From contig NZ_JAPEMI010000002.1 of assembly GCF_026342835.1 (NCBI RefSeq), forward strand, positions 1,426,001 to 1,490,000: a stretch of DNA of 64,000 bases, in the 5' to 3' direction. Below are positions 1 through 64,000 of this stretch, piece by piece; position 1 is the first letter of the stretch, and every line of letters starts with the position of its first letter. Under the pieces are notes generated by a model. It was given only the letters and a program-made list of their open reading frames with translations, searched no databases and was not told where the DNA came from. The position numbers and the translations under genes were made by a program. Source of the DNA: Streptomyces sp. NBC_00154 (GTDB lineage: Bacteria > Actinomycetota > Actinomycetes > Streptomycetales > Streptomycetaceae).

Positions 1-26
1 TGGACGCTGTGACGACGCCCCGTGCG

Positions 27-200
27 TCATAGCGGGTCCGTCCGACCTTCCAGGCGGGATCCGTCCAGATGGGCGGCTTGCCATACCGGGGTCAGGGCCG
101 GGATGCCGTCCCTGCGATAGGTCGTCAGGCTGACCGTACGGGTTCGGCTCCGCCGGTCGAGCACGTTCTCTTCCAGCGTGCCGCTTGGGCCCCGTGACAC
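27..200 (-). pseudogene. PPOX/F420 flavin-binding family fragment
   Basis: A 57-codon reading frame starts at a GTG and ends at a TGA. Its middle (RTRTVSLTTYRRDGIPALTP) matches the N-terminal strand pair of pyridoxamine-phosphate-oxidase-like, F420-dependent proteins. The sequence stops soon after the first third of the usual 130-150 residues, so this is a truncated remnant with no cofactor pocket left. No ribosome site is obvious. The next remnant upstream on the same strand is an epimerase scrap, so this is part of a row of gene debris. Confidence 0.4.
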
Positions 201-224
201 GGGAGGCCGCCTTCTTCATGTCGG

Positions 225-545
225 TCACGACTGGAGGCTGTCGTTCTCGGGCAGGGTCAGCCCCAGCCGGATCTGGCCGTCGGCGGTCGCCACGATCGTC
301 TCGCTGACATTCCGGAGCTCCCAGCCCAGTATCGAACGGGCTTTCTTATTCCTGATGACGGGGATCCGGCCCTGCAGACCTGCTGCCTCCCGCAGGGCCG
401 GCTCGGTCTTCGCGGCCTCGTGACCCTGCTCGATGGTCAGTTCAGCGGAGGCCAGCAGGTCGCCCGCGGCGGGGAAGTGCTTGCGCAGTATCTGCGCCAT
501 GTCGAACAAGCTGATCGACGGCCCACTGACGGCGACGAACCGCTC
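225..545 (-). pseudogene. NAD-dependent epimerase/dehydratase C-terminal fragment
   Basis: The frame reads through SGPSISLFDMAQILRKHFP and continues to a stop at 225. This matches the C-terminal substrate-binding part of dihydroflavonol-reductase-like SDR epimerases. The Rossmann half (TGxxGxxG) and the catalytic YxxxK are absent. The upstream side runs straight into a 6-phosphogluconate dehydrogenase scrap, so the 5' half was lost by recombination. Non-functional as read. Confidence 0.55.
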
Positions 546-555
546 GCCCGCCGCC

Positions 556-631
556 TTCGGGCGAAGTTGCGGGCCAGGTTACGGCCCATCACGCCGAGTC
601 CGCTGGAGCCGATGTGTGCGGTTTCCTGCAT
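556..631 (-). pseudogene. 6-phosphogluconate dehydrogenase N-terminal scrap
   Basis: The minus strand encodes about 20 codons ending GLGVMGRNLARNFARR, the dinucleotide-binding N-terminus of 6-phosphogluconate dehydrogenase (gnd, pentose phosphate pathway). Homology stops abruptly and the next sequence on this strand is the epimerase C-terminus in another frame. The rest of the 300-480 residue enzyme is missing. From 632 to 864 I see no further gene. Confidence 0.5.
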
Positions 632-864
632 GGAGGACGGTGGGACGGCGATGGACGAGTGTGCCCGGCAACTGGGCCGCGGCATGCGCAGATTGATCCG
701 AGATGGCGTGTGTACGGCCTGTGCGAGCCGACCGATGGTGGTCCTGGGCTGCGAGGCGGCGAAGCCATGGTCCAGTGAATCAGTTGACGCCGGTAGTCCG
801 TCTCCCGCCGTAGGTCGGGGCGGCGTGGAGACGGACTGTGCGTGGCTGCCGGGGCAGGTGCCGG

Positions 865-1338
865 TCAGCCGAACTGGCCGGGCTGGTAGTCCCCGGCAGG
901 CTGCTGGTTGATGACGTTGATGCGGTTGTAGGCGTTGATGACGGCGATGAGGGAAATCAGGGCGACCAGCTCCTCCTCGTCGAAGTGCTTGGCAGCATTT
1001 GCCCAGACCGCATCCGTGACTCCACCGGCTGCGTCGGCGATGCGGGTGCCCTGCTCGGTCAGTTCCAGTGCAGCACGCTCGGCTTCGGTGAAGACCGTGG
1101 CCTCACGCCAGGCCGCGACCAGGTTGAGGCGCTGCGGGGTTTCTCCCGCCAGGGCGGCGTCCTTGGTGTGCATGTCGGTGCAGAAGCCGCAGCCGTTGAT
1201 CTGGCTTGCGCGAATCTTCACCAATTCCTGTATCACGGCCGGAAGCGCTGAGTCCGAAACTGCCTTGCCGGCCGAGTTGATGTGCTTCAGCACCTTCGCG
1301 GCGAGGGGGTTGCCGAAGTAGTTGAGACGCGATTCCAC
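865..1338 (-). CDS. Carboxymuconolactone decarboxylase/AhpD-like protein
   Basis: This 157-residue protein has the AhpD/CMD fold signature. INGCGFCTDMHTKDA carries the CxxC pair and downstream histidine used by alkylhydroperoxidase-type proteins for thiol redox chemistry, so a peroxide-related role is likely, though the substrate is unknown. The start is a GTG with a GGAG site six bases upstream. The IS630 element ends one base before that ribosome site, so the native promoter has been displaced and expression would now depend on the element or read-through. The length is normal and no lesion is seen. It is not close in sequence to the CMD-family protein at 55.2 kb. Confidence 0.85.
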   Translation of the reverse strand: MESRLNYFGNPLAAKVLKHINSAGKAVSDSALPAVIQELVKIRASQINGCGFCTDMHTKDAALAGETPQRLNLVAAWREATVFTEAERAALELTEQGTRIADAAGGVTDAVWANAAKHFDEEELVALISLIAVINAYNRINVINQQPAGDYQPGQFG

Positions 1339-1347
1339 GATGATCTC

Positions 1348-2487
1348 CTAGTGTCCTGCGCCAGAGATCCGTCGGCAGAAGCGGGCGAGGGAGTCGAGGA
1401 TCTCTTCGGCGGTCTTGGTCCAGATGAACGGCTTGGGGTCTTCGTTCCAGTCCTTGACCCATGCCCGGATATCGGCTTCCAGGGCCTGGATGTTCTTGTG
1501 TGCGCCACGACGGATCATCTGGTGGGCCAGGTAGCCGAACCACCGCTCGACCTGGTTGATCCACGAGGAGCCGGTCGGGGTGAAGTGCAGCTCGAACCGC
1601 GGGTGTTTGGCCAGCCAGGCTCTGATCGCTGGAGTCTTATGGGTGCCGTAATTGTCCACGATCAGGTGGACCTGCAAGTGAGCGGGCACCTCCTTGTCGA
1701 TCCGGATCAGGAACTTCTTGAACTCCACGGCCCGGTGCCGGCGGTGCAGGGCAGTGATGACTTCACCCGTGGCGACATCGAACGCGGCAAACAGTGTGGT
1801 CAGGCCGTTGCGCACATAGTCGTGGGTACGCCGCTCGGGCATACCCGGCATCATCGGCAGCACCGGCTGAGACCGGTCCAGAGCCTGGATCTGCGACTTC
1901 TCGTCCACCGACAGCACCACCGCACCTTCGGGCGGGTTGAAGTACAGGCCCACGACGTCGTAGACCTTCTCCACGAACAACGGGTCCGTCGACAGCTTGA
2001 AGGTGTCCGCCAGATGCGGCTTGAGCTGGAACTGCCGCCAGATCCGGCCCACGGTCGACTTCGACAGACCACTGTGCTGAGCCATCGACGTCCGCGACCA
2101 GTGGGTGGCGTTCTTCGGCAGCTGTTCCAGCGTGGTGACCACCACCGCCTCCACCTGATCGACGCTGATGGTGGGCGGCCGGCCCGGCCGGGGCTCGTCG
2201 ACCAGCCCGTCCAGCCGCTCGGCGAGGAAGCGTCGCCGCCACTTGCGGACCGTGTCCGCAGCCACCCGCAGATCCCGGGCGACCGCGATGATCGCCGGCA
2301 CCTCCGGTCCCGCACACGCCAGCACAATCCGAGCCCGCAAGACCAGCGCCTGGGCCGACGTCGCCCGACGCGTCCACCGCTCCAACACCGCCCGCTCGTC
2401 ATCAGACAGCAGCAACGGTTGAAGCTTTGGGCCCCGACGAGGAACTGACGCACCAACAGCAGAAGTCACGCAACTACTAACGATCAA
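1348..2487 (-). CDS. IS630-family transposase
   Basis: The protein is about 379 residues as read from a TTG. A GTG at 2469 or a later codon before VPRRGPKL is also possible. The N-terminal half is a helix-turn-helix module (VAADTVRKWRRRFLAERLDG). The C-terminal half is a DDE domain with LSVDEKSQIQALDRSQP (first Asp), VHLIVDNYGTHKTPAI (second Asp) and SSWINQVERWFG (Glu), so the catalytic triad is intact. The last codons are GGA CAC followed by TAG. The TA of the stop is the target-site duplication and the G is host flank, so the stop codon is completed by the insertion site. Confidence 0.92.
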   Translation of the reverse strand: MIVSSCVTSAVGASVPRRGPKLQPLLLSDDERAVLERWTRRATSAQALVLRARIVLACAGPEVPAIIAVARDLRVAADTVRKWRRRFLAERLDGLVDEPRPGRPPTISVDQVEAVVVTTLEQLPKNATHWSRTSMAQHSGLSKSTVGRIWRQFQLKPHLADTFKLSTDPLFVEKVYDVVGLYFNPPEGAVVLSVDEKSQIQALDRSQPVLPMMPGMPERRTHDYVRNGLTTLFAAFDVATGEVITALHRRHRAVEFKKFLIRIDKEVPAHLQVHLIVDNYGTHKTPAIRAWLAKHPRFELHFTPTGSSWINQVERWFGYLAHQMIRRGAHKNIQALEADIRAWVKDWNEDPKPFIWTKTAEEILDSLARFCRRISGAGH

Positions 2488-2506
2488 CTACTGGCGCAGG
2501 ACACTA
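1349..2506 (-). mobile_element. IS630-family insertion sequence
   Basis: Perfect 14-bp terminal inverted repeats (GTGTCCTGCGCCAG at 1351-1364 and its complement at 2491-2504) are each flanked by a TA dinucleotide (1349-1350, 2505-2506). TA is the duplicated target typical of the IS630/Tc1-mariner group. With the flanking C and G the match extends to 17 bp. The element holds one transposase gene on the minus strand and looks complete. Confidence 0.9.
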
Positions 2507-2998
2507 GCTGTGTTGCGGTTACACACTAATGACCGGGATGGCCCGGCGAGGTGTGACAGGAAGTCGGGCGTGATGCACGTCCCATCCGTCCTGTCGTCGA
2601 CGGTTTATTGGAAGGGGGGTCCGGCATGGTCGAGGACAAAGAACCAGGTAGAGGCCTGTTTCCACGTGGTGTTGGCCCGCTGCGGGAGATCGTTGGTACA
2701 CACATCCCACCGCCGCGGACATCGCCGTTCACCGCGCGTCGGCCGGGCCGCCTCGCCGGACTGAGAAGTGGGGCCCGGTCGATGAGGCGCCGAAACAACC
2801 ACATTGACGCCTAAAGGGCCCGACGTTCGTAAGGTGAGCAAGCGACAATCTGGCGCCTTGCTTGCCCCCTCGTCAGTACTCTCCCGGAGCGAGATCACCT
2901 TGCCACGTCTGCTCGGCGCACTCAGACGCCCGACGCGGATCGGTAGCGTCCGAGTGGTCTCCGGCGGCGCTCAACGCGGGTGGGGATGACTGCGCGCC

Positions 2999-3097
2999 CC
3001 TGTCGCCAAGTCCACCCTGGGCCACCACCTCGAAGTGCTGCGCGAGGCGGGTGTCACGCAGACTCGCCAGGAAGGGCACTCTGCGCCCATCCGGTAG
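2999..3097 (+). pseudogene. ArsR-family regulator HTH fragment
   Basis: A 32-codon frame reads PVAKSTLGHHLEVLREAGVT and ends in TAG. This is the recognition helix and wing start of ArsR-type winged-helix repressors (compare STLSHHLKTLREAGVV in the intact gene at 49.8 kb). The N-terminal helices and the dimerisation end are missing. The rest of 2508-3474 holds no frame I can assign to a family. Confidence 0.5.
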
Positions 3098-3474
3098 CTC
3101 TCGATCTTGGTGAGCTTCACGGCGTCGTTCGCGAATCCGCCGAGCGTCTTGCATCTCCGTATCTCCCTGCTCAACGTGACCACCTTCGTTGCACTCGTTA
3201 TCGTATTACTCACGACAGTATCATTCAATACCATCTTGTGCTTGACTATCGCCGAGTGCAGAGATGCCGACCAGCTGAGGCGTGATGCCTGGCTGGCAGT
3301 GCCATGGATCGGGCGGCCGCCCGGTCTTGCTTGCGAAACCAATCCGATTCGATGCCGTGGTGAGAAAGGTGGATCATGAGGATTACTTGTCGCCGGAGGT
3401 CAGCTTCATTGGTGCGCCGTGGCTTCAGCGGGGGCGACTCGGCGAGTGGTCGTGGCCATGAGAGGCGTCGAACC

Positions 3475-4443
3475 ATGAGGGGCGACAAGGGGGCGCGTCC
3501 GCTGCTGTCGAGCCACCCGCCCGGGGGCCTGGCGTCAGCGGGCTTGCGCGCCCTTCCCCGTCCCGTGGCCGCGGTGGTGGGCGCCGGTGGCGTGCTCGGA
3601 GCGGCGCATGTTGGTGTCGGGTACGCGCTGGAGGAGTGCGGATTCGTCCCGGACCTGATCATCGGAACCTCGGTGGGTGCCCTCACCGGGGCAATCGCGG
3701 CCGCCCACCCCGACAGGGCGGCGCCGTGGCTGGACCACGTGTGGACGCAGTTGCGCCGCCGTGAGGTGTATCCGCTCGGCTCCCTGTCCTCACGGGCCAG
3801 CGTCTTCACCGATCGCGGTCTGCGTCGATTGATTGCTCGGGCTGGGCTGCCGTCGCGAATCGAGCAGTTGGCGGTCCCGTTCACCGCGGTGGCCATGGAC
3901 CTGGTCACGGGCGCTCCGGCGCTGCTCGACCACGGAGACCTCGAGTCCGCGCTGTTGGCCAGCACGGCCATTCCCGGAATGCTGCCCCCGGTGGATCGTG
4001 AGGGCCGGACGCTCGTCGACGGCGGGGTGATCGCCTATGTGCCGGTACTGGCGGCCCTGCAGGCCGGAGCGGCCAGCGTGGTGGTGCTGTCGACCGGGCC
4101 GGAGAGCTCGCCGTTGAGCTCAACCCTCCCGCGCCGACGTGCCAGTGCGATCGCCGCCAGGGCCGGGCTGTTGCTGATGCACCATCAGATCGAGCGTGAC
4201 CTGCACGAGGTGTCCAAGCACATCCCGACCGTCGTGCTGCCGACCGGCGTCGAGGCCTGGCCCGCCCCGTGGGACTTCGGTCATTCACAGCGGCTGATCA
4301 GCACCGCGTGCCTCACGGCGGGGCGCTTTCTCGACGGGTTGCGCATCAGTGGGCCGGGCCTGTATCGGGCCGACGATCCTCTGGCGCCATTGGCCAGTCC
4401 GGGCGAGGCATCCATTTCCTCCGTATTGGGGGTCGGCCTGTGA
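3475..4443 (+). CDS. Patatin-like phospholipase family protein
   Basis: The ATG at 3475 is preferred over an upstream in-frame ATG at 3376 because the first 33 residues are Arg-rich and unlike the family, and AGAGG lies upstream of 3475. The 322-residue protein shows the patatin signatures in order: a glycine-rich oxyanion loop (GAGGVLGAAHVG), the nucleophile elbow GTSVG (Ser about residue 66), and the DGG motif (LVDGGV) giving the dyad Asp. It is predicted to be a serine lipid acyl hydrolase. It is the first gene of a four-gene operon, with its TGA overlapping the next start as GTGA. With a glycosyltransferase downstream, a role in remodelling a glycolipid or acylated metabolite is an inference. 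Confidence 0.85.
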   Translation: MRGDKGARPLLSSHPPGGLASAGLRALPRPVAAVVGAGGVLGAAHVGVGYALEECGFVPDLIIGTSVGALTGAIAAAHPDRAAPWLDHVWTQLRRREVYPLGSLSSRASVFTDRGLRRLIARAGLPSRIEQLAVPFTAVAMDLVTGAPALLDHGDLESALLASTAIPGMLPPVDREGRTLVDGGVIAYVPVLAALQAGAASVVVLSTGPESSPLSSTLPRRRASAIAARAGLLLMHHQIERDLHEVSKHIPTVVLPTGVEAWPAPWDFGHSQRLISTACLTAGRFLDGLRISGPGLYRADDPLAPLASPGEASISSVLGVGL

Positions 4444-5657
4444 GTACCTTCGCCTTCCTCAACATCCCCATGCACGGGCGCGTCAACCCGACGCTGCCGG
4501 TCGTGGCCGAGCTTGTTCGACGCGGCCACTCGGTTACGTACCACACCTCGCCCGCGTTCCGTGAGGAGATCGAGGCCACCGGCGCGACTGTGTGCCTCTA
4601 CCCCGGGGGCGATCAGCCGCTTCCCGATCCGCCGACGCCCGTCACTTTGATGGAGGGGCTTGCGGGCAGCGCCATCCGCTTGCTGCCCGCCGTGCTCGCC
4701 GACCTGCGCCGCGTCCGGCCCGACGTGATCGTCCACGACAACGCCTGTCTGTGGGGCGCAGCCGCCGCCCGCGAACTCGGCGTGCCGGCGGCGTCGTCGT
4801 TCACCACGTTTGCGTTCAATCGGCATGTGCCCAGCCCCACCCGCGGCTCGTGGGACCTGCTGGCCGCGGCGACGGCTCGGCCCAGAAACCTCCAGGGCTA
4901 TCTGCGGTCGCGCTGGGCGCTGCGCCGCCGCTTCGACACACGTGGGTTGCCACTGCTCGACTTGGGGAACATCCGCCAGCCGCTCAATCTGGTCTACACC
5001 TCGCGGGCGTTCCAGCCTGCCGTCGAGGGCTTCGACCGGTCCTACCGGTTCGTCGGCCCAAGCATCGGCGCCCGGCCGGTCGACCCGTCGTTCCCGGGCC
5101 ATCGGCTGAAGGACCCGGTGCTGTATGCCTCGCTGGGCACCGTGTTCAACGCCGATCCACAGCTGCTGCGCAGTTTCGCAACCGCGCTTGCCCCGCTGGG
5201 CGGCACCGTGATCGTCTCCACCGGGCAGACCGATCCCGCCGCATTGGGTCCGTTGCCGGCCAACGTGTTCGCCCGCCGCTTCGTGCCGCAACCGGAGGTG
5301 CTGGCCCGCGCGGCGCTGTTCGTCACCCATGGCGGGATGAACAGCGTCAACGAGGCCATGTACGCCGGGGTTCCGATGCTGGTGGTCCCGCAGGGCGCTG
5401 ACCAGCCGATGGTGGCCCGTCGCGTCGTCGAGCTCGGCGCCGGCCTGTCGGTCCGTACCCAGGACGTCGCCGGGGGCTCCGTGCGGGTCCTCGCCCGGCG
5501 TCTGCTGGACGACCAAAGGTTCCGGGCGGCCGTGACCACCTTGCAGGTCGCCCAGCACGAGGCGGGTGGATTTCGGCGTGCCGCCGACGAACTCGAGCGG
5601 TACCTGCATACGGCCGGCTCGGTCAGTCAGTCGGCTCCGGTCGATCCGTCACAGTGA
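4440..5657 (+). CDS. MGT-family glycosyltransferase (GT1 fold)
   Basis: The GTG start at 4440 overlaps the patatin stop, giving STFAFLNIPMHGRVNPTLPV, the classic N-terminus of UDP-sugar-dependent macrolide-type glycosyltransferases. The protein is 405 residues, normal for the family. The C-terminal donor-binding motif is present (THGGMNSVNEAMYAGVP then PQGADQ). It should transfer a hexose to a hydrophobic acceptor in the cytosol. Co-translation with the patatin and membrane genes suggests a lipid or lipid-linked acceptor, but self-resistance glycosylation of a macrolide cannot be excluded. Confidence 0.88.
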   Translation: MSTFAFLNIPMHGRVNPTLPVVAELVRRGHSVTYHTSPAFREEIEATGATVCLYPGGDQPLPDPPTPVTLMEGLAGSAIRLLPAVLADLRRVRPDVIVHDNACLWGAAAARELGVPAASSFTTFAFNRHVPSPTRGSWDLLAAATARPRNLQGYLRSRWALRRRFDTRGLPLLDLGNIRQPLNLVYTSRAFQPAVEGFDRSYRFVGPSIGARPVDPSFPGHRLKDPVLYASLGTVFNADPQLLRSFATALAPLGGTVIVSTGQTDPAALGPLPANVFARRFVPQPEVLARAALFVTHGGMNSVNEAMYAGVPMLVVPQGADQPMVARRVVELGAGLSVRTQDVAGGSVRVLARRLLDDQRFRAAVTTLQVAQHEAGGFRRAADELERYLHTAGSVSQSAPVDPSQ

Positions 5658-5663
5658 GGCTGA

Positions 5664-6155
5664 GTGATGTCACCTGTCGTTGTTGCCCTGCTGTTGTTCG
5701 CCGGGCTGTCGGAGGCCGCCGGGCGCATCCTGCCTCTGGTGGCGCGCCGACCCGGCATGTCGCGGACCTTCGTGGCCGGGTTGCTGCTGCCCGGTGGCCT
5801 CGTCGAGGGTGCTGTGTTCGCGCTGTGGCCGCTGACCGCGTGGACCCTGGCCGAGCTGTTGCTGTCCTCTCCACCGTCAGACGCGGGCTTGGTGTGGACA
5901 CCGAGCCTGGTCGCCCCGCTGGTGCTTTCTGCCGTCCTTGCATTTCCCTTGCTCGGGCCGCTGCTCCACCTGCTGCTCTTCGTGGGGGTCGGGGCCGGTC
6001 TGGCCGGCCCGCTCGCCACGGCGACCGGGCTGGGCTGGTGGGGCGCCGCCGGTTGCGTGGCCCTCGCCGGGGCCGGGCTTGGCGCCGGCGTAGAGGCGGT
6101 GCGGCGTCTGGTCGTGAGGATCAGCGCGACCGGGGCACCGGAGGCGATCGCATGA
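5664..6155 (+). CDS. Integral membrane protein of a glycolipid-like operon
   Basis: The gene starts at GTG 5664 or ATG 5667, six to nine bases after the glycosyltransferase stop. About 163 residues form four to five hydrophobic segments (for example PVVVALLLFAGLSEAAGRIL and LGPLLHLLLFVGVGAGLAGP) with almost no soluble part. No family is recognised. The stop overlaps the next gene as ATGA, so translational coupling is likely. Context suggests a membrane partner for the lipase and glycosyltransferase. Confidence 0.7.
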   Translation: MMSPVVVALLLFAGLSEAAGRILPLVARRPGMSRTFVAGLLLPGGLVEGAVFALWPLTAWTLAELLLSSPPSDAGLVWTPSLVAPLVLSAVLAFPLLGPLLHLLLFVGVGAGLAGPLATATGLGWWGAAGCVALAGAGLGAGVEAVRRLVVRISATGAPEAIA

Positions 6156-7087
6156 ACGACTTCCTCTGGGTCTGCGCACTTGGGCCCGCTCTGCTCGCCG
6201 AAGCTCTGCTGGCCCGCTACGAGGTGCTGGCCTACAGCGCCGGCTGGCGGGCCCCTGCCACCGAGCTCCCGGAGGGCGTGCCCTATGCCCGGGGCGCGGC
6301 CCCTGACAGCCCCCCGGATGCCTACCTGGTCTACCTGGACGGGATCGGGAAACGCCGCGTCCGCGACACCAGGGACGGCGGCCAGCTGGTCAAGGCGCTG
6401 ATCGCCGGAGCGCCGGAGCTGCGGGTGCTGGGTCAGGTGCAGCCCTACTCGCCGCTGGCCGAGCCGCTCGCTGACAGGCCGGTGTGGGCGTGGCTGCGCC
6501 GCCGCATCGGGCTGCTGCTGTTCCTGCACAATGTCATGCAGATCTTCGTCGCCGCCGACCACCGGTACCGCCCGCTGTACAACCAAGCCGTCGGCTGCCA
6601 GATCGCCACTCAGCTCCGGCTCGCCGGCTACCGGCCGGACAGCGGTATCCCCGTGGTGCTGCTCAGTTACAGCGGTGGCGCCCAGGTCGCCACCGGCGCG
6701 GTTGACGAACTGCACACCCAGCTACGCTCCCCGCTCCTGCTGATCACGCTCGGTGGCTTCCACAACGGCGCCAACGACCTCACCCATGCCGAGCACGTGC
6801 ATCAGCTCACCAGCGCGAGCGACTGGATCGAGCGGGTCGGCACCTGGATCTTCCCTCAGCGTTGGCGGCTGTTCCGCCGCAGCGGATGGAACCGTGCCCG
6901 CCGCGCTGGGAAGATCACCGTGCATCGGCTCGACCCGGCCACCCACCTCGGGCCGCGTAGCTACATCAGCCCGCGGGCCCAGCTGCCCGACGGACGCAGC
7001 TACCTGGACCGCAGCACCCACACCGTGATCGCGCTCATCCGCGCCGGCCGCAGCGCGACCACGGCGACAGGGGACCCGTTGCCATGA
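6152..7087 (+). CDS. Alpha/beta-hydrolase-like protein, function unknown
   Basis: The ATG at 6152 overlaps the upstream TGA. In the 311-residue protein, VVLLSYSGGAQVATG resembles a nucleophile elbow (S-Y-S-G-G) after a beta strand, and a later LLITLGG strand fits an alpha/beta-hydrolase core. A hydrophobic stretch (RRIGLLLFLHNVMQIFVAA) precedes it and could be a membrane anchor. A catalytic Asp/His pair was not identified with certainty. It is the last gene of the patatin-GT-membrane operon. A substrate cannot be named from the sequence. Confidence 0.6.
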   Translation: MNDFLWVCALGPALLAEALLARYEVLAYSAGWRAPATELPEGVPYARGAAPDSPPDAYLVYLDGIGKRRVRDTRDGGQLVKALIAGAPELRVLGQVQPYSPLAEPLADRPVWAWLRRRIGLLLFLHNVMQIFVAADHRYRPLYNQAVGCQIATQLRLAGYRPDSGIPVVLLSYSGGAQVATGAVDELHTQLRSPLLLITLGGFHNGANDLTHAEHVHQLTSASDWIERVGTWIFPQRWRLFRRSGWNRARRAGKITVHRLDPATHLGPRSYISPRAQLPDGRSYLDRSTHTVIALIRAGRSATTATGDPLP

Positions 7088-7196
7088 GGGCCTCGACCAG
7101 AGCGCGCAGCGCAGGGTCCGGCACGCATGGTGCGAAGTCGACCTCGTCGGGTGCCTCCGCCGGGACCAGTCGGCCGAATTGCTCATGGAGAGGGCA

Positions 7197-7880
7197 ATGA
7201 GCAAAGGAGCCGAAAGCCCCGTCCCGAACAACCCCGCCGCCGGCCCCGTTGCCACGGCCCGCGGGAAGCGGCCCTCACGGGGCAGCGGCCGTCGTCCGGG
7301 ACAGAGCAGCACCAGAATCCAGATCCTCACGGCCGCACTCGAACTCTTCGCCACCAAGGGCTATTCGGGCACCACGATGCGCGGGATTGCCCAGCGGGCG
7401 CAAGTGGACCCGGCGCTGATCCACCATTTCTTCAACAACAAGGACGGCCTCTTCCAGGACGCCGTTTCCTCCCGGATCGACATGTCCACCCTCTTCGACT
7501 CCCTCATGGACGAGGAGGCGGAAGCCGGGCTGAAGAACCGCGGGGAGCGGATCGCCCGGACGTTCCTCTCCTTCTGGGAGGACGAGTCGACCCGCCCCGC
7601 GCTGGTCGCCGTCTACCGAACCAGCCTGTTGGACGAGGCGGCCGCCAAGGCGTTCCACGACCAGATCGAGGCGGCCTTCGTGTCGTGCCTGGGCCGGACC
7701 GCCCCTGAGGAGACCGAGCGGACACCGGCGTTCACGTCGCTGGTCGCGCAACTGGCCGGCCTTGTCATGCTGCGTTACGTCCTCGCGGTGGAGCCGATGG
7801 CCTCACTCGACTTCGAGGATCTGATGGAGTGGCTCGTCCCCGCCATCGAGGTCCACTTCGACCGGCCGCCCCAGGAGTAG
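7197..7880 (+). CDS. TetR-family transcriptional regulator
   Basis: ATG 7197 has GGAGAGG five bases upstream and is preferred over the in-frame TTG at 7179. The 227-residue protein has a typical TetR N-terminal HTH (TRIQILTAALELFATKGYSG, then PALIHHFFNNKDGLF) after a 40-residue basic, disordered leader. The C-terminal all-helical ligand domain has no recognisable ligand type. The gene follows the patatin operon by about 110 bp on the same strand and could regulate it or itself. No operator was identified. Confidence 0.88.
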   Translation: MSKGAESPVPNNPAAGPVATARGKRPSRGSGRRPGQSSTRIQILTAALELFATKGYSGTTMRGIAQRAQVDPALIHHFFNNKDGLFQDAVSSRIDMSTLFDSLMDEEAEAGLKNRGERIARTFLSFWEDESTRPALVAVYRTSLLDEAAAKAFHDQIEAAFVSCLGRTAPEETERTPAFTSLVAQLAGLVMLRYVLAVEPMASLDFEDLMEWLVPAIEVHFDRPPQE

Positions 7881-7959
7881 GCGGCCGGGGCGTCCTCGGG
7901 AGGGGCCACCGCCGCGGCCCCGGTTCGAGTCCCCGCCTGCGCTGCTCCTCCCGGCGCTT

Positions 7960-8225
7960 CGTGGGCACGACTTCGGTCCTGGAGGCGGTCGCGCCGATCA
8001 GCAAGGTCCTGGCGGCAGCGGCAGCGAGCGTCCCGGAGGTCGCCGCCCTGGCCGCACGATGTCGATCCGGGTCATGTCGTCCAACAAGGTGCGGCGAACG
8101 CGTTGGTCGGCAAGCCGGGCGTACGGCCGGAGGTGTCGGTGGAGGAGGCCGCCGACCTGCTGTACGGCCTGCTCAGCCCCGAGTTGTACCTACTGTTCGT
8201 GAACGAGCGCGGCCGGCCGGGTGAG
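7960..8225 (+). pseudogene. TetR-type regulator C-terminal remnant
   Basis: Two frames carry pieces of one TetR C-terminal domain: TSVLEAVAPISKVLAAAAAS followed, after a shift near 8060, by GVRPEVSVEEAADLLYGLLS and LFVNERGRPGERWERR. The HTH half is absent. It lies just after the intact TetR gene, so it may be the tail of a second regulator lost by deletion. No other gene is seen between 7881 and 8415. Confidence 0.55.
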
Positions 8226-8415
8226 CGCTGGGAGCGGCGGCGGATGCGCCCTGGTCGCCCTGAGCGACGTGTCGTGGGATTTACTCGCGTGGAGAACCGA
8301 ACTGAGTCGTACATCGACGCAGACCAGTTGCGTCCTTGCTTCGGAGCAAAAGATATCTGGCAGGCGGTGGGAAGATCGACTTCTCCCCGTCCTCCGGCGC
8401 TGGGCCGTGCGCTGC

Positions 8416-8889
8416 TCATGTCCCGTCGTGCTGATTCCAGTTGCCCGGTCCGAGCGCCTGTGCGTTGAGCGCGCCGAGCATGCGACGGAGGTGGGTGCGC
8501 ACCTGTTCCTGCTCCTCGGGCAGGAACGGTTCCAGGGTCTCCTCCTCGCACGGTTCGAGCGCAGTCTCGCCCTGTAGTGCCAGGGCGTTGCCCGCGGCCG
8601 TGACGCACATTTCGATGATCTTTCCGTGCGTGGGGTGGGGACGCCGCTCGACCAGTCCACGCTCGACCAGACCCCGCAGCGCTGTGCCCATGGACTGTGC
8701 GGTGACGCCGCATCGGCGGGCGAGTTCGGCACTGGACAGAGGCCCGTCCAGGCTCAATCGGACGAGCGTGCTGAATTGCGCCTGGGTCAGTCCGAGGGGG
8801 CGCAATGCCCGTTCGAAGCGTTGCGTGTACGCCTGCGAGATCTGCCAAATCAGGTAGCCGATGCGCTCGCTGGGATCCTTCACCGCCAC
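8416..8889 (-). CDS. MarR-family transcriptional regulator
   Basis: The GTG at 8889 is preferred. It follows GGAGAGG by about six bases, while a longer reading would start inside the operator palindrome. The 157-residue protein has the MarR winged helix (SSAELARRCGVTAQSMGTAL then RGLVERGLVERRPHPTHGK). It diverges from an exporter-like membrane gene, with a near-perfect palindrome between them, so autoregulation and control of the exporter are the natural model. A Cys and several acidic residues lie C-terminally, but the ligand is unknown. Confidence 0.88.
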   Translation of the reverse strand: MAVKDPSERIGYLIWQISQAYTQRFERALRPLGLTQAQFSTLVRLSLDGPLSSAELARRCGVTAQSMGTALRGLVERGLVERRPHPTHGKIIEMCVTAAGNALALQGETALEPCEEETLEPFLPEEQEQVRTHLRRMLGALNAQALGPGNWNQHDGT

Positions 8890-8905
8890 CGATGCCTCTC
8901 CATGC

Positions 8906-8933
8906 GTAAGGTAACTTATATAAGTCACCTTAC
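8906..8933. promoter_or_regulatory. MarR-type operator palindrome
   Basis: A 28-bp near-perfect palindrome (half-site GTAAGGTAACTTAT, one mismatched pair) sits in the 65-bp gap between the divergent MarR gene and the membrane gene. It is AT-rich against a GC-rich background and is placed to cover both promoters, which is typical of MarR-family operators. Confidence 0.75.
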
Positions 8934-8954
8934 ACGATGAAGGCCGAGGAACCC

Positions 8955-10052
8955 ATGCTCAGCACTGCGTCCACAAGCGAAGGTCCATTCCCTGATATCG
9001 ACCCGGGGCCGGGGCGACACCGCCACCAGCCAGGTCCGCAGAGTGACGCCCCACCCGAGCGGCCGGGGCTGACCGGTCCACGGGCGGTGCTCAAGCCCGT
9101 GATCTCTGTGCTGACCATCGGCCTGGTCTTCGTCAGCGTCTTCCTCGCCGCCTTCCATACGCCCCAGGCGCACCGGCTGCCGGTCGCCGTCGCCGCATCT
9201 GACAAGACCGCGGCACATTTCGACGTTCGGCTGCAGCGTGTCTCGCCAGACGGCTTCCAGGTCGACCGGTACCCGGACAATGCCTCGGCCCGTCGGGCGG
9301 TTGAGCACCGCCAGGCGTATGCCGCGTTGTTGGCCGACGGCGGCAAGCCCAAGATCGTGTACGCGGGTGCGAACGGTCCTGCGGTGTCCGCGCTGGTGGC
9401 GCCGCTCGCCAGTCTGTGCACCCAGGGCTGTCGGCCGGCAGAGGGGAAGTGGCCCGTGATCGACATCCTTCCGCTGTCGAGTGGAGACAGCCGGGGTCTA
9501 TCGGTCTTCTACGCGTCATTCGGGCTGGTGCTGGCAGGGTTTCTCTTCGGTCAGATGACCTACCAAGTGGCACCGCGCCTCTCTTTCGGGCAGCGCGTGA
9601 GCAGTCTGGCGCTGTTCGCGGTCGTTGGCGGGCTGGCGACAGCACTCATTGCGAGTACGGCCTTCGGAGCCATACCTGGTCCCTTTCTGGGCATCGTGGG
9701 GCTTGTGGCGCTGATGGCGGGGGCTGTAGCGGCGGCCACCATACTTTTGATCCGGATCTTCGGCCCGATCGGAGTTCTGCTGGCGTCGATCTTCATGATC
9801 GTGATGGGTAACGCCAGCAGCGGTGGGGTGCTGCCGCCCGAATTTCTTCCTGGTTGGCTGAAACCACTCGCCTCGGTTATGCCTCCGGGCGTCGGCGTCC
9901 GCGCACTGGACGGGATCGCCTACTTCCACCACGACGGGCTGGTCAGCGGTGTTGTGGTTCTTTCGGCCTGGATCGCCCTGTGTATCGCGGCGCTGTTCTT
10001 CCTCGACCGGATCGCCGCATCTGCCGCGATCCTGCACGCCGCGAGGCCATGA
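8955..10052 (+). CDS. ABC-2/YhgE-like multidrug export membrane protein
   Basis: ATG 8955 has GAGGA five bases upstream. An in-frame ATG at 8937 lacks a ribosome site. The 365-residue protein has one N-terminal membrane helix (VISVLTIGLVFVSVFLAAF), an extracytoplasmic loop of about 120 residues (PVAVAASDK...PDNASARRAVEHRQ), then five helices. This is the topology of ABC-2-type/YhgE-Pip/DUF3533-like exporters. The motif GNASSGGVLPPEFLPGWLKP resembles the conserved segment of that family before the last helices. It is probably repressed by the divergent MarR and exports a hydrophobic compound. No ATPase gene is adjacent. From 10053 to 10470 I see no gene. Confidence 0.72.
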   Translation: MLSTASTSEGPFPDIDPGPGRHRHQPGPQSDAPPERPGLTGPRAVLKPVISVLTIGLVFVSVFLAAFHTPQAHRLPVAVAASDKTAAHFDVRLQRVSPDGFQVDRYPDNASARRAVEHRQAYAALLADGGKPKIVYAGANGPAVSALVAPLASLCTQGCRPAEGKWPVIDILPLSSGDSRGLSVFYASFGLVLAGFLFGQMTYQVAPRLSFGQRVSSLALFAVVGGLATALIASTAFGAIPGPFLGIVGLVALMAGAVAAATILLIRIFGPIGVLLASIFMIVMGNASSGGVLPPEFLPGWLKPLASVMPPGVGVRALDGIAYFHHDGLVSGVVVLSAWIALCIAALFFLDRIAASAAILHAARP

Positions 10053-10470
10053 GGGCGCCGGTGGGTACCGAAGCCGGCCCGGCGCCCCGCAACCCGGCCA
10101 GGTGCGGCGCCTGGCGGCCGCCGCTGTCACCTCCTGCGGCCGGTGCGGAAGATGGACGGTTCCGGCAGTGTGCCGCCCTCCGGGCTGTCGGGCGCGACGC
10201 GTGCGCGGTGGGCCCGAGGAAGAAGGACGTGTGGCTGACGGCCGTCAACCCGCGCCTCGCGGTCTCGCTCGTCAATCGGTCGACGGATCCACATGCCCGG
10301 TGCATTCCGCGCCCGCCGGAGCCGTATGCCGTGTCGTCCTTACTGGATTCGTGGGCACAGGGCTTTTCGGGGGTCTCCCTACTCCGGAATTGGAGGGCGG
10401 TCCAGCCTGCGGCGCGCGCTGCGTCGGTGTTGGCCGCGTTGGCATATGACGTCTCCCGCGGTCACCGTGC

Positions 10471-10890
10471 TCACGCCTCCTGCTTGGCGTCGATCTCGGA
10501 GATCAGGGCCTCGATGCGGGTCTTGATCTCGTCGCGGATCGGACGGACGGACTCGACACCCTTGCCCGCCGGGTCCTCCAGCGCCCAGTCGAGATAATTC
10601 TTGCCGGGGAAGATCGGGCAGGCGTCGCCGCAGCCCATCGTGATCACGTAGTCCGACGCCTGCACGGCCTCGGTGGTGAGGATCTTCGGCTTCTGGTCGG
10701 AGATGTCGATGCCGAGTTCCTTCATCGCCTCGACCGCGGCCGGGTTGACCTGGTCACCCGGGATGGAGCCGGCGGAGCGGACCTCGATCCGGTCGCCGGC
10801 GAGATGGTTGAGGAATCCGGCGGCCATCTGCGAGCGACCGGCATTGTGGACGCAGACGAAGAGCACGGAGGCGAGCGGGCTGGAGGACAT
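10471..10890 (-). CDS. arsC: Arsenate reductase, low-molecular-weight phosphatase type
   Basis: ATG 10890 follows GAAGGAAG. The 139-residue protein has the phosphatase P-loop CVHNAGRS (Cys13, Arg19) and the two further cysteines of the thioredoxin-coupled ArsC mechanism (MGCGDACP, Cys87 and Cys91), with the Asp loop LDWALEDP. It reduces arsenate to arsenite in the cytosol. It is on the strand opposite to arsR and the aquaglyceroporin and is preceded by the tail of a second arsC copy. Confidence 0.92.
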   Translation of the reverse strand: MSSSPLASVLFVCVHNAGRSQMAAGFLNHLAGDRIEVRSAGSIPGDQVNPAAVEAMKELGIDISDQKPKILTTEAVQASDYVITMGCGDACPIFPGKNYLDWALEDPAGKGVESVRPIRDEIKTRIEALISEIDAKQEA

Positions 10891-10929
10891 CGGTTCTTCC
10901 TTCAGTGTGTGGATCAGGTGGTTCAACCG

Positions 10930-11070
10930 GCGGTGCGGGACGGCGGATCAGGTGGTCGAGCAGATCGGTGATGCGGGTGTCGATCTCGTCGCGGATGCGG
11001 CGTACGACGGCGATCGGGGCGCCCTCAGGGTCGGCGACGGGCCAGTCGAGGTGGCGACGGCCAGCGGGCC
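10930..11070 (-). pseudogene. arsC C-terminal remnant
   Basis: The minus strand reads HLDWPVADPEGAPIAVVRRI then RDEIDTRITDLLDHLI, equivalent to the end of ArsC (compare YLDWALEDPAGKGVESVRPI in the intact copy). The P-loop half is missing. It is placed directly upstream of intact arsC on the same strand, so an ancestral tandem pair has lost most of one member. The 11080-11556 stretch holds no assignable gene. Confidence 0.6.
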
Positions 11071-11556
11071 GCTTTGGCCGCGAGACGTTTCGGGTGGAAC
11101 GGGGGGTTCACAACTGCTGGGCACACAAGCTGCTTTGGCGAACATGGGCACGATTGAGTGAACGGTGCGACGGTCTGTGGGCATGGCTGGCGGGGTGTGC
11201 GTAATGTTCTCGGTGCGATCTGGGACGCCGGGTGTGGCGTCAGCGGTCGGGGCCCCCGTGTCACCAGCGAGATGGTTCGGGGCCTCCCCGTCGCCTCTGG
11301 CCACACCCATATGGCCAGGTCGTAGGGATGCCGCCCGCCCGGGACGGACCGCATACGGGATATGCGTCGCCGACCGGGATGCGAAAGCGGAGGACCAGCG
11401 CGCCCAACACCGTTCGGGGCGCGCCAGTGAGTCAGGACTCACTCCTGCTCACTGCCCAGGAACGGTGAAGCCATGACAATCCCCCTCACTGGGGTGCGGG
11501 TCCAAGGGGTCAGACCGGGCTGGTATCAGCTCGGAGTGATGTGAAAGTATCAGCCC

Positions 11557-11871
11557 ATGATGACGTCAGTCGACACTGACCTGATCCGGGTTCTGGCCGA
11601 CCCGCTCAGGCTCCGGATCGTGACCCTGCTCGCCCGGGAGACGCTCTGCACCACGCACCTGGTCGAGGAGACGGGTGCCAAGCAGACCAATCTCTCCAAC
11701 CACCTGAAGGTGCTGCGGGAGGCGGGCGTGGTCGAGACGGAGCCGTGTGGCCGGTTCACCTACTACCGGCTCAAGCCTGATGCCATCGCCTCCCTCGCCG
11801 GCCAGTTCGCCGACCTCGCGGAAGCCGCGCGCTCCACCGCCGAGGGCAATGTCAAGCGGTCCTGCCCCTGA
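11557..11871 (+). CDS. arsR: ArsR-family arsenic-type repressor
   Basis: The 104-residue winged-helix protein has PLRLRIVTLLARETLCTTHL followed by the recognition region KQTNLSNHLKVLREAGVVET and the wing FTYYRLKP. The cysteine in ETLCTTH lies where ArsR proteins bind metalloid near alpha-3, and a second Cys is at the C-terminus (KRSCP). It starts an operon with the aquaglyceroporin 38 bp downstream and is expected to repress it in the absence of arsenite. Start at the first or second of two adjacent ATGs. Confidence 0.88.
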   Translation: MMTSVDTDLIRVLADPLRLRIVTLLARETLCTTHLVEETGAKQTNLSNHLKVLREAGVVETEPCGRFTYYRLKPDAIASLAGQFADLAEAARSTAEGNVKRSCP

Positions 11872-11909
11872 TCCCCGTCGCCCGAGGCGACAGCACCGAG
11901 GAGTCTTTG

Positions 11910-12689
11910 TTGACCGCCACCCACGAGTCCGCCACGGGGTCCCCCATAGCGGCCGAACCGCAGTCGGCGCCGGGCGCCACCCCGCCCCGTACCCCGCTGG
12001 TCGCCAAGGCGGCCGCCGAACTGTTCGGTACGGCGGCCTTGGTGGCGGTCGTGGTCGGCTCCGGTATCCAGGCCACTGAGCTGACCCACGATGTCGGCCT
12101 CCAACTGCTGGTCAACTCCCTGGCCACCGTCTTCGGGCTCGGCGTCCTGATCACGCTGCTCGGTCCGGTCTCCGGCGCGCACTTCAACCCCGCCGTCACA
12201 CTGGCCGAGTGGTGGACCGCCCGGCGCGGCGGCGCCGGAGTCACCCTTCGGGAGGCGGCTGTGTACGTCCCCGCGCAGATCGTCGGTGCGATCGCAGGCG
12301 CCGTTCTGGCCGATGCGATGTTCGGCGAGCCGCTGGTGAAGTGGTCCACCCACGACCGCTCTGCCGGGCACCTGTTGCTGGGCGAAGTCGTCGCCACCGC
12401 CGGACTGATCCTGCTGATCTTCGGCCTGGCCCGGACCGACCGCCTGCGCTTTGCCCCCGTGGCCGTTGCCTCGTACATCGGCGCCGCCTACTGGTTCACG
12501 TCCTCGACGTCCTTCGCCAACCCGGCGGTGACGATCGGCCGCGCCTTCACCGACACCTTCGCGGGCATCGCACCGGGCTCTGTCGCGGGCTTCATCGGCG
12601 TGCAGCTCGTCGGCGCGGTGGTGGGGCTGGCGCTGGTGGCGCTCATCTTCATGCCGGGTCGGGACGCCGCCGAGCAGCCCGCCGTATGA
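11910..12689 (+). CDS. MIP-family aquaglyceroporin of an ars operon
   Basis: The TTG at 11910 gives the better spacing to GAGGAG. An adjacent TTG is at 11907. The 259-residue protein has six membrane helices and the two NPA half-helix motifs of aquaporins (AHFNPAVTLAEWW and SFANPAVTIGRAF). In the ars context this matches AqpS-type channels that let arsenite leave the cell down its gradient after ArsC action, replacing ArsB/Acr3. No arsenite pump is present in the window. Confidence 0.88.
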   Translation: MTATHESATGSPIAAEPQSAPGATPPRTPLVAKAAAELFGTAALVAVVVGSGIQATELTHDVGLQLLVNSLATVFGLGVLITLLGPVSGAHFNPAVTLAEWWTARRGGAGVTLREAAVYVPAQIVGAIAGAVLADAMFGEPLVKWSTHDRSAGHLLLGEVVATAGLILLIFGLARTDRLRFAPVAVASYIGAAYWFTSSTSFANPAVTIGRAFTDTFAGIAPGSVAGFIGVQLVGAVVGLALVALIFMPGRDAAEQPAV

Positions 12690-13020
12690 CGCGGGGACCC
12701 AGGTCGTAGCGATCGGCGGCGACCAGTCCGGGCTCGCCGTCGGGTACCACGTGCGCCGGCTCGGCCTGGACTTCGTCATCTCGATGCCGGGTTAACGCCG
12801 GGCGGTGCCGGGCAGCAGACCTGGGCTCGCTGCACCTGTTCTCCCCGGCCGCGTTCTCCTCGCCGCCGGGATGGCTCATGCCGGCGCAGGCGGGCGAGGA
12901 GGATCCGGACACGGCGTACGTGCTGTCGTACCTGCGCGACCACGAGAATCGCTACGATCTGCCCGTCCAGCGGTCGGTGCGTGTCGCGGGCGTACTTCCG
13001 GACGGCGAACCTCACCCGTA
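12690..13020 (+). pseudogene. ArsO-like flavin monooxygenase remnant
   Basis: Two frames hold the beginning of an FAD/NAD(P)-binding monooxygenase: QVVAIGGDQSGLAVGYHVRR (altered GxGxxG), then, after a stop and shift near 12792, LHLFSPAAFSSPPGWLMPAQ and TAYVLSYLRDHENRYDLPVQ. The C-terminal 200 residues are gone. Such genes commonly follow aqpS/arsR in actinomycete ars loci, so this is a decayed operon member. Confidence 0.6.
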
Positions 13021-13113
13021 CGGGTGGCGATCGGGGTCCGGCCGCGCATTCGGCATCCGGCTGACCGCCTCGCCCCGTCGCAAGGCCAGCTGGTATTGGC
13101 GGCCACTGATCGT

Positions 13114-13479
13114 TCAGCTCGTCAAAGTTCCCTGGTGGAAGTACATGCGCCAGCCCGCTTCCGTCAGACGCCACACGGAGCTGCGCCATGCTCGTCGCCC
13201 ACAGTGGTCGGCGAAGTACGTCAGATGAACGATGCCGGGAGCGAGTACGGCCCCCGACATCTCGCTGACCTTGACCGGAGCTTCGGGGACCACCGAACCG
13301 TCACTCGTCACCGTGAGAATCGACGTCGCGTCCCAGAGCTGCCCCGACGCTCCGATCTCGAGGAACTCCGGGTCCAGGAGCTCCGAGACCAGGGACCGCG
13401 AAGCACGCACGTCAGGGTCGAGAAGCCGCATCTCCGCCTCAACGGCCGCTTGAACGGCACGCTCACTCTCGTCTGCCAT
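13114..13479 (-). CDS. SnoaL/DUF4440-like NTF2-fold protein
   Basis: The 121-residue protein matches the NTF2-like DUF4440 pattern: an N-terminal helix (AVQAAVEAEMRLLDPDVRAS), the family motif LVSELLDPEFLEIGASGQLW, and the final strand pair (WRLTEAGWRMYFHQGTL). These small cone-shaped domains act as enzymes or binding domains. The ligand cannot be deduced. It stands alone between the ars locus and a cysteine hydrolase gene. Confidence 0.8.
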   Translation of the reverse strand: MADESERAVQAAVEAEMRLLDPDVRASRSLVSELLDPEFLEIGASGQLWDATSILTVTSDGSVVPEAPVKVSEMSGAVLAPGIVHLTYFADHCGRRAWRSSVWRLTEAGWRMYFHQGTLTS

Positions 13480-13651
13480 GCACGGACCCTACGGACGTTC
13501 CTCATCACGTCACAGCGAATTAGGTTCGCCCGAAGGGCGGGGCCGGCAATTCCGCCGGAGCGCTGCGGACAGCGGAGGACGCCGGGGCGCGTCGACCCTT
13601 GTGGTGGGTGGACGTGCCCCGGCTCTTCGCAGTCCTGCGGGCGGTGGGGTG

Positions 13652-14196
13652 TCAGGTGAGGTCGGAGATCCAGGCGTCGATGGTGGTGACGTCGGCCTGG
13701 CGGGGAAGACCTTCTCGGTCAGCACCCGGTGGACCTCAGGGTCGGCGTCGCCGCAGCCGTCGGCAGGCCGGTGACGGTAGTCGAGGTCGGCGGCCTGGCG
13801 GAGGGTGGACAGGACGACGCCGCAGGTGACGAGGCCGGTCAGGACGAGGGGGTCGATGCCGCCGCCGCGCAGGACGAGGTCGAGGTCGCTGCCGGCGAAG
13901 GCGCTGACGCGCTTCTTGGTGACGATGCTCTCGCCCGGTCGGGGCGCGACATCGGGGTGGATGGCGGCTACGGGGTCACCGTCGGTGAAGGTGCCGTCGG
14001 GCAGGGTGTTGAAGAAGGGGCTGGACTTGGTCTCGGGGTGGCCGGGGCGGAAGCCGAGGACGACGTACACCACGGGGACGCCCGCGGTCCGTGCGGCGGT
14101 GACGGCTCGTGCGACGCGCGGTGTGTAGTCGGGGCCGGGGACGCGCTCGGTGATGGCCTGCTGGACGTCCATCACGAGCAGGGCGGGGTTGGTCAC
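13652..14196 (-). pseudogene. Isochorismatase-family cysteine hydrolase, frameshifted
   Basis: GTG 14196 (AAGG upstream) starts NPALLVMDVQQAI with the catalytic Asp. Lys (IVTKKRVSAF) and Cys (VLTGLVTCGVVLS) of the isochorismatase-like triad are present. After DYR the sequence departs from the family for a few codons. After KVFP a missing C in a C-run (about 13706) shifts the frame, and the normal ending (RQADVTTIDAWISDLT, stop 13652) is in the next frame. As read, translation continues to 13510. Either a sequencing error or a late lesion. The core is intact. Confidence 0.7.
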
Positions 14197-14328
14197 TGGC
14201 CTTCGCTCAAGGCGGGGGACGGAGCGCGGCAGCTGGCGCCGTAGCACGAGGATTGTCACACCGAGCCCGCCTGTGCCCTGGCGCCCCCAGTGACTGCGAC
14301 CGGAAGGCGCCAGGGCGGCCGGGGTGTG

Positions 14329-15009
14329 TCAGATGCTGAAGACGCGTTCGGCCTGGTCGCGGTGGGTGGTGTGCAGCTCCCAGTAGACGGGGGAGATGGC
14401 CTCGGGCGGGGCCACGGGGAGCGCGCTTTCGATGACGGCGGTGCCGATGGATACGTCGATGCCGACGTGTGCGGCCTGGATGCCGGTGCCGGCCAGTTCC
14501 TTGTGCAGATTGATCGCCCAGTTGCGCAGCGCTGCCGCGGCGGCGTTCACGTTGCCGACCTCCGGTACGGGGTCGATGGACCCGGCGCCGGTGGTGTAGA
14601 GCAGGGTGCCTGCGCTTGTCTCGCGCATGGCGGGCAGCACCGCCTGGGTGGCGGCAATGGCCCCGTAGAGCTGGAACTCCATCTCGTGCTGCACGTGGGA
14701 CGGGTCCGTCCCGGTGGGGGTCGTCAGGGCGGTGGAGCCGAACGATCCCACCGGGGAGTACTCCAGGACGTCGATGCCGCCGAACCGCGCGGCTGCATCC
14801 TTGAGGGCCTGGGTGAGGGCGTCGCGGTCGAGTACGTCCGCGGGAAACGCCGCAGCGGTGATGCCCTCAGCGGTGAGCTGGCTGACGAGTTCGTCGAGCT
14901 TGGCGCGATTGCGCGAGATCAGGGCGACGTCGAAGTCGTGGGCGCCGAAGGTGCGGGCGATGGCCAGGCCCAACTGGGGGCCGGCTCCGATGATGGCGAT
15001 GCTGGTCAC
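14329..15009 (-). CDS. SDR-family NAD(P)-dependent oxidoreductase
   Basis: GTG 15009 has GGAAGGA upstream. The 226-residue protein opens with the Rossmann motif IAIIGAGPQLGLAIARTFG (GxGxxxG variant) and has NVNAAAAALRNWAINLHKEL in place of the usual YxxxK helix, so it is an atypical or divergent SDR and the catalytic Tyr is uncertain. It diverges from a TetR gene with three copies of an operator-like repeat between them, so it is probably the TetR target. Confidence 0.85.
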   Translation of the reverse strand: MTSIAIIGAGPQLGLAIARTFGAHDFDVALISRNRAKLDELVSQLTAEGITAAAFPADVLDRDALTQALKDAAARFGGIDVLEYSPVGSFGSTALTTPTGTDPSHVQHEMEFQLYGAIAATQAVLPAMRETSAGTLLYTTGAGSIDPVPEVGNVNAAAAALRNWAINLHKELAGTGIQAAHVGIDVSIGTAVIESALPVAPPEAISPVYWELHTTHRDQAERVFSI

Positions 15010-15078
15010 GACGATCCTTCCGTAAAGCTTCGTTTGAGGGTGTCGGGCGGCGGCGCCGGACAGCGCCCAACCCGTATC

Positions 15079-15164
15079 CGGATAAGGCTTTCCGTTTTTG
15101 AAACGGATAGCCCTTTCCCTTTCTGCTCCGCCAGCGTAACACTAGAAACGGATAGGGCATTCCG
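15079..15164. promoter_or_regulatory. Three iterated operator repeats (CGGATAnnnCnTTCC)
   Basis: Three related 16-mers lie between the divergent SDR and TetR genes: CGGATAAGGCTTTCCG (15079-15094), CGGATAGCCCTTTCCC (15104-15119) and CGGATAGGGCATTCCG (15149-15164). Each is an imperfect palindrome, and the last lies 19 bp before the TetR ATG. They are the best candidate TetR binding sites and would cover both promoters. Confidence 0.7.
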
Positions 15165-15182
15165 ATTGCTAGAGTGGCCGTC

Positions 15183-15866
15183 ATGACCCCTGGCACCCAG
15201 CACTCCGATGGCCAGCCCCTGCGCAGCGACGCCGAGCGCAACCGAGGGCGGATCATCGCCGCTGCGCGCACGGTGTTCGGGCGCGATGGTCTGGGCGCCT
15301 CGATGGCCTCCGTGGCCCGCGAGGCAGGAGTGGGGATCGCTACGATCTTCCGGCACTTCCGTGGCAAGGAGGAACTGGTCGCCGCTGTCTTCGCCGACCG
15401 TATGGACGCCTACGTCACCGCCGTCAACGATGCTCTCGACGTGCCCGACCCCTGGGAGGGATTCACCGGGTTCGTCGAGGCGATCTGCGCCATGCAGGCG
15501 GCTGATCGTGGCTTCGCCGACGTGCTGACCATGACGTTTCCTGGGGCCAAAACTCTGGAGGAGCGCCGTGCCGAGAGTTTCAAGGGATTTCTGGCCCTCA
15601 TCGCCCGCGCCAAGGACAGCGGGCGACTGCGTGAGGATTTCACGAACCAGGACCTTGTCATCGTGCTCATCGCCAACGCGGGCGTCGTCAACTTCGCCGG
15701 CGACGCCGCGCCGGATGCCTGGCGCCGTCTCGTTGCGCTGCTGATCCAGTCCTTCCAGGCGCCGGCCCGTGGCCCGCTGCCCGACCCGCCTGAGGATGCC
15801 GCCTTGTACGAGGCGATGCTCCGCGCCAGTCCGGCGGGCCTCACTCCGCCGGCCCAGGACACCTGA
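15183..15866 (+). CDS. TetR-family regulator of the adjacent SDR
   Basis: ATG 15183 lies very close to the expected promoter and has no clear ribosome site, so a leaderless or near-leaderless message is likely. The 227-residue protein has an N-terminal TetR HTH (IIAAARTVFGRDGLGASMAS then GVGIATIFRHFRGKEELVAA). The C-terminal domain has an SbtR/TetR_C-type look (GRLREDFTNQDLVIVLIANA). It likely binds the triple repeat upstream and controls the divergent SDR gene. Confidence 0.88.
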   Translation: MTPGTQHSDGQPLRSDAERNRGRIIAAARTVFGRDGLGASMASVAREAGVGIATIFRHFRGKEELVAAVFADRMDAYVTAVNDALDVPDPWEGFTGFVEAICAMQAADRGFADVLTMTFPGAKTLEERRAESFKGFLALIARAKDSGRLREDFTNQDLVIVLIANAGVVNFAGDAAPDAWRRLVALLIQSFQAPARGPLPDPPEDAALYEAMLRASPAGLTPPAQDT

Positions 15867-16034
15867 TCCGCAGGTGGCCCGCACCGGAGCAGCGGATCGC
15901 CGCGATGTAGTCCGGGCTTCGCCTTAGGCACGGCTTGCGGCTGAACTCGGGTCCGCCGGGGGCACAGCCCGCCGCGGTGGGCGTTGGGCGCGGAACGCCT
16001 TCGGCCGCTTGTCCGTGGTGGGGCGAGGGCGCCG

Positions 16035-16748
16035 TCAGTCGAGCGGGACGCCTGTGTGGTTCTCCAGGGCCCGGACGAGGCGGCTCTGGAATCGTTCGTC
16101 TTGAGCCGCTGGGTGCGGTTCCTGTGTCTGGTGGTGGTGCCAGTAGCCGCCGGTGTGCGGGGTCACGTCGTGGTGGGTGGTGAGCCACACCTGTGTCTGA
16201 TGCCCGGCGGTCAGGTCGTCCGGTGCGCCGGGGCCGCCCATCCGTGTGGGCACCCAGCCGGGGTCGACCGCGTGGCTGGAGGTTCCCTTCCACCGGGACG
16301 CGAGTGCGAGCGCGAGGGTAGTGACCCACAGTTTGCTGTCGTCGTAGGAAGCGGTGCCGGCGGCCAGTCGGCTTAGATCGGTGGAGCCGGTTCGGTGCAT
16401 GGAGGTGCTGAGGTAGATGAGCCTGCCTGGTTTGTCCATCAGGGCTGTCAGTACGTACGGCGCAATAGTGTTGACGGTGACTGCTTCGGGGGAGCGCATG
16501 ACGCCGGCGTTGTGGATGACAGTGTCGAAGCGGCCGTACGCGGCAGCCTGCCGGGCAACGCCGTGGATCTCGTCGAGGTCGGTGAGGTCCCCCAGGAGGA
16601 CGCCCTTCCACCGGGCGGCATCACCTGCGTCGGTGAGACGAGCCGGGTTGCGGACATGGACGACCATCTTGTGCCCGTCGTCGGCCAAAGCCTTCGCCGT
16701 GTCATGTCCGAGCCCGCTGGATGCCCCAGTCACCAGAATCAGTGCCAT
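16035..16748 (-). CDS. SDR-family oxidoreductase
   Basis: ATG 16748 starts ALILVTGASSGLGHDTAKAL with the TGxxxGxG cofactor motif. The 237-residue protein keeps NAG (FDTVIHNAGVM), the catalytic Ser strand (LIYLSTSMHRTG) and YDDSKLW (YxxxK). It is a cytosolic NAD(P)H-dependent reductase of unknown substrate. Upstream on the same strand are a zinc alcohol dehydrogenase (187 bp away) and an MFS pump, which together resemble a detoxification module under a divergent XRE regulator. Confidence 0.88.
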   Translation of the reverse strand: MALILVTGASSGLGHDTAKALADDGHKMVVHVRNPARLTDAGDAARWKGVLLGDLTDLDEIHGVARQAAAYGRFDTVIHNAGVMRSPEAVTVNTIAPYVLTALMDKPGRLIYLSTSMHRTGSTDLSRLAAGTASYDDSKLWVTTLALALASRWKGTSSHAVDPGWVPTRMGGPGAPDDLTAGHQTQVWLTTHHDVTPHTGGYWHHHQTQEPHPAAQDERFQSRLVRALENHTGVPLD

Positions 16749-16934
16749 GTCCGTCGTCTTTCGTCTGCGGTGTCGGTCGGGTGCCCGCCTTCGCCGAGGG
16801 CGGGCGTGAAGGGCCAGTGAGCCAAGCTCCGCCGTCCGACCACCATGCCTATCCTCTACGAGTTCCAACACGCTGCCGGCGGCCCGGCCCGCCCCGCGGC
16901 GGCGATGCGGGGCGGGGCTACAGTGTGGGGCGGG

Positions 16935-17957
16935 TCAGAGGGTGAGGATCACCTTGGTGGCGCGCCGCTCGTCCATCGCCTTGTAGCCTTCCGCGGCCTG
17001 GTCGAGGGGCAGGGTGAGATCGAAGACCTTGCCGGGGTCGATCTTGCGGTCCCAGATGAGCTGGATCAGGTCGGGCAGGAACCGGCGGACGGGGGCGGGG
17101 CCGCCCTCGACGTGGATGCCGGCGAAGAACAGGTCGATGCCCTGGATCGTGACGTCGTAGTTGACGCCGACGAAGCCCAGGTGCCCGCCCAGGCGGGTGG
17201 CGCCGATCGCGTGCATCGTGGACTCCTGGGTCCCGACGGCCTCGACCACCGAGTGCGCCCCCAGGCCGCCCGTGAGTTCCTTGATCTTCGCCACGCCGGC
17301 GTCGCCGCGCTCTTCGACGATGTCGGTCGCGCCGTAGAACCGGGCCAGCTCCTGCCGCTCGGGGTGGCGGGACATCGCGATGATCCGTTCTGCGCCCAGC
17401 TGCTTGGCAGCGAGGATCGCCATGAGGCCGACCGCGCCGTCGCCGACGACGGCGACCGTCTTGCCGGGGCCAGCTTCGGCTGCGACGGCCCCGTACCAGC
17501 CGGTGCCGAGCACGTCGGACGCGGCCAGCAGCGACGGGATCAGCTCAGGGTCCGGCTGCCCGGGCGTGGCCACCAGGGTGCCGTCCGCGCGGGGGATGCG
17601 GGCCTTCTCGGCCTGGGTGCCGATCGTTCCTGCCACGAATTCGCGGTGCACGCAGCCGGACTGGTAACCGGAGCGGCAGATCTCGCAGGTGTTGTCGGAG
17701 ATGACGAACGATCCGACCACGAAGTCGCCGACCTTGATGCTCTGCACCTCGGGGCCAACTTCCTCGACCACGCCCACGTACTCGTGCCCCATCGCCGTGT
17801 GATCGGCGGGTTCGATCCCGCGGTAGGGCCACAGGTCGGAGCCGCAGATGCAGGTCGCGGTCAGCCGGACGATCGCGTCGGTGGGTTCGATGATCTTCGG
17901 GTTCTCGCGCTCCTCGACCCGGACGTCACCGGCCGTGTACATCACTACTCCACGCAT
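16935..17957 (-). CDS. Zinc-dependent alcohol dehydrogenase family protein
   Basis: The 340-residue MDR protein has the catalytic zinc site (TCICGSD, then GHEYVGVV), the structural zinc lobe with CEICRSGYQSGC and one more cysteine, and the NAD(P) Rossmann motif VAVVGDGAVGLMAILAAKQL. It likely oxidises or reduces alcohols and aldehydes such as glutathione- or mycothiol-independent substrates. It lies 110 bp downstream of the MFS gene. Its N-terminus (MRGVVMYTAGDVRVEE) is mirrored by the N-terminus of that MFS protein, which suggests rearrangement. Confidence 0.9.
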   Translation of the reverse strand: MRGVVMYTAGDVRVEERENPKIIEPTDAIVRLTATCICGSDLWPYRGIEPADHTAMGHEYVGVVEEVGPEVQSIKVGDFVVGSFVISDNTCEICRSGYQSGCVHREFVAGTIGTQAEKARIPRADGTLVATPGQPDPELIPSLLAASDVLGTGWYGAVAAEAGPGKTVAVVGDGAVGLMAILAAKQLGAERIIAMSRHPERQELARFYGATDIVEERGDAGVAKIKELTGGLGAHSVVEAVGTQESTMHAIGATRLGGHLGFVGVNYDVTIQGIDLFFAGIHVEGGPAPVRRFLPDLIQLIWDRKIDPGKVFDLTLPLDQAAEGYKAMDERRATKVILTL

Positions 17958-18067
17958 ATGTGGGTCTCCTTGTTTCGTGTCTGGGCGCTCTTGGGCGCCG
18001 GTATGTGTTCAGGAAGGCACAGCTTCCTCAGGGAAATTGCACAAATGTTCCTGTGTGGTGCTTTTGG

Positions 18068-19339
18068 TCACACAGGAACCCCAGGCGCCGTTGGGACGGT
18101 GCCCTGGACGAGCAAGGGCGCCATGCGGCGGCGCTGGACGAGCGCGATGGTGATCGCGGGGACCAGGGTCAGCGCGGCGACGGCGGTACCGACCGTGGCG
18201 GGACCGGCGGCCCCGAAGGTGGAGTCGAGGGCGAGCCCGGCGATCCACGAGCCCGCCGCGGTACCGAGGTTGAACGCCGAGACGGTCAGGGCGGAGCCCA
18301 ACGTAGGGGCCCGGCCCGCGAAGCGAACGCCCAGGGAAATCAGCACCGGAGTAGCCACGAACCCGAAGAGCCCCAGCAGCGCGACCAGCACAACCGTGGG
18401 CGCGGCGAATCCCGACAGCAGGCCGAGCGCCAGCAGGACGACTGTGGTCGACGCCGCAGCCAGGATGGTCGTCGTGTACGGGCGGATGTCTCCCAGACGT
18501 CCCCCGGCGAGGAAGCCCACCAGGGCGCCGCCGCCGAACCCGACGAGCACCAGCGGCACGAGGCCGGCAGCGATGCCTGCCTGGTCGGTCAGGAGCGGCG
18601 TGATGTAGGTGTACGTCCCCAGCACGCCTGCGTTCAGGGTGACGCAGGCCGTCAGCACCAGCCAGAGCCGGCCGGAGCGCAGCGCGGACAGCTCGGACCG
18701 GACCGACACCGCCTCGCGGCCGGGGGACTCGTGTGGGACCCAGCGGGCCATCAGCGCCATGGCGGCCGCTCCAAGGACTGCCAGCACCCAAAGCGGCCCT
18801 CGCCAACCCATCAACTGCCCGGCAAAAGCGCCGAGCGGCACACCGACGACGTTGGCAAGCATCGCGCCGGACCCGACCACGCCCACGGCGCGGGAGCTCG
18901 CGCCCGGGCCGGCGGCACGTGCGGCCACCACATTGGCCACCGCCCAGAACGCCCCTGTCGCCAACGCGGTGAGGAACCGTGCCGCGAGCAGCAGCCCGAA
19001 GCTGGAGCCGAGCGCGGCGACGACGTGCCCAACAGCGAAGATGCCCAGAGCCAGTACCAGCGTCCAGCGAGTGGGCAGCCGCAGAGTCAGCATTGACATC
19101 AGCGGCGCGCCGACGATCATCCCGGCCGCGAACACTGTGATCACCAGCCCGGCTCGGGCCACGCTCACCTGCAGGTCACCCGCAATCTGCGGCAGCAGGC
19201 CCGCCACCACGAACTCGGTAGTGCCCATCAGGAACGTGCCCAGTGCCAGCACGTAGATGACGAACGGAAGCCTGCGGGAGGAAGAGGGCTGATCTTCGAA
19301 GCGCACTTCGCTGGGAGCGTGGAGGACTGCTCCTCGCAT
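18068..19339 (-). CDS. MFS transporter (DHA1 type) with ADH-like N-terminus
   Basis: ATG 19339 follows GGAG. The protein has 423 residues and twelve hydrophobic segments. FVIYVLALGTFLMGTTEFVV is helix 1 of the DHA1/AraJ-type efflux family, and the loop 2-3 and helix 5 motifs are recognisable. The first 17 residues (MRGAVLHAPSEVRFEDQ) are not MFS-like and resemble the start of zinc alcohol dehydrogenases, including the gene just downstream, so the 5' end seems to be borrowed. It probably exports a drug or metabolite. It diverges from an XRE regulator. Confidence 0.85.
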   Translation of the reverse strand: MRGAVLHAPSEVRFEDQPSSSRRLPFVIYVLALGTFLMGTTEFVVAGLLPQIAGDLQVSVARAGLVITVFAAGMIVGAPLMSMLTLRLPTRWTLVLALGIFAVGHVVAALGSSFGLLLAARFLTALATGAFWAVANVVAARAAGPGASSRAVGVVGSGAMLANVVGVPLGAFAGQLMGWRGPLWVLAVLGAAAMALMARWVPHESPGREAVSVRSELSALRSGRLWLVLTACVTLNAGVLGTYTYITPLLTDQAGIAAGLVPLVLVGFGGGALVGFLAGGRLGDIRPYTTTILAAASTTVVLLALGLLSGFAAPTVVLVALLGLFGFVATPVLISLGVRFAGRAPTLGSALTVSAFNLGTAAGSWIAGLALDSTFGAAGPATVGTAVAALTLVPAITIALVQRRRMAPLLVQGTVPTAPGVPV

Positions 19340-19480
19340 GGTGGTGCTCCATCCCTGGAAGTCGTGACTGCTGGTGTGCATCCAAGGCAACCCGACCCCT
19401 CGGGGGCGAGGAAGGTCGCGTTTATGGGGGGGTACAAGCTCCACCTCCCTTCCTGGCAGGACGCGCCTACCGTGGAAGGC

Positions 19481-20427
19481 ATGGATCCCAGAGCCGACAA
19501 CCGCTCCGACATCCGGGACTTCCTCGCAAGCCGGCGAGCCAAGATCACACCGGAGCAGGCCGGGTTGCCCACCAGCGGCCGGCGTCGAGTCCCGGGGCTG
19601 CGCCGCGAGGAAGTCGCGGTCCTCGCCGGCGTGAGCACCGAGTGGTACACGCGGCTGGAGAAAGGCCACATCAACGGCGTGTCCGAGGACGTCCTCGACG
19701 CGGTCGCCCGCGCGTTGCACCTCGACGACGACGAACGCACCTACCTGTTCGACCTGGCCACAGCCGCGCAGCCTCCCAGCCGCACACCTCGCCGCCGAAA
19801 GGCCGTCGATGTCCCGCCCCGCGTCCAGTGGCTGCTCGACTCCATGACGCTGTCCGCTGCCTTCGTCACCAACGGCCGCCTGGACATCGTGGCCACCAAT
19901 GCACTCGCCCGCGCTCTTTTCGCACCGATGTTCAACAGCGAAACCACGGACGAACGCGGCCGTCCCAACTTCGCCCGGTTCTACTTCCTCGACCGCTGCT
20001 CCCACCACTTCGTCACAGACTGGGAAGGCGCCGTCAGCACCACTACCGCCCTGTTGCGCGCCGAAGCCGGGCGCTACCCGAACGACAAGGCACTGCGCGA
20101 GCTCATCGGAGAACTTTCCACCGTGAGCACCGAGTTCCGCGCCCGATGGGCCGCCCACAACGTGCGCATCCACAACGCGGAGTCAAAAGCTTCCACCACC
20201 CCGACGCCGGGCTCCTGGAGCTCACCTACCAGCCGCTGGACCTGCCCATTTCCACCCGCGAGGCGCACTCCCTGACCATCTACACCGCCAAACCGGGAAC
20301 CCCCGACGAGGACAGACTCAAACTGCTCGCCAGCTGGGCAGTCACCCCTGCCGAACCTCAGGGCCCATCCGCCGACCAGGCTGCTCGCCCGGACACGAAC
20401 GCGGACATGCGCGGCCCGTCCCAGTAA
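19481..20427 (+). pseudogene. XRE/MmyB-type regulator, frameshifted
   Basis: ATG 19481 has no proper ribosome site, and TACCGT just upstream could be a -10 box for a leaderless message. The N-terminus is an XRE HTH (GLRREEVAVLAGVSTEWYTR), followed by the MmyB-like ligand domain. After VRIHN one base is missing near 20178. The correct ending (VKSFHHPDAGLLELTYQPLD to PDTNADMRGPSQ) is in the next frame, up to TAA 20427. As read, the protein ends at 20275 with about 35 foreign residues. It is paralogous to the gene at 55.7 kb and diverges from the MFS/ADH/SDR genes it probably controls. Confidence 0.78.
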
Positions 20428-20782
20428 TACTGGACAAAGTCAGATACGGATCGCCTGGTCAGCGCGCCACAAGCGCTCCGACCTAGCAAAACAGGCTTCT
20501 GAGTGATCGTATCCAGCACCGAATCAGTAGCGTCGGAGTTCATCCAGCACATCAGGCGGCCCTACCTTCTTGAGCACGTCCTGATCGCTCGCGACGATGG
20601 GGACGTGCGGGTGGGACGGGGATGGTTTTCAGGCTGGCTGCCGTTGATGGCTCGCCTCGCGGTGCCCCCTGTCTCACCGCTTCTTACGGACCGCTGATTA
20701 GGCATTGCGAATGATCGCAAGGTAGGGCCAGGACGGGCGGAGGGAGCCGCACGGTGGACGACCGCACAGCGAGAGGGGCGCC

Positions 20783-20925
20783 ATGCCGGTATGGGCAGGA
20801 CTGGACATCGCGAAGGACTTCCATTGGCTTGCCGTGCTCGATGAGCGCGGCAAACCGTTGCTCAACAGGCGGGTCGACAACGACCCCGAGAGCACCGCGA
20901 GCACCGTCGAGGCGCTCGGTGAGGG
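20783..20925 (+). pseudogene. IS110-family transposase N-terminal scrap
   Basis: VWAGLDIAKDFHWLAVLDER then GKPLLNRRVDNDPES is the RuvC-like N-terminus (first catalytic Asp in GLDIAK) of IS110-type transposases. Homology ends near 20925, where an in-frame quinone-reductase segment begins. No other part of the element is present. From 20428 to 20760 I find no gene. Confidence 0.7.
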
Positions 20926-21145
20926 CGTGGAGGGCTTCGCGGTCGGCGACGCGGTCTTCTGTGTGGTGATGAAGCCGTTCCTGGGCACCGGGTCGCTGGC
21001 CGAGTACGTGACCGTGTCCGCCGCCTACGGCGTCGCCCACGTCCCCGCGGGCCTGGACGTGAAGGACGCCGGTGCGCTGGGCCTGGCCGGGACCGCTGCC
21101 TACGACAGCCTGACCGCCCTGGACGTGGCCGAGGGCGAGACGGTG
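20926..21145 (+). pseudogene. NAD(P)H:quinone reductase internal fragment
   Basis: In frame with the IS110 scrap, the codons read VEGFAVGDAVFCVVMKPFLG and SLAEYVTVSAAYGVAHVPAG, the substrate-lobe middle of zinc-less MDR quinone oxidoreductases. The N-terminal start and the Rossmann domain (AxxGxxG) are missing. The joined frame ends in TGA at 21166, inside an SRPBCC fragment. A fossil of at least two deletion or insertion events. Confidence 0.6.
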
Positions 21146-21162
21146 ATTCGCCGTTCTAGGCT

Positions 21163-21883
21163 CTGATCGGTGAGAAGGCGAAGAGCGTCAAGGACAGCGT
21201 GTTCGGCAAGGCCAAGGGGGCGTTGGGCGGTGGGGAGGACGGGGGAGGCGGAGGTGGCAAGGGCCGTGGGTCCGGCACCAACAAGGTTATGAACATCATC
21301 GAAGTACTGGACGTCGGCATCCAGATACGCGACGCCTACGACCACTGGACCCAGTACGAGAGGTTCAGCAGCTTCACCAAGGGCGTCCGCAGCGCCTCCC
21401 AGGGCAAGGACGCCGATAGCGACTGGAAGGTCAAGGTCGGGCCTTCCACCCGCGGATGGAACGCCATGGTCCAGGAACAGATCCCGGACGAACGCATTGC
21501 GTGGACCTCGGAGGGAGCCAAGGGAACCACGCGCGGCTGCGTCAGCTTTCACGAACTGACCACCACCCTGACGCGCATCGTCCTGGTCGTCGAGCATCTG
21601 GCGCGCTCAGGGGCGGCGCCTGCGGCTGGACTTTAAGCACTTCCAGCGCTACGTCACCCTGACCGACGAGGAGCCGGAGGGCTGGCGCGGCGAAATTCGC
21701 GACGGTGAAGTGGTCCGCACCCACGAGGAAGCCATCGAGGAAGACGAGCAGTCCGCCGACGAAGAGGAAGACGCCGAGGAGGAGGACACAGAAGACGAAT
21801 ACGCCGAAGACGAGGATGAGGAATACGAGGGAGACGAATATGAAGAGAACAGAGAGGAGGAAGACGAAGAGGCGAGCCGGTGA
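21163..21883 (+). pseudogene. Gas-vesicle-associated SRPBCC protein, decayed copy
   Basis: From 21163 the frame gives a Gly/Lys-rich linker, then NKVMNIIEVLDVGIQIRDAY, DHWTQYERFSSFTKGV and IAWTSEGAKGTTRGCVSFHE: an SRPBCC/START-fold domain. Near 21600 a deletion removes about 17 codons and shifts frame. The tail (RRLRLDFKHFQRYVTLTDEE, then EGWRGEIRDGEVVRTHEEAI and a very acidic end) continues to TGA 21883. This kind of protein is, to my knowledge, a member of streptomycete gas vesicle clusters, yet this copy is 37 kb from the gvp genes. The 5' end is lost at the quinone-reductase joint. Confidence 0.65.
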
Positions 21884-21953
21884 TCGCCGGTCCGTTTCTC
21901 CACGGATCGGGCAGCGCGTCGTATAAGTGCCGCGGGACGGCGGGTGCGGGTGG

Positions 21954-22520
21954 TCAGGGGCGGGGATTGTGCCGGGCGATGCTGGCGTTGAGGGCCGTGG
22001 CGAAACAGCACCATGCGGCGTAGGGCAGGAGCGCGGCAGTCGCGTTCCGGTCGATGCGGGACGTGGTGCGCATGAGGTGGAGGGTGCTGGCGTCCAGCAG
22101 TAGGGTGCCGGCCAATCCGGCGCGGGGGCTGCGGGCGGCGAAGAAGAGCCAGCTCCAGACCGCGTTCAGCGACAGGTTCACCGTCAGCACGGTCACCAGT
22201 TCGGTACGTTCCGGCTCACCGGCCTGATTCCAGGCACGGCCCGCGGACCACGCGATGGTCGCGTACAGGGGTGTCCACACGGCGCCGAACGCCCAGGACG
22301 GCGGCTGCCACCGGGGTGTGGCCAGCCCTCGGTACCAGGCGTTGTCCGCGTCGATCGCCGTACCGCCCACTGTGGCAACGGCGGCTACCGCCATCGCGGC
22401 ACCTGCGTAGGACCGCCACCGCGCGGAACCAGGTTTCCGCCGCGGACGGCCACCGCGACCGTGTCGTTTCACTCGTCGTTGCCCGCCGCGTTCGCTGATC
22501 AGCCTCACACCCACCATCCT
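21954..22520 (-). CDS. TspO/MBR-family membrane protein
   Basis: From about residue 50 the protein shows the TspO family (AWYRGLATPRWQPPSWAFGA, then VWTPLYATIAWSAGRAW and NAVWSWLFFAARSPRAG) with five hydrophobic helices. TspO proteins bind tetrapyrroles and help control porphyrin or oxidative stress. A basic N-terminal extension of about 40 residues is unusual. The start is uncertain (ATG 22520 or GTG 22511). Confidence 0.82.
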   Translation of the reverse strand, partial: RMVGVRLISERGGQRRVKRHGRGGRPRRKPGSARWRSYAGAAMAVAAVATVGGTAIDADNAWYRGLATPRWQPPSWAFGAVWTPLYATIAWSAGRAWNQAGEPERTELVTVLTVNLSLNAVWSWLFFAARSPRAGLAGTLLLDASTLHLMRTTSRIDRNATAALLPYAAWCCFATALNASIARHNPRP

Positions 22521-22685
22521 GACCTGGTCGACCCGTGGCGGCACAGGAAGTGGGCACGTGCCGAGCCGATGTCCCAGGCGCCGCCTGAGGGAACGGTGCC
22601 CAGCTGCTTATGACCGTCGTGAAGTCACCCCATCGTTGCAACTGGTCGGCATTTCCGCGCCACTGCGTCGTCTGCTGCGGTGAGT

Positions 22686-22727
22686 GGCGGCCCCAGGTTG
22701 CTGGGGGATAGACAGCCAGGGGCCGCC
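22686..22727. terminator. GC-rich hairpin, possible terminator
   Basis: Nine-base arms GGCGGCCCC and GGGGCCGCC enclose a 24-base loop that itself can pair partly. No T-run follows, as is usual for actinomycete terminators. It lies in a 780-bp stretch (22545-23323) in which I found no supported gene. A short minus-strand reading near 22935-23050 (DRDLLWRVVEELCARGLVTV) is not assignable. Confidence 0.35.
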
Positions 22728-23323
22728 CCCTTCCGTGCCCGGAAGCAGAGAACGGGCACGCGGAGCAGTCACCGGCATTGGAGGACTCCGCACCCGGGTG
22801 CCCCCTGATCAAGCCCAGCGCCTTCGCTCCTGCCTGTGGAACGCTCCCGGAGTAGCCCGTTGGTACCGTACGCACACGCCCCAACACGGGTCCGAGACCG
22901 CCGTCGGCCGTCCTGCGTCACCCTCACCCAGGACCTGACGTGTGATCGCCTCCTGGAGGCTGAGCGGCGCCCACGGTGACCAGTCCGCGGGCGCAGAGCT
23001 CCTCGACGACGCGCCACAGAAGGTCGCGGTCTTCGAAGGCCAGGTCCCGTGAGGTGTCGGTCGCGGGGGGTCTGGCAGCCGGGCTGGAGGAGCTGCGCGC
23101 CCGAGGCAGGCGATGAGTCTTTGGTGCTGGGGGTTGTGGGTGCATCACTGCGATACCGGCGTCGAAGGGCCTGCCCTGAATGCGGCAATCGAGTGGGCTG
23201 GAGCGTGACGAGCATTGGTCCGTTCGCACCGACCGAGCGGGCAAGGGGCACCCGGTCGGAGTGATGGTAGAAGGCATCTGCAGGTCTGCCGATGCCCTGC
23301 GCCGTCTCTCGAGGAGCTGGCTG

Positions 23324-23929
23324 ATGTCCGAACGCAATACCGTGCTGCGCAGCTTGCACGATGTGGGACTGGCCGCGTGGTTCGGCGGTTCCCTGATGGG
23401 GGCGGTCGGGTTGAACGGTGCGGCTTGGGCGGAGGGCGGGACGGAGGAGTCCGCCACCCGGATCGCGGCGTGCGGCTGGTCGAAGTGGGAGCCGGTGAAT
23501 GCGGCGGCGATCGGCGCTCACTTGGTCGGCAGCAGCGGCTTGCTCGCGGTGAATGCCGCCCGGGTTGTGGCCCAGCAGGGCGTGGCAGCCGCGACGCTGG
23601 CCAAGACGGTCCTGACCGGAGCGGCGCTGGCTGCCACGGCCTACAGCCGCGTATTGGGCAAAGGGCTCGAGCTTGCCTCCTCCGACCGTCCCGAAGACGC
23701 GGAAAAGGCCGCCGAACACCCCGTCGACACCGACACAGCGCAGCGCCACCTGGCGTTCCTGCAGTGGGCAGTCCCCGCGTTGACCGGCGGCCTGCTGATC
23801 CTCAACGCCGTCCACAACGAACAGCAGCGCCCCGCAGAGCAGATCCACGGCATGTGGCAGCGGGCCCGATCACTTGCTCCCCACATGCCCGCGGTCCCGG
23901 ACTGGCACCTGATGTCGGCGGACACCTGA
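23324..23929 (+). CDS. Conserved membrane protein, unknown function
   Basis: ATG 23324 follows GAGGAG by seven bases. The 201-residue protein has hydrophobic segments at GLAAWFGGSLMGAVGLNGAA, the Ala-rich AAAIGAHLVGSSGLLAVNAA, LAKTVLTGAALAATAYSRVL and LQWAVPALTGGLLILNAVHN, separated by charged loops. It ends in a soluble tail with QRPAEQIHGMWQR. I recognise it only as a type common in streptomycetes without a known function. No operon partner is visible. Confidence 0.65.
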   Translation: MSERNTVLRSLHDVGLAAWFGGSLMGAVGLNGAAWAEGGTEESATRIAACGWSKWEPVNAAAIGAHLVGSSGLLAVNAARVVAQQGVAAATLAKTVLTGAALAATAYSRVLGKGLELASSDRPEDAEKAAEHPVDTDTAQRHLAFLQWAVPALTGGLLILNAVHNEQQRPAEQIHGMWQRARSLAPHMPAVPDWHLMSADT

Positions 23930-24123
23930 CCGTGCTCAGCCCCGTCTCCTTGATGGGTACCTCATCGCGCCGCAGGTGTGAAACAACTGACGGCCCTCCA
24001 GCACCCCTTTTCCCTCGGCATCGGGGTGGGACGGCTTTTTGTGCGGTGTGCGGCGCAGCATTTGCACGCCCCTCCCACGCGACCGTGAGGCAGCCGTCCA
24101 GCAGGAAGCTGAGTGAAGGTCTG

Positions 24124-24600
24124 ATGAACTGTCCCGACTGGCGGGAGGGATCGGTACGCGCTTTTCTTGCCGCGCTGGGTCTGGCGTCCGGCGCCACGGT
24201 GAGCGAGCGGCAGGCCAAGCTGCTGTACGACGAGGGCCGGCACCCAACGCCGACGCCATCGAGGCGCAGCGCCTGGCGGCGGGGGAGCCCCGGCAGCTGC
24301 GCGGCGGGCGACGGTGCTGGGCCGGCCGGTCGGCGATGTCGCCTCGCCGTTACTCGCGCTGGATCTGGTGTTCCGGCCGCCGTCGACGGTCCATGTGCTG
24401 TGGGCGCTGGCGGATGAGGGGACCCGGCTACTCATCGAGGACTGTCAGGACAGTGCTCGGGACGGGGCGCTCGGCTGGATGACGGACATCCTCACCGCGG
24501 CCTCCAGTGCGCCACACTGGAGGAAGGCGGCCGACGCCGTCGCTCACCTCTCCTTGACCGCCGCCCAGTTGCGGGAGATCACTGGTGCACGCGCTCAGGC
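24124..24600 (+). pseudogene. MobF-type relaxase N-terminal remnant
   Basis: Two frames carry LAALGLASGATVSERQAKLL plus YDEGRHP and, after a shift near 24250, VLGRPVGDVASPLLALDLVF, RPPSTVHVLWALADEGTRLL and EDCQDSARDGALGWMTDI. The order (short N-terminal block, then a TFRP-like strand followed by VLWALAD) fits the TrwC/TraA relaxase domain of conjugative plasmids and ICEs. The catalytic tyrosines and the helicase half are missing. It suggests that an integrated mobile element once covered this zone. Confidence 0.5.
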
Positions 24601-24933
24601 CGCGGCCGTTGGATTCGCCGACTCGGCGGCACGGTGGTATTCGGCGTTGATGCGCTGGGCTTCTTCGAGCTGGTCTTCGAGGATGACGATGCGGCAGGCG
24701 GCCTCGATGGGGGTGCCCTGGTCGACGAGTTCCCGGGCGCGTGCGGCGATGCGCAGCTGGTAGCGGGAGTAGCGGCGGTGGCCGCCCGCGGATCGGAGCG
24801 GGGTGATGAGGCGGGCTTCGCCGATGGCGCGGAGGAAGCTCTGGGGGGTGCCGAGCATTTCGGCGGCCCGGCCCATGGTGTAGGCGGGGTAGTCGTCGTC
24901 GTCGAGACGGCCGTACGAGTCGTCTGCTGTCAT
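24595..24933 (-). CDS. MerR-like helix-turn-helix regulator
   Basis: ATG 24933 follows GAGAGG. The 112-residue protein contains a MerR-type HTH (YTMGRAAEMLGTPQSFLRAI, GEARLITPLRSAGGHRRYSR) and a helical end (LVDQGTPIEAACRIVILEDQ). It lacks a ligand domain. Very similar short proteins are widespread in Streptomyces, often next to cold-shock genes (my recollection). No cold-shock gene is adjacent here. A 32-bp perfect palindrome lies 26 bp upstream of the start. Confidence 0.85.
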   Translation of the reverse strand: MTADDSYGRLDDDDYPAYTMGRAAEMLGTPQSFLRAIGEARLITPLRSAGGHRRYSRYQLRIAARARELVDQGTPIEAACRIVILEDQLEEAQRINAEYHRAAESANPTAAA

Positions 24934-24958
24934 TGCACCTCTCTATGGAACGTGTGGA

Positions 24959-24990
24959 GGGGCCCTGGTGCCGTACGGCACCAGGGCCCC
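24959..24990. promoter_or_regulatory. 32-bp perfect palindrome upstream of MerR-like gene
   Basis: The arm GGGGCCCTGGTGCCGT is followed directly by its exact complement, so the stem can have 16 pairs with no spacer. It could be the terminator of a lost upstream gene on the minus strand, a leader hairpin of the MerR-like message, or an operator. No T-run follows it on either strand. Confidence 0.6.
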
Positions 24991-25215
24991 GAAGGAACTG
25001 CTACACCATCTGCCGGCCCTGGTACTGCGCCGGCCTTCTGTTTCCGCAGACCCGACCGGGACGCTGTCGGGGACGCGGGGATCGCGGTTGCTTGACCGGA
25101 GACCACCTCACTATCGATGTCCTGCGGTACCCGGGCTCAGCGATTTTGCCCGGGCGATCCTGATGGCGCGGGGCTCCTCCGTTCTTCCCTCTTGATCAAC
25201 ATTTACCAACGGGGG

Positions 25216-25571
25216 ACTGCGTACTGCTGGTACTGCGGACTGCTTCGTACTGCTGGTGATGCGAACTGCTGGTGACCTGTGTAAGCGTCACTCTTCGGCA
25301 GCCAGCCCCGTTGCCCGTCCTGCGCCTGCTCTGGCTTAGAACCCCACTGCCGAATTTCCCGGCACGCGCGCCCGCAGCCGACGCCTTCACCGAGGTACTG
25401 CTCACTTCACTGCTGATTCTGCGAACTGCACTTACGGGTACTGCCACGGCGGCCCCTGAATCACTGCGGGCCACCCGGTCCGGTCGTCAGTCCCGTCGCC
25501 GTCCTGCAACAACCCTGGCTTCGAAACTCCACCACCGCACCGTCCTACGCACTGCAACTGCGTGTACTGCT
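25216..25571. repeat. ACTGC-rich iterated motif region
   Basis: About fifteen copies of ACTGC (often TACTGC or AACTGC) occur on the plus strand in 356 bp, with the densest part at 25216-25269 (spacing 7, 9, 7, 10, 16) and others at 25397, 25409, 25424, 25440, 25460, 25552, 25558 and 25567. The spacing is irregular, so it is not a tandem array or CRISPR. No protein frame explains it. The whole stretch 24991-25842 has no supported gene. Confidence 0.55.
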
Positions 25572-25842
25572 GACCGGCAGTTCGTCTCTGTCAGGCCCTG
25601 CGATCTCTCTGGGCTACGACAGAAACCATAACCACACCATCTCTCAATGTCTACTCTGGCCGTCATAGATTTCCGTGTGTTCGACGGTGAGGTAATCGAC
25701 CCCGAACGGCGACGGGGCAGGGAGCGAGGCCGCAGCGAGCAGTGGACACCCGCCACGGCTCGGCGCCGTAGCCGCCGGGGCTCCGCGCGTGATCAGCCGG
25801 ACAGCCCGGCACCCTTCGCGGCGGATCGCCCCGCCCGGACGA

Positions 25843-26166
25843 TCACGGTGGGGTGGGTTGCAGGGGGATGTCGGCTCTCTCGACTGGTGTGGGGAGCCGG
25901 GCTCCTGGTGGCCGGTCGGCATATCGGTGCTCCTGGAGTGCCAGGAGGTGTTCGGCGAGGCCGGCCAGCTCCGCTGCCGCGGTGTAAATCTGGGAGACAA
26001 GCGCTGTGACCACCGCCGCTGCCTGGTCGGCGGTGTAGAGACCCGTTCCCGGCCCCGTTCCGTGCTCATTGAGCGGCTCGACAGCGTGGCGTGCGGGCTG
26101 GGGGGGAGGGGTCGCCGTTCCACTCGCCGTCTCTTCTCGTGTGCACGGTTTCAGCGTGAGGGTCAA
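25843..26166 (-). CDS. Hypothetical protein with helical C-terminal half
   Basis: TTG 26166 begins TLTLKPCTREETASGTATPP. The 107-residue product has a Pro/Gly-rich N-terminal half and a clear amphipathic helical segment (YTADQAAAVVTALVSQIYTA, AAELAGLAEHLLALQEHRYA) before a Pro-rich tail. It resembles the small accessory proteins of actinomycete plasmids, but I do not recognise a family. No ribosome site of note. The next gene upstream on this strand is the ADF-like gene, 113 bp away. Confidence 0.45.
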   Translation of the reverse strand: MTLTLKPCTREETASGTATPPPQPARHAVEPLNEHGTGPGTGLYTADQAAAVVTALVSQIYTAAAELAGLAEHLLALQEHRYADRPPGARLPTPVERADIPLQPTPP

Positions 26167-26279
26167 CGATCAGGCGGCTAGACTCGGCATCGGCCATCCG
26201 GTGTATTTGCGCCCCGTGCGTGGCGGGTTGGCGTGACCGTGCTGCTGTTCTGGGGCGCAGCCGAGGAGGAGGGGGAGGG

Positions 26280-26666
26280 TCACGAGGTCCGCGAAACGAG
26301 TTCCTCGTACTCCAGGTCGGACAGGTCCGTGGCCTGCACGTAGGCCTGGAAACCGTCGAGCAGATTGCGGAGTGTGTTGCGACTGGTCGAGTGCTCGATC
26401 CTCTGCTCGATCTCCGTGGCCTCGGGACACCAGGAGATCAGCACGATCTTTTCTTTCCGGGTCCCGTCCGTCGTCGCAAAGACCAGGTCGTAGACGACGA
26501 ACCGAGTCTCGGCGGCCGGCAGGGCCTGCAGTAGTTCGTCGTGCGTCAGGTTCCCCTTGAAGTCGGGGATGACGGTCTCCAGGTTGTTGCTGAGCCGGTA
26601 GATCACTGTGTTGACGTGCCGCTTGCTCTTCAGCTCATGAAATGCCTCGATACAGCTGTCTTCCAC
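26280..26666 (-). CDS. ADF/cofilin-domain protein (bacterial actin-depolymerising-factor homologue)
   Basis: The 128-residue protein aligns end to end with eukaryotic ADF/cofilin. EDSCIEAFHELKSKRHVNTV matches the first helix of plant ADF (DDC-KFMELKTKR). LLQALPAAETRFVVYDLVF matches the LP-x-C/E-RY-x-x-x-D strand. IVLISWCPEATEIEQRIEHS matches the F-x-W-x-P-[DE] strand and long actin-binding helix, STSRNTLRNLLDG matches SSKDxxKRxLxG, and YVQATDLSDLEYEELVSRTS matches the C-terminal helix. Gaps are confined to one loop near residue 37. In eukaryotes this fold severs and depolymerises actin. Here the partner is unknown: eukaryotic actin, a bacterial actin-like protein, or none. The GTG start sits where family homology begins and lacks a good ribosome site. 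By hand count about 85% of third positions are G or C, so it is adapted to this genome. Confidence 0.85.
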   Translation of the reverse strand: MEDSCIEAFHELKSKRHVNTVIYRLSNNLETVIPDFKGNLTHDELLQALPAAETRFVVYDLVFATTDGTRKEKIVLISWCPEATEIEQRIEHSTSRNTLRNLLDGFQAYVQATDLSDLEYEELVSRTS

Positions 26667-26926
26667 TGGTTGCGTGGATCTTGATCGGTCTGCTGGCAGG
26701 TGCGATCGCTAAGGCGTTGATGCCGGGTAGGGACCCGGGAGGCTGCCTGATCACGATGCTGATCGGCATCGTCGGCGGTCTTCTCGGCGGCTGGCTGGGA
26801 AAGGTCATCTTCGGCGTGCACTCGATCAGGGGCTTCTTCCATCTCTCCACGTGGATCGCCGCCGTCGTCGGATCCGTCATCGTTCTGGCCATCTACCGGC
26901 TCATCGCAGGACGGCGCATCCACTGA
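26642..26926 (+). CDS. GlsB/YeaQ/YmgE-family stress membrane protein
   Basis: The 94-residue protein has three hydrophobic helices and the family core WILIGLLAGAIAKALMPGRD, PGGCLITMLIGIVGGLLGGW. This is a small membrane protein of the transglycosylase-associated type, usually stress-induced. The only in-frame start is ATG 26642, which lies inside the oppositely oriented ADF-like gene and has no ribosome site. The first nine residues (MPRYSCLPL) are not family-like. The native 5' end has probably been replaced by the recombination joint near 26665. Confidence 0.8.
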   Translation: MPRYSCLPLVAWILIGLLAGAIAKALMPGRDPGGCLITMLIGIVGGLLGGWLGKVIFGVHSIRGFFHLSTWIAAVVGSVIVLAIYRLIAGRRIH

Positions 26927-26958
26927 GGCGCCGGGCCAACGGCGTCGCCGCAGACTCT

Positions 26959-27838
26959 GAGCCTCTTCCAACCTGAGTGTGGGGAAGAGCGGTTGGCGTG
27001 ACGCAACGATGAAACTCCTGGTAGATGGGTTGTCGACCAAGATCAACCTTCTCTGCCAGGAGCTTCGCGTGCTTGTCTACCCATCAGGGTTGGATCTGTC
27101 CGCTTCCGCATTGCGGTTGCTGCGCCGGGAGTTGGCCGCTCGGCGGCGACGGATCGGGACTCGCTGGCGGCGGCTGACCTGCAGCCGTCAGGCGCTGATG
27201 GCTCTGGCCCACCTGCGCTGCGGTCACACGTTCGCCCAGCTCGCGGCCGGGTTCGGCGTCGGCCTGGCCACGGCCCACCGCTACGTCACCGAGGCCGTGG
27301 ACGTCCTGACCGCTCTCGCGCCCACGCTCCAGCAGGCCATGGCCGTCGCCGCGCGCAAGGCGTTCGTGATCCTTGACGGCACCCTGCTGCCCGTCGACCG
27401 CATTGCGGCAGACCGCCCGTTCTACTCGGGCAAGCACAAGAAGCACGGCACGTCCAGGTCCTCACCGACCCGTTCGGCAGGCTCCTGTGGGCCTCGCCAG
27501 TACTGCCGGGCGCCGTCCACGACATCAAGGCCGTCCGCACCCACGGCGTCATCGAGGCCCTCGCCGGGGCCGGGGTGCGATGCTGGGCGGACAAGGCATA
27601 TCAGGGGGCCGGCGGCACGGTCCGCGTCCCCTACCCGCGGCCGCTGGGAGAAGCTCTCCGCAGGCCAGAAAGCCGTCAACCGCGCCCACGCGAAGATCCG
27701 CGCTGTCGGTGAGCAAGCCATGGCCACCCTCAAATCCTGGCGACGGCTGCGCAAGCTCCGCTGCAGCACCACCCGCATAACCGACCTGGTTAGGGCCATC
27801 CTCGCTCTGCAGGTCAACGCCTCAGAATGAAGAGGCAG
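26959..27838 (+). mobile_element. IS5-like insertion element, decayed
   Basis: Imperfect terminal inverted repeats share GCCTCTTC and CTGAG (left end 26959-26977, right end 27821-27838 on the opposite strand). The element of about 880 bp holds one transposase gene with two compensating frameshifts. No target duplication was confirmed. Confidence 0.65.
27009..27830 (+). pseudogene. IS5-like (DDE_Tnp_4) transposase, doubly frameshifted
   Basis: The N-terminal HTH (LMALAHLRCGHTFAQLAAGF, GVGLATAHRYVTEAVDVL) and the first DDE Asp (FVILDGTLLPVDRIA) are in frame. After HKKHG (about 27444) the frame shifts. The expected segment (VQVLTDPFGRLLWASPVLPG, HDIKAVRTHGVIEAL, CWADKAYQG with the second Asp) is in another frame until an extra C near 27647 restores it (RGRWEKLSAGQKAVNRAHAK). 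The element is therefore inactive unless these are sequencing errors. Confidence 0.8.
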
Positions 27839-27897
27839 CACCCTCCGGGACGGGTAAGCAGGTGTTCGAGAAGCCGGAAATCTGGTGCACTGACGGC

Positions 27898-28554
27898 ATG
27901 AAGATCTTGTCCCCCCGTGTCCTGCGAGCCCTTGAACAACTCAATGCCGCCTACCCCTGGGACCACAACGCGCACTACCACCGCTGGATCTTGCGGCAAC
28001 TGCCCAAACGCTTCGACCGCGCCTTGGACATCGGCTCAGGAACTGGGGATCTCGCAAGGCTTCTGGGCCGCCGTGCCAACAAGGTGCTCGGAGTCGACTC
28101 CGATCCAAGAATCGTTGCCCAGGCCCAACACCTGACGTCCCCAGACGCCCCCGTGGCCTTCACCGTCGCCGACGCCATGGCGGACACCCCCTCAGGCCCC
28201 TTCGAAGTCATCACCTGCGTGGCGACAATCCACCACCTGCCGTTCGCCCAGGCACTGACCAGCTTCCGAAGCCTCCTGGCCCCCGGAGGAAGCTTGGTAG
28301 TTGTGGGACTGTCCCGTGCGGAGACCCGAGTGGACTACCTCCTTGGCCTGACGTCGGTCCCACTCAACCCGGCTATGGGCTGGCTGAAGAACAAGGGCAG
28401 GCGCTCTCCACGACCGCTATCGATGACGGCACCGACACGCGCGGCCGACATGACCTTCAAAGATCTTGCCCGTGAAGCCCAGGATCTCCTCCCTGGCGTG
28501 CAACTGCGCCGCCGGCTCTTCTGGCGCTACACGCTCGTATGGCACAACCGGTGA
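27898..28554 (+). CDS. Class I SAM-dependent methyltransferase
   Basis: ATG 27898 gives 218 residues. An in-frame GTG at 27862 is an alternative. Motif I is clear (RALDIGSGTGDLARLLG), followed by VLGVDSDPRIVAQA, FTVADAMADTP (acidic loop) and VITCVATIHHLPF. It belongs to the UbiE/Methyltransf_11-like group that methylates small molecules. The end FWRYTLVWHN is typical of the group. It stands alone, immediately after the IS5-like element, so its original upstream context is lost. Confidence 0.88.
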   Translation: MKILSPRVLRALEQLNAAYPWDHNAHYHRWILRQLPKRFDRALDIGSGTGDLARLLGRRANKVLGVDSDPRIVAQAQHLTSPDAPVAFTVADAMADTPSGPFEVITCVATIHHLPFAQALTSFRSLLAPGGSLVVVGLSRAETRVDYLLGLTSVPLNPAMGWLKNKGRRSPRPLSMTAPTRAADMTFKDLAREAQDLLPGVQLRRRLFWRYTLVWHNR

Positions 28555-28696
28555 AAGCCCGCCGCCAGGACCAGGATCGAACGGCTCTGCGTGTCGCCTC
28601 GGCGCCCAACAAAGCTCACCCTGAGCCCTTCAACTCCGGACGGTCACACTTCGCCACCCATGCCCATGACCAGATTGGAAAAGGCTCTCTGGCCCG

Positions 28697-30433
28697 CAAT
28701 GCCGGTGAGTTAGCGCGTCGGTGCAGGTCAGGCACTTGATAGTGCGGGGTTTGGTTGGGAATATCCCCTGGTGACGTTGCGTGATCCGTCACTTCTGGTG
28801 ACGTGTCGGCGGAGGCCGGGACACGGCAACGGAGTTCCCGGTAGGACAGAAGATCGACCAAGATCCGACTGTCCGCGAGGGAACTCCGTTGGGTACTCAG
28901 TGTGCCATCGTCCGCATGTCGTCTGCCATCACCGAGGGCAGCCAGGCCCCGTTGAACAGGCTGGTGACCCCCACGGACCGGCGCTTTGGCGAGCACGTCC
29001 GTCTCGGCGTGTTGACCGAGGAGATCAGCCCTGAACTGGTTGACGAGGTCGTGGAGTTGACCGGCTGCGGCGAGCGTCGCCGCCGGCTGTTGCCCGCCCG
29101 GGCGGTGGTCTACTTCATCCTGGCGTTGTGCCTGTTCAGCAGCTCCGACAGTGCCGGGCCGCCGGGATACCGGTCGGTCCTGCGCACGTTGACGGAGAAG
29201 CTGCGGCATCTGCCAGGCCTGTGTGTGCAGCGCTTGCCCACCAGCTCGGCCCTGACACGGGCCCGGCAGCGGCTGGGCGACAAGCCGCTGCAGGCGCTGT
29301 TCGAGCGGCGGTGCGGCACGCTGGCCACGACCGTCACTCCGGGCGCGTTCGCCTTCGGGCTGCGGCTGGTCGCCTGGGACGGCACCGCGCTGGATGTCCC
29401 CGACACCCCGGCAAACGCTGCTGAGTTCGGTTTCACCGGCAAGGGTGGTGTCAACCAGAGCGGACACCCACAGGTCCGCCTGATGGCCCTGACCGAATGC
29501 GGCACCCACGCCCTGGTCGACGCGGCCTCGACGCCGTGGCCAGGTTCAGCGAGCACAAGCTCGCCCGCCGGCTGCTGGCCTCCCTGCGAGGGGACATGCT
29601 GCTGCTGGCCGACCGCAACTTCGCCGGATACCAGCTGTGGGGCCTGGCCCGCGCCACCGGCGCCCACCTGGCCTGGCGGATCAAGAAGAACCTGGTCTTC
29701 GTGCCGCTGCGGGTGCTGTCCGACGGGTCCTACCTGTCCATCATGCGCACGCCCGCGGAGAACATCCGCCACGGTCAGGCCCGCGCGGCCGGACGCACCC
29801 TGACCGAGCCGCCCCGGGGACACCTGGTACGGATCATCGAGTACACCGTGACCATCCACCCACAGGCCGGCCCACCCCGCACCGAGACGTTCCGGCTGGT
29901 CACCAGCCTGCTGGACCACCGCCTCGCCCCGGCCCACCAGCTGGCGAGGGCATATCACCAGCGGTGGGAGATCGAAAACGGATTCGCGGAACTCAAGAAC
30001 CGCCTGCGCGGCGCCGGATTCATCCTGCGCTCCAAGGCGCCCGAGCTGATCTACCAGGAGATCTACGCCCTTCTCACCGTCTACCAGGCACTATGCGCAC
30101 TGCAGACGCGCGCGGCAGAACACGGCGGGACCGATCCTGACCGGATCTCCTTCACCGTCACGGTGCAGCTCGCCCGGCTGGCCGTCGCCGCCCAGGCCGC
30201 AGCCGACGTCACCACACTGGCCGCCGCCCGCCGCGAAGCCACCACAGAGCTCTTGGCCGCCCTCCTGCCGCCCCGGCGCAACCGGCAGTGCCAGCGCATC
30301 AAGAAGCCGTCCAAGAACACCTTCGAGGTCAGAAAACGGGACCAGACCCGCACTCCCAGTAACGTCCGCTACACACTCAAAGTCACCAAGCACCCCACCT
30401 GACCTGCACCGACGCGCTAACTCACCGGCATTG
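28697..30433 (+). mobile_element. IS4-family insertion sequence with 10-bp target duplication
   Basis: Perfect 36-bp terminal inverted repeats begin CAATGCCGGTGAGTTAGCGC (28697-28732, complement at 30398-30433). The element is flanked by an exact 10-bp direct repeat CTCTGGCCCG (28687-28696 and 30434-30443). Identical ends and an intact duplication point to a recent insertion, although the transposase reading frame is broken once. Confidence 0.9.
28889..30402 (+). pseudogene. IS4-family transposase, one frameshift
   Basis: The first frame covers the N-terminal domain (LLPARAVVYFILALCLFSSS, PPGYRSVLRTLTEKLRHLPG), the first DDE Asp (LVAWDGTALDVPDTP) and reads to DAA. One T is missing near 29530. 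The second frame continues DAVARFSEHKLARRLLASLR, LLLADRNFAGY (second Asp) and the YREK-type signature YHQRWEIENGFAELKNRLRG with the catalytic Glu. Adding one base restores a protein of about 500 residues. Start TTG 28889 or ATG 28916. Confidence 0.85.
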
Positions 30434-30768
30434 CTCTGGCCCGGCATCGAGAGCCTCGTGGCGAGCGCACCGGTGGCTGGGCAGTCGCCAGCGTCTGCGG
30501 CGCTGTACGTCGTTGTACCTGCGGGGTCGCGCACCGGAAGCGTGATTGAGATTGTCGAAATGGGCTTTGCCGGGTGCTCCGTCCGGGGCACCACGCCCCC
30601 ATCCTCAATCTAAAGAGTTCTACCCGTCGGCCTGTTGCCTGTTTTGTTCGAGATGCGTGAGGCGCAGGGACGGTACTGCATGCCCACACTGAGGCATAAG
30701 AAACACATAAATGTCGGACGCATGACGGCGTGATACAAGGGCACACGCTGCTCTGCAGGTTGATAACT

Positions 30769-30939
30769 ATGGTTCCCCTACTTCTCGTTCTTCTGCTTGC
30801 CCTGCTTCTTTTCGGTGCCGGCTTCGCGCTGAAGGCCCTGTGGATCGTCGCCGTTGTTTTGCTGGCTGTCTGGCTGCTCGGATTTGCCATGCGTTCTGTT
30901 GGAGCCGGTGGTCGTCGTGGCCGTTGGTACCGCTGGTAG
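30769..30939 (+). CDS. Small hydrophobic membrane protein
   Basis: The 56-residue product is almost entirely one to two membrane helices (VPLLLVLLLALLLFGAGFAL, WIVAVVLLAVWLLGFAM) with a basic, aromatic tail (RRGRWYRW). Similar short 'hydrophobic protein' genes are common in Streptomyces and have no known function. AGG lies ten bases upstream of ATG 30769. The 325 bp between the IS4 element and this gene, and 30940-31330 downstream, hold nothing I can assign. Confidence 0.7.
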   Translation: MVPLLLVLLLALLLFGAGFALKALWIVAVVLLAVWLLGFAMRSVGAGGRRGRWYRW

Positions 30940-31378
30940 AGATGCAGTCTCAGCCCCGCATTTTTCTGCCTGGAAGGTGCGCTGTGCGCGCAGGGAACCG
31001 TGGACCGCCGAACACAGTAGACCTCTCAGGCATTCCGAGATTCGGTTGCGATAGGCCGCGTGGTGGCCCCGCCATCCACCCACGCTTTCGCACCGTGATG
31101 GCGGCCGGGCACTGCTTCACGACAAGCAGTTGTGCGGGAGAACCGGCAAGTGGTGGCGTCAGACCCTGCCTGGGTCCATCCGTCTCCCGCCCGACACTTC
31201 GTCTCGCCGAATGCAACGGCGGGGAGCAGCCGCGCGTCTGACGGGCGAGTGTCCGGTAGCGACCAATCGTGCCTCTCTCCTGTCCCCCGTGAACAGAACT
31301 GCGTACGGAGTGATCGTGATGCTTGCCGCTGCCTGCTCGCCGGTGTTGCGGTGCTGCCCGGACTTCTACGACTGGTAT

Positions 31379-31456
31379 TGGTTCGTACCGCCAGCCCGGC
31401 CCCTCGGGCAGCGTCGGGACCGCCTGGGCCAGCGCCACCTTGATCGGGAACTCCAC
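31379..31456 (-). pseudogene. ATP-dependent DNA ligase N-terminal scrap
   Basis: The minus strand reads VEFPIKVALAQAVPTLPEGP then GWRYEP, the opening of LigD/LigC-type ATP-dependent DNA ligases just before the KxDG nucleotidyl motif. The frame then leaves the family before the catalytic Lys. Nothing else of the ligase is nearby. Confidence 0.45.
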
Positions 31457-31833
31457 ACTGCCGATCCTGCAAGCCCCGCCATTCCACGGCGCGCCGGGCG
31501 GTCCGTACGGTCTTATGCGCCTGTCACCCTGCCTCGGATGGCAGCCCTGGCACGCCTCGATGTCCGGCTCGGCCAGCGCGATGAACCGGTTCCGAGGCGC
31601 TCCGTATCCCTGTGGAAGTCCGCGGCATACAAACGGGTGATCCCAGGACCGCCGTCGGCCCGGGCGGCGCACAGGGTCTGAAGGGTGTGGGTGGCGCGCC
31701 CCCGCCGCCCTGCACCCGGCTCAACGAGCGCCTCTCTGGACGACAGAACGGCGTCGCCGTCTGAACGGGTGGAGATCCAGCGAGCGGCTTGTGGTGGGTG
31801 TCCGGCGGCGGGTTGCTGAGGGCGGCGGAAATA

Positions 31834-32109
31834 ATGGTCGGTATGGGGAAAAACTGGGTGTATCAGTTCCGGGGCGGCCCGGAGTGCGAGGTTCTCGAGA
31901 TCCTGGCTGAACAGGACGGGAGGCCCCGGCAGATCCTGGTAAGGCAGTGTCCCGACGGCGACGGCCTGGTGGACGGATACGTCCTGCAGCACGCCCACGC
32001 GCCGACGCGGGCTGCCGTCTACACCTGGGTGCGGCGCGGCAACTCAATCCGGTTTCCGCTTATCTGCTGGAGCTCCTGGCCGAGGTCTGCCCGAAGGAGA
32101 GTGCCTGGT
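31834..32109 (+). pseudogene. Hypothetical protein, probably frameshifted
   Basis: ATG 31834 (GGAAATA upstream) or ATG 31843 begins GKNWVYQFRGGPECEVLEIL, and the frame continues through QILVRQCPDGDGLVDGYVLQ. Near 32040 the sensible continuation (LNPVSAYLLELLAEVCPKES, stop at 32107-32109) is in another frame, whereas the literal frame runs on to 32481 with low-complexity residues. No family recognised. Confidence 0.35.
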
Positions 32110-32504
32110 AGATCTATGACGAACGGATGGATGGCACCGCTCGGGGACTCGGATGCGGCACGTGAGGAACGTGATCGTGGAGACAGCAGAGCTGAAGAGC
32201 AAGATTCACGGCCGGCCCTGGCCGTCCGGGAGGCCAACCGTGCCGGTGCGCAGGCCACAGGCCGTCGTCCACAGCGGCACCGGCACCTGGTCCGTGATGG
32301 TCGTCGCACCGCGGCCCTGGTGGTCGGCATCTTCCTGGGCATGCCATCGCCAAGAGATGACCCGGCCCCGCGGCGGGGTTCGCCGACGGCCGCATCCGGC
32401 GCCGACGGGCCCCGACGGCCGGAACCGGGACTGCCCCCGTTTGCCTATTTTTATGTCAGTTTTAGGCTAGATGTTGGGTAAACAGCTCTCTTTCGGAGGC
32501 CATC

Positions 32505-32987
32505 ATGGCGTCAACCCATCGCGCACCCATCGAGGAGCACCCCGACCTGATGGAACTGCGTGCCCGGCACGAGCGCGCAGCCGCCACCCCACGAGCCCAG
32601 ATGATCGAGGCCCTGGCTCTCATAACCGGCCTCTACCTTGCGGCATCACCCTGGATAGCCGGCTTCAACGGCTTCACCACCCTTGCCGTCAACAACCTCA
32701 TCGCGGGCATCGCCTACATGCTGCTCCTCGGCGGCCTGGGCACCTCCTACGAGCGCACCCACTCCATGGCCTGGGCCGCCGCCGTCATCGGCATCTGGAC
32801 CTGCGTAGCTCCCTGGGTAGTCGCAGGCGACGTCGCCCACACCCGCTCCATCACCAGCAACCTCATCACCGGCGTCATCGCCACCCTCCTCGCCCTCGCC
32901 GCCGCCTCCGCGGCCCGCGACCGCACCGACAATCGCGGCACCCGCCCCGGCGCACGAGAGCACCGCACCATGCCCGGCGACCGCTGA
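32505..32987 (+). CDS. SPW-repeat membrane protein
   Basis: GGAGG precedes ATG 32505. The 160-residue protein has four hydrophobic helices and two SPW-type repeats (YLAASPWIAGFNG and CVAPWVVAGD), each followed by a helix, which is the signature of the SPW-repeat family of actinobacterial and rhizobial inner-membrane proteins of unknown function. The soluble N- and C-terminal tails are charged. It starts the stress-protein island that includes cold-shock and hemerythrin genes. Confidence 0.88.
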   Translation: MASTHRAPIEEHPDLMELRARHERAAATPRAQMIEALALITGLYLAASPWIAGFNGFTTLAVNNLIAGIAYMLLLGGLGTSYERTHSMAWAAAVIGIWTCVAPWVVAGDVAHTRSITSNLITGVIATLLALAAASAARDRTDNRGTRPGAREHRTMPGDR

Positions 32988-33125
32988 CACCGCCACCGCC
33001 GGCCCCCTCATTCCCGCTTGGCTTTTCCGCCCCCTCCCCGGAAGGGGCGGATTGCCGTCCGTCACGGCCCCGCTGACCGGGCAAGACTGGACGAGCCTCG
33101 GACGCCGAAAGCGCCTCCGACTACG

Positions 33126-33560
33126 GTCGGGGGCTTTGTCGCGCCTCTGCGGTGAGGAGTCGCAGGATAGACGAGGCGCGCGCGCCCGGGTACCGCTGAG
33201 CTTGCGCCCCCGCCCTATGGCGGGGGCTTCGCCGCTCCCCCAGATGCGGCGGGTGACCTCCTGCGCGACGGTGAAAAGAGCACTGACCTCACTCCCCTCC
33301 AGCCATGATCGTCAAGATGCTGCATGAAAAGGGCCTGAGGTCCGAGCACGCCTACTGCGCCGGCTTCCTCTCGATCGGCTTGTCCGTCGCCTCGTGGTTC
33401 GGGTCGATGAAAATCGAGCCCCTTGGGGCGGCTCGTGCGGACCGCTGCGGCATTTTCGTCGGCGAGTGGGCGCCGACGTTCTTCGCTATGGGCCTGGCCC
33501 TCGCGAACTACGAGCACAACCACGAGCACCAGACGGAGTCGCCGGACTTTGACTGAATGA
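33126..33560 (+). repeat. Inverted duplication, copy A (intact)
   Basis: This segment recurs, inverted and diverged, at about 35820-36240. The shared stretch starts at GTCGGGGGCTTTGTCGC, includes CCCAGATGCGGCGGGTGACC and extends through the small membrane gene. Copy A carries about 35 extra bases near 33150. The two copies flank about 2.3 kb holding the cold-shock, hemerythrin, CBS and DUF2071 genes. Confidence 0.8.
33305..33556 (+). CDS. Small membrane protein (duplicated gene, intact copy)
   Basis: The 83-residue product has two hydrophobic stretches (AYCAGFLSIGLSVASWFGSM, GIFVGEWAPTFFAMGLALAN) and an acidic, His-rich tail (YEHNHEHQTE). It resembles small actinobacterial membrane proteins of unknown function. 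ATG 33305 has CTCC-rich sequence but no strong ribosome site. A second copy with an in-frame stop lies inverted at 35858-36109, supporting this as a real gene. Confidence 0.65.
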   Translation: MIVKMLHEKGLRSEHAYCAGFLSIGLSVASWFGSMKIEPLGAARADRCGIFVGEWAPTFFAMGLALANYEHNHEHQTESPDFD

Positions 33561-33854
33561 CGCATGAGGTACCGGCCGGGGTGAAAGGCTATGCGTCACG
33601 CCGAGAATCTCCCCGTCTGCAGGCACCCGGCGTCAGATGGGTGGCCAGGCCTTGGACGCATGAAAGCGCGAGCATCACATCCTGGACGCATGAGCGGGTG
33701 GGAGATTGGTGCAGCCGCCGAGGTCGAAGGAGCGGTCTGCCGGAGTGGTGTCCAGCCACTCTGCCCGCATGGCGGCGAGCCTCAGAGGGCCGCGGCTGGC
33801 CGGGCCGACTCGGTCTTCTACCCCCAGGTGTGAGCCCCGCCGGGGAGCGCTGGA

Positions 33855-33902
33855 GCACGTGCGTGGGTGCCGCCGTGGGGGGTTCGGAACACACGCACGT
33901 GC
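33855..33902. repeat. 11-bp inverted repeat in intergenic region
   Basis: GCACGTGCGTG (33855-33865) and its complement CACGCACGTGC (33892-33902) are separated by 26 bases. The 600-bp region 33557-34163 holds no supported gene, so this may be an operator or hairpin in the long leader region before the cold-shock gene. Confidence 0.35.
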
Positions 33903-34163
33903 CGTCGGGCTCAACGCACCCCCTGCCCGCCACGTCACGCCGCCGAACGGTGGATTCGGGCCCCTCTCCGCCTGTGCGTTCTCGCGATGAGGGCGGGTGA
34001 ACCGGGGTAGCGTCAAGACCAGCTGTCATGGTTCCGAAGTACCCGTCGCCCGTGAGCGCGAGTTCACGGGCGGCCCTGCTGTTCACAGTCTCTGAGGGCC
34101 AGGGCGATCACCTCCGGCCCCGCACGGTGCGGGACCGGCTTCGAGTCCCCTTGGAGGACAAAG

Positions 34164-34367
34164 ATGGCCAGCGGAACCGTCAAGTGGTTCAACGCGGAAA
34201 AGGGCTTCGGCTTCATCGAGCAGGACGGCGGCGGCCCGGACGTCTTCGCCCACTACTCGAACATCGCCGCCCAGGGTTTCCGTGAGCTCCAGGAAGGCCA
34301 AAGGGTGAACTTCGACATCACCCAGGGCCAGAAGGGCCCCCAGGCCGAGAACATCACCCCCGCCTGA
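34164..34367 (+). CDS. Cold-shock protein (CspA family)
   Basis: GGAGG precedes ATG 34164. The 67-residue protein is a canonical cold-shock domain: [20 protein letters not shown] contains RNP1 (KGFGFI) and VFAHYSNI contains RNP2 (VFAHY). It binds single-stranded RNA/DNA and acts as an RNA chaperone. It is monocistronic, with a GC-rich hairpin just downstream, and lies in the stress island between the inverted repeats. Confidence 0.95.
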
Positions 34368-34379
34368 GCTGTATCCGTA

Positions 34380-34419
34380 ACGACGCCCGCCCCGCGACAG
34401 GCTCGCCGGGGAGGGCGTC
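34380..34419 (+). terminator. Terminator hairpin after cold-shock gene
   Basis: CGACGCCC and GGGCGTCG form perfect outer arms with a GC-rich inner stem (CCCCGCG/CGCCGGGG, imperfect), beginning 12 bases after the stop. No T-run follows, as usual in high-GC actinomycetes. Confidence 0.7.
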
Positions 34420-34586
34420 GTGCGTCAGGGCTCAGATCTGCTGCCACCCGGTCTGCTCGGGGGGGTGCAAAGTTACGCCGGACGCCCCAGCGTGCCGCGC
34501 TGCTGCGCGTGTTGAAGAGCTTCGGGGGTACGCGTGTGGAACGGTGAGCTGGCTTCGGCTCATGCCCTACAAGTGGAAGGATTTTT

Positions 34587-35147
34587 ATGGGACACGGCGG
34601 GAATGTGATCGCGGAACTCACCACCGACCACCGTGAGGTCGACGGCCTGTTCGAGAGGATCGAGGCGCAGCCGGTCGGTGACAAGCAGCGCCGGAAGCTG
34701 GTCGATGAAGTGACCATGGAGCTGGTGCGCCACTCCGTCGCTGAGGAGATGTACCTGTACCCGGCGGTGCGTGAGCACGTCGAGGGCGGGGACGGGATCG
34801 CGGACAAGGAACTCGCCGATCACGCAGCGGTGGAACGGCATCTCAAGGAGCTGGAGGGTCTCGATGCGGATGACCCGCAGTTCGACCACCTGGTGGCGAA
34901 GCTGAAGCTCGAGGTGAGCGAGCACGTTCGCGATGAAGAGGAGAGGCTGTTCCCCCTCCTCGCCGCGGCGTGCACGCCCGAAGCGTTGGACGAATTGGGT
35001 GACAAGGTCCGCATGGCCAAGAAGATGGCGCCCACGCGCCCGCACCCCTCCGCTCCGGACACCCCGCCCGGCAACAAGCTGCTCGGCCCCGGCGTCGGGC
35101 TGGTCGACCGGGCCCGGGATTTGCTGACCGGACGCGGCAAGAGCTGA
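34587..35147 (+). CDS. Hemerythrin HHE-domain protein
   Basis: The 186-residue protein has the four-helix hemerythrin ligands: TDHREVDGLFERIE (His), HSVAEEMYLYP (His/Glu), DHAAVERHLKELE (His) and HVRDEEERLFPLL (His/Glu). It should hold a diiron site that binds O2 or reacts with oxidants or NO. The C-terminal 50 residues are Pro-rich and flexible. The AAGGA region upstream is usable. It lies between the cold-shock gene and a decayed CBS gene. Confidence 0.92.
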   Translation: MGHGGNVIAELTTDHREVDGLFERIEAQPVGDKQRRKLVDEVTMELVRHSVAEEMYLYPAVREHVEGGDGIADKELADHAAVERHLKELEGLDADDPQFDHLVAKLKLEVSEHVRDEEERLFPLLAAACTPEALDELGDKVRMAKKMAPTRPHPSAPDTPPGNKLLGPGVGLVDRARDLLTGRGKS

Positions 35148-35178
35148 ACACCTCACAGGCCCTACCGCACGGGAAATT

Positions 35179-35445
35179 ATGACCGAGGGCGCGGAATGTA
35201 TCGGCGCGGAGGAGCAGGTCCTCCTCGCGGCCCGGAAGATACCCGAGATGGGCGTCGGCGCGCTGCCGATCTGCGGCACCGACGACAAGCTCAAGGGCGT
35301 CCTCATCGATCGTGACATCGTGATCAAGGTCCTGGGAGCGGGCAAGGATCCCGCGTCGACCAACGCGGGTGAGCTCAGGGTGAAGCCGTAACGATCGGCG
35401 CCGACGACGACGCCGCCGAGATCATGTGCACCATGGCCCGGTTTC
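35179..35445 (+). pseudogene. CBS-domain protein, truncated and shifted
   Basis: ATG 35179 starts TEGAECIGAEEQVLLAARKI, then GVGALPICGTDDKLKGVLID and RDIVIKVLGAGKDP: the first CBS motif of the two-CBS family. After LRVKP there is an early TAA. The beginning of the second CBS motif (TIGADDDAAEIM) follows in another frame and then ends. The usual N-terminal leader and second half are missing. From about 35446 the sequence is DUF2071. Confidence 0.65.
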
Positions 35446-35870
35446 GACGTTCACCGAAACCAATGTGCGAACTTATGCACGCCTGCCGGACGGCAAGGAC
35501 GGCTTGTGGTTCCTCCATCGACGTCAGTAATCCGGTCATGCTGGCAGCCCGCGCGATCGGTGGCCCGTACCACGTGGGGAACCTGAGATCAGAACGGACG
35601 GCCCCGTCATCCATTAGGCGAACGACGCGGCGGCGGCCCCCGCTACCGGCTCACAGTACGTACCGGTTCTCCGGTCGAGGGGACCGAACTGGACGTCTGG
35701 CTGACGTCACGATGGCGGTCCACCATTATCGATCTGCAGGAGAACCTCGCCACGAGCGCGGGCCTTTCCGCTCCTGTCGGGGAACCCATCGTTCATTTCT
35801 CATCCGGGGTCGGGCCCGTACGGAGCGGAGCGACCCGGCTGGTAACCCTGGCTTCATTCAGGCCCGAGTC
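35446..35870 (+). pseudogene. DUF2071 (YqjF-like) protein remnant
   Basis: Pieces of one family occur in several frames: TFTETNVRTYARLPDGKDGL, then IDVSNPVMLAARAIGGPYHV, then RYRLTVRTGSPVEGTELDVW and ENLATSAGLSAPVGEPIVHF. Together they cover the C-terminal two-thirds of DUF2071 proteins with at least two frame changes and a deletion. Clearly non-functional. Confidence 0.6.
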
Positions 35871-36109
35871 GGCGGCTCGGTCTCGTGCTCGTAGTTCGCG
35901 AAGGCCACGCCGGTAGCGAAGAACGTCGACGACCACCCGCCGACGAAAATGCCCGAGCGGTCCGCACGAGCACGAGCCACCCCAAGGGGCTCGACCTTCA
36001 TCGACCCGAACCCGAACCAAGAGGCGACGCACAAGCCGATCGAGAGAAAGCCGGCGCAGTGGGCGTGCTCGGACTTCAGGCCCCTTTAATGCACCACCTT
36101 GACGATCAT
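35858..36109 (-). pseudogene. Small membrane protein (duplicated gene, decayed copy)
   Basis: On the minus strand ATG 36109 starts IVKVVH and then meets TAA at codon 8. Downstream the frame continues GLKSEHAHCAGFLSIGLCVA, MKVEPLGVARA and FATGVAFANYEHETEPP, matching the intact copy at 33305-33556. It belongs to inverted-repeat copy B (about 35820-36240). Confidence 0.75.
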
Positions 36110-36429
36110 GGCTGTCCAGGGGGAGGGAGGTCAGCGTCGCGCAGGAGGTCACCCGCCGCATCTGGGGGACACGGCGAAGCCCTCGCCATATGTCTGGGGT
36201 GCAAGCTCGCAGTACTCGGCGCGCGCTGCGACAAAGCCCCCGACAGCGGTCGGACGCGCTTCTGTGCTCGTGTGTGGTCCGGCGGCCGGCCCCAGATCCC
36301 GGGCTGCGGTCGCAGCGAGACGCGGACCGCATGACGAACACCACGGTCAGGGAGTGCTTTGCGTCATACGATCCCCACCCAGCCGGGCAGTAGCGTGCGC
36401 ACGCGATCCACGCTCGATCGGAGTCCTCG

Positions 36430-36957
36430 ATGCCCGCAGATCTCTCCCCGCTCATCGCCGCCACTACGCAGTGGCTGACGCGCGCTTTCCCGGCCGCCGA
36501 CGGCGCGTTCGCGGCTGTTCTGTCCGAGGCACAGGCGCGCCAGGCCGTCACTGTCGCCGCGTGGCTGCGTTACCCGACAGCCATGGACGCAGCCTTGGTG
36601 ATGATGGCCGGCCCCGGTGGATCCGCACGGCTCGACTGGATTGCCGGAGCGCACGTGCCCGACGAAGCCGACACCGAGGACTGGGCCTGGCGGAGCTGGG
36701 TGGATGAGGTCGTCGCCAGCTGGGCAGCCTGCCTGCTCGCTGCCCCCAATGCGGCCAAGGAGGCGGTGGAAGCCGTTGCCCACAGCGAGCACACTGCCGT
36801 CGGGCCTGTCGAATTCCGGCGTCTGACGGCGCCGGATGCCCACGATATGTCGGCTGCACCCCTACTGCGCCACCCGGAGCTGCTGCAGCCGATAGCCGCT
36901 CTGTATCACGCCGGCCTCATCGACCGGCTCCGCCTCGGCCCAGCCCTGGCCTGCTGA
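36430..36957 (+). CDS. Hypothetical soluble protein
   Basis: The 175-residue protein begins PADLSPLIAATTQWLTRAFP. It is Ala- and Trp-rich and mainly helical (AVLSEAQARQAVTVAAWLRY, SWVDEVVASWAACLLAAPNA), with an HPELLQPIAALYHAGLIDRL end. It has no membrane segment or known motif. Consistent streptomycete codon use over the whole length and the lack of any competing frame support it as a real gene. Function unknown. Confidence 0.55.
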   Translation: MPADLSPLIAATTQWLTRAFPAADGAFAAVLSEAQARQAVTVAAWLRYPTAMDAALVMMAGPGGSARLDWIAGAHVPDEADTEDWAWRSWVDEVVASWAACLLAAPNAAKEAVEAVAHSEHTAVGPVEFRRLTAPDAHDMSAAPLLRHPELLQPIAALYHAGLIDRLRLGPALAC

Positions 36958-37196
36958 GGACACTGCCGCTCGTCCACGCCCTCGCGGACCACGCCCTTTC
37001 CACGGGACAAGGAGCGCGGCGAGACGACCGTGGCGGAGACTCGGCGGCGGGTGCGTCGCCCACCGCGCCCGGAGCAGCGGTCTGCGCCATCGGCTGTCGC
37101 GTTGGCCTGCTTGGTTCCCTCCCTTTGAGCGCTGGCCATCTCGTCCCTGTGGGTAGGCGGGCGGCTGGGTTCGGAGACGGGTACTGGCGCCGTCAG

Positions 37197-38507
37197 TCAG
37201 GCGCCGTCGTCGTCAGCGGGCTGTTCGGCCCATGCGGAGGCAATCGTCTCCGGGGCGGTGGAGGGGGGCAGGCCCGCGAGTGCCTGCAGCTGGCTGGGTC
37301 GGTAGGGGGTTGGGCCGTACCACTCCACGAGCATCACGGTGGCGTCATCATTGAGGCGGCCGTGGTGGTAATCCAGGTGGTGGCCGATCAGCCGGCGCAG
37401 GGTTTCCGGGACGGGGAGGTCGTCGGCGTGGTGACGAATGAGGAAGTCGGTCAGGCCGTTGAGGCCGAATTCCTGACCTTCTCGGTTGCGCGCTTCGGTG
37501 ATGCCGTCGGTGTAGAGCACCAGGCGGTCCCTGGGTTCCAGCTGGACGCGGCGTAGGGTGCCGGGCCGGTCCAGCCCGGTTCCCATGGGGGGAGCGGGCG
37601 GGCAGGACAGGTGCACGAGGGTACGGTTGCCGCGGATGACGACCGGGACGTGGTGGCCGTAGTTCGTCCAGGTCAGTACGCCGGTGGCCAGGTGAAGGTC
37701 GGCCAAGATGCCCGTGACGTAACGGCTGCCCGCAAATTGCTCGGTCAGGACCTCACCGACGCCTTCCGCTGTCTGCAGAAGGTCAGAACCCTGGCGGCGG
37801 TGATTGCGAGCGACCGCCACCGCGAGGCTCGCGGTCAATCCGGCGGCGGTGTCGTGTCCCATGGCGTCGAAGACAGACAGATGCACGGTCTCCCCGGTCA
37901 GGGCGTAGTCGAAAGCATCTCCGCTCACTTGGTAGGCCGGTTCCATAATCGCACTGATCAAGACACGGTCGGTGGCGAAAGTTCGCGGCGGCACCAGCTG
38001 CCATTCCATCTCGGCGGCTACTTCCAACCTCCGACGGCGGACCAACCGGGAGTACGAGTCGCTCGTGTCACGCTTGCTCACCAGAAGAAGGGCGACCAAT
38101 CCGGCGAGCCTGTTCAGATCCTCATCCGCCTCGACCTGTGCGCCCGGCACGCCGACCCGGAGCACCCCCAGACGCTCGGTGCCGTTCAGCAGCGGGACCC
38201 ACCACTGGCCCTTCGCAGAAGCCGAGGCCGGAAAGGCCTTTCCCAGTTGGAAGGCCCGCCCCGCCACGGTCCCTTCAACGGACAACTCAGCCGGTACGTC
38301 GGCGCCACCGGGGCCGAGGTCAACGTTGCCGGCCAGCAGGTACAGCCGATCCTGTTGCAGATCTGCCAGATAGATCAGCACCTGAGGCCAGCCCACCCCG
38401 GCAGCGTGCGACGCCACCGTGCCGGGCAGCTGCTCCAAAGTCATCAGATGACTCGCAGCGATCAGCTCTGTCAGCACCCGTGCACGCGCCGCTTCCGCGC
38501 TGTTCAT
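37197..38507 (-). CDS. GAF-like plus SpoIIE/PP2C serine phosphatase
   Basis: The 436-residue protein has an N-terminal GAF-like sensor region (about 10-150), then a PP2C SpoIIE catalytic domain: VSGDAFDYALTGETVHLSVF, DAMGHDTAAGL (metal Asp), LYTDGITEARN and LNDDATVMLVEW. Proteins of this kind dephosphorylate anti-sigma-factor antagonists and so control stress sigma factors of the SigB/SigH type in Streptomyces. A partner kinase or antagonist is not nearby. The regulatory signal sensed by the GAF region is unknown. Confidence 0.9.
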   Translation of the reverse strand: MNSAEAARARVLTELIAASHLMTLEQLPGTVASHAAGVGWPQVLIYLADLQQDRLYLLAGNVDLGPGGADVPAELSVEGTVAGRAFQLGKAFPASASAKGQWWVPLLNGTERLGVLRVGVPGAQVEADEDLNRLAGLVALLLVSKRDTSDSYSRLVRRRRLEVAAEMEWQLVPPRTFATDRVLISAIMEPAYQVSGDAFDYALTGETVHLSVFDAMGHDTAAGLTASLAVAVARNHRRQGSDLLQTAEGVGEVLTEQFAGSRYVTGILADLHLATGVLTWTNYGHHVPVVIRGNRTLVHLSCPPAPPMGTGLDRPGTLRRVQLEPRDRLVLYTDGITEARNREGQEFGLNGLTDFLIRHHADDLPVPETLRRLIGHHLDYHHGRLNDDATVMLVEWYGPTPYRPSQLQALAGLPPSTAPETIASAWAEQPADDDGA

Positions 38508-38679
38508 CGACGAATACCCTTCTCAACGGCAGAGAGAGCCGCGCTACTGACGGCACCACCAGCTCCTTTCCGGCTCCGGCGCCCTGCTGTTCGACCGCGC
38601 AGACTCATCCGAGCCGCATGACTAGCCCACGCCGCGACGGCAACGCGACGCTCGTCAAGGCCCTCGACCATCGTCACCT

Positions 38680-39543
38680 TCACTGGCTGTACGCACTGGA
38701 GCCCCTCTCCGATCGCCGGAGCCCGGCGTTCGCCTCTGTGCTGCGATGGCGCGAGGGCCGCCAGGTCGCGATAAGGGCCGCTGCCAACAGGAGTTCAGCG
38801 ATATCACCGCCGTAGTACATGATCTCCGCGCCGCCCTGCACCTGGCTGATGGGTGCGTGCACGTCGATGAGGAATCCTCCGTACATGAGCTGGGAGATCG
38901 TCGCGTGCGTGGCGATGGCGACCCCGAGGGTCACCAGGCGGGCCGGCACGCTGGGTTGGAAGGGGGCCGGATCGGGGGTGGCGATGACGTAAACGAACAG
39001 GCAGCCCGACAGGAGGAAATGGGCGTGCATGAGCCAGTGCAGGCCCGGCCGATCCATCGTTGCGTTGTAGAGCGGCGTGAAATACAGCACCACGAGAGTT
39101 CCGGTACTCAGCACCAGCGCGGAGACCGGATGGCCCACTATGTGCACGGGCGGGCTGCGCAGCAGGCCAGACAGATGCCGGGCGTGCGCAGCGGGCAGAG
39201 TCCGCAACAACAGGGTCCCCGGCGCGCCGAGAACCAAGCAGAGGGGCGCGTACATGCCGATGAGCAGGTGCTGCGCCATGTGCCCGCGGAAGTCTCCGTG
39301 GGCGAACGTGGACATGGGCGGGAGTAGAGCTACGCCGAGCAGGACGCATCCGGTCAGGAAGCTCCCCGCCCGCCACCGCCTCCACCCCTGCGTGGGATTT
39401 CGCCCACGCGCCCAGTGGGTGAGGAGGAGGTAGGTGCCAGCGAGCAGAAGCACGGCCGCGAGGGGCAGCAGGACCTCCCACGCCCCGCCACCCCCACCGC
39501 GGCCGCCGTGACCATGCACGTGGTGCATGTCACCGCCGCCCAT
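38680..39543 (-). CDS. CtaG-family cytochrome c oxidase assembly-like membrane protein
   Basis: The 287-residue protein has about eight membrane helices and the caa3-type CtaG hallmarks: PPMSTFAHGDFRGHMAQHLL with conserved His, HWLMHAHFLLSGCLFVYVIA and ATHATISQLMYGG. CtaG proteins help insert copper into cytochrome oxidase. The N-terminus is His/Gly-rich (MHHVHGHGGRGGG), which could bind metal. ATG 39543 overlaps the stop of the DUF2243 gene as ATGA, so the two are translationally coupled. Confidence 0.88.
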   Translation of the reverse strand: MGGGDMHHVHGHGGRGGGGGAWEVLLPLAAVLLLAGTYLLLTHWARGRNPTQGWRRWRAGSFLTGCVLLGVALLPPMSTFAHGDFRGHMAQHLLIGMYAPLCLVLGAPGTLLLRTLPAAHARHLSGLLRSPPVHIVGHPVSALVLSTGTLVVLYFTPLYNATMDRPGLHWLMHAHFLLSGCLFVYVIATPDPAPFQPSVPARLVTLGVAIATHATISQLMYGGFLIDVHAPISQVQGGAEIMYYGGDIAELLLAAALIATWRPSRHRSTEANAGLRRSERGSSAYSQ

Positions 39544-40106
39544 CAGACACGCCGCCCGGCACCCTCAGGGGTGTCGGTGGCGTCGGGGTCGAAGGGCTGA
39601 CCGCTGCGCTGCAGGAGGTAGCCGCCGACGAGGAGGATGACGCCCAGGAGGAGGAAGCCCATGTCCCACCAGATCTGGTGGGGGCCGCCATGGACGTGGT
39701 GGATGCCGAGGATCTGGTGGTCCAGGAGACCCTCGACGATGTTGAACAGCCCCCAGCCCGCGAGGATCCACCCCCACAGCACACGGGAGGCCCACACCCT
39801 TCGCCGGCCGCGGGTCACGCGTTTGTACAGGATGGCCAGGCCCAGCAGGACCGCCACCCAGCAGACCGCGTGGAAGATGCCGTCCCATACGGTGTTCATT
39901 TCCAGCCCCGACACCGTGTTCGGTGAGTAGTACTTCACCCCGATCCGGTCGTCGTTGGTGCTGGTCAGCATGTGGTGCCACTGAAGAAGCTGGTGCAACA
40001 GGATGCCGTCGACGAACCCGCCTAGCCCCATCCCCAGCACAATCCCCGGTAACTGAATGCTCCTGGGCGCGGTGCCCGCCTGCACCTCACGTGTGCTGGT
40101 GGCCAT
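39543..40106 (-). CDS. DUF2243 membrane protein
   Basis: ATG 40106 follows GAGGAGA. The 187-residue protein has four helices and the family motif LGMGLGGFVDGILLHQLLQW with HHML, and DHQILGIHHVHGGPHQIWWD, histidine patterns that suggest heme or copper association. DUF2243 genes are often paired with ctaG-like genes, as here, so a shared role in respiratory metal handling is likely but unproven. Confidence 0.9.
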   Translation of the reverse strand: MATSTREVQAGTAPRSIQLPGIVLGMGLGGFVDGILLHQLLQWHHMLTSTNDDRIGVKYYSPNTVSGLEMNTVWDGIFHAVCWVAVLLGLAILYKRVTRGRRRVWASRVLWGWILAGWGLFNIVEGLLDHQILGIHHVHGGPHQIWWDMGFLLLGVILLVGGYLLQRSGQPFDPDATDTPEGAGRRV

Positions 40107-40319
40107 CGTCCGTCTCCTCTCCGTGGACGCGCGAAAACTGAGCCGCAATCATCACGTGTTCCCGGCTCCGCGCCACCCATCACGAAATTCATTCCTCGCA
40201 GGCCGCCGAACGGCGTTCACCTGCCTTGGCAGTCATCAGGCCCAGTACACCGTGGAAGACTTCCACCGAGGCCAAAGACGACAAGGAAAAGGCGTGTCGC
40301 GCCGCTCACGGTCAAGACC

Positions 40320-40468
40320 GCGGCGGCCATGAGCCCGGCCGATTCGTCGAGAGTGGGAACTCCGGCCAGACCTCTGGGCGTCCAGTGGACGCGGCAGGCC
40401 AGTCCCGGAGTGCTGCCAGGTTCGGCAAACGGGTCGAGCCCATCGAGCAGGATGGTCGGAGTCTCCGT
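40320..40468 (-). pseudogene. Thioredoxin-like (alkylmercury-lyase-associated) fragment
   Basis: The minus strand reads PTILLDGLDPFAEPGSTPGL, ACRVHWTPRGLAGVPTLDES. The pattern TxLLDGxDPFAxPG...SLxCRLY-TxxGLxGxP is the C-terminal half of a small thioredoxin-like family found with organomercurial and redox genes. The N-terminal CxxC-type part was not found. The rest of 40107-40670 holds nothing clear. Confidence 0.45.
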
Positions 40469-40670
40469 GAAACCGCTCCGTGTACTGCCGTGTGATCACG
40501 CGGGTAGCGACGGCCGTGCCAGCGATTTCCATCGCGACAGCCGTGAGGAAGGACCCACCTTCCGGCGACGGATGCGCGGTGGGACCGGATGCCGCGGGCA
40601 GGAGTGGCAGTCGGACGTGGATCGGCTGAAGCTGGTGAGAGAGCTTTCTGTCGAAGGCGGTGGCACGAGC

Positions 40671-40871
40671 ATGCGAGGCACTTCAGCAGGGAGGACCGCT
40701 GAGGTTCAGCCATGGCCCGGCAGAATTCTGTGTTTGCCCGGCGTATACCGCCCGCAGGCCGACAGTTCCTTGCTGGCTGCCGCAATGCAGCGTGAGGGCA
40801 TCGGGCCGGGCATGGATGTGCTGGACCTCTGCACGGGCAGCGGCGTACTGGCGCTGTCCCTCCCCTCGTAG
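40671..40871 (+). pseudogene. HemK/PrmC-like methyltransferase N-terminal fragment
   Basis: The frame reads PGRILCLPGVYRPQADSSLL then MDVLDLCTGSGVLALSLPS and stops. GVYRPxADSxLL followed by DLCTGSG is the start of HemK2/PrmC-type class I methyltransferases. Homology ends where the IS3 sequence begins, so the gene was cut by that insertion. The 3' half is not seen on the far side of the element. Confidence 0.65.
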
Positions 40872-40904
40872 CGTGAAGACTGTGACTGCTGGGGAAGTTG
40901 GGTC

Positions 40905-41210
40905 ATGGCAGAGCAGCGTCGGAAGTTCGAGCCGGAGTTTCGTGAGGGTGCGGTCCGGATCGTGATGGAGACGGGGAAACCGATCGCGCAGGTCGCGAGG
41001 GATCTGGGCGTCGGCGAGGGGACTTTGGGGACGTGGGTGAGCAGAGCCAGGAAGGCGTCCGAGAGCGCGAAATCGGGCGGGCTGAGCGAGTCAGAGCGTG
41101 AGGAACTGCGGCGTTTGCACAGGCAGGACGCCGAGAAGCTGAAGCGGATCAAGGAGCTTGAGATGGAGCGCGATGTCCTCAAGCGATGCATGGTCCTCTG
41201 GGCGAAGTAG
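40905..41210 (+). CDS. IS3-family transposase OrfA
   Basis: The 101-residue protein has a homeodomain-like HTH (FREGAVRIVMETGKPIAQVA, RDLGVGEGTLGTWVSRARKA) followed by the leucine-zipper helix typical of OrfA (LRRLHRQDAEKLKRIKELEM, ERDVLKRC). Its end overlaps orfB by 25 bp in the -1 frame, consistent with the programmed -1 frameshift of this family that makes the OrfAB fusion. Confidence 0.92.
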   Translation: MAEQRRKFEPEFREGAVRIVMETGKPIAQVARDLGVGEGTLGTWVSRARKASESAKSGGLSESEREELRRLHRQDAEKLKRIKELEMERDVLKRCMVLWAK

Positions 41211-42157
41211 CCGAGAAGACGCCGGCCGAGCTGGCCGCGTTCATCGGTGACCAGAGGACCGAGTACGACATCCCACACCGCACCGCCTGCCGGGCCTTGC
41301 GGGTCAGTGAGTCGTGGTTCTACAAGTGGCGCGAGAGGCCGCCCACCCGCCGTGAGCTGCGCAGACAACAGCTTGAAGAGGAGGTCAGAAATATCTTCAA
41401 GGACTCCGGCGGCACCTACGGATTGCCGAAGATCTTCATCCTGCTGGTTCGCAAGGGCTGGCGGATCTCGGTGAACACCGTCGCGAAGCTGACGGCCGAA
41501 CTCGGCCTCGTTGCCCGTGTGGTGAAGCGCCGCAAGGGCCTGACCAGGCAGGGCAAGCGGCCGGCCGCCCCGGACTTCGTGCGGCGGGACTTCACGGCCG
41601 ACGAGCCGGATCTCGTCTGGGCCGGCGACATGACCGAGATCGTCACCGGCGAGGGCAAGCTCTACCTCGCCACCGTCATCGACCTCTTCTCACGCCGCCT
41701 GCTTGGCTACGCGATGGCCGCACAGCATGATGCCTGCCTGGTCGTCGCCGCCCTGAACATGGCAGGGGCCACCCGCGGCGGGGACGTACGAGGCGTTCCA
41801 CACCGACCGCGGCTCGGAAGGCGGATTCAACCGGTCGTCGCAACACCGGTTGAATCCGCCGAATATACGTCTCGGAAGTTCGGCCGGGCCTGTCGCAAGC
41901 TGGGCGTTTTCCAGTCCATGGGCAGAGTCGGATCTTGCTTCGACAACGCCGTGAGCGAGGCGTTCAACAGCGTGCTCAAGGTCGAGTACGTCCACTGGCA
42001 CACCTTCGCGACCCGGGCCGAAGCCCGCATGAAGGTTTCCACCTGGATCGCCGACTTCTACAACACCCGTCGGCTCCACAGCATTTGCGGCTTCAAGAGC
42101 CCGATCGACTACGAACGCGAGCACCGGACCGGCCTCACCACGGGGCTGGCCGCATAG
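41186..42157 (+). pseudogene. IS3-family transposase OrfB, disrupted
   Basis: The N-terminal HTH_21 region (YDIPHRTACRALRVSESWFY) and the first DDE Asp (DLVWAGDMTEIVTGEGKLYL) are intact. In the middle, HTDRGSE with the second Asp is out of frame, because a small lesion near 41785 and a 41-bp hairpin insertion (41820-41860) cancel each other. The end (EYTSRKFGRACRKLG, SCFDNAVSEAFNSVLKVEYV with Glu) is back in frame. About 25 foreign residues replace the second catalytic segment, so the enzyme should be inactive. Confidence 0.85.
41820..41860. repeat. 41-bp hairpin insertion with 3-bp direct repeats
   Basis: Perfect 16-bp arms GGCGGATTCAACCGGT and ACCGGTTGAATCCGCC surround a 9-base loop. The unit splits the conserved HTDRGSE/YTS codons of orfB and is bracketed by GAA at 41817-41819 and 41861-41863. 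Removing it with one GAA restores the expected protein sequence at the joint. Confidence 0.75.
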
Positions 42158-42221
42158 AGGAAGTCTCCACACTCGCTGGGGATTGACAAAACTCGGGTCC
42201 GGCACAACTTCTGTGGAACCG

Positions 42222-42644
42222 TCAGGCTGCGTGACCGGCTGCCATGGCGTTGGTGAGCTGGATGACAGGATCGCCGGCCGTCCGGTGTTGGGACTGATCC
42301 GTCGGCCAGGTCGAGAACCCGTCATCAGCCCACCGGGGAACCACGTGGAAGTGCAAATGAGGGACCGACTGCTCGGAGCCGGGGCCGCTGGCGCTGAGGA
42401 TGTTCACGCCTCCAGCCTTCAATGCAGTCCGCATGGCTCCGGAGAGGCGCTGGACCAGCGCCATGGTCTCGGCCAGTACCTCCGGCGGCGTATCGAAGAT
42501 GTCCACGTAGTGGGATGTCGGAATCACCAGGGCGTGCCCCGGCGCGAGTGGATCAAGTGGAGCGAAGGCAGCTACCGTGGGGCCGCGGAATATCCAACGA
42601 GCCGAGTTTTCGCTGATCAAGCAGCAGAACACACAGGTCATACG
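42222..42644 (-). CDS. HIT-family nucleotide hydrolase/transferase
   Basis: ATG 42644 gives a 140-residue protein. CVFCCLI near the start matches the zinc-type CxxC of HIT proteins, and VPHLHFHVVPR is the histidine triad (His95, 97, 99). It probably hydrolyses an adenosine dinucleotide or aminoacyl-AMP in the cytosol. A longer reading from 42740 adds residues unlike the family. It follows the IS3 element convergently. Confidence 0.88.
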   Translation of the reverse strand, partial: RMTCVFCCLISENSARWIFRGPTVAAFAPLDPLAPGHALVIPTSHYVDIFDTPPEVLAETMALVQRLSGAMRTALKAGGVNILSASGPGSEQSVPHLHFHVVPRWADDGFSTWPTDQSQHRTAGDPVIQLTNAMAAGHAA

Positions 42645-42744
42645 GCCTGACGTTGCCAGAACCGGGCGGTGCTCACCAGCCAATTCCTTCGCCCGGATGA
42701 CACAGGACTTCGGAGTGACCGGGCAGTCGCGCAATGCCACAGGC

Positions 42745-44247
42745 TCAGTGCTTGGAGACGGTGTTGACGTAATGGGTGCCGCTGTCGTAAAGGCCGTTCA
42801 CAGACTTCTGTACATCCGCCAGGGACTGGGCCTTGTCGGCGTTGTAGTAGAACCAGTTGACCTGCATGTCCCAGGCGCGCGGACCCGTGAAGGGGAGGTC
42901 CACGAACCAGGTGTTGAAGTTGATGGACATGTTCTGGCGTGGGAAGTATTTGCCGCCGCTACTGAACAGCTTGTGGCCGTCCACCGAGTAGGTGGCCACG
43001 CCGTGCATGGCCGTTATCACCATGGTGTGCCAGCCCTGAAGGCTGGAGACCAGTTTGTGTGTGACCCGGTCCCCGGTGTCGGCGCTGTACCAGCTCGTGG
43101 TGTCGAGTTTGGGACCCGGCGCACCCCAGCCCCCGTTCGGCATGTACTCGTTGTCGAGTTCGCTGTAGCGCGAGTTGTTGGGCGAGATCGTGTAGAAGGA
43201 CTCGTTGACGTGGTCGCCGTTGCGACCACTCGTGGGCTTGTCGTTGAAGTAGATCCGGGCGGCGTAGGTCCCCGTCAGGAAGTCGGTGCCGCTGCTCTGC
43301 ACCTCAGCCTGCTTGGTGCTCGCCCTTGTCCCGTCGGTGGTGGCCCGCAGTTGCATGACCTGGCCGCCCACAGCGGATTTCTCGGCCGGGAAACTGACGC
43401 CGGCGGCCGACCATGTGTCGTGGATCCCCGGACCGCCCGGGCTGGTACGGACCAGCCAGCCGTGGGCGTGGAGTGCGGGATCGTCGGGGCCGCTGTAGTG
43501 GAAGTCGTCGAACACGATCCCGCGCGGGTGGGCAGGCCTCGGGCGGGGAACGGACGAGCCCGGTGCGGACGCAGCAGCGTGGCGGGTGGAGCCGGTAGAT
43601 TCGGATCCGGTAGGGCCGGTGGAGCCGGTACGGCCGGTGGGCTCGTCCCCCCAGACATGCGCACCGCGCAGGTATGCGGTCACCGTCCTCGACGCCTGAA
43701 AGGTGGTGTCAGCGGCATTGAATGAACGGTCGTTCAGCTGGTTCAGCTTCCTGCCGTCGGGGCGATACAGCTGCAGTCCGATGGCTCCGCTTTTGGCGCC
43801 GGGTGCCAGGCTGCCGGCACCCGTCGTGAAGCTGATCTGGAGGTAGCGGTCGGCGGTGGTGCCGGGATCGGCCGGCGAAGCAGTCTCCCCGGCGATATTC
43901 GAGCAGCCGACAGCGGCCTGGACGCAGTTGAACGCGTACGAGGAAGCCCCGTCTCCGGTGAAGTAGTAACGAATCGTCACGTCTGACAGGAACACCCTCT
44001 TTTTGGAGGTGTTGACAACTTCCAGCCATGGCTGGGCCACCGCGGCTGTGGCAGGGCTCCCGGCCTTGTACCGGATGGTGAGCTGCGGGGGCGCTTGATG
44101 CGCGGCACGCCACTCGGGATAGAGCGCGAGGCCACCGGCGGCAACGGCGATCACCAGGAGCAGCGTCTTGAACACGGTCCACGCACGACGTCGAGGCCTG
44201 CGGTCATCAGGACGGACAGGGCGGACGGTAGGGCGGGCAGTGCCCAC
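42745..44247 (-). CDS. Membrane-anchored CBM3-GH16 polysaccharide-acting protein
   Basis: The 500-residue protein has an N-terminal membrane anchor (TLLLVIAVAAGGLALYP, residues 29-45), then a family 3 cellulose-binding module (about 55-200: QLTIRYKAG, SDVTIRYYFTGDG, DRYLQISFTTGAGSLAPGAK, AYLRGAHVWG), a Thr/Ser/Gly linker, and a jelly-roll domain (about 245-490) with the GH16 motif ELDNE (Glu363, Asp365, Glu367). It should bind and cut or remodel a beta-glucan outside the cell. The synthase gene upstream in the same operon suggests it acts on that polymer. Confidence 0.85.
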   Translation of the reverse strand: MGTARPTVRPVRPDDRRPRRRAWTVFKTLLLVIAVAAGGLALYPEWRAAHQAPPQLTIRYKAGSPATAAVAQPWLEVVNTSKKRVFLSDVTIRYYFTGDGASSYAFNCVQAAVGCSNIAGETASPADPGTTADRYLQISFTTGAGSLAPGAKSGAIGLQLYRPDGRKLNQLNDRSFNAADTTFQASRTVTAYLRGAHVWGDEPTGRTGSTGPTGSESTGSTRHAAASAPGSSVPRPRPAHPRGIVFDDFHYSGPDDPALHAHGWLVRTSPGGPGIHDTWSAAGVSFPAEKSAVGGQVMQLRATTDGTRASTKQAEVQSSGTDFLTGTYAARIYFNDKPTSGRNGDHVNESFYTISPNNSRYSELDNEYMPNGGWGAPGPKLDTTSWYSADTGDRVTHKLVSSLQGWHTMVITAMHGVATYSVDGHKLFSSGGKYFPRQNMSINFNTWFVDLPFTGPRAWDMQVNWFYYNADKAQSLADVQKSVNGLYDSGTHYVNTVSKH

Positions 44248-44459
44248 AAAAGCTCCCAGTGCAGGTGGAGGGACGGTACCGGGACCGGCGCGGGTGACGG
44301 TGGCGGAGGCCGACGCCGCCCTTCGTGAGCGCGCCGGACTGAACGCTCAGGAAGGGAAGCGGCGGCACTCTCCGTCGCACCGCTGTGGCGGGTCGCCGGC
44401 TGCGCGGGTTCCCGCATGTGCCGGCCTTCGGACGGCCTCGACGCCGAACCGAGCGGTGC

Positions 44460-45890
44460 CTACTGGACGACCTGCGTCTGGGGGGCGGGAAAATCGAAGG
44501 CCGGCCGTGCGACCCCGTCGTCCGGGCCGTAGGCGGGTCCGCTCCGTGAGTTCGCGGTGCCCTCCCAAGCCTGGTGGGGGATTGCGAGGGACGGGACCGG
44601 AGCACCGCCGCGGTCCTCGGGAGCTTCGGTGTCCACGCCGACCTCGATCTTGGCGCGGGTGCCCCATTTGGTGTGGCGCAGGGTCGCCAGGGACCACAGG
44701 CGCAGCGGCAGCAGCAGCGTGATGTTGAGCAGCGCGTACAGCGGAGCGGCCAGGAACGTCAGCACGCGGTCGACGAGCCCGACCATGGCGGCGCCGCGCA
44801 GGTAGTGGATGGAGCGCACCCACGACATGACACACATGTAGCCGATGTAGCTGGCGAGCAGGGCCCAACCGGTCGGGTGCAGCGCGATGGCCACGAGGGC
44901 GGTGATCATGGCCGCGGTGAAGGCGACCCAGGTGACGAGCTCGATCAGATTGAGCCACCAGTACATACGGCTCAGCCGGAACTTGGCGAAGAGCAGGAAC
45001 CCTTCGCGGATGAAGGACTTGCCCCAGCGGATCTGCTGGCGGATGTAGTGCCCGAGTCGTTCGGGGACGTCGGTGTAGCCGACAGCGCACGGCTGGATGA
45101 GGGACTTGCCCTCGGTGAGGCAGTAGTACGTGAGGCGCCGGTCGTCACCGAAGGTCGCGGGGCGACCGAGGAACCGCTGGTCGAGGAAGTCGTCGAGATT
45201 CTTGCGTATGACCCATCCCCGGTACATCGCGAGGGAGCCACAGGCGCACAGGACGGAACCGAGACGGGAGTAGGCGACCCGTTCGCCGAGGAAGGCGTTG
45301 ACGTACCGCATGTCGATCAGGCGCGTGAGGAGGTTGGTGTCGCGGTTGTGGGCGAGGACCAACCCGGTGACGCAATGGACGCGGCGCTCCCCGAAGGGTT
45401 CGGCGAGTTCGGCGACGGCGTGCTTGTCGAGCACCGTGTCGGAGTCGATGCACAGATACGCGTCGGCGAGCGGGTCCTCACGGAAGCCCGCGGCGAGTCC
45501 GTGGCGCTTGCCGCGGTTGTCGGGGAACCGGATGAAGCCGAGACGGATTCCTGCCCGGTCGAACTGTGGGCGCATCTCCCCGATGAGGGCAGCGGCGGAC
45601 TGGTCGGCGGAGCAGTCGTCGATGACCGTCAAAGACTGAGGCGGCAGTGTCTGCGCGAGGATTGATTCCAGACAGCGCCTCAGCATCGCGGGGGATTCGT
45701 TGTACACCGTGACGACCCCGTGAATGTTGAGCCGATGGCTCGTTTTCCTGAATGTGAGCCCGGGGCTGCGGCGTCGGCGGATGGACAGGAGCAACTTGAT
45801 ACCGAGGAGAGAGCCGACGGCCACCCCGTACCAGTGCAATTGGTGCCAGGACGCGTAGATCTGGTCCCAAGCGTGTATGAGGGTCTGCAT
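44460..45890 (-). CDS. Family 2 glycosyltransferase (hyaluronan/chitin-synthase-like)
   Basis: The 476-residue processive synthase has an N-terminal membrane helix, the GT2 motifs IDDCSAD (Asp91/92), DSD (149-151), GDD (248-250) and QQIRW (285-289), and four to five C-terminal helices that form the export channel. It resembles HasA/NodC-like synthases of beta-linked polysaccharides. Its own Pro/Gly-rich tail is cytosolic. The CBM3-GH16 gene follows 212 bp downstream on the same strand. An inverted repeat lies about 60 bp upstream of its start and may regulate the pair. Confidence 0.9.
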   Translation of the reverse strand: MQTLIHAWDQIYASWHQLHWYGVAVGSLLGIKLLLSIRRRRSPGLTFRKTSHRLNIHGVVTVYNESPAMLRRCLESILAQTLPPQSLTVIDDCSADQSAAALIGEMRPQFDRAGIRLGFIRFPDNRGKRHGLAAGFREDPLADAYLCIDSDTVLDKHAVAELAEPFGERRVHCVTGLVLAHNRDTNLLTRLIDMRYVNAFLGERVAYSRLGSVLCACGSLAMYRGWVIRKNLDDFLDQRFLGRPATFGDDRRLTYYCLTEGKSLIQPCAVGYTDVPERLGHYIRQQIRWGKSFIREGFLLFAKFRLSRMYWWLNLIELVTWVAFTAAMITALVAIALHPTGWALLASYIGYMCVMSWVRSIHYLRGAAMVGLVDRVLTFLAAPLYALLNITLLLPLRLWSLATLRHTKWGTRAKIEVGVDTEAPEDRGGAPVPSLAIPHQAWEGTANSRSGPAYGPDDGVARPAFDFPAPQTQVVQ

Positions 45891-45948
45891 GACGAGTGAG
45901 GACTCCCTGACATCGTCGATTTGCTCGTACCCGGATAAGTATTGAACT

Positions 45949-45994
45949 CATGTGTCCAAAATGGGGACATTTTGTCTGAGACATGTGACACATG
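45949..45994. promoter_or_regulatory. Nested inverted repeats upstream of GT2 gene
   Basis: CATGTGTC (45949-45956) and its complement GACACATG (45987-45994) enclose a second pair, TGTCC (45953) and GGACA (45965), in an AT-richer stretch 60-105 bp before the GT2 start. Probable operator or promoter region of the exopolysaccharide operon. Confidence 0.5.
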
Positions 45995-46199
45995 ATGCCT
46001 CCGCTGTGCCCGCGAGCAGACTTGAGCACGCCGTAGCCCCGGGCACGGGGCGATTATTCGAGCCCCCCTGGGAGCAGGATTTTTTTGTTGTGAATGTATA
46101 AGGCTTGTCGCCTTGAGCTCCGCTAGCTTGCGTCCCCGTATCTGAGGGCGAAGTTCCGCGTTCACCGATGTGTGATCGTCTGTTTTGAGCGTCGACATC

Positions 46200-46545
46200 G
46201 ATCGCGACAGGCATGGGAAATCGCGTCCACCTGGCCTGCGCCTGGCGAGGCGCAGCGGCGCCGTTGTAGGTGGTGTCCACCTGCAAGGAGACTGGCCGCC
46301 CTGGATGGCTGCCGGGGCGCGGGACGGTGCGCTGGTCGCGTCCCAGATGTCGGACAGGGGGAAGCTGGCCAGGCCGCGCGTGTCGTGCTGGGGCAGATCG
46401 ACGAGGCGGCCGCCGGCCGTGGACCGGGTTTCCCGGGTGTGCAGCAGGGAGTCGTAGACGGTGCAGCCGGTGGTGTAAGCCCGAGGTTGTCGTAGATGGT
46501 CCCGGTGATCTTCGTGACGGGGTCGGTGACTTTAATGGCCAATCA
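46200..46545 (-). pseudogene. RHS-repeat (polymorphic toxin type) protein fragment
   Basis: On the minus strand, AIKVTDPVTKITGTIYDNLG is an RHS-type D-G-YD-LG repeat. After a shift, VYDSLLHTRETRSTAGGRLV, HDTRGLASFPLSDIWDATSA and, in a further frame, SLQVDTTYNGA follow, which is typical of the repeat core of streptomycete RHS proteins. Neither the toxin tip nor the N-terminal part is present. From 45995 to 46200 nothing is assignable. Confidence 0.5.
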
Positions 46546-46547
46546 GA

Positions 46548-46586
46548 AGCCCCGGCAGGACGCAACTTGCGGGGCTACATTTTTTT
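46548..46586 (+). terminator. Intrinsic terminator with T-run
   Basis: AGCCCCG and CGGGGCT form a stem with a 15-base loop, followed three bases later by seven T residues (46580-46586). This is an unusually classical rho-independent terminator for this genome. No plus-strand gene upstream of it survives. 46587-47050 is AT-richer and holds no supported gene. Confidence 0.65.
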
Positions 46587-47051
46587 CTGACGCTATCGAC
46601 ACTCCTTATGGGAGATATCCCACGTCAACACTTAATGTGACCTGGCGGTTACTCATGCCGAAGGGAACCCCGGAAGGGTCTACCTGTGGAATGGTGAGTG
46701 AACACGTTGGGCTACGAGCTAGCTCCCCACAGTGTCGTCCTTTCCCATGAACAAACATGAGCCGATTCATCGGTAACCGCTGCCCGAACTCAACGACAAA
46801 CGCTGTCACTGCCCGTGAGTAGGGCCAGGTGGATTCGTTCTTCGCCAGGAACAGCGTTTATCGATGGGGTGCGGAGGCAGTTTGTGGTCAACCGCTCGTG
46901 AATGTCGAGGAGACACGGCGGCACGTGTCCGGTCTCAGTGAGGGCTGATCGATGTCATCGAACCTGGTGATCGGTAGGTTGTCCCGCCGAACATTGACTT
47001 GCCTGTCCAAAGGGGTGGGGGCCGGGATGGAAGACCTGGACATCGTGATCA

Positions 47052-47504
47052 TTAGCCGCGAGGGCTGCTGATCCGTTCGGGTTGGATCACATAGATCACC
47101 CGGACCTGGTCGCGGCCGCCGAACCATGGGTAGGGCCCGCCGAGATACTTCTGCGCGAGCGCCTCGATGTGGTCGACCGCCCCCTCGGTGGTCACACGCA
47201 CCACACGGCCGCGGATCTGGACGTAGGAGGCCGGTTCCGAGGGGTCGGCGATTGCGACGGCAACCCGCGGGTCGCGCGCGATGTTTCGGGTCTTTTGATG
47301 CGACTGAACGCTGTTGATCAGGACGTGATCGCCGTCGGTGTCGACCCATGTCTGGGTGAGCTGGGGCGAGCCGTCGGGCATCGTGGTAGCGATGTAGCAG
47401 GTGCTGGGGCGGCGCAGGAGCGCCACCACATCCTCGCCGAGGGGCACGGGCACGGGGGTTCTCCAGGGGTCGGTTCGGTGGGGTGCTGGGGCAACGGTAG
47501 CCAC
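47052..47504 (-). CDS. PPOX-class F420-dependent oxidoreductase
   Basis: The 150-residue split-barrel protein shows CYIATTMPDGSPQLTQTWVD, VLINSVQSHQKTRNIARDPR and VAVAIADP, the pattern of F420/flavin-binding PPOX proteins. It probably reduces a small molecule using F420H2 in the cytosol. The GTG start at 47504 may be early. It stands alone beside RHS and IS21 scraps. Confidence 0.88.
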   Translation of the reverse strand: MATVAPAPHRTDPWRTPVPVPLGEDVVALLRRPSTCYIATTMPDGSPQLTQTWVDTDGDHVLINSVQSHQKTRNIARDPRVAVAIADPSEPASYVQIRGRVVRVTTEGAVDHIEALAQKYLGGPYPWFGGRDQVRVIYVIQPERISSPRG

Positions 47505-47544
47505 GGCAGGGAACCCGGCCCCCGCCCCCTGAACTTTCGGTCAC

Positions 47545-47730
47545 CGGCTGTACGGATCCAGAGCGGTCGCCCGGGCCGGCAGCTGTTTGCGTGTCTTCGA
47601 CCAGACCGAATCCAATGACTTCCGCACCGTCCGCCACGTGCTTGCGCTCAAGCGCCCGCATCGAATTGCCGCCGCGATGGTCACGCAAGATCGCCGCGTA
47701 CAGCTCGACCTGTTGCGGACGGACCGTGGA
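47545..47730 (-). pseudogene. IS21-family IstA N-terminal fragment
   Basis: The minus strand holds QVELYAAILRDHRGGNSMRA, LERKHV in one frame and WRTVRKSLDSVWSKTRKQLP, ARATALDPYSR in the next. Together these are the HTH start of IS21-type IstA transposases, with one frame change. The DDE domain and istB are absent. 47731-47897 is not assignable. Confidence 0.55.
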
Positions 47731-47897
47731 TGCGGTGTTCCACTGCACCACCTGCCAGCGCGCCTACCGGTGCGACGGCGACGAAGTGGCCGAGCACGTG
47801 CTGCTGGAGCGAGAGGTACACCTGTCAGGTCACTGTTCTGTGCCAAGCGGAGGTTGCTGCACGGCCCCCGTGGGCGGCACCGTTAGCGTCGCACCCC

Positions 47898-48410
47898 ATG
47901 AGTCCAACGCACCTTCCTTCTGCCGAGTACTACGCCTCCCTGCCCAAGCACATCGCTGGTGCGGGAGCAGTCATCCACGACGCAGCGGGCCGCATTCTTC
48001 TGGTCCAGCCGTCCTACCGCACCGACACATGGGAGATCCCCGGCGGCGGACTGGACACGGGAGAGCACCCGCTGCAAGCGGTCCGGCGCGAGGTCAAGGA
48101 AGAGCTCGGCATCGGCCTGACGCCGGGCCGGCTGCTGGCCGTCGACTGGGTGGCGGAACAGGCCGACGGCCGCCCGCCGCTGGTCAACTACCTCTTCGAC
48201 GGCGGCCTGATCACCCAAGCCGAGGCTCGGACACGAATTCACCTCGACCCCGAAGAACTCACCGCATGGCAGTTGGCCACCCCCGAACAGTGGGACACCC
48301 TGCTCGCCCCGCACATGGCCCGCCGTGTGCACGCCTGCTCCCGCGCCATGACCCAGGGCCGCACTGTCTACTTGCAGCACGGATTCGACCTCACCAGCCG
48401 CCAGACCTGA
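47898..48410 (+). CDS. NUDIX-domain hydrolase
   Basis: The 170-residue protein has the full Nudix box at residues 50-72 (GGLDTGE followed by REVKEELGI; Gx5Ex7REUxEExGU satisfied). It is expected to hydrolyse a nucleoside diphosphate linked to another moiety, with Mg2+. ATG 47898 is chosen because it is the first start before the conserved AGAGAVIHDAAGRILLVQ strand. It is followed 208 bp later by a GNAT gene on the same strand. Confidence 0.92.
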   Translation: MSPTHLPSAEYYASLPKHIAGAGAVIHDAAGRILLVQPSYRTDTWEIPGGGLDTGEHPLQAVRREVKEELGIGLTPGRLLAVDWVAEQADGRPPLVNYLFDGGLITQAEARTRIHLDPEELTAWQLATPEQWDTLLAPHMARRVHACSRAMTQGRTVYLQHGFDLTSRQT

Positions 48411-48618
48411 CGCCCCTGACGGGAGGGAACGAATTGTCGTCCCCGTCCACACCGCGCCCCGCGCCGGAACGGGCGCAGCACCGTCATCTGTATGGCCTCG
48501 GCGACGGAGCGGGCGCGGACCAGACTGGCCTCGGCCCGGATCCGCTGTCGGGACAGCGCGACACTGGCGATGCCGATCCACCGGACGTGTGCGCGAGCGG
48601 GCTGCGTAGGATCTCCGG

Positions 48619-49233
48619 ATGGCAATCACCAGTCACCTCCTGCAAGGGCCGCGAGTGGTCATACGCCACGTCCGCCGTCAGGACTACGACGAGCTCACAG
48701 CGCTGGCCCAGGAGAGCGCCGAGATGCTTCGCCGTTGGCTGGGCGCCCGCCCGAACACGCTGGAAGCGTTCGAGAACTACCTTGAGCGGACCGGGCAGCC
48801 CACCCATGAGGGCTTCGTGATTTGTCTGCGCGGCAGCGGCACGATCGTGGGCGGCGTCAACATCAACAATGTGGTCAGGGGCACTCTCCGGAGCGGAACC
48901 CTGGGCTATACCTCTTACGCGTCTACGACCGGCCGTGGCTATATGACCGAGGGGCTGAGGCTCGTGATCCAGCACGCCTTCGGCCCCCTGGAACTGCACC
49001 GGCTGGAGGCGAACATCCAGCCGGACAATGTCTCCTCGCTGAACCTCGTCAAACGTCTGGGCTTCCGGCGCGAGGGGTACTCGACTGCCTTCCAGTACGT
49101 CAATGGCGAATGGATGGACCACGAGCGATGGGCCATCACTGCTGAGATGGCACACGCAGCAGCACAGTTCACGAACTTCCGTTGCAGCCCCGCAGGTGAG
49201 AAAGAGGGCAGCCCTCCTGCGGGCCAACTCTGA
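48619..49233 (+). CDS. GNAT-family N-acetyltransferase (RimJ/RimL-like)
   Basis: The 204-residue protein matches the RimJ/RimL group: IRHVRRQDYDELTALAQESA, LGYTSYASTTGRGYMTEGLR (acetyl-CoA pyrophosphate loop, Q/R-x-x-G-x-G/A variant as GRGYMTEG), HRLEANIQPDNVSSLNLVKR, LGFRREGYS. It likely acetylates an N-terminal or small-molecule amine. The hydrophilic C-terminal 25 residues extend past the fold. Confidence 0.9.
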   Translation: MAITSHLLQGPRVVIRHVRRQDYDELTALAQESAEMLRRWLGARPNTLEAFENYLERTGQPTHEGFVICLRGSGTIVGGVNINNVVRGTLRSGTLGYTSYASTTGRGYMTEGLRLVIQHAFGPLELHRLEANIQPDNVSSLNLVKRLGFRREGYSTAFQYVNGEWMDHERWAITAEMAHAAAQFTNFRCSPAGEKEGSPPAGQL

Positions 49234-49283
49234 CACTCAGCCCCAGAAGTGAGAGTGAGAAGTCTCGGACAACAGGGCTGAAT

Positions 49284-49575
49284 TCAGGGGCGGTTGTTCC
49301 CCCACCTCTGTGGATCGGACTGCCGCCTGGCCACCGTGCTCAGCACGGTACGGCTCAGGCGCAGGGCCCGGATCTGTGGATCCAGGGCCCGCACATGTGC
49401 GGCAGCGGCGGCCGCGACGGTCGTTTCCCGCTCCAGAACCCCCCGTACGGCCTCCAGTCCTAACCCCGACTCGCGCAGGGTGCGCACGAGGTGGAGACGG
49501 GTGACGCGCTGGGCGTCATGGAGTCGATAGCCGGATTCCGCAGGGTCGCCGTCCGCCTCGACCGTGGGGTCACCC
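49284..49575 (-). pseudogene. MerR-family regulator, 5'-truncated
   Basis: The minus frame reads ESGYRLHDAQRVTRLHLVRT, LRESGLGLEAVRGVLERE and on to a stop at 49284. This is the second half of a MerR HTH plus the coiled dimer helix. The first HTH helix and a start codon are absent upstream, where the sequence changes at about 49575. Non-functional unless a remote start is used. Confidence 0.6.
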
Positions 49576-49766
49576 TGCCGGGGATGGTGAGGGGAGAAAC
49601 GGGGGCAGCGTGGCTGGTGGACCTCAGGCCCCTGCTGTCATCGGTTGCGCGTAGAGAAGTGGAACCGGAAGGTCTTCGATCGAGACGCTGGTCAGGAGGC
49701 AGTCGAGCACCCATTTTGGGCCGAGTGGGCGATGAGCGGGACACCTCTGTCCGCTCCAGCCGGCGG

Positions 49767-50102
49767 TCAGCCGCGGGGTTCTGCCTGGGGCTGGTGGAGG
49801 ACGGCAGTCAATAGCCCGGGAAAACGGTTGTCGAGGTCTTCGCGGCGCAGGCTGATGAAGCGCTGCCGGCCGCGCGGGATGTTGCGGACGACCCCTGCCT
49901 CGCGCAGCGTCTTCAGATGGTGGGACAGGGTGGACTTGGGGATCTCCCCGCCGACGGGCCGGCAGGCCGCGACCTCCAGAGGCCCCTCGGTCAGGCGACG
50001 CACTATGTCCAGCCGTGAGGGGTCGCTCAGGGCGAACAGCACATCGGTCAGTACCAGGTCGGCGACGTCGGGGTGTGGCATGTCACGGGAGGTTCCACTC
50101 AT
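49767..50102 (-). CDS. ArsR-family winged-helix repressor
   Basis: The 111-residue protein has DVLFALSDPSRLDIVRRLTE, PKSTLSHHLKTLREAGVVRN and RFISLRREDLD, a standard ArsR fold with no cysteine metal site at the usual alpha-3 position apart from ACRPVGGE, so the signal may not be a metal. It diverges from an MFS gene. Two operator-like repeats lie between them, one directly abutting its ATG, so it probably represses both genes. Confidence 0.9.
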   Translation of the reverse strand: MSGTSRDMPHPDVADLVLTDVLFALSDPSRLDIVRRLTEGPLEVAACRPVGGEIPKSTLSHHLKTLREAGVVRNIPRGRQRFISLRREDLDNRFPGLLTAVLHQPQAEPRG

Positions 50103-50103
50103 G

Positions 50104-50175
50104 GTTCGATAATACTTGAACTATCGACCGAGGTGTGCGTAGGCTCTTACTGTTCGAAATTATTGGAACTATCCG
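50104..50175. promoter_or_regulatory. Paired ArsR-type operators
   Basis: Two related blocks, GTTCGATAATACTTGAACTA (from 50104) and GTTCGAAATTATTGGAACTA (from 50152), each extend to CTATCsG and have TTC/GAA dyad symmetry. They are AT-rich and lie 48 bp apart between the divergent ArsR and MFS genes. The first touches the repressor start and the second is 11 bp before the MFS start. Confidence 0.7.
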
Positions 50176-50185
50176 GAGAGTCGAC

Positions 50186-51490
50186 ATGCACACTGAGCGT
50201 CTGGCGAGGCGAGTACCGCGCCCGGTCGGCTTCTGGCTGCTGGCCGTCACTCTGTTCGCGATCCTGGCCGCGGCCAGCGCGCCTTCCCCGCTCTACGTGG
50301 TGTATCAGCATCGCTGGGGCTTCTCGCCGATCGCGCTCACCACGATCTTCGCCGTCTACGCCCTGGCCCTGCTGGTCGCGCTGCTGATCGTCGGAGGACT
50401 GTCCGACTACATCGGCAGGCGGCCCGTGCTTGCTGCCGCGCTCATCGTCGAGGCCGCGTCCATGGTGGTGTTCCTCACTGCCGACGGTGTCGGGCCGCTG
50501 CTGGTGGCGCGGACCGTGCAGGGGCTGGCGACCGGTGCGGCGGCCGGCGCCATCAGTGCCGGGCTGCTCGATCTCCAGCCGTCACCCACATCGCACCTCG
50601 GCCCGCTGCTGAGCAGCGTCGCGCCGGCTGCCGGGCTGGCCGTCGGGGCGCTCGGCGCGGGACTGCTGGTGCAGTACGCCCCTGCCCCCACGATGCTGGT
50701 CTTCGTCCTGCTCATCGCCGTATTCCTGTTGCTGGCCGCGGCGGTGTTCTTCCTGCCCGAGCCGGTCACACCCCGGCCGGGTGCCTGGGCCTCGCTGCGG
50801 CCGCGGGTGGCCGTGCCGCCCCAGGCCCGCAAGGCCTTCCTGGCGGCCACGCCCTCTCTCGTCGCCACCTGGGCGATGGGCGGGCTCTACCTCGCGTTGG
50901 GCCCCTCGGTGGCCGCAGGAGTCCTGCACATAGGTGGCCATCTGGTCGGTGGCCTGGTGGTGACCACTCTCTTCGGCACTGGAGCCGTCGCCTCGCTGCT
51001 GGTGGGCGACCTCGCACCGAAGCGGGTGATGGCCGGCGGGTCCGTGGCCCTCGCCGCCGGGACCGGTCTCACACTGCTCGCCCTCGTCGGACCCTCGACG
51101 CCGCTGTTCTTCGTCGGCACAGCCCTCGCCGGCGCCGGCTTCGGCAGTTCCTTCCTGGGCACCTTTCGCTCGCTCGCGTCACTGGCCGGCCCTACGGAGC
51201 GGGCGGACCTGTTCGCCTCCGTCTACATCGTCAGCTACCTGGCCTTCAGCGTTCCTGCCGTGCTGGCCGGGCTCGCCGTGCCGTCCCTCGGCCTGCGCAC
51301 CGCGACGATGGTCTACGGCACCGTGGTGATCGTGCTGGCACTGCTGGCCGCCGTCCCCGGAACCGCTGTTCGCCGGCCCACCCCCATACCCCTGGCGGCA
51401 GTGGCCTCCTCCGAGGGCCTGGCCGCCGTCGCCCCGTCCCGCCCGATGGCGGCGGATGTCGCGGGGGGACGGGAGCCTTGTCGTCAATGA
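50186..51490 (+). CDS. MFS efflux transporter
   Basis: ATG 50186 follows GGAGAG. The 434-residue protein has twelve hydrophobic segments with GFWLLAVTLFAILAAASAPS (helix 1), the loop 2-3 motif GGLSDYIGRRPVLAAALIVE and GAISAGLLDLQP (family-specific). It is a proton-driven exporter of the drug/metabolite type. It is controlled in all likelihood by the divergent ArsR gene through the two operators in between. Confidence 0.9.
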   Translation: MHTERLARRVPRPVGFWLLAVTLFAILAAASAPSPLYVVYQHRWGFSPIALTTIFAVYALALLVALLIVGGLSDYIGRRPVLAAALIVEAASMVVFLTADGVGPLLVARTVQGLATGAAAGAISAGLLDLQPSPTSHLGPLLSSVAPAAGLAVGALGAGLLVQYAPAPTMLVFVLLIAVFLLLAAAVFFLPEPVTPRPGAWASLRPRVAVPPQARKAFLAATPSLVATWAMGGLYLALGPSVAAGVLHIGGHLVGGLVVTTLFGTGAVASLLVGDLAPKRVMAGGSVALAAGTGLTLLALVGPSTPLFFVGTALAGAGFGSSFLGTFRSLASLAGPTERADLFASVYIVSYLAFSVPAVLAGLAVPSLGLRTATMVYGTVVIVLALLAAVPGTAVRRPTPIPLAAVASSEGLAAVAPSRPMAADVAGGREPCRQ

Positions 51491-51539
51491 CCCTTCCATC
51501 TCTGGAGCGCGGGTCGCACGCTCCGACCTGGTCGGCATG

Positions 51540-51700
51540 GTGTGGCGCCTGCCGCCCGCATGGAGGCGCCGGCGGCCTGCAAGGTGCGGCGGTAGGCCAG
51601 GCGTGAGACGCCCAGTTCGCCGCTCATGTCCTGGCGCAGCGAAGCGGCGGTGGCGAAGCCGATCTCGGCAGTGATCTGGTCCTGCCTGCCGCCGTGTGCC
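51540..51700 (-). pseudogene. AraC-family (GlxA-type) C-terminal HTH fragment
   Basis: The minus strand reads IGFATAASLRQDMSGELGVS, RLAYRRTLQAAG, the second HTH of GlxA/FtrA-type AraC regulators. The N-terminal DJ-1-like domain and the first HTH are missing. It lies just upstream of the convergent-side end of the P450 gene. Confidence 0.5.
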
Positions 51701-51714
51701 GCCATATAGCCGAG

Positions 51715-52920
51715 TCATAGTTGGATGGGCAGGTGGCGGGGTCCGCGGAGCATCGCGTTCTGCCGGTAGGGCGGCGGGTCCTGGACCAGGCTTGCCGTGC
51801 TCAGGTGGGGGATCAGCGCGCCGAGCGCGGCCTCGGCTTCGAGGCGGGCGAGGGGTGCGCCGTAGCACAGGTGGATGCCGCTGCCGAAGCCGAAGTGCTG
51901 GTTGTCCGGCCGGGTGGGATCGAACCGATCGGGCTCGTGGAACCGCCTGGGGTCGCGGTTGCCTGAGGCCAGCGCCAGTACGACGGACGTTCCTTGGGAA
52001 ATCGTCGTGCCGGCGATGTCGATGTCGGCGTGGGGGATCCTCTCGCGCATGTGGACCGGGGGTTCGTAGCGCAGTAGTTCCTCCACCGCCCGCGGCAGCA
52101 GGCCGGGTTCGCGACGAAGGTGGTCCAGTTGCTCGGGTTGGCGCAGCAGCGTGAGGACTCCGTTGGTGATCAGATTGACCGTGGTCTCGTGCCCTGCGAT
52201 GAACAACAGCACGGTGGTCTCCGCGAGTTCCTCCTGGCTGAGCCGCAGGGCCGGATCCGGCTCGTTGACGAAGGCGGAGAGCATGTCGTCGGTGGGCCGG
52301 TCGCGGCGCTGTTCAGCGAGGTTGACCAGGTACAGGCCCATCTCCTGCCGGGCCCGGCGGCCCACCTGGTCCCGTTCCGTGGTGTCTTCCTCGGGCCCGA
52401 TGTCGGCGGTCGCGACGATGGAGTCGGTCCATGCCTGGAACAGTGACTCGTCCTCGCGCGGGACGCCGAGCAGTCGGCAGATGACTGTGATGGGCAAGGG
52501 GTAGGCGAAGTCGTCGACGATGTCGATCTGCTTGCGGTCCCGGAGTTCCTCGATCAGTTCGCCGGTGATGCGGGTGATCTCGCCGCGCATCGCGTCGACC
52601 CGGCCAGGGCTGTGCGGCGGGCCGAACGGGCGCATGGCCAGGGTGCGCAGCCTGTGGTGCTCGGGGTCGTCGAGCCGCAGGAACGGCGGCTTCACCGTCT
52701 CACCGGACGGGTACGGGGACGGGGCGGTGCGGATGCGCGGATCGGCACTCATCCGAGGGTCGTGAAGCAGAGCGGCGATCTCGTGGTAGGTGCCGATCAG
52801 ATAGCTGCCGTCTGCCTGTCGCACCACGGGACCGGCCTCGCGGAGTTCCGCGTACAGCGGGTAGGGGTCGGGGCGGTTCTCGTAGTCGGTGATCCGTGCC
52901 AGCAAAGTCTCGGAGTCCAT
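51715..52920 (-). CDS. Cytochrome P450 (bacterial class I)
   Basis: The 401-residue protein has the I-helix oxygen motif AGHETT (about residue 240), the K-helix (EELLRYEPPV, ExxR variant region), and the heme loop FGFGSGIHLCYG with ligand Cys352. It is a soluble mono-oxygenase of the CYP105/107 style and needs ferredoxin and a reductase, both encoded just upstream on the same strand. The order ferredoxin, reductase, P450 forms a complete electron-transfer operon. The substrate is unknown. GGAG lies near the ATG at 52920. Confidence 0.93.
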   Translation of the reverse strand: MDSETLLARITDYENRPDPYPLYAELREAGPVVRQADGSYLIGTYHEIAALLHDPRMSADPRIRTAPSPYPSGETVKPPFLRLDDPEHHRLRTLAMRPFGPPHSPGRVDAMRGEITRITGELIEELRDRKQIDIVDDFAYPLPITVICRLLGVPREDESLFQAWTDSIVATADIGPEEDTTERDQVGRRARQEMGLYLVNLAEQRRDRPTDDMLSAFVNEPDPALRLSQEELAETTVLLFIAGHETTVNLITNGVLTLLRQPEQLDHLRREPGLLPRAVEELLRYEPPVHMRERIPHADIDIAGTTISQGTSVVLALASGNRDPRRFHEPDRFDPTRPDNQHFGFGSGIHLCYGAPLARLEAEAALGALIPHLSTASLVQDPPPYRQNAMLRGPRHLPIQL

Positions 52921-52951
52921 GGTGGCTCCTCGTGGTTGGGCGGGACGTGGG

Positions 52952-54325
52952 TCAGCCGGTGGGCTGTACCACCGTCAGTCGGCGATCGGGCAGGTGACCG
53001 GTGAGCGCCACAGTGGGGCCGTGGGACAGCCCGCTCGGGTCCGGCACGTCGGACGGAATCGTGATGTCGGCAGCGATCGCACGGTCCGCCGAGCCCAGCG
53101 GGGGCGGGAACGGAGCAGCCGTCTCGATCAGATGCTTGTAGTAGTCGAGCGACTTGGCCATGTCGACGGTGACGGCAGCGGTGACTCGTCCTTGGAAGCC
53201 GTAGACCACGGCCAGGCGGCGCGCCTCCAGAGAACCTTGGGCGATGACCACGTGGTCGGAATAGGTGGGCACGCCCACCGACTTGATGTTGAGCCCGAAC
53301 TGGGTCGACCAGAACGTCGGGACGGCGAGGTGCGGGCGCCGCAGGGGCCCTGGACAGACCATGTTGTGGGCCGCCACCTCGGCCTGAGCGACCGCGTTGC
53401 CCCAATGTTCCAGTGAGAGCATCTGGTACCCGAACAGAGGGTGCGGGAACCGGGAGACATCGCCGGCCACGAAGACGTCGTCGGTGACGATCCCGTACAT
53501 GTTGAAGGCCCGGCACCCGGCGTCGCAGGCGACTCCGCGAGGACCCGCTGCCAGCCCGGACTCCGCCAGCCACTCGACGTTGCGGACCGCCCCCAACGCC
53601 ACGACGCACACGTCCGCGTCGACACGGCTGCCGTCGGACAGGTCCGCACCGGTGAACCGGCCGTTCCCGTCCCCGCGCAGGGTGGTGACTGTCACCCCGC
53701 AGCGCAGGTCCACGCCGTGGTTGCGGTGCATGACGGCCGCAAGTTTCGACAGGGTGCCGCCGAGCGCGCCCACCAGCGGTGCGGGGCCGCGTTCTGCGAC
53801 CGTGACCTCGATACCCCGCTCCCGGCAGGCCGAGGCGATCTCCGAACCGGTGAAGCCGGCGCCGATCACCAGCACCCGCCTCGGTCCGGCGGCCAGCCGC
53901 TCGGCCAGCCCCCCGGCCTCGTCACTGGTGCGCAGGGTGAACACCCCGTCCAGGGAGGCCTCATCCGGATTGGGCCAGGGGCGCGCCCGGGTCCCGGTGG
54001 CGATCAGCAGCCGGTCGAACGGCAGCGAATCGCCATCGGCCAGCATCACCCGCTTCTCCAAAGGGTCCAGGCCGGTGGCGGCTACTCCCAGCCGCCAGTC
54101 CGCGTCCGTGTCCCGGCGCATCGGCAGCGCCGTGGTGTCCGCCGACGCCTTGCCGAGCAGTACCTGCTTGGAGAGTGGTGGGCGGTCGTAGGGCGGATGG
54201 GGTTCATCCCCCACCACGGTGAGTGAGCCGGTGAAGCCCTCCTCGCGCAGCGTCTCCGCGGCCCTCAATCCGGCCAGCGACGCGCCGACGATGACGATGC
54301 GGCCGTCCTGCAGATCACCGGGCAC
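52952..54325 (-). CDS. FAD-dependent ferredoxin reductase
   Basis: The 457-residue protein has the FAD site (IVIVGASLAGLRAAETLREE), PPYDRPPLSKQVL of rubredoxin/ferredoxin reductases, the NAD(P)H site (VLVIGAGFTGSEIASACRER) and VFVAGDVSRFPHPLFG for the FAD ribityl contact. It transfers electrons from NAD(P)H to the adjacent ferredoxin. Its ATG overlaps the ferredoxin stop by 11 bp, and its stop is 31 bp before the P450 start. Confidence 0.92.
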   Translation of the reverse strand: MPGDLQDGRIVIVGASLAGLRAAETLREEGFTGSLTVVGDEPHPPYDRPPLSKQVLLGKASADTTALPMRRDTDADWRLGVAATGLDPLEKRVMLADGDSLPFDRLLIATGTRARPWPNPDEASLDGVFTLRTSDEAGGLAERLAAGPRRVLVIGAGFTGSEIASACRERGIEVTVAERGPAPLVGALGGTLSKLAAVMHRNHGVDLRCGVTVTTLRGDGNGRFTGADLSDGSRVDADVCVVALGAVRNVEWLAESGLAAGPRGVACDAGCRAFNMYGIVTDDVFVAGDVSRFPHPLFGYQMLSLEHWGNAVAQAEVAAHNMVCPGPLRRPHLAVPTFWSTQFGLNIKSVGVPTYSDHVVIAQGSLEARRLAVVYGFQGRVTAAVTVDMAKSLDYYKHLIETAAPFPPPLGSADRAIAADITIPSDVPDPSGLSHGPTVALTGHLPDRRLTVVQPTG

Positions 54326-54524
54326 CGGCGCTCACCCCTTCGCCGGCGAGGATGGCCTGAACCGGGCACGCCGCCGCAGCCTGGCGCACGCGCTCGACCT
54401 GGTCGTCCGGGACGGCTGTGGCGTACAACAACCCCTCTTCACCGTGCAGCTCGAATACGTCCGGCGCGAGGAACACGCACTGCGCGTAGCCCTGGCAGCG
54501 CGTGAGGTCCACAACGATCTGCAT
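54315..54524 (-). CDS. Small [3Fe-4S]/[4Fe-4S] ferredoxin
   Basis: The 69-residue protein reads IVVDLTRCQGYAQCVFLAPD then AAACPVQAI. Three cluster cysteines (CxxxxxC and CP) match the one-cluster ferredoxins that serve bacterial P450s. The fourth position is not Cys, suggesting a 3Fe-4S cluster. It is co-translated with the reductase. No function other than feeding the P450 is indicated. Confidence 0.9.
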   Translation of the reverse strand: MQIVVDLTRCQGYAQCVFLAPDVFELHGEEGLLYATAVPDDQVERVRQAAAACPVQAILAGEGVSAGAR

Positions 54525-54707
54525 GGCTGGTCACTCCCTGAGTCGTCCCGGCGTCCCCTTCCCTTTCTACGCCGGTAACGCACCGGGCGCTCTTCACGCC
54601 CGTGTCGCACCGGGTGCCCACCTCGCGACTCATGCGCGGTTCCCGCAAGGGGTGGCAGAGGCGGTCCGCAAGGCGTGGGCTCAGCGCCGGCGGAAACCCA
54701 CCGGCCC

Positions 54708-55118
54708 TCAGCAGGTCGGGAAAATGCTTGACCCGTTGGACCAGTGGCGTGGGTGCCCCTTGGCGAACGTCTGGGGCACGAAGTTCATGTAACCGCCCCT
54801 CTCTGTGTCAAGCGGCGGTGTAGTTGCCCGGTGCCCGCCAGTCAGCCACCGTCCGCATCCGCACGGCGATGGCCCACCCGGGCGGGCTTCGAGGATCTCC
54901 CCGCCGCGGGACTGGACCAGGGCGATGCCCTCGACGATGTAGAGGGTCTGGCCCAGGCCGTGGCTGTGCCAGGCGGTCCGGGCGCCGGGCGCGAAGCGCA
55001 CCGCGTTCGCGCGGGCCCGGGAGGGCCCCTCGCCGCGGTAGATCACATCGGCCCACGCGTCGCCGGTGAACCACTGGGCGGGCAGCTTCATCGTCGGCTG
55101 CTTCTTCAACAATTCCAT
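54708..55118 (-). pseudogene. Cupin-domain protein with altered C-terminus
   Basis: ATG 55118 starts ELLKKQPTMKLPAQWFTGDA, then VRFAPGARTAWHSHGLGQTL (cupin motif 1 with metal His) and YIVEGIALVQSRGGEILEAR. After RPG the expected second cupin motif (about G-x5-P-x4-H) is absent. The sequence changes frame and ends at 54708 with unrelated residues. A small deletion near 54880 is the simplest explanation, so metal binding is likely lost. Confidence 0.65.
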
Positions 55119-55150
55119 GGTGGGTGGTGCTCCTTGTGGCAGGCCGTGGG

Positions 55151-55474
55151 TCAGGAAGCGGCCTGCTCGTCGGCGATCTTCTTCAGCTGGTTCATCGCGG
55201 TCATGGCGTTGGGCCACCCGGCGTAGAAGGCGAGGTGCGTGATCGCCTCGGAGAGATCCTCGATACTCAGCCCGTTCTCCAGCGCCTTGCCCAGGTGGTA
55301 GCCGAGCTGCTCGGTGCGGTACAGCGCCGCCAGCACACTGACCGTGATCAGGCTTCGGTCCCGGGGTGAGAGCTGAGGCCGCTCCCACCCTTCACCGAAC
55401 AGGACTCTGTCGGTGACCTCCACGAGCTTCGGCGCGATCTCCGCCAGCTCCTTGGGCGCGGACTGCTTCGCCAT
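55151..55474 (-). CDS. Carboxymuconolactone decarboxylase family protein
   Basis: ATG 55474 follows GAGGAG by seven bases. The 107-residue protein shows RSLITVSVLAALYRTEQLGY, HLGKALENGLSIEDLSEAIT and HLAFYAGWPNAMTAM, a CMD fold lacking the CxxC redox pair, thus nearer true CMD-like or cupin-partnered proteins. It is followed by the cupin gene on the same strand. Such CMD/cupin pairs are common and often regulated by a divergent XRE or LysR gene, as here. Confidence 0.9.
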   Translation of the reverse strand: MAKQSAPKELAEIAPKLVEVTDRVLFGEGWERPQLSPRDRSLITVSVLAALYRTEQLGYHLGKALENGLSIEDLSEAITHLAFYAGWPNAMTAMNQLKKIADEQAAS

Positions 55475-55697
55475 GGGGCGACTCCTCACTTCGTAAAAGT
55501 TTTGGAAGCGGGCATGACGCCTCTGTGGGGGAGAGGCCCGCCCCGGCAGCACGCAGGGCCTGCTTCGGGGCGTCCGCCGGGGGCCGCAACAGCGACACAA
55601 TCGATGAAACTGCAGGTCACACGTGCGCGGGAGGTACCGCTGTTACAGGTACTGACAGAACCCCCCACCCCCGCGCCTGGCGTCCTAGCCTGGCTGG

Positions 55698-56586
55698 GTG
55701 GACACCAAGAGCGACATCCGTGAATTCCTCGCCTCGCGACGCGCGAAGATCACCCCGAAGCAGGCCGGACTGCCCGCCTACGGCAGCAACCGGCGCGTGC
55801 CCGGGCTGCGCCGCGAGGAAGTCGCCCTGCTCGCAGGCGTCAGCATCGACTACTACGCCCGCCTCGAACGCGGCCACCTCGCCGGAGCATCCGACGAAGT
55901 ACTCGAGGCCCTCGCCGGTGCCCTCCAGCTCGACGAAGCCGAACGCGCCCACCTGCGCGACCTGGCCCGCGCCGCCGGCTCGCGACCCCCTCGGCGGACC
56001 AAACGAACCCGCGGCCCCATCCCCGCCAGCGTCCTCCGCGTCCTGGACTCCATGAGCGACAGCCCGGCCTTCATCCGCAACGGCCGCCTCGACATCCTCG
56101 CCACCAACCGCCTCGGCCGCGCCCCGTACGCACCCCTGTTCGCGGATGACGTCCCGCGCCCGGTCAACATTGCCCGCTACCAGTTCCTGCACCCCGGCGG
56201 CCGCGACTTCTTCCCCGACTGGGACATCTCCCTGAACACCACGGTGTCCCTGCTGCGCACCGAAGCCGGCCGCACACCCCACGACAGTGACCTGACCGGA
56301 CTCATCGGCGAACTCGTCACCCGCAGCGAGGAGTTCCGTACAGCCTGGGCGAGACACAATGTGCGTCTGCACCACACCGGCCGCAAAGTCTTCCGCCACC
56401 CCGAGATCGGTGAGGTCGCCCTCGACTTCGACGCCATGGAACTACCCGCGCAGCCCGGCCTCACCCTGACCGCCTACAGCGCCGAGCCTCACACCCCGGC
56501 CCACGATGCGCTCCGGCTGCTGGCCGGGCCGCAACCGAGGACACCCTTACGGCCACCACGACGCGGACCGAAGAACAGCAACTCTG
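55698..56586 (+). CDS. XRE/MmyB-type transcriptional regulator (late frameshift likely)
   Basis: The GTG at 55698 has TAGCCT about 12 bases upstream, suitable as a -10 box, and no ribosome site, so a leaderless message is likely. The N-terminal XRE HTH (GLRREEVALLAGVSIDYYAR) and the MmyB-like ligand domain (VLRVLDSMSDSPAFIRNGRL, NIARYQFLHPGGRDFFPDWD) are intact. Near 56527 the expected end (ATEDTLTATTTRTEEQQL, stop 56586) is in the next frame. The literal frame runs on to 57386 with low-complexity residues. It is a paralogue of the gene at 19.5 kb and divergent from the CMD/cupin genes it probably controls. Confidence 0.85.
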
Positions 56587-56933
56587 ACCGCATCCAGCCA
56601 ACTGCGAATGGCGGCGGATCAATCCGGCACGGGCTCGGTCGCTACCGGCGAGGCCGAGTGGTGGAGCTGGGATCATGCCCATCGCTCACGACCGGTCGTC
56701 CTTTGATACTGCGGAATGGGCCTGATGCGTCAGAGGTGTTCATGCGGCGAGGAGACCGGTGCGGAGCTTGTTCCGTTATGTGTTCCGGGGCGGTCAGATG
56801 CAGGGGATTGAGCCCGCTCCGAAAGCAGCCCCATTCTCCCGGCTCAGCGCCTGGTCGGAGACAAATGCAGGGGCTTCCCGCCTCTCACGCCCGCTGTGCG
56901 CTCGCCCCCGGAAGGCGAGACGTGCACTCTTAC

Positions 56934-56975
56934 AAAGGGGTCGTGTCCACCTCCAAAGGGGTCGTGTCCACCTCG
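56934..56975. repeat. Two-copy 21-bp tandem repeat
   Basis: AAAGGGGTCGTGTCCACCTC occurs twice in direct succession (56934 and 56955). The surrounding 56590-57378 stretch contains no gene I can support. Confidence 0.6.
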
Positions 56976-57378
56976 CAGGGCAATCCATGGTTTCCATGCC
57001 CAGCCCGCCGCGGTCGGAAAGCCGCTGGCAGAGGTAACGGGACTGGCTGGCTACGGCGAGGTACTCGAGTGGGCTTGCGCTCGGCCCGGCTGCTGCGAGG
57101 TTCGGTACGAGCGCGGAGGCGTGGCGCTCCAGGACGCCGGCAGCGTGGCCGCCCAGATCGTACGGCGTTGAGCGGCGAGCGGACGAGTCCCCGCTGGAAC
57201 GTCTACTTCCCCGTAACCGAATGCCGGCAGCGGAGGCGGCCCCCCGGTACGGCGGCGGAACCATTGACCGGGCGGCGGAGGGCGATCACCCCGACAGCGC
57301 CGCGTGGCTGCGCAGAGCGGGGATCCCTTGGCAGCAGATGGCTCCTGGTGGACCGTCCTAGTCCGAAAGGATCTGGAA

Positions 57379-57948
57379 ATGTCTGACAACGACGTGAGCA
57401 TCCGGAAGGTGCTGGCGATCGTCACGAACTATGGTGTCGAGCAGGACGAACTCCTGGTGCCTCTCGAACACCTGCGGGGGTGGGGCGCCGATGTGGATGT
57501 TGCTGCCGTGTCGGCGGGCGACGTTCAGACGCTCGTCGGCGACAAGGCTCCCGGAGCAACCGTTAGGCCCGAACTCACTCTGAGCGAAGTCGACCCGGCC
57601 GATTACGACCTACTGCTCGTGCCGGGTGGCACCTTGAACGCCGATAGGTTGCGTCGGCAGGACTCGGCGATGGAGGTCGTCCGCTCCTTCACCTCGACCG
57701 GTCGCCCCGTGGCAGCCATCTGCCACGGTCCCTGGGCCCTGGTCGAAGCGGGTGTGCTCGAAGGCAAAAAACTGACCTCCTACCCGTCACTGAGGACGGA
57801 CATCCGCAATGCTGGTGGTGAATGGGCCGACGAGCCAGTCATCAAGGATGACTCCCGCGGATGGCCCCTCATCACCTCGCGCAACCCAGGTGATTTGGAG
57901 CCGTTCCTCCGCGAGATCGATGCAGCGCTCGCCGTAAACGCTGACTGA
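57379..57948 (+). CDS. DJ-1/PfpI-family protein
   Basis: AAAGGA precedes ATG 57379. The 189-residue protein has the DJ-1/PfpI core: LLLVPGGTLNADRLRR, then the nucleophile elbow AAICHGPWALVEAGVLEGKK (Cys followed by His) and ITSRNPGDLEPFLREI. Members act as proteases, chaperones or glyoxalase/deglycase-like enzymes in stress. The context does not decide which. Confidence 0.9.
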   Translation: MSDNDVSIRKVLAIVTNYGVEQDELLVPLEHLRGWGADVDVAAVSAGDVQTLVGDKAPGATVRPELTLSEVDPADYDLLLVPGGTLNADRLRRQDSAMEVVRSFTSTGRPVAAICHGPWALVEAGVLEGKKLTSYPSLRTDIRNAGGEWADEPVIKDDSRGWPLITSRNPGDLEPFLREIDAALAVNAD

Positions 57949-58117
57949 CCAAATACTGATCGTGCCGCTGCGCGGCTTGCTCTGCTCTCTCGTCCATGCC
58001 AGGCAGGTTGTGCCGCCCCTAGCGGGAGTTCGGCGCAGCCGCGGTGAAGTCGGTCTTAAGCAGCTCCGGAACCGGCGCCGCCGAGGGCTCAAGGATCGTG
58101 GTGCGGAACTGTTCGGT

Positions 58118-58273
58118 TTACCAATAGTGCCTTCGACCGGCGACCGCGTGCCCCATCGCTCCAAGGATCCAAAGGACAACCCCGATCACGGCGAGGATGA
58201 TCCCGATTGTCCACAGGATGGAGATGCCGAACAGGAATCCGATGACAAGCAAGATGACTCCGAGAACAATCAC
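58118..58273 (-). CDS. DUF6131-like small membrane protein
   Basis: A 51-codon gene starts at GTG 58273 with GGAG seven bases upstream. The product is IVLGVILLVIGFLFGISILW, TIGIILAVIGVVLWILGAMG and HAVAGRRHYW: two membrane helices and a basic aromatic end, as in the DUF6131 family of short actinobacterial proteins. It is easily missed because of its size. 58274-58872 otherwise holds nothing I can name. Confidence 0.75.
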   Translation of the reverse strand: MIVLGVILLVIGFLFGISILWTIGIILAVIGVVLWILGAMGHAVAGRRHYW

Positions 58274-58872
58274 AGCGTGCTCCGATCTCGCATATGTGTT
58301 CTGTTCCTACTCTGATCCCCGCAGGCGGCACGGGCAACTGCTCGGGAAAGAGAGCACTGGCCTCACATGACCTGTTGCCCGACGGGGCCCCTCGGAGACG
58401 GTCACCCGGGTTCGTCTGCCGCCCCACACCGCCCCCCTTCGTTTACTGCCGGCAGGTACCAGAGTCTCCGGCGGAGACGACGTGACGTGAACCGCGGTGG
58501 ACGTGGTGCCCATCGCGAGGCTCCGCGCAGGTGACTATGAGGCGCTCCTTGGCACAAGGGAGCCGAGCAGCACGGCTTGTCGACCGACATCGGCCAGACC
58601 GAGCAGCAGGAAAACAAGCGTCGCGCGGTGGAAGGCTCTGAAGATGCTGATGCCCACCTCGTGGTGCTGGACCTCACCACTGCGTGCCCGCTGGAGTGGT
58701 TACGCACGCAACACTGCACAGCGCGACCGCCAGACGTTGCGCGCAGTGATGGCGGCCCGAGGCGTGCGAGACAGCCCGAGATGCGGTTAGCTGAGGCTGT
58801 ATATCATGAAATAGCGCCTCGTGAATGTGTGGCGCGGTAGCGAGTCGTCGTCTCCGATTCCGGAGAGGGAAC

Positions 58873-59274
58873 ATGGCCGCAGGCGAAGAGGACGAGACAG
58901 AGCGCGTCCGGCGCTCGTCCAGCAAGACGCCCGCCAAGAAAAGCGCCCGGAAGACCAGCACCGGACGGGCGAGCAGCCGAACGAGCGAAGAGGAAACCAA
59001 GCGCACGGCCCGGCGGCTTTCGGCTCCGCGGGCTATGCGGTACGCGGCTGAGCAGCTCCAGGAGCTTCTGGGCCGAGCACCCGAGTCCGTCTCCGCCTTG
59101 AAGCCGACGGAAGAAGGCTGGCAGGCGAACGTGGAAGTCCTGGAGCTGGAACGTGTTCCCGGGACCACCAGCGTGATGGCGAGCTATCGAGTGACGCTGG
59201 ACAAGGAGGGCGAACTGGTCGCATACGAGCGCACCCGCCGCTACACCCGAGGGCAGATCGACCCACGCGGCTGA
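58873..59274 (+). CDS. gvpO: Gas vesicle protein GvpO
   Basis: GGAGAGG precedes ATG 58873. The 133-residue protein has a long basic, Ser/Thr/Lys-rich N-terminal tail and the GvpO core (LQELLGRAPESVSALKPTEE, GWQANVEVLELERVP, SYRVTLDKEGELVAYERTRR). GvpO is an accessory protein required for gas vesicle formation in haloarchaea. It is the first gene of the cluster here, and its upstream region should carry the promoter. Confidence 0.93.
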   Translation: MAAGEEDETERVRRSSSKTPAKKSARKTSTGRASSRTSEEETKRTARRLSAPRAMRYAAEQLQELLGRAPESVSALKPTEEGWQANVEVLELERVPGTTSVMASYRVTLDKEGELVAYERTRRYTRGQIDPRG

Positions 59275-59346
59275 GGCCCCGGATGCCACGCAACACCGCA
59301 CGAACGGAAACGGCCACGCCAGGAGTGAGCCGTGAAAGGAGGCACC

Positions 59347-59799
59347 ATGACTGTGGTGCCGCAAGGTGGAGGAACCATTTCCAGGGGCGGCGGCGGAGGC
59401 GGGAACCTCTACGACATCCTCGAATTGATTCTGGACCGCGGACTGGTCATCGACGTCTTCGTGCGTGTGTCGCTGGTGGGCATCGAGATCCTCAAGATCG
59501 ACGCCCGCATCGTCGTAGCGAGCGTCGACACCTACCTGCGCTTCGCGGAGGCCTGTAACCGCCTCGACCTGGAGTCGGGTCGCAAGGCGCCCGCCCAGCT
59601 GACCGACCTGGTAGGTGAAGTGACCGAAGGCGGGGCGCACGGCAAGGCCAAGGGGGCCCTGAGCGGGGCCGCAGAAGCGGTGACCGACGCGCTCAAGGGG
59701 GGAGATGACGACGAGGAGTCGGAAGAGAGGCGCAAGGAGCCCCAGGAGAGGCGGGAGCGGCCGAGGCGTCGGCCAGCCGCCCGACGCCGTGAGGAGTGA
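59347..59799 (+). CDS. gvpA: Gas vesicle structural protein GvpA
   Basis: ATG 59347 has a strong AAAGGAGG. The 150-residue protein carries the GvpA/J core ([50 protein letters not shown]) after a Gly-rich head, plus an 80-residue charged tail ([20 protein letters not shown]). The core forms the amphipathic hairpin of the gas vesicle shell. The tail is long compared with the about 70-residue cyanobacterial GvpA, which is usual in streptomycetes. Confidence 0.92.
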
Positions 59800-59802
59800 G
59801 TC

Positions 59803-60516
59803 ATGGCCGTATACGTCTACTCCATCGTCGCGGCCACCCATCCGCAGCGCCTGGCCGACCTCGACGGGGTAGGGAATCCACCCACGAGCCTTCGCACCGT
59901 GAAGACCGACAAGCTGGCGGCGGTCGTCAGCGACGCCCCCGAGGATCTACGGCCCAAACGCAGGGACCTCGGCGCACATCAGGCCGTGCAGGAGCGACTG
60001 ATGGCCGACGGCACGGTTCTACCGTTGCAGTTCGGCTTCACCACTCCGGACGACGACGCCGTACGAGCGGTGCTGGAGGAGCGCAAGGACGAGTTCGCCG
60101 AGCGGTTGCGGGCGCTGGAGGGCTGCGTGGAATACCACCTGAAGGCTGCCCAGGATGAGGATGCCCTGCTGCGGCAGATCCTTTTGGAGTCCGACGAGGC
60201 GCGCGGGCTCAACGAGGAGATCAGAGGCGGCAACAGCAGCCCGGACCTGTCGTTCGCCCTCGGCGAGCTGGTCTCCCGTGAAGTGGAGGAGCGGCAGGAC
60301 CGGCTCGCTGCTGGAGTCCTCGATGCCCTGCGGGGGTTCGCGCGGGAGGAACGCTCGTCGCAGGCGACGGGGAACGACTTCCTGAACGTGTCCTTTCTGG
60401 TGGAGCGGGACAAGGAGCAGAGTTTCCTCGGCGAGGAGCAGGGTCTCGCCAAGGAGCTGGGGGAGGACTTCGACCTCAGGCTCCTCGGCCCGTTGCCCGC
60501 ATACAGTTTCGTCTAG
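59803..60516 (+). CDS. gvpF: Gas vesicle protein GvpF
   Basis: The gene starts 3 bp after gvpA. The 237-residue protein belongs to GvpF/GvpL: YVYSIVAATHPQRLADLDGV, RDLGAHQAVQERLMADGTVL, PLQFGFTTPDDDAVRAVLEE, LGPLPAYSFV. GvpF is a minor shell-associated protein thought to act as chaperone for GvpA assembly. Confidence 0.93.
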   Translation: MAVYVYSIVAATHPQRLADLDGVGNPPTSLRTVKTDKLAAVVSDAPEDLRPKRRDLGAHQAVQERLMADGTVLPLQFGFTTPDDDAVRAVLEERKDEFAERLRALEGCVEYHLKAAQDEDALLRQILLESDEARGLNEEIRGGNSSPDLSFALGELVSREVEERQDRLAAGVLDALRGFAREERSSQATGNDFLNVSFLVERDKEQSFLGEEQGLAKELGEDFDLRLLGPLPAYSFV

Positions 60517-60525
60517 GGAGTTCTC

Positions 60526-60777
60526 ATGGGGCTGTTCACTCAACTCGCCACCCTCCCACTGGCGCCGGTGCGCGGCGTGGCCTGGGTCATGGAGCGCGTC
60601 GTCGAGGCCGCGGAGAACGAGTACTACGACCCAGCCCCCGTCGAGCGGGAACTCGCCGAGCTCGAGCGGGCGTTGCTGGCGGGAGACATCGACGAGGAAA
60701 CCTTCGACCGGCGCGAGGACGAGCTGCTGGACCGGCTGGACGAGATCAGGGCCCATGTCCAGGGCACCGATACCTGA
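60526..60777 (+). CDS. gvpG: Gas vesicle protein GvpG
   Basis: The 83-residue helical protein has the GvpG pattern: LATLPLAPVRGVAWVMERVV, EAAENEYYDPAPVERELAEL and DEETFDRREDELLDRLDEI. It is an accessory assembly factor. GGGAG lies just before ATG 60526. Only 82 bp separate it from the next GvpA-family gene, so the two extra genes often placed here in streptomycetes (gvpY, gvpZ, from memory) are absent. Confidence 0.92.
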   Translation: MGLFTQLATLPLAPVRGVAWVMERVVEAAENEYYDPAPVERELAELERALLAGDIDEETFDRREDELLDRLDEIRAHVQGTDT

Positions 60778-60859
60778 TCGCGGCAGCTGCCGCGGAGCCG
60801 GAGCGCTGCTACGCGCTCCCGTCGCAACGCAGGGACACCCGGGATAGAGGTGCAGCGCC

Positions 60860-61306
60860 GTGAACGAACCCGTTGCCAGGAGGATGGGCGACTTCCCGTC
60901 CAGGGCCACCCCCTACGGTCAGGGGTCCTCGGCCAATCTCGCCGACATCCTGGAGCGGGTCCTGGACAAGGGCATCGTCATCGCGGGCGATATCCAGATC
61001 AACCTGCTGGATATCGAACTTCTCACCATCAAGCTGCGCCTGCTGATCGCGTCGGTGGACAAGGCGAAGGAGATGGGCATCGACTGGTGGGAGCATGATC
61101 CTTCGCTGTCCTCACGCGCCAACGACGGGTACCGCTCGCTCGCCGAGGAGAACAAGAGACTGCGTGCCGAGATTGAGGCGATGCACGAGGGCGGTGAGCT
61201 GCCACCGGCCGAGGGAGAGGAGAGTGGCTCTGCAGCTCCGCGCCGCACTTCACGTACCAAACGTGCAGCGCCCAGAGCCCGCAGCGATAGGCGGGACGCG
61301 CCATGA
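60860..61306 (+). CDS. gvpJ: Gas vesicle protein GvpJ (GvpA family)
   Basis: The 148-residue protein has a GvpA-like core (LADILERVLDKGIVIAGDIQ, INLLDIELLTIKLRLLIASV) followed by KAKEMGIDWWEHDP and a basic Pro/Arg-rich tail. The WWE segment after the core is a mark of GvpJ-type minor shell proteins, which shape the cone ends. The GTG start gives the only good family length. Its stop overlaps gvpL by ATGA. Confidence 0.9.
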   Translation: MNEPVARRMGDFPSRATPYGQGSSANLADILERVLDKGIVIAGDIQINLLDIELLTIKLRLLIASVDKAKEMGIDWWEHDPSLSSRANDGYRSLAEENKRLRAEIEAMHEGGELPPAEGEESGSAAPRRTSRTKRAAPRARSDRRDAP

Positions 61307-62118
61307 CCGAATCCATCACCTATGCGTACGCCGTCGCGCGGGATGCTGACGGATCATTGGAGGAGGTTCTGTCGGGGCTTCCCGGGGTGGCGGACGCGCC
61401 CGTGCATCTGGTGCGCGTAGAACAAGGTGACGATGTGGTAGTTGCCGTGAGTGCGGTGCCTGAGCAGGACTTCCAGGAGTCCGCGCTGCGCGCGCATCTC
61501 GAAGACCTGGACTGGCTGGAGTCCGTCGCCCGCGCCCATAACCGTGTGATTGAGGCATTGGCCGCTCGCACCACCGTCCTGCCACTTCGTCTGGCGACGG
61601 TTTACCTCGACGACGAGCGGATGCGACGCATGCTCCAGTCCCGCCGCGAGGCATTTGCCGGCCGACTGACCGCCCTGGCCGCGCAGGTGGAGTGGGGCGT
61701 CAAGATCTATGTCGAAGCGCCCGAGGCAGCCGCGAGTCCGGCAGACCCACCCACGGAAGCGGGCCTGAGCCCGGGGCGGGCCTACCTCAGCCACCGCAGA
61801 GCACAACGACACGCCCGCGAAGACGTCTATCGCAGCGCCTCACAGGCGGCTGAGCGGATCGAATCCGCAGCCCGTGTCCATGCAGTCGACCGGGTTCAGC
61901 ATCGGCCGCAGCAAGGCGAACTCGCCCGTGGGCCGGGAGAGAACGTCATCAACGACGCGTACCTCGTACCGCTGCAGCATGCCGAATCCTTCCGCGCCGA
62001 CGTCCTGCACGCTGCGGAAGGATTTCCAGGTGTGCGCGTCGAAGTCACCGGGCCCTGGGCGCCCTACTCCTTCGCTACGCCGACCGATGTCGAGCCGATG
62101 AAGAGGGTCGTCCCGTGA
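61303..62118 (+). CDS. gvpL: Gas vesicle protein GvpL (GvpL/F family)
   Basis: ATG 61303 overlaps gvpJ. The 271-residue protein has the GvpL/F core: YAYAVARDADGSLEEVLSGL, ARAHNRVIEALAARTTVLPL, RLATVYLDDERMRRMLQSRR, NDAYLVPLQHAESFRADVLH, VTGPWAPYSFA. It is an assembly protein that contacts several Gvp partners. About 50 residues in the middle are charged and poorly conserved. Confidence 0.92.
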   Translation: MTESITYAYAVARDADGSLEEVLSGLPGVADAPVHLVRVEQGDDVVVAVSAVPEQDFQESALRAHLEDLDWLESVARAHNRVIEALAARTTVLPLRLATVYLDDERMRRMLQSRREAFAGRLTALAAQVEWGVKIYVEAPEAAASPADPPTEAGLSPGRAYLSHRRAQRHAREDVYRSASQAAERIESAARVHAVDRVQHRPQQGELARGPGENVINDAYLVPLQHAESFRADVLHAAEGFPGVRVEVTGPWAPYSFATPTDVEPMKRVVP

Positions 62119-62363
62119 AGGCGCCGGGCAGGCCGCAGGCCATATCGGAGGAACCGCTGGCGGATCGGCAGATCGCGCTGATCGATCTGCTGGACCGACT
62201 ACTCAGCGGAGGCGTGGTCCTCACTGGTGACATCGTGCTCTCCATCGCCGATATCGACCTCGTACGGATATCGCTGCGCGCGCTGATCGTCTCCATCAGC
62301 GAGCAGAATCCATCCCCGTGGCAGGCCATTTCAGCACCCACAGGAGACAACGATGACAGGTGA
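62115..62363 (+). CDS. gvpS: Gas vesicle protein GvpS (GvpA family)
   Basis: ATG/GTG at 62115 overlaps gvpL. The 82-residue protein is a short third GvpA homologue (IALIDLLDRLLSGGVVLTGD, IVLSIADIDLVRISLRALIV). It is a minor shell protein. Its stop overlaps the gvpK start by 11 bp. Confidence 0.9.
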   Translation: MKAPGRPQAISEEPLADRQIALIDLLDRLLSGGVVLTGDIVLSIADIDLVRISLRALIVSISEQNPSPWQAISAPTGDNDDR

Positions 62364-62757
62364 GGACCACCCGCCCGGCAACCGCTTCGACGAAGTCGCC
62401 GACGCCGCCGCCCGCGCCTTCCGCCTGCTGCCCGCGCCGCCGCAGGATGTCATGACCTGTGGTGGCGCAGACCGCAGGCCGGCTCAGCGGATCACCACCG
62501 ACCCCGACACGGTGGAACGAGATCTGATGAAGCTCGTCCTCACCATCGTCGAGCTGCTGCGACAGCTCATGGAACGCCAGGCCCTGCAGCGGGTGGACGC
62601 CGGAGGTCTCACCGAGGTGCAGGAGGAGCGCCTGGGAGAAACGCTGATGATTCTGCACGATCGCATGATTGAGCTCTGCGCTCGATACGACCTTTCCATG
62701 CAAGACCTCAATCTGAATCTCGGGCCTCTCGGAACTCTGCTACCACCCACCGAATGA
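62353..62757 (+). CDS. gvpK: Gas vesicle protein GvpK
   Basis: The 134-residue protein has the GvpK signature RITTDPDTVERDLMKLVLTI, VELLRQLMERQALQRVDAGG, LGETLMILHDRMIELCARYD and DLNLNLGPLGTLL. GvpK is an accessory factor needed for vesicle formation. It closes the core gvp operon. Confidence 0.93.
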   Translation: MTGEDHPPGNRFDEVADAAARAFRLLPAPPQDVMTCGGADRRPAQRITTDPDTVERDLMKLVLTIVELLRQLMERQALQRVDAGGLTEVQEERLGETLMILHDRMIELCARYDLSMQDLNLNLGPLGTLLPPTE

Positions 62758-62774
62758 CCCTGAAGGAGCACGAC

Positions 62775-62948
62775 ATGGATATCGGCAAGAAGACCAGAAA
62801 CATCGGCAAAATAATCGAGGGCAAGACCAAGGAAGTGGCCGGGAAGGCCATGGGAAACAAGAGTATGGAGAAAAAGGGAAAGGTCGAAAAGATCAAGGGC
62901 AAAATGCAGCACGCAGTGGAGAAGGGTAGGGACACCTTCAAGCACTGA
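62775..62948 (+). CDS. CsbD-family stress protein
   Basis: AAGGAG precedes ATG 62775, 17 bp after gvpK. The 57-residue, Lys-rich protein (GKKTRNIGKIIEGKTKEVAG, KAMGNKSMEKKGKVEKIKGK) matches CsbD-like general stress proteins. Co-transcription with the gvp genes suggests that the cluster belongs to a stress regulon. 62949-63460 holds no gene I can support. Confidence 0.85.
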   Translation: MDIGKKTRNIGKIIEGKTKEVAGKAMGNKSMEKKGKVEKIKGKMQHAVEKGRDTFKH

Positions 62949-63469
62949 AGGAGACCCTCAACCCTGACAGCCGTGGTCCCGCCGCACTCCGAGCAACGGT
63001 GGGCCGGTAGGTGACGTCCAGCGCAATCAGATGCTCAGCCGGCCCACTCGGGGAAACGCGTTACCGCGTTTACGGCTCGCCGCCCACGGGCCAGCTGCTC
63101 CGAAGAGCGGGAGGTGCGAAGGGCACAGGTTGGCGCTGAGCCAAGGGTGGGCACTGCTGAGGCGGTGGATGACAAGGCGTGTCCACCAGGCGGTCCGATG
63201 CTGCGTTGCGCTCCGAGTAGCGCAGCGCATCCATTTGGACCGCAGGGGTATGTGCTGTGCGTGGAAGGACGATCGCACTGCGCCGCAGCCGACCGCCGAT
63301 CAACACCGTCCGCCCAGGTCAAGGAGGACGTCGTGCCTGCCGGTTCGAGCGAGAAACGTGAGCGCCAGTCGAGCAGGGGCATTGCGTGATTGGGATTGGT
63401 CCGGTTCGCCGGTCTCGTGAGTGACGTGGCGTCATGTCCGTTGTGGGGCAAGGGGCCCGGGAGAGCAGA

Positions 63470-63535
63470 GCAGGCACGGTGCTGGTGATCATGTGGTTGT
63501 CGAGACCCATGAGAACCGAGCGAGACCGTGCCTGC
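63470..63535. promoter_or_regulatory. Inverted repeat covering transposase start codon
   Basis: GCAGGCACGGT (63470-63480) pairs perfectly with ACCGTGCCTGC (63525-63535). The GTG start of the ISAs1 transposase lies inside the right arm, so transcription entering from outside would hide the start in a stem, a known protective device of IS elements. Confidence 0.5.
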
Positions 63536-64000
63536 CCGAACATCATCGCCCATCCCTTCCGCACTGGAGAAACTGGGTTCCCCGACTGATCCCCTCACCT
63601 CAAGCGATGTCGCTGACCTGCGGCGTTTCCTGATCCTGGTCGCCGATCCCCGCGATGCGCGAGGACTGCGGTATCCGGCCCTCGCGTTGCTGTGCGCAGC
63701 CGTCTCGGCGGTGCTGACCGGGGCTCGCTCGCTCATCGCGATCAGCGAGTGGATCACGGATGCCCCGCAGCATGTGCTGGGCGTCCTCGGCTTCGCTGCC
63801 GATCCACTTACCGGTCTGCGGCCGGTGCCGCACGCCGCAACCGTGCGCCGCCTGCTGCAGCGTGTGGACGGTGACGCGCTGGACGCGGCGATCAGCGCGT
63901 ATCTGCAGGCCAGAACGCCGCCCCCGGTCGAGCCGGAGGCGGAGAAAGGGCCGGTGCGACGGGTGATCGCGGTCGACGGCAAGGTGGTCCGCGGATCGCG
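63528..64000 (+). CDS. ISAs1-family transposase, cut by window end
   Basis: GTG 63528 starts PARTSSPIPSALEKLGSPTD. The protein continues with the ISAs1 N-terminal domain (VADLRRFLILVADPRDARGL, RYPALALLCAAVSAVLTGAR, SLIAISEWITDAP) and reaches the first DDE Asp in RRVIAVDGKVVRGSR at the window edge. The rest lies outside. No lesion is seen in the 157 codons present. Confidence 0.88.
   Translation, partial: MPARTSSPIPSALEKLGSPTDPLTSSDVADLRRFLILVADPRDARGLRYPALALLCAAVSAVLTGARSLIAISEWITDAPQHVLGVLGFAADPLTGLRPVPHAATVRRLLQRVDGDALDAAISAYLQARTPPPVEPEAEKGPVRRVIAVDGKVVRGS

Follow-up and report, generated by a model that had tools for sequence, protein, structure and literature searches.

A cofilin-family gene without its 5' end in Streptomyces sp. 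NBC_00154, and the putative repurposing of the ADF-H fold in a Streptomyces clade

Cofilin severs the actin filaments of animals, plants, and fungi and is regarded as belonging to the actin biology of eukaryotes. A gene of this family lies in the stretch of Streptomyces sp. NBC_00154 DNA analyzed here (the window, 64,000 nucleotides), directly abutting a membrane-protein gene on the opposite strand. The features at the locus are as follows.

26280 to 26669, minus strand: ADF-H coding sequence without its 5' end (PF00241, 101.8 bits, and fold match)
26361 to 26411, minus strand: helix 3, the actin-binding helix of cofilins (window residues 86 to 102), in which E-Q-R-I replaces R-S-K-M
26534 to 26552, minus strand: G-N-L-T-H-D-E-L motif region (window residues 38 to 45), the best-conserved part of the Streptomyces clade
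26666 to 26670, no strand: head-to-head join of two genes, both without 5' ends, placed by the homology limits on either side
26670 to 26926, plus strand: Transgly_assoc gene for a GlsB/YeaQ-type membrane protein, native start missing (PF04226, 39.6 bits)

The cofilin frame (26666 to 26280, minus strand) is open for 128 codons counted from the first GTG, and its ADF-H homology extends one codon (CCA) beyond these. The Pfam search returned PF00241 (Cofilin_ADF) as the sole family in the protein, well above the cutoff of 22.4 bits (E value, 2.7e-29), with residues 5 to 125 covering positions 1 to 124 of 125; a STAS domain was absent. NCBIfam gave nothing above cutoff for the five family members searched, and an Rfam search of the whole window gave 0 matches. 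By sequence, the best solved chain was plant ADF1 (1f7s; E value, 2.5e-20). An AlphaFold2 model built from a 15-sequence alignment (pLDDT 90.4, pTM 0.85) matched cofilin crystals in the PDB with TM scores of 0.9 and Z scores above 21. The top match was 5IVU (TM 0.92, Z 21.8), followed by thermostable actophorin and yeast cofilin (Z 21.4 each). Judged by sequence and predicted fold together, the protein is a true member of the ADF-H family, and both the HMM search and the comparison with yeast cofilin that an earlier note on this DNA had proposed came out on its side. That note had also read E-Q-R-I in the helix motif, an SRTS ending, and host-like codon use (ca. 85% G/C at third positions by hand), all of which are as described (computed GC3, 85.2%); where it gave an F-x-W-x-P-[DE] strand, the window has I-S-W-C-P-E, and it left the coding strand (minus) unmentioned. 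Eukaryotic contamination of the contig was rejected as unlikely, given the quality of the genome and kin in other Streptomyces. The window sits in a 1.74-Mb contig of a 10.39-Mb genome (completeness 100, contamination 0.19), the locus at 26280 to 26666 is the single PF00241 match in that genome, and 77% identical copies of the protein occur in Streptomyces G285 and ISL-1.

Contrary to the earlier note, the gene is not full-length. Close relatives start with MSSGIP(G)-V-[ED]DSC, and the window frame opens at that V, with no in-frame start codon upstream of the GTG and no Shine-Dalgarno-like word before this GTG, the only one in frame; such a word, of 4 to 5 letters, was found in all 12 intact relatives examined from the lineage called A below. 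Cofilin homology stops at position 26666, or at 26669 judged by eye, and homology to an intact Transgly_assoc paralogue from the same genome starts at 26670. This paralogue (G000:C2:7268289-7268577) has 92% DNA identity to the window gene and reads ATGAGCATCATTGCGTGG. The cofilin gene lacks a start and a Shine-Dalgarno word because the divergent Transgly_assoc gene adjoins it directly, and these homology limits indicate that both genes lost their 5' ends through one head-to-head join at ca. 26669/26670. The join could be an assembly error.

A conserved upstream element has gone as well. The strict pattern SAACNTCCCGG-N4-9-TTCGTTG occurs six times in 756,067 bases, always before a cofilin gene (L024, L027, L045, L046, L059, and L064) and at 40 to 41 bases ahead of the called start in five of the six loci, and has 0 occurrences in the genome of the window. 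This lineage A element, which we take to resemble ECF-type promoters, may be a promoter or may reflect shared ancestry; a wider regulon was discarded, since the strict pattern was found before cofilin genes only in these 756,067 bases. The N-terminal segment missing from the window copy matches the first residues of yeast cofilin, five of which are essential for G-actin binding according to PMC3541276. With the start, the ribosome site, the upstream element, and this segment gone, the window copy is therefore probably not expressed. Leaderless translation from the GTG is possible, with nothing in its favor, and a working actin-depolymerizing cofilin made in this strain from a gene without its head is, on the sequence, unlikely.

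Several other features of the window were recorded. An IS-like element at 28696 to 30434 has perfect 37-base inverted ends and a DDE transposase split over two overlapping frames (28889 to 29803 and 29497 to 30402), and a second transposase (26979 to 27830; HTH_Tnp_4 and part of DDE_Tnp_4 in Pfam) lies right beside the join. A perfect 16-base inverted repeat with no spacer (24959 to 24990) is found upstream of a MerR-type gene (24595 to 24933), two adjacent 26-base repeats that are 85% alike occupy 25217 to 25268, with a weaker copy at 25403, and a tRNA-Tyr gene (anticodon gta) is located at 46235 to 46325.

Relatives of the window protein are patchily distributed. They were found in 20 of 392 Streptomyces genomes, and with PF00241 at an E value of 1e-5 in 16 of 293 genomes of the order (all in the genus of the window), 2 of 394 of the class (its own genome and G838), 4 of 200 of the family of G838, and 1 of 246 of the phylum (its own genome), these samples being overlapping ones. 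Scanning named genomes for the motif turned up 14 loci, every one of them in Streptomyces. Among 72,556 plasmid records, six matched the window protein; these plasmids are all linear, come from Streptomyces, and measure 202 kb to 1.05 Mb. A lineage B query added a short fragment in a seventh. Carriage by phages was rejected after 0 matches in 50,697 phage records, and carriage by viral contigs after 46 stretches that fitted a pattern turned out to contain 0 relatives. Among the copies from the Streptomyces and order-wide searches, 13 are located on C1 or C3 contigs longer than 7 Mb, each in a different genome; 11 of the 13 lay within 500 kb of a contig end, the exceptions being G199 and G583 (1.07 and 1.35 Mb in). 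When the 22 copies found in Streptomyces by the window-protein search were pooled with 12 further ones from the order-wide PF00241 search, 8 of 34 were incomplete (the window copy, L018, L019, L021, L082, L085, L088, and L092, the last matching PF00241 positions 65 to 123 only). Two lineage A cofilin genes (L025 and L027) are found ca. 71 kb apart on contig C9 of G161 (Streptomyces sp. CB01635). Outside the genus, in actinomycetes of another family, two G838 proteins (L095:1468-2496 and L096:1465-2562) contain two ADF-H stretches each according to Pfam, and G1060 (L111/L114) and G1072 (L112/L115) have two ADF-H matches in one frame, a double architecture that, we assume, resembles eukaryotic twinfilin.

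In a 43-row tree, the window protein grouped with ISL-1, G285, and S. diastatochromogenes (support 97/93), and this group was nested in a clade of 28 Streptomyces rows (99/98, stem 0.76). Within the latter, 15 rows formed lineage B (100/100); the other 13 are referred to as lineage A, which is itself no clade (L008 stands beside B). Six further Streptomyces rows (L016, L017, L023, L100, L101, and L102, the last entered as part only), referred to as lineage C, were placed among the eukaryotic rows, of which there were four, one an actophorin titled "thermostable"; this part of the tree is poorly resolved. Broken copies L018, L019, L021, and L110 entered no tree. L017 scored 154 to 156 bits against yeast cofilin. 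The structure 5IVU stood beside L016 and L023 (96/93), and a direct fungal origin of these two was dropped, since 5IVU is itself a Streptomyces cofilin. We placed 5IVU with the eukaryotic rows in the tree and in the alignment of contact residues, excluded it from both groups for the contact counts and conservation values, and counted it with lineage C for pairwise identities.

That Streptomyces contains cofilin is already known. In PMC2651865 (2009), the entry on cofilin/ADF names Streptomyces as the sole place of a homologue (gi 112791749) and calls it probable HGT, and 5IVU (released in the PDB in 2017) bears the title "Crystal Structure of Streptomyces griseoflavus Cofilin". Like the window protein, 5IVU is a bacterial ADF-H protein, and the best structural match to it, but it is only 26% identical in the structural alignment, lies outside the window clade, and keeps basic contacts (K, K, R, and K at the K96, K98, R80, and K82 positions). 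Three of the six plasmid copies are annotated, by name only, as "cofilin family protein" and belong to the same clade as the window (NZ_CP085174.1 in lineage A, NZ_CP108617.1 and NZ_CP108770.1 in lineage B; 34.7 to 56.5% identical to the window protein); unlike the window copy, the gene of NZ_CP085174.1 has its own start and Shine-Dalgarno-like word. The open full-text literature (a scope that leaves most subscription papers and all preprints outside) yielded neither a function for a Streptomyces cofilin nor a paper on 5IVU. The word cofilin was absent from the Streptomyces contractile injection system papers listed by a full-text search, and the accessible part of PMC12050087 mentions no bacterial cofilin. 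Of the novelty suggested by the earlier note, then, the presence of the protein was already in print and in the PDB, and what stands is that no described function was found in the literature searched. What is new here is the beheading, the motif shift, the loss of contacts in lineage B, and the STAS fusion described below.

The residues with which cofilin touches actin have eroded in the clade. According to PMC3541276, yeast cofilin R96 and K98 belong to the G/F-site and R80, K82, R135, and R138 to the F-site. Basic residues were kept at these positions as follows.

R80: lineage A 9/13, lineage B 15/15, lineage C 3/5, eukaryotes 4/4
K82: lineage A 6/13, lineage B 0/15, lineage C 4/5, eukaryotes 4/4
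R96: lineage A 3/13, lineage B 0/15, lineage C 2/5, eukaryotes 4/4
K98: lineage A 7/13, lineage B 0/15, lineage C 4/5, eukaryotes 4/4
R135: lineage A 4/13, lineage B 0/15, lineage C 4/5, eukaryotes 4/4
R138: lineage A 0/13, lineage B 0/15, lineage C 3/5, eukaryotes 2/4 (the two misses are segments ending before this position)

Lineage B has therefore no basic residue at five of the six contacts in any of its 15 rows, and R80 alone remains. At R80, K82, R96, K98, R135, and R138, the window protein reads K, K, E, R, R, and gap, respectively; its subclade appears to be halfway through the loss and, with part of the contacts retained, may still bind actin. In A and B together, conservation of the contact columns as a set was not significantly below that of random columns (0.226). 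The reading given in the earlier note, a genuine ADF-H protein in a streptomycete with altered actin-binding residues, is borne out by the PF00241 match and by this contact alignment.

Eukaryotic ADF/cofilins (yeast cofilin 1CFY, Arabidopsis ADF1 1F7S, and actophorin) share the fold and a whole-domain alignment with the window protein but, unlike it, have the N-terminal segment and R96, and their helix 3 is conserved (0.75 in the four rows), whereas in the window clade it is GNLTHDEL that is conserved. In A and B together, conservation was highest in the stretch from 38 to 50 (GNLTHDEL and helix 2; 0.90, versus 0.60 in the four eukaryotes) and lowest in helix 3 (0.53). N39 to L45 were kept at 96 to 100% across the 28 rows and at less in a wider row set. 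We also computed pairwise identities in 25 rows, leaving out seven motif-scan rows that had been selected on the motif and adding L063, L020, L106, and L109. The stretch from 38 to 50 gave 0.78 in this set and 0.43 in lineage C plus eukaryotes, while helix 3 gave 0.38 in both; the gain of the motif therefore holds and the helix 3 contrast does not. We infer that the gained GNLTHDEL stretch would serve as a novel contact surface, apart from the side that faces actin.

Selection on the family is weakly visible. In ten pairs of the close set, dN/dS was 0.42 to 0.56, and the bootstrap 95% intervals excluded 1 in three of the four pairs tested, which suggests weak purifying selection family-wide. 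The earlier note had the gene under selection, and this stands for the family; it does not carry over to the window copy as a working gene, its start being lost. Private amino acid changes number 10 in the window protein and 5, 8, and 13 in its three neighbors; its branch is free of stops and has not changed faster than theirs. Either the loss of the head is recent, therefore, or the frame still serves a purpose.

The survey of homologues and their neighbors suggested by the earlier note covered 42 cofilin loci (A, 14; B, 22; C, 6), compared with 40 control regions by means of our own ORF caller and BLAST families. The controls were drawn from this genome set and match its own loci only, not those on plasmids or named contigs. 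A gene of ca. 91 residues was found at 12 of the 22 lineage B loci, in 1 of the 40 controls, and at none of the 20 A and C loci; it is called "isoamylase early set" in plasmid records and is weakly AMPK1_CBM-like (18.8 bits, below the cutoff of 26.8). In the nine loci with both genes called correctly, it was 82 to 1,458 bases from the cofilin gene, upstream in eight and on the same strand in six. HATPase genes (7/42 loci versus 0/40 controls; P = 0.007) and PRC-barrel genes (8/42 versus 0/40; P = 0.003) were also enriched by Fisher tests, which are exploratory, the families having been chosen after inspection; STAS, Asp23, Transgly_assoc, hemerythrin, CBS, SRPBCC, CsbD, and LigD did not reach 0.05 in the same comparison (42 versus 40), and 6 of the 11 families tested were above 0.06. 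A split-sample test on recurrent families other than cofilin gave 0.46 versus 0.18 per locus with A seeds and 1.25 versus 0.68 with B seeds. These figures and the choice of families after inspection weakened the neighborhood as strong evidence, and we no longer treat it as such. In the window, TspO, Polyketide_cyc, hemerythrin, and SpoIIE genes lie within 12 kb.

One genome, G162, contains a STAS-ADF-H fusion (L043:9755-10549, minus strand), a single frame of 264 residues with STAS at 20 to 96 (52.5 bits) and ADF-H at 146 to 256 (32.4 bits). Through this fusion, L033_14 and L037_13, both of them STAS genes, had been labeled cofilin, and L037 was left out of the pair counts. As a single case, the fusion could be a chance in-frame deletion or fusion. 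Together with some of the neighbors, it hints at stress regulation.

We consider it about even, with a probability of roughly 0.52, that a eukaryote-derived fold is being repurposed in a Streptomyces-specific ADF-H clade and that the window holds a decapitated copy of this accessory gene. A cofilin gene would have passed from a eukaryote into Streptomyces and, to judge from the positions of the copies, spread over chromosome arms and linear plasmids. In the alignment, actin contacts erode within the clade, completely so in lineage B, while a new face, made up of the GNLTHDEL stretch and helix 2, has become nearly invariant. This face most likely binds a partner other than actin, probably within the accompanying sets of stress genes, as the neighbors and the one STAS-ADF-H fusion suggest. 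In the window, a rearrangement fused the gene head to head with a stress membrane-protein gene and took away its start codon and ribosome site together with the upstream element and the N-terminal segment.

Two alternatives keep an actin-type target. A working severing protein aimed at eukaryotic actin, be it that of a host, a predator, or a fungus, would agree with the full ADF-H fold, with the basics partly kept by the window protein and its close kin at R80, K82, K98, and R135, and with the nearness of some Streptomyces copies (lineage C) to eukaryotic cofilins. We find it highly doubtful: the window copy has no start, no ribosome site, and no N-terminal segment of the kind essential for G-actin binding in yeast cofilin, lineage B has lost the contacts, intact relatives show by eye no signal-like hydrophobic N terminus, and no delivery system appears among the recurrent neighbor families of the cofilin loci. 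A regulator of a bacterial actin-like filament (of the MreB, Mbl, ParM, or AlfA type) acting in stress or sporulation would explain why a bacterium that lacks actin conserves an ADF-H fold and why the neighbors are of the stress type. It is improbable, given that no actin-like gene is present among the recognizable recurrent neighbor families, that the actin-contacting face is the very part that erodes, and that the family is restricted to 20 of 392 genomes, whereas MreB is general in streptomycetes.

Repeated capture of eukaryotic genes that serve no bacterial function and are being lost to drift, the window copy among them, would explain why 8 of 34 copies are incomplete, a dN/dS of about 0.5, the patchy distribution, and the scatter of other Streptomyces copies among eukaryotic rows of the tree. 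This we regard as unlikely in view of the near invariance of N39 to L45 across 28 rows (lower in the wider set), the Shine-Dalgarno-like word of 12/12 relatives, a shared upstream element, and the dN/dS below 1 in three of four bootstrapped pairs. Rather unlikely, too, is a more specific account in which the captured cofilin became a non-actin general-stress protein whose GNLTHDEL face meets a partner in STAS/HATPase partner switching, the G162 fusion being the direct link and the window gene a beheaded member.

The window copy is a caution that a whole-looking frame with host-like codons may lack its head. Intact copies of the clade are open to direct assay against actin, MreB, and stress regulators. 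If repurposing of the eukaryote-derived fold is the true account, a clade in which the fold persists while the actin contacts disappear and a new motif becomes fixed would illustrate how a captured cytoskeletal protein can be rewired.
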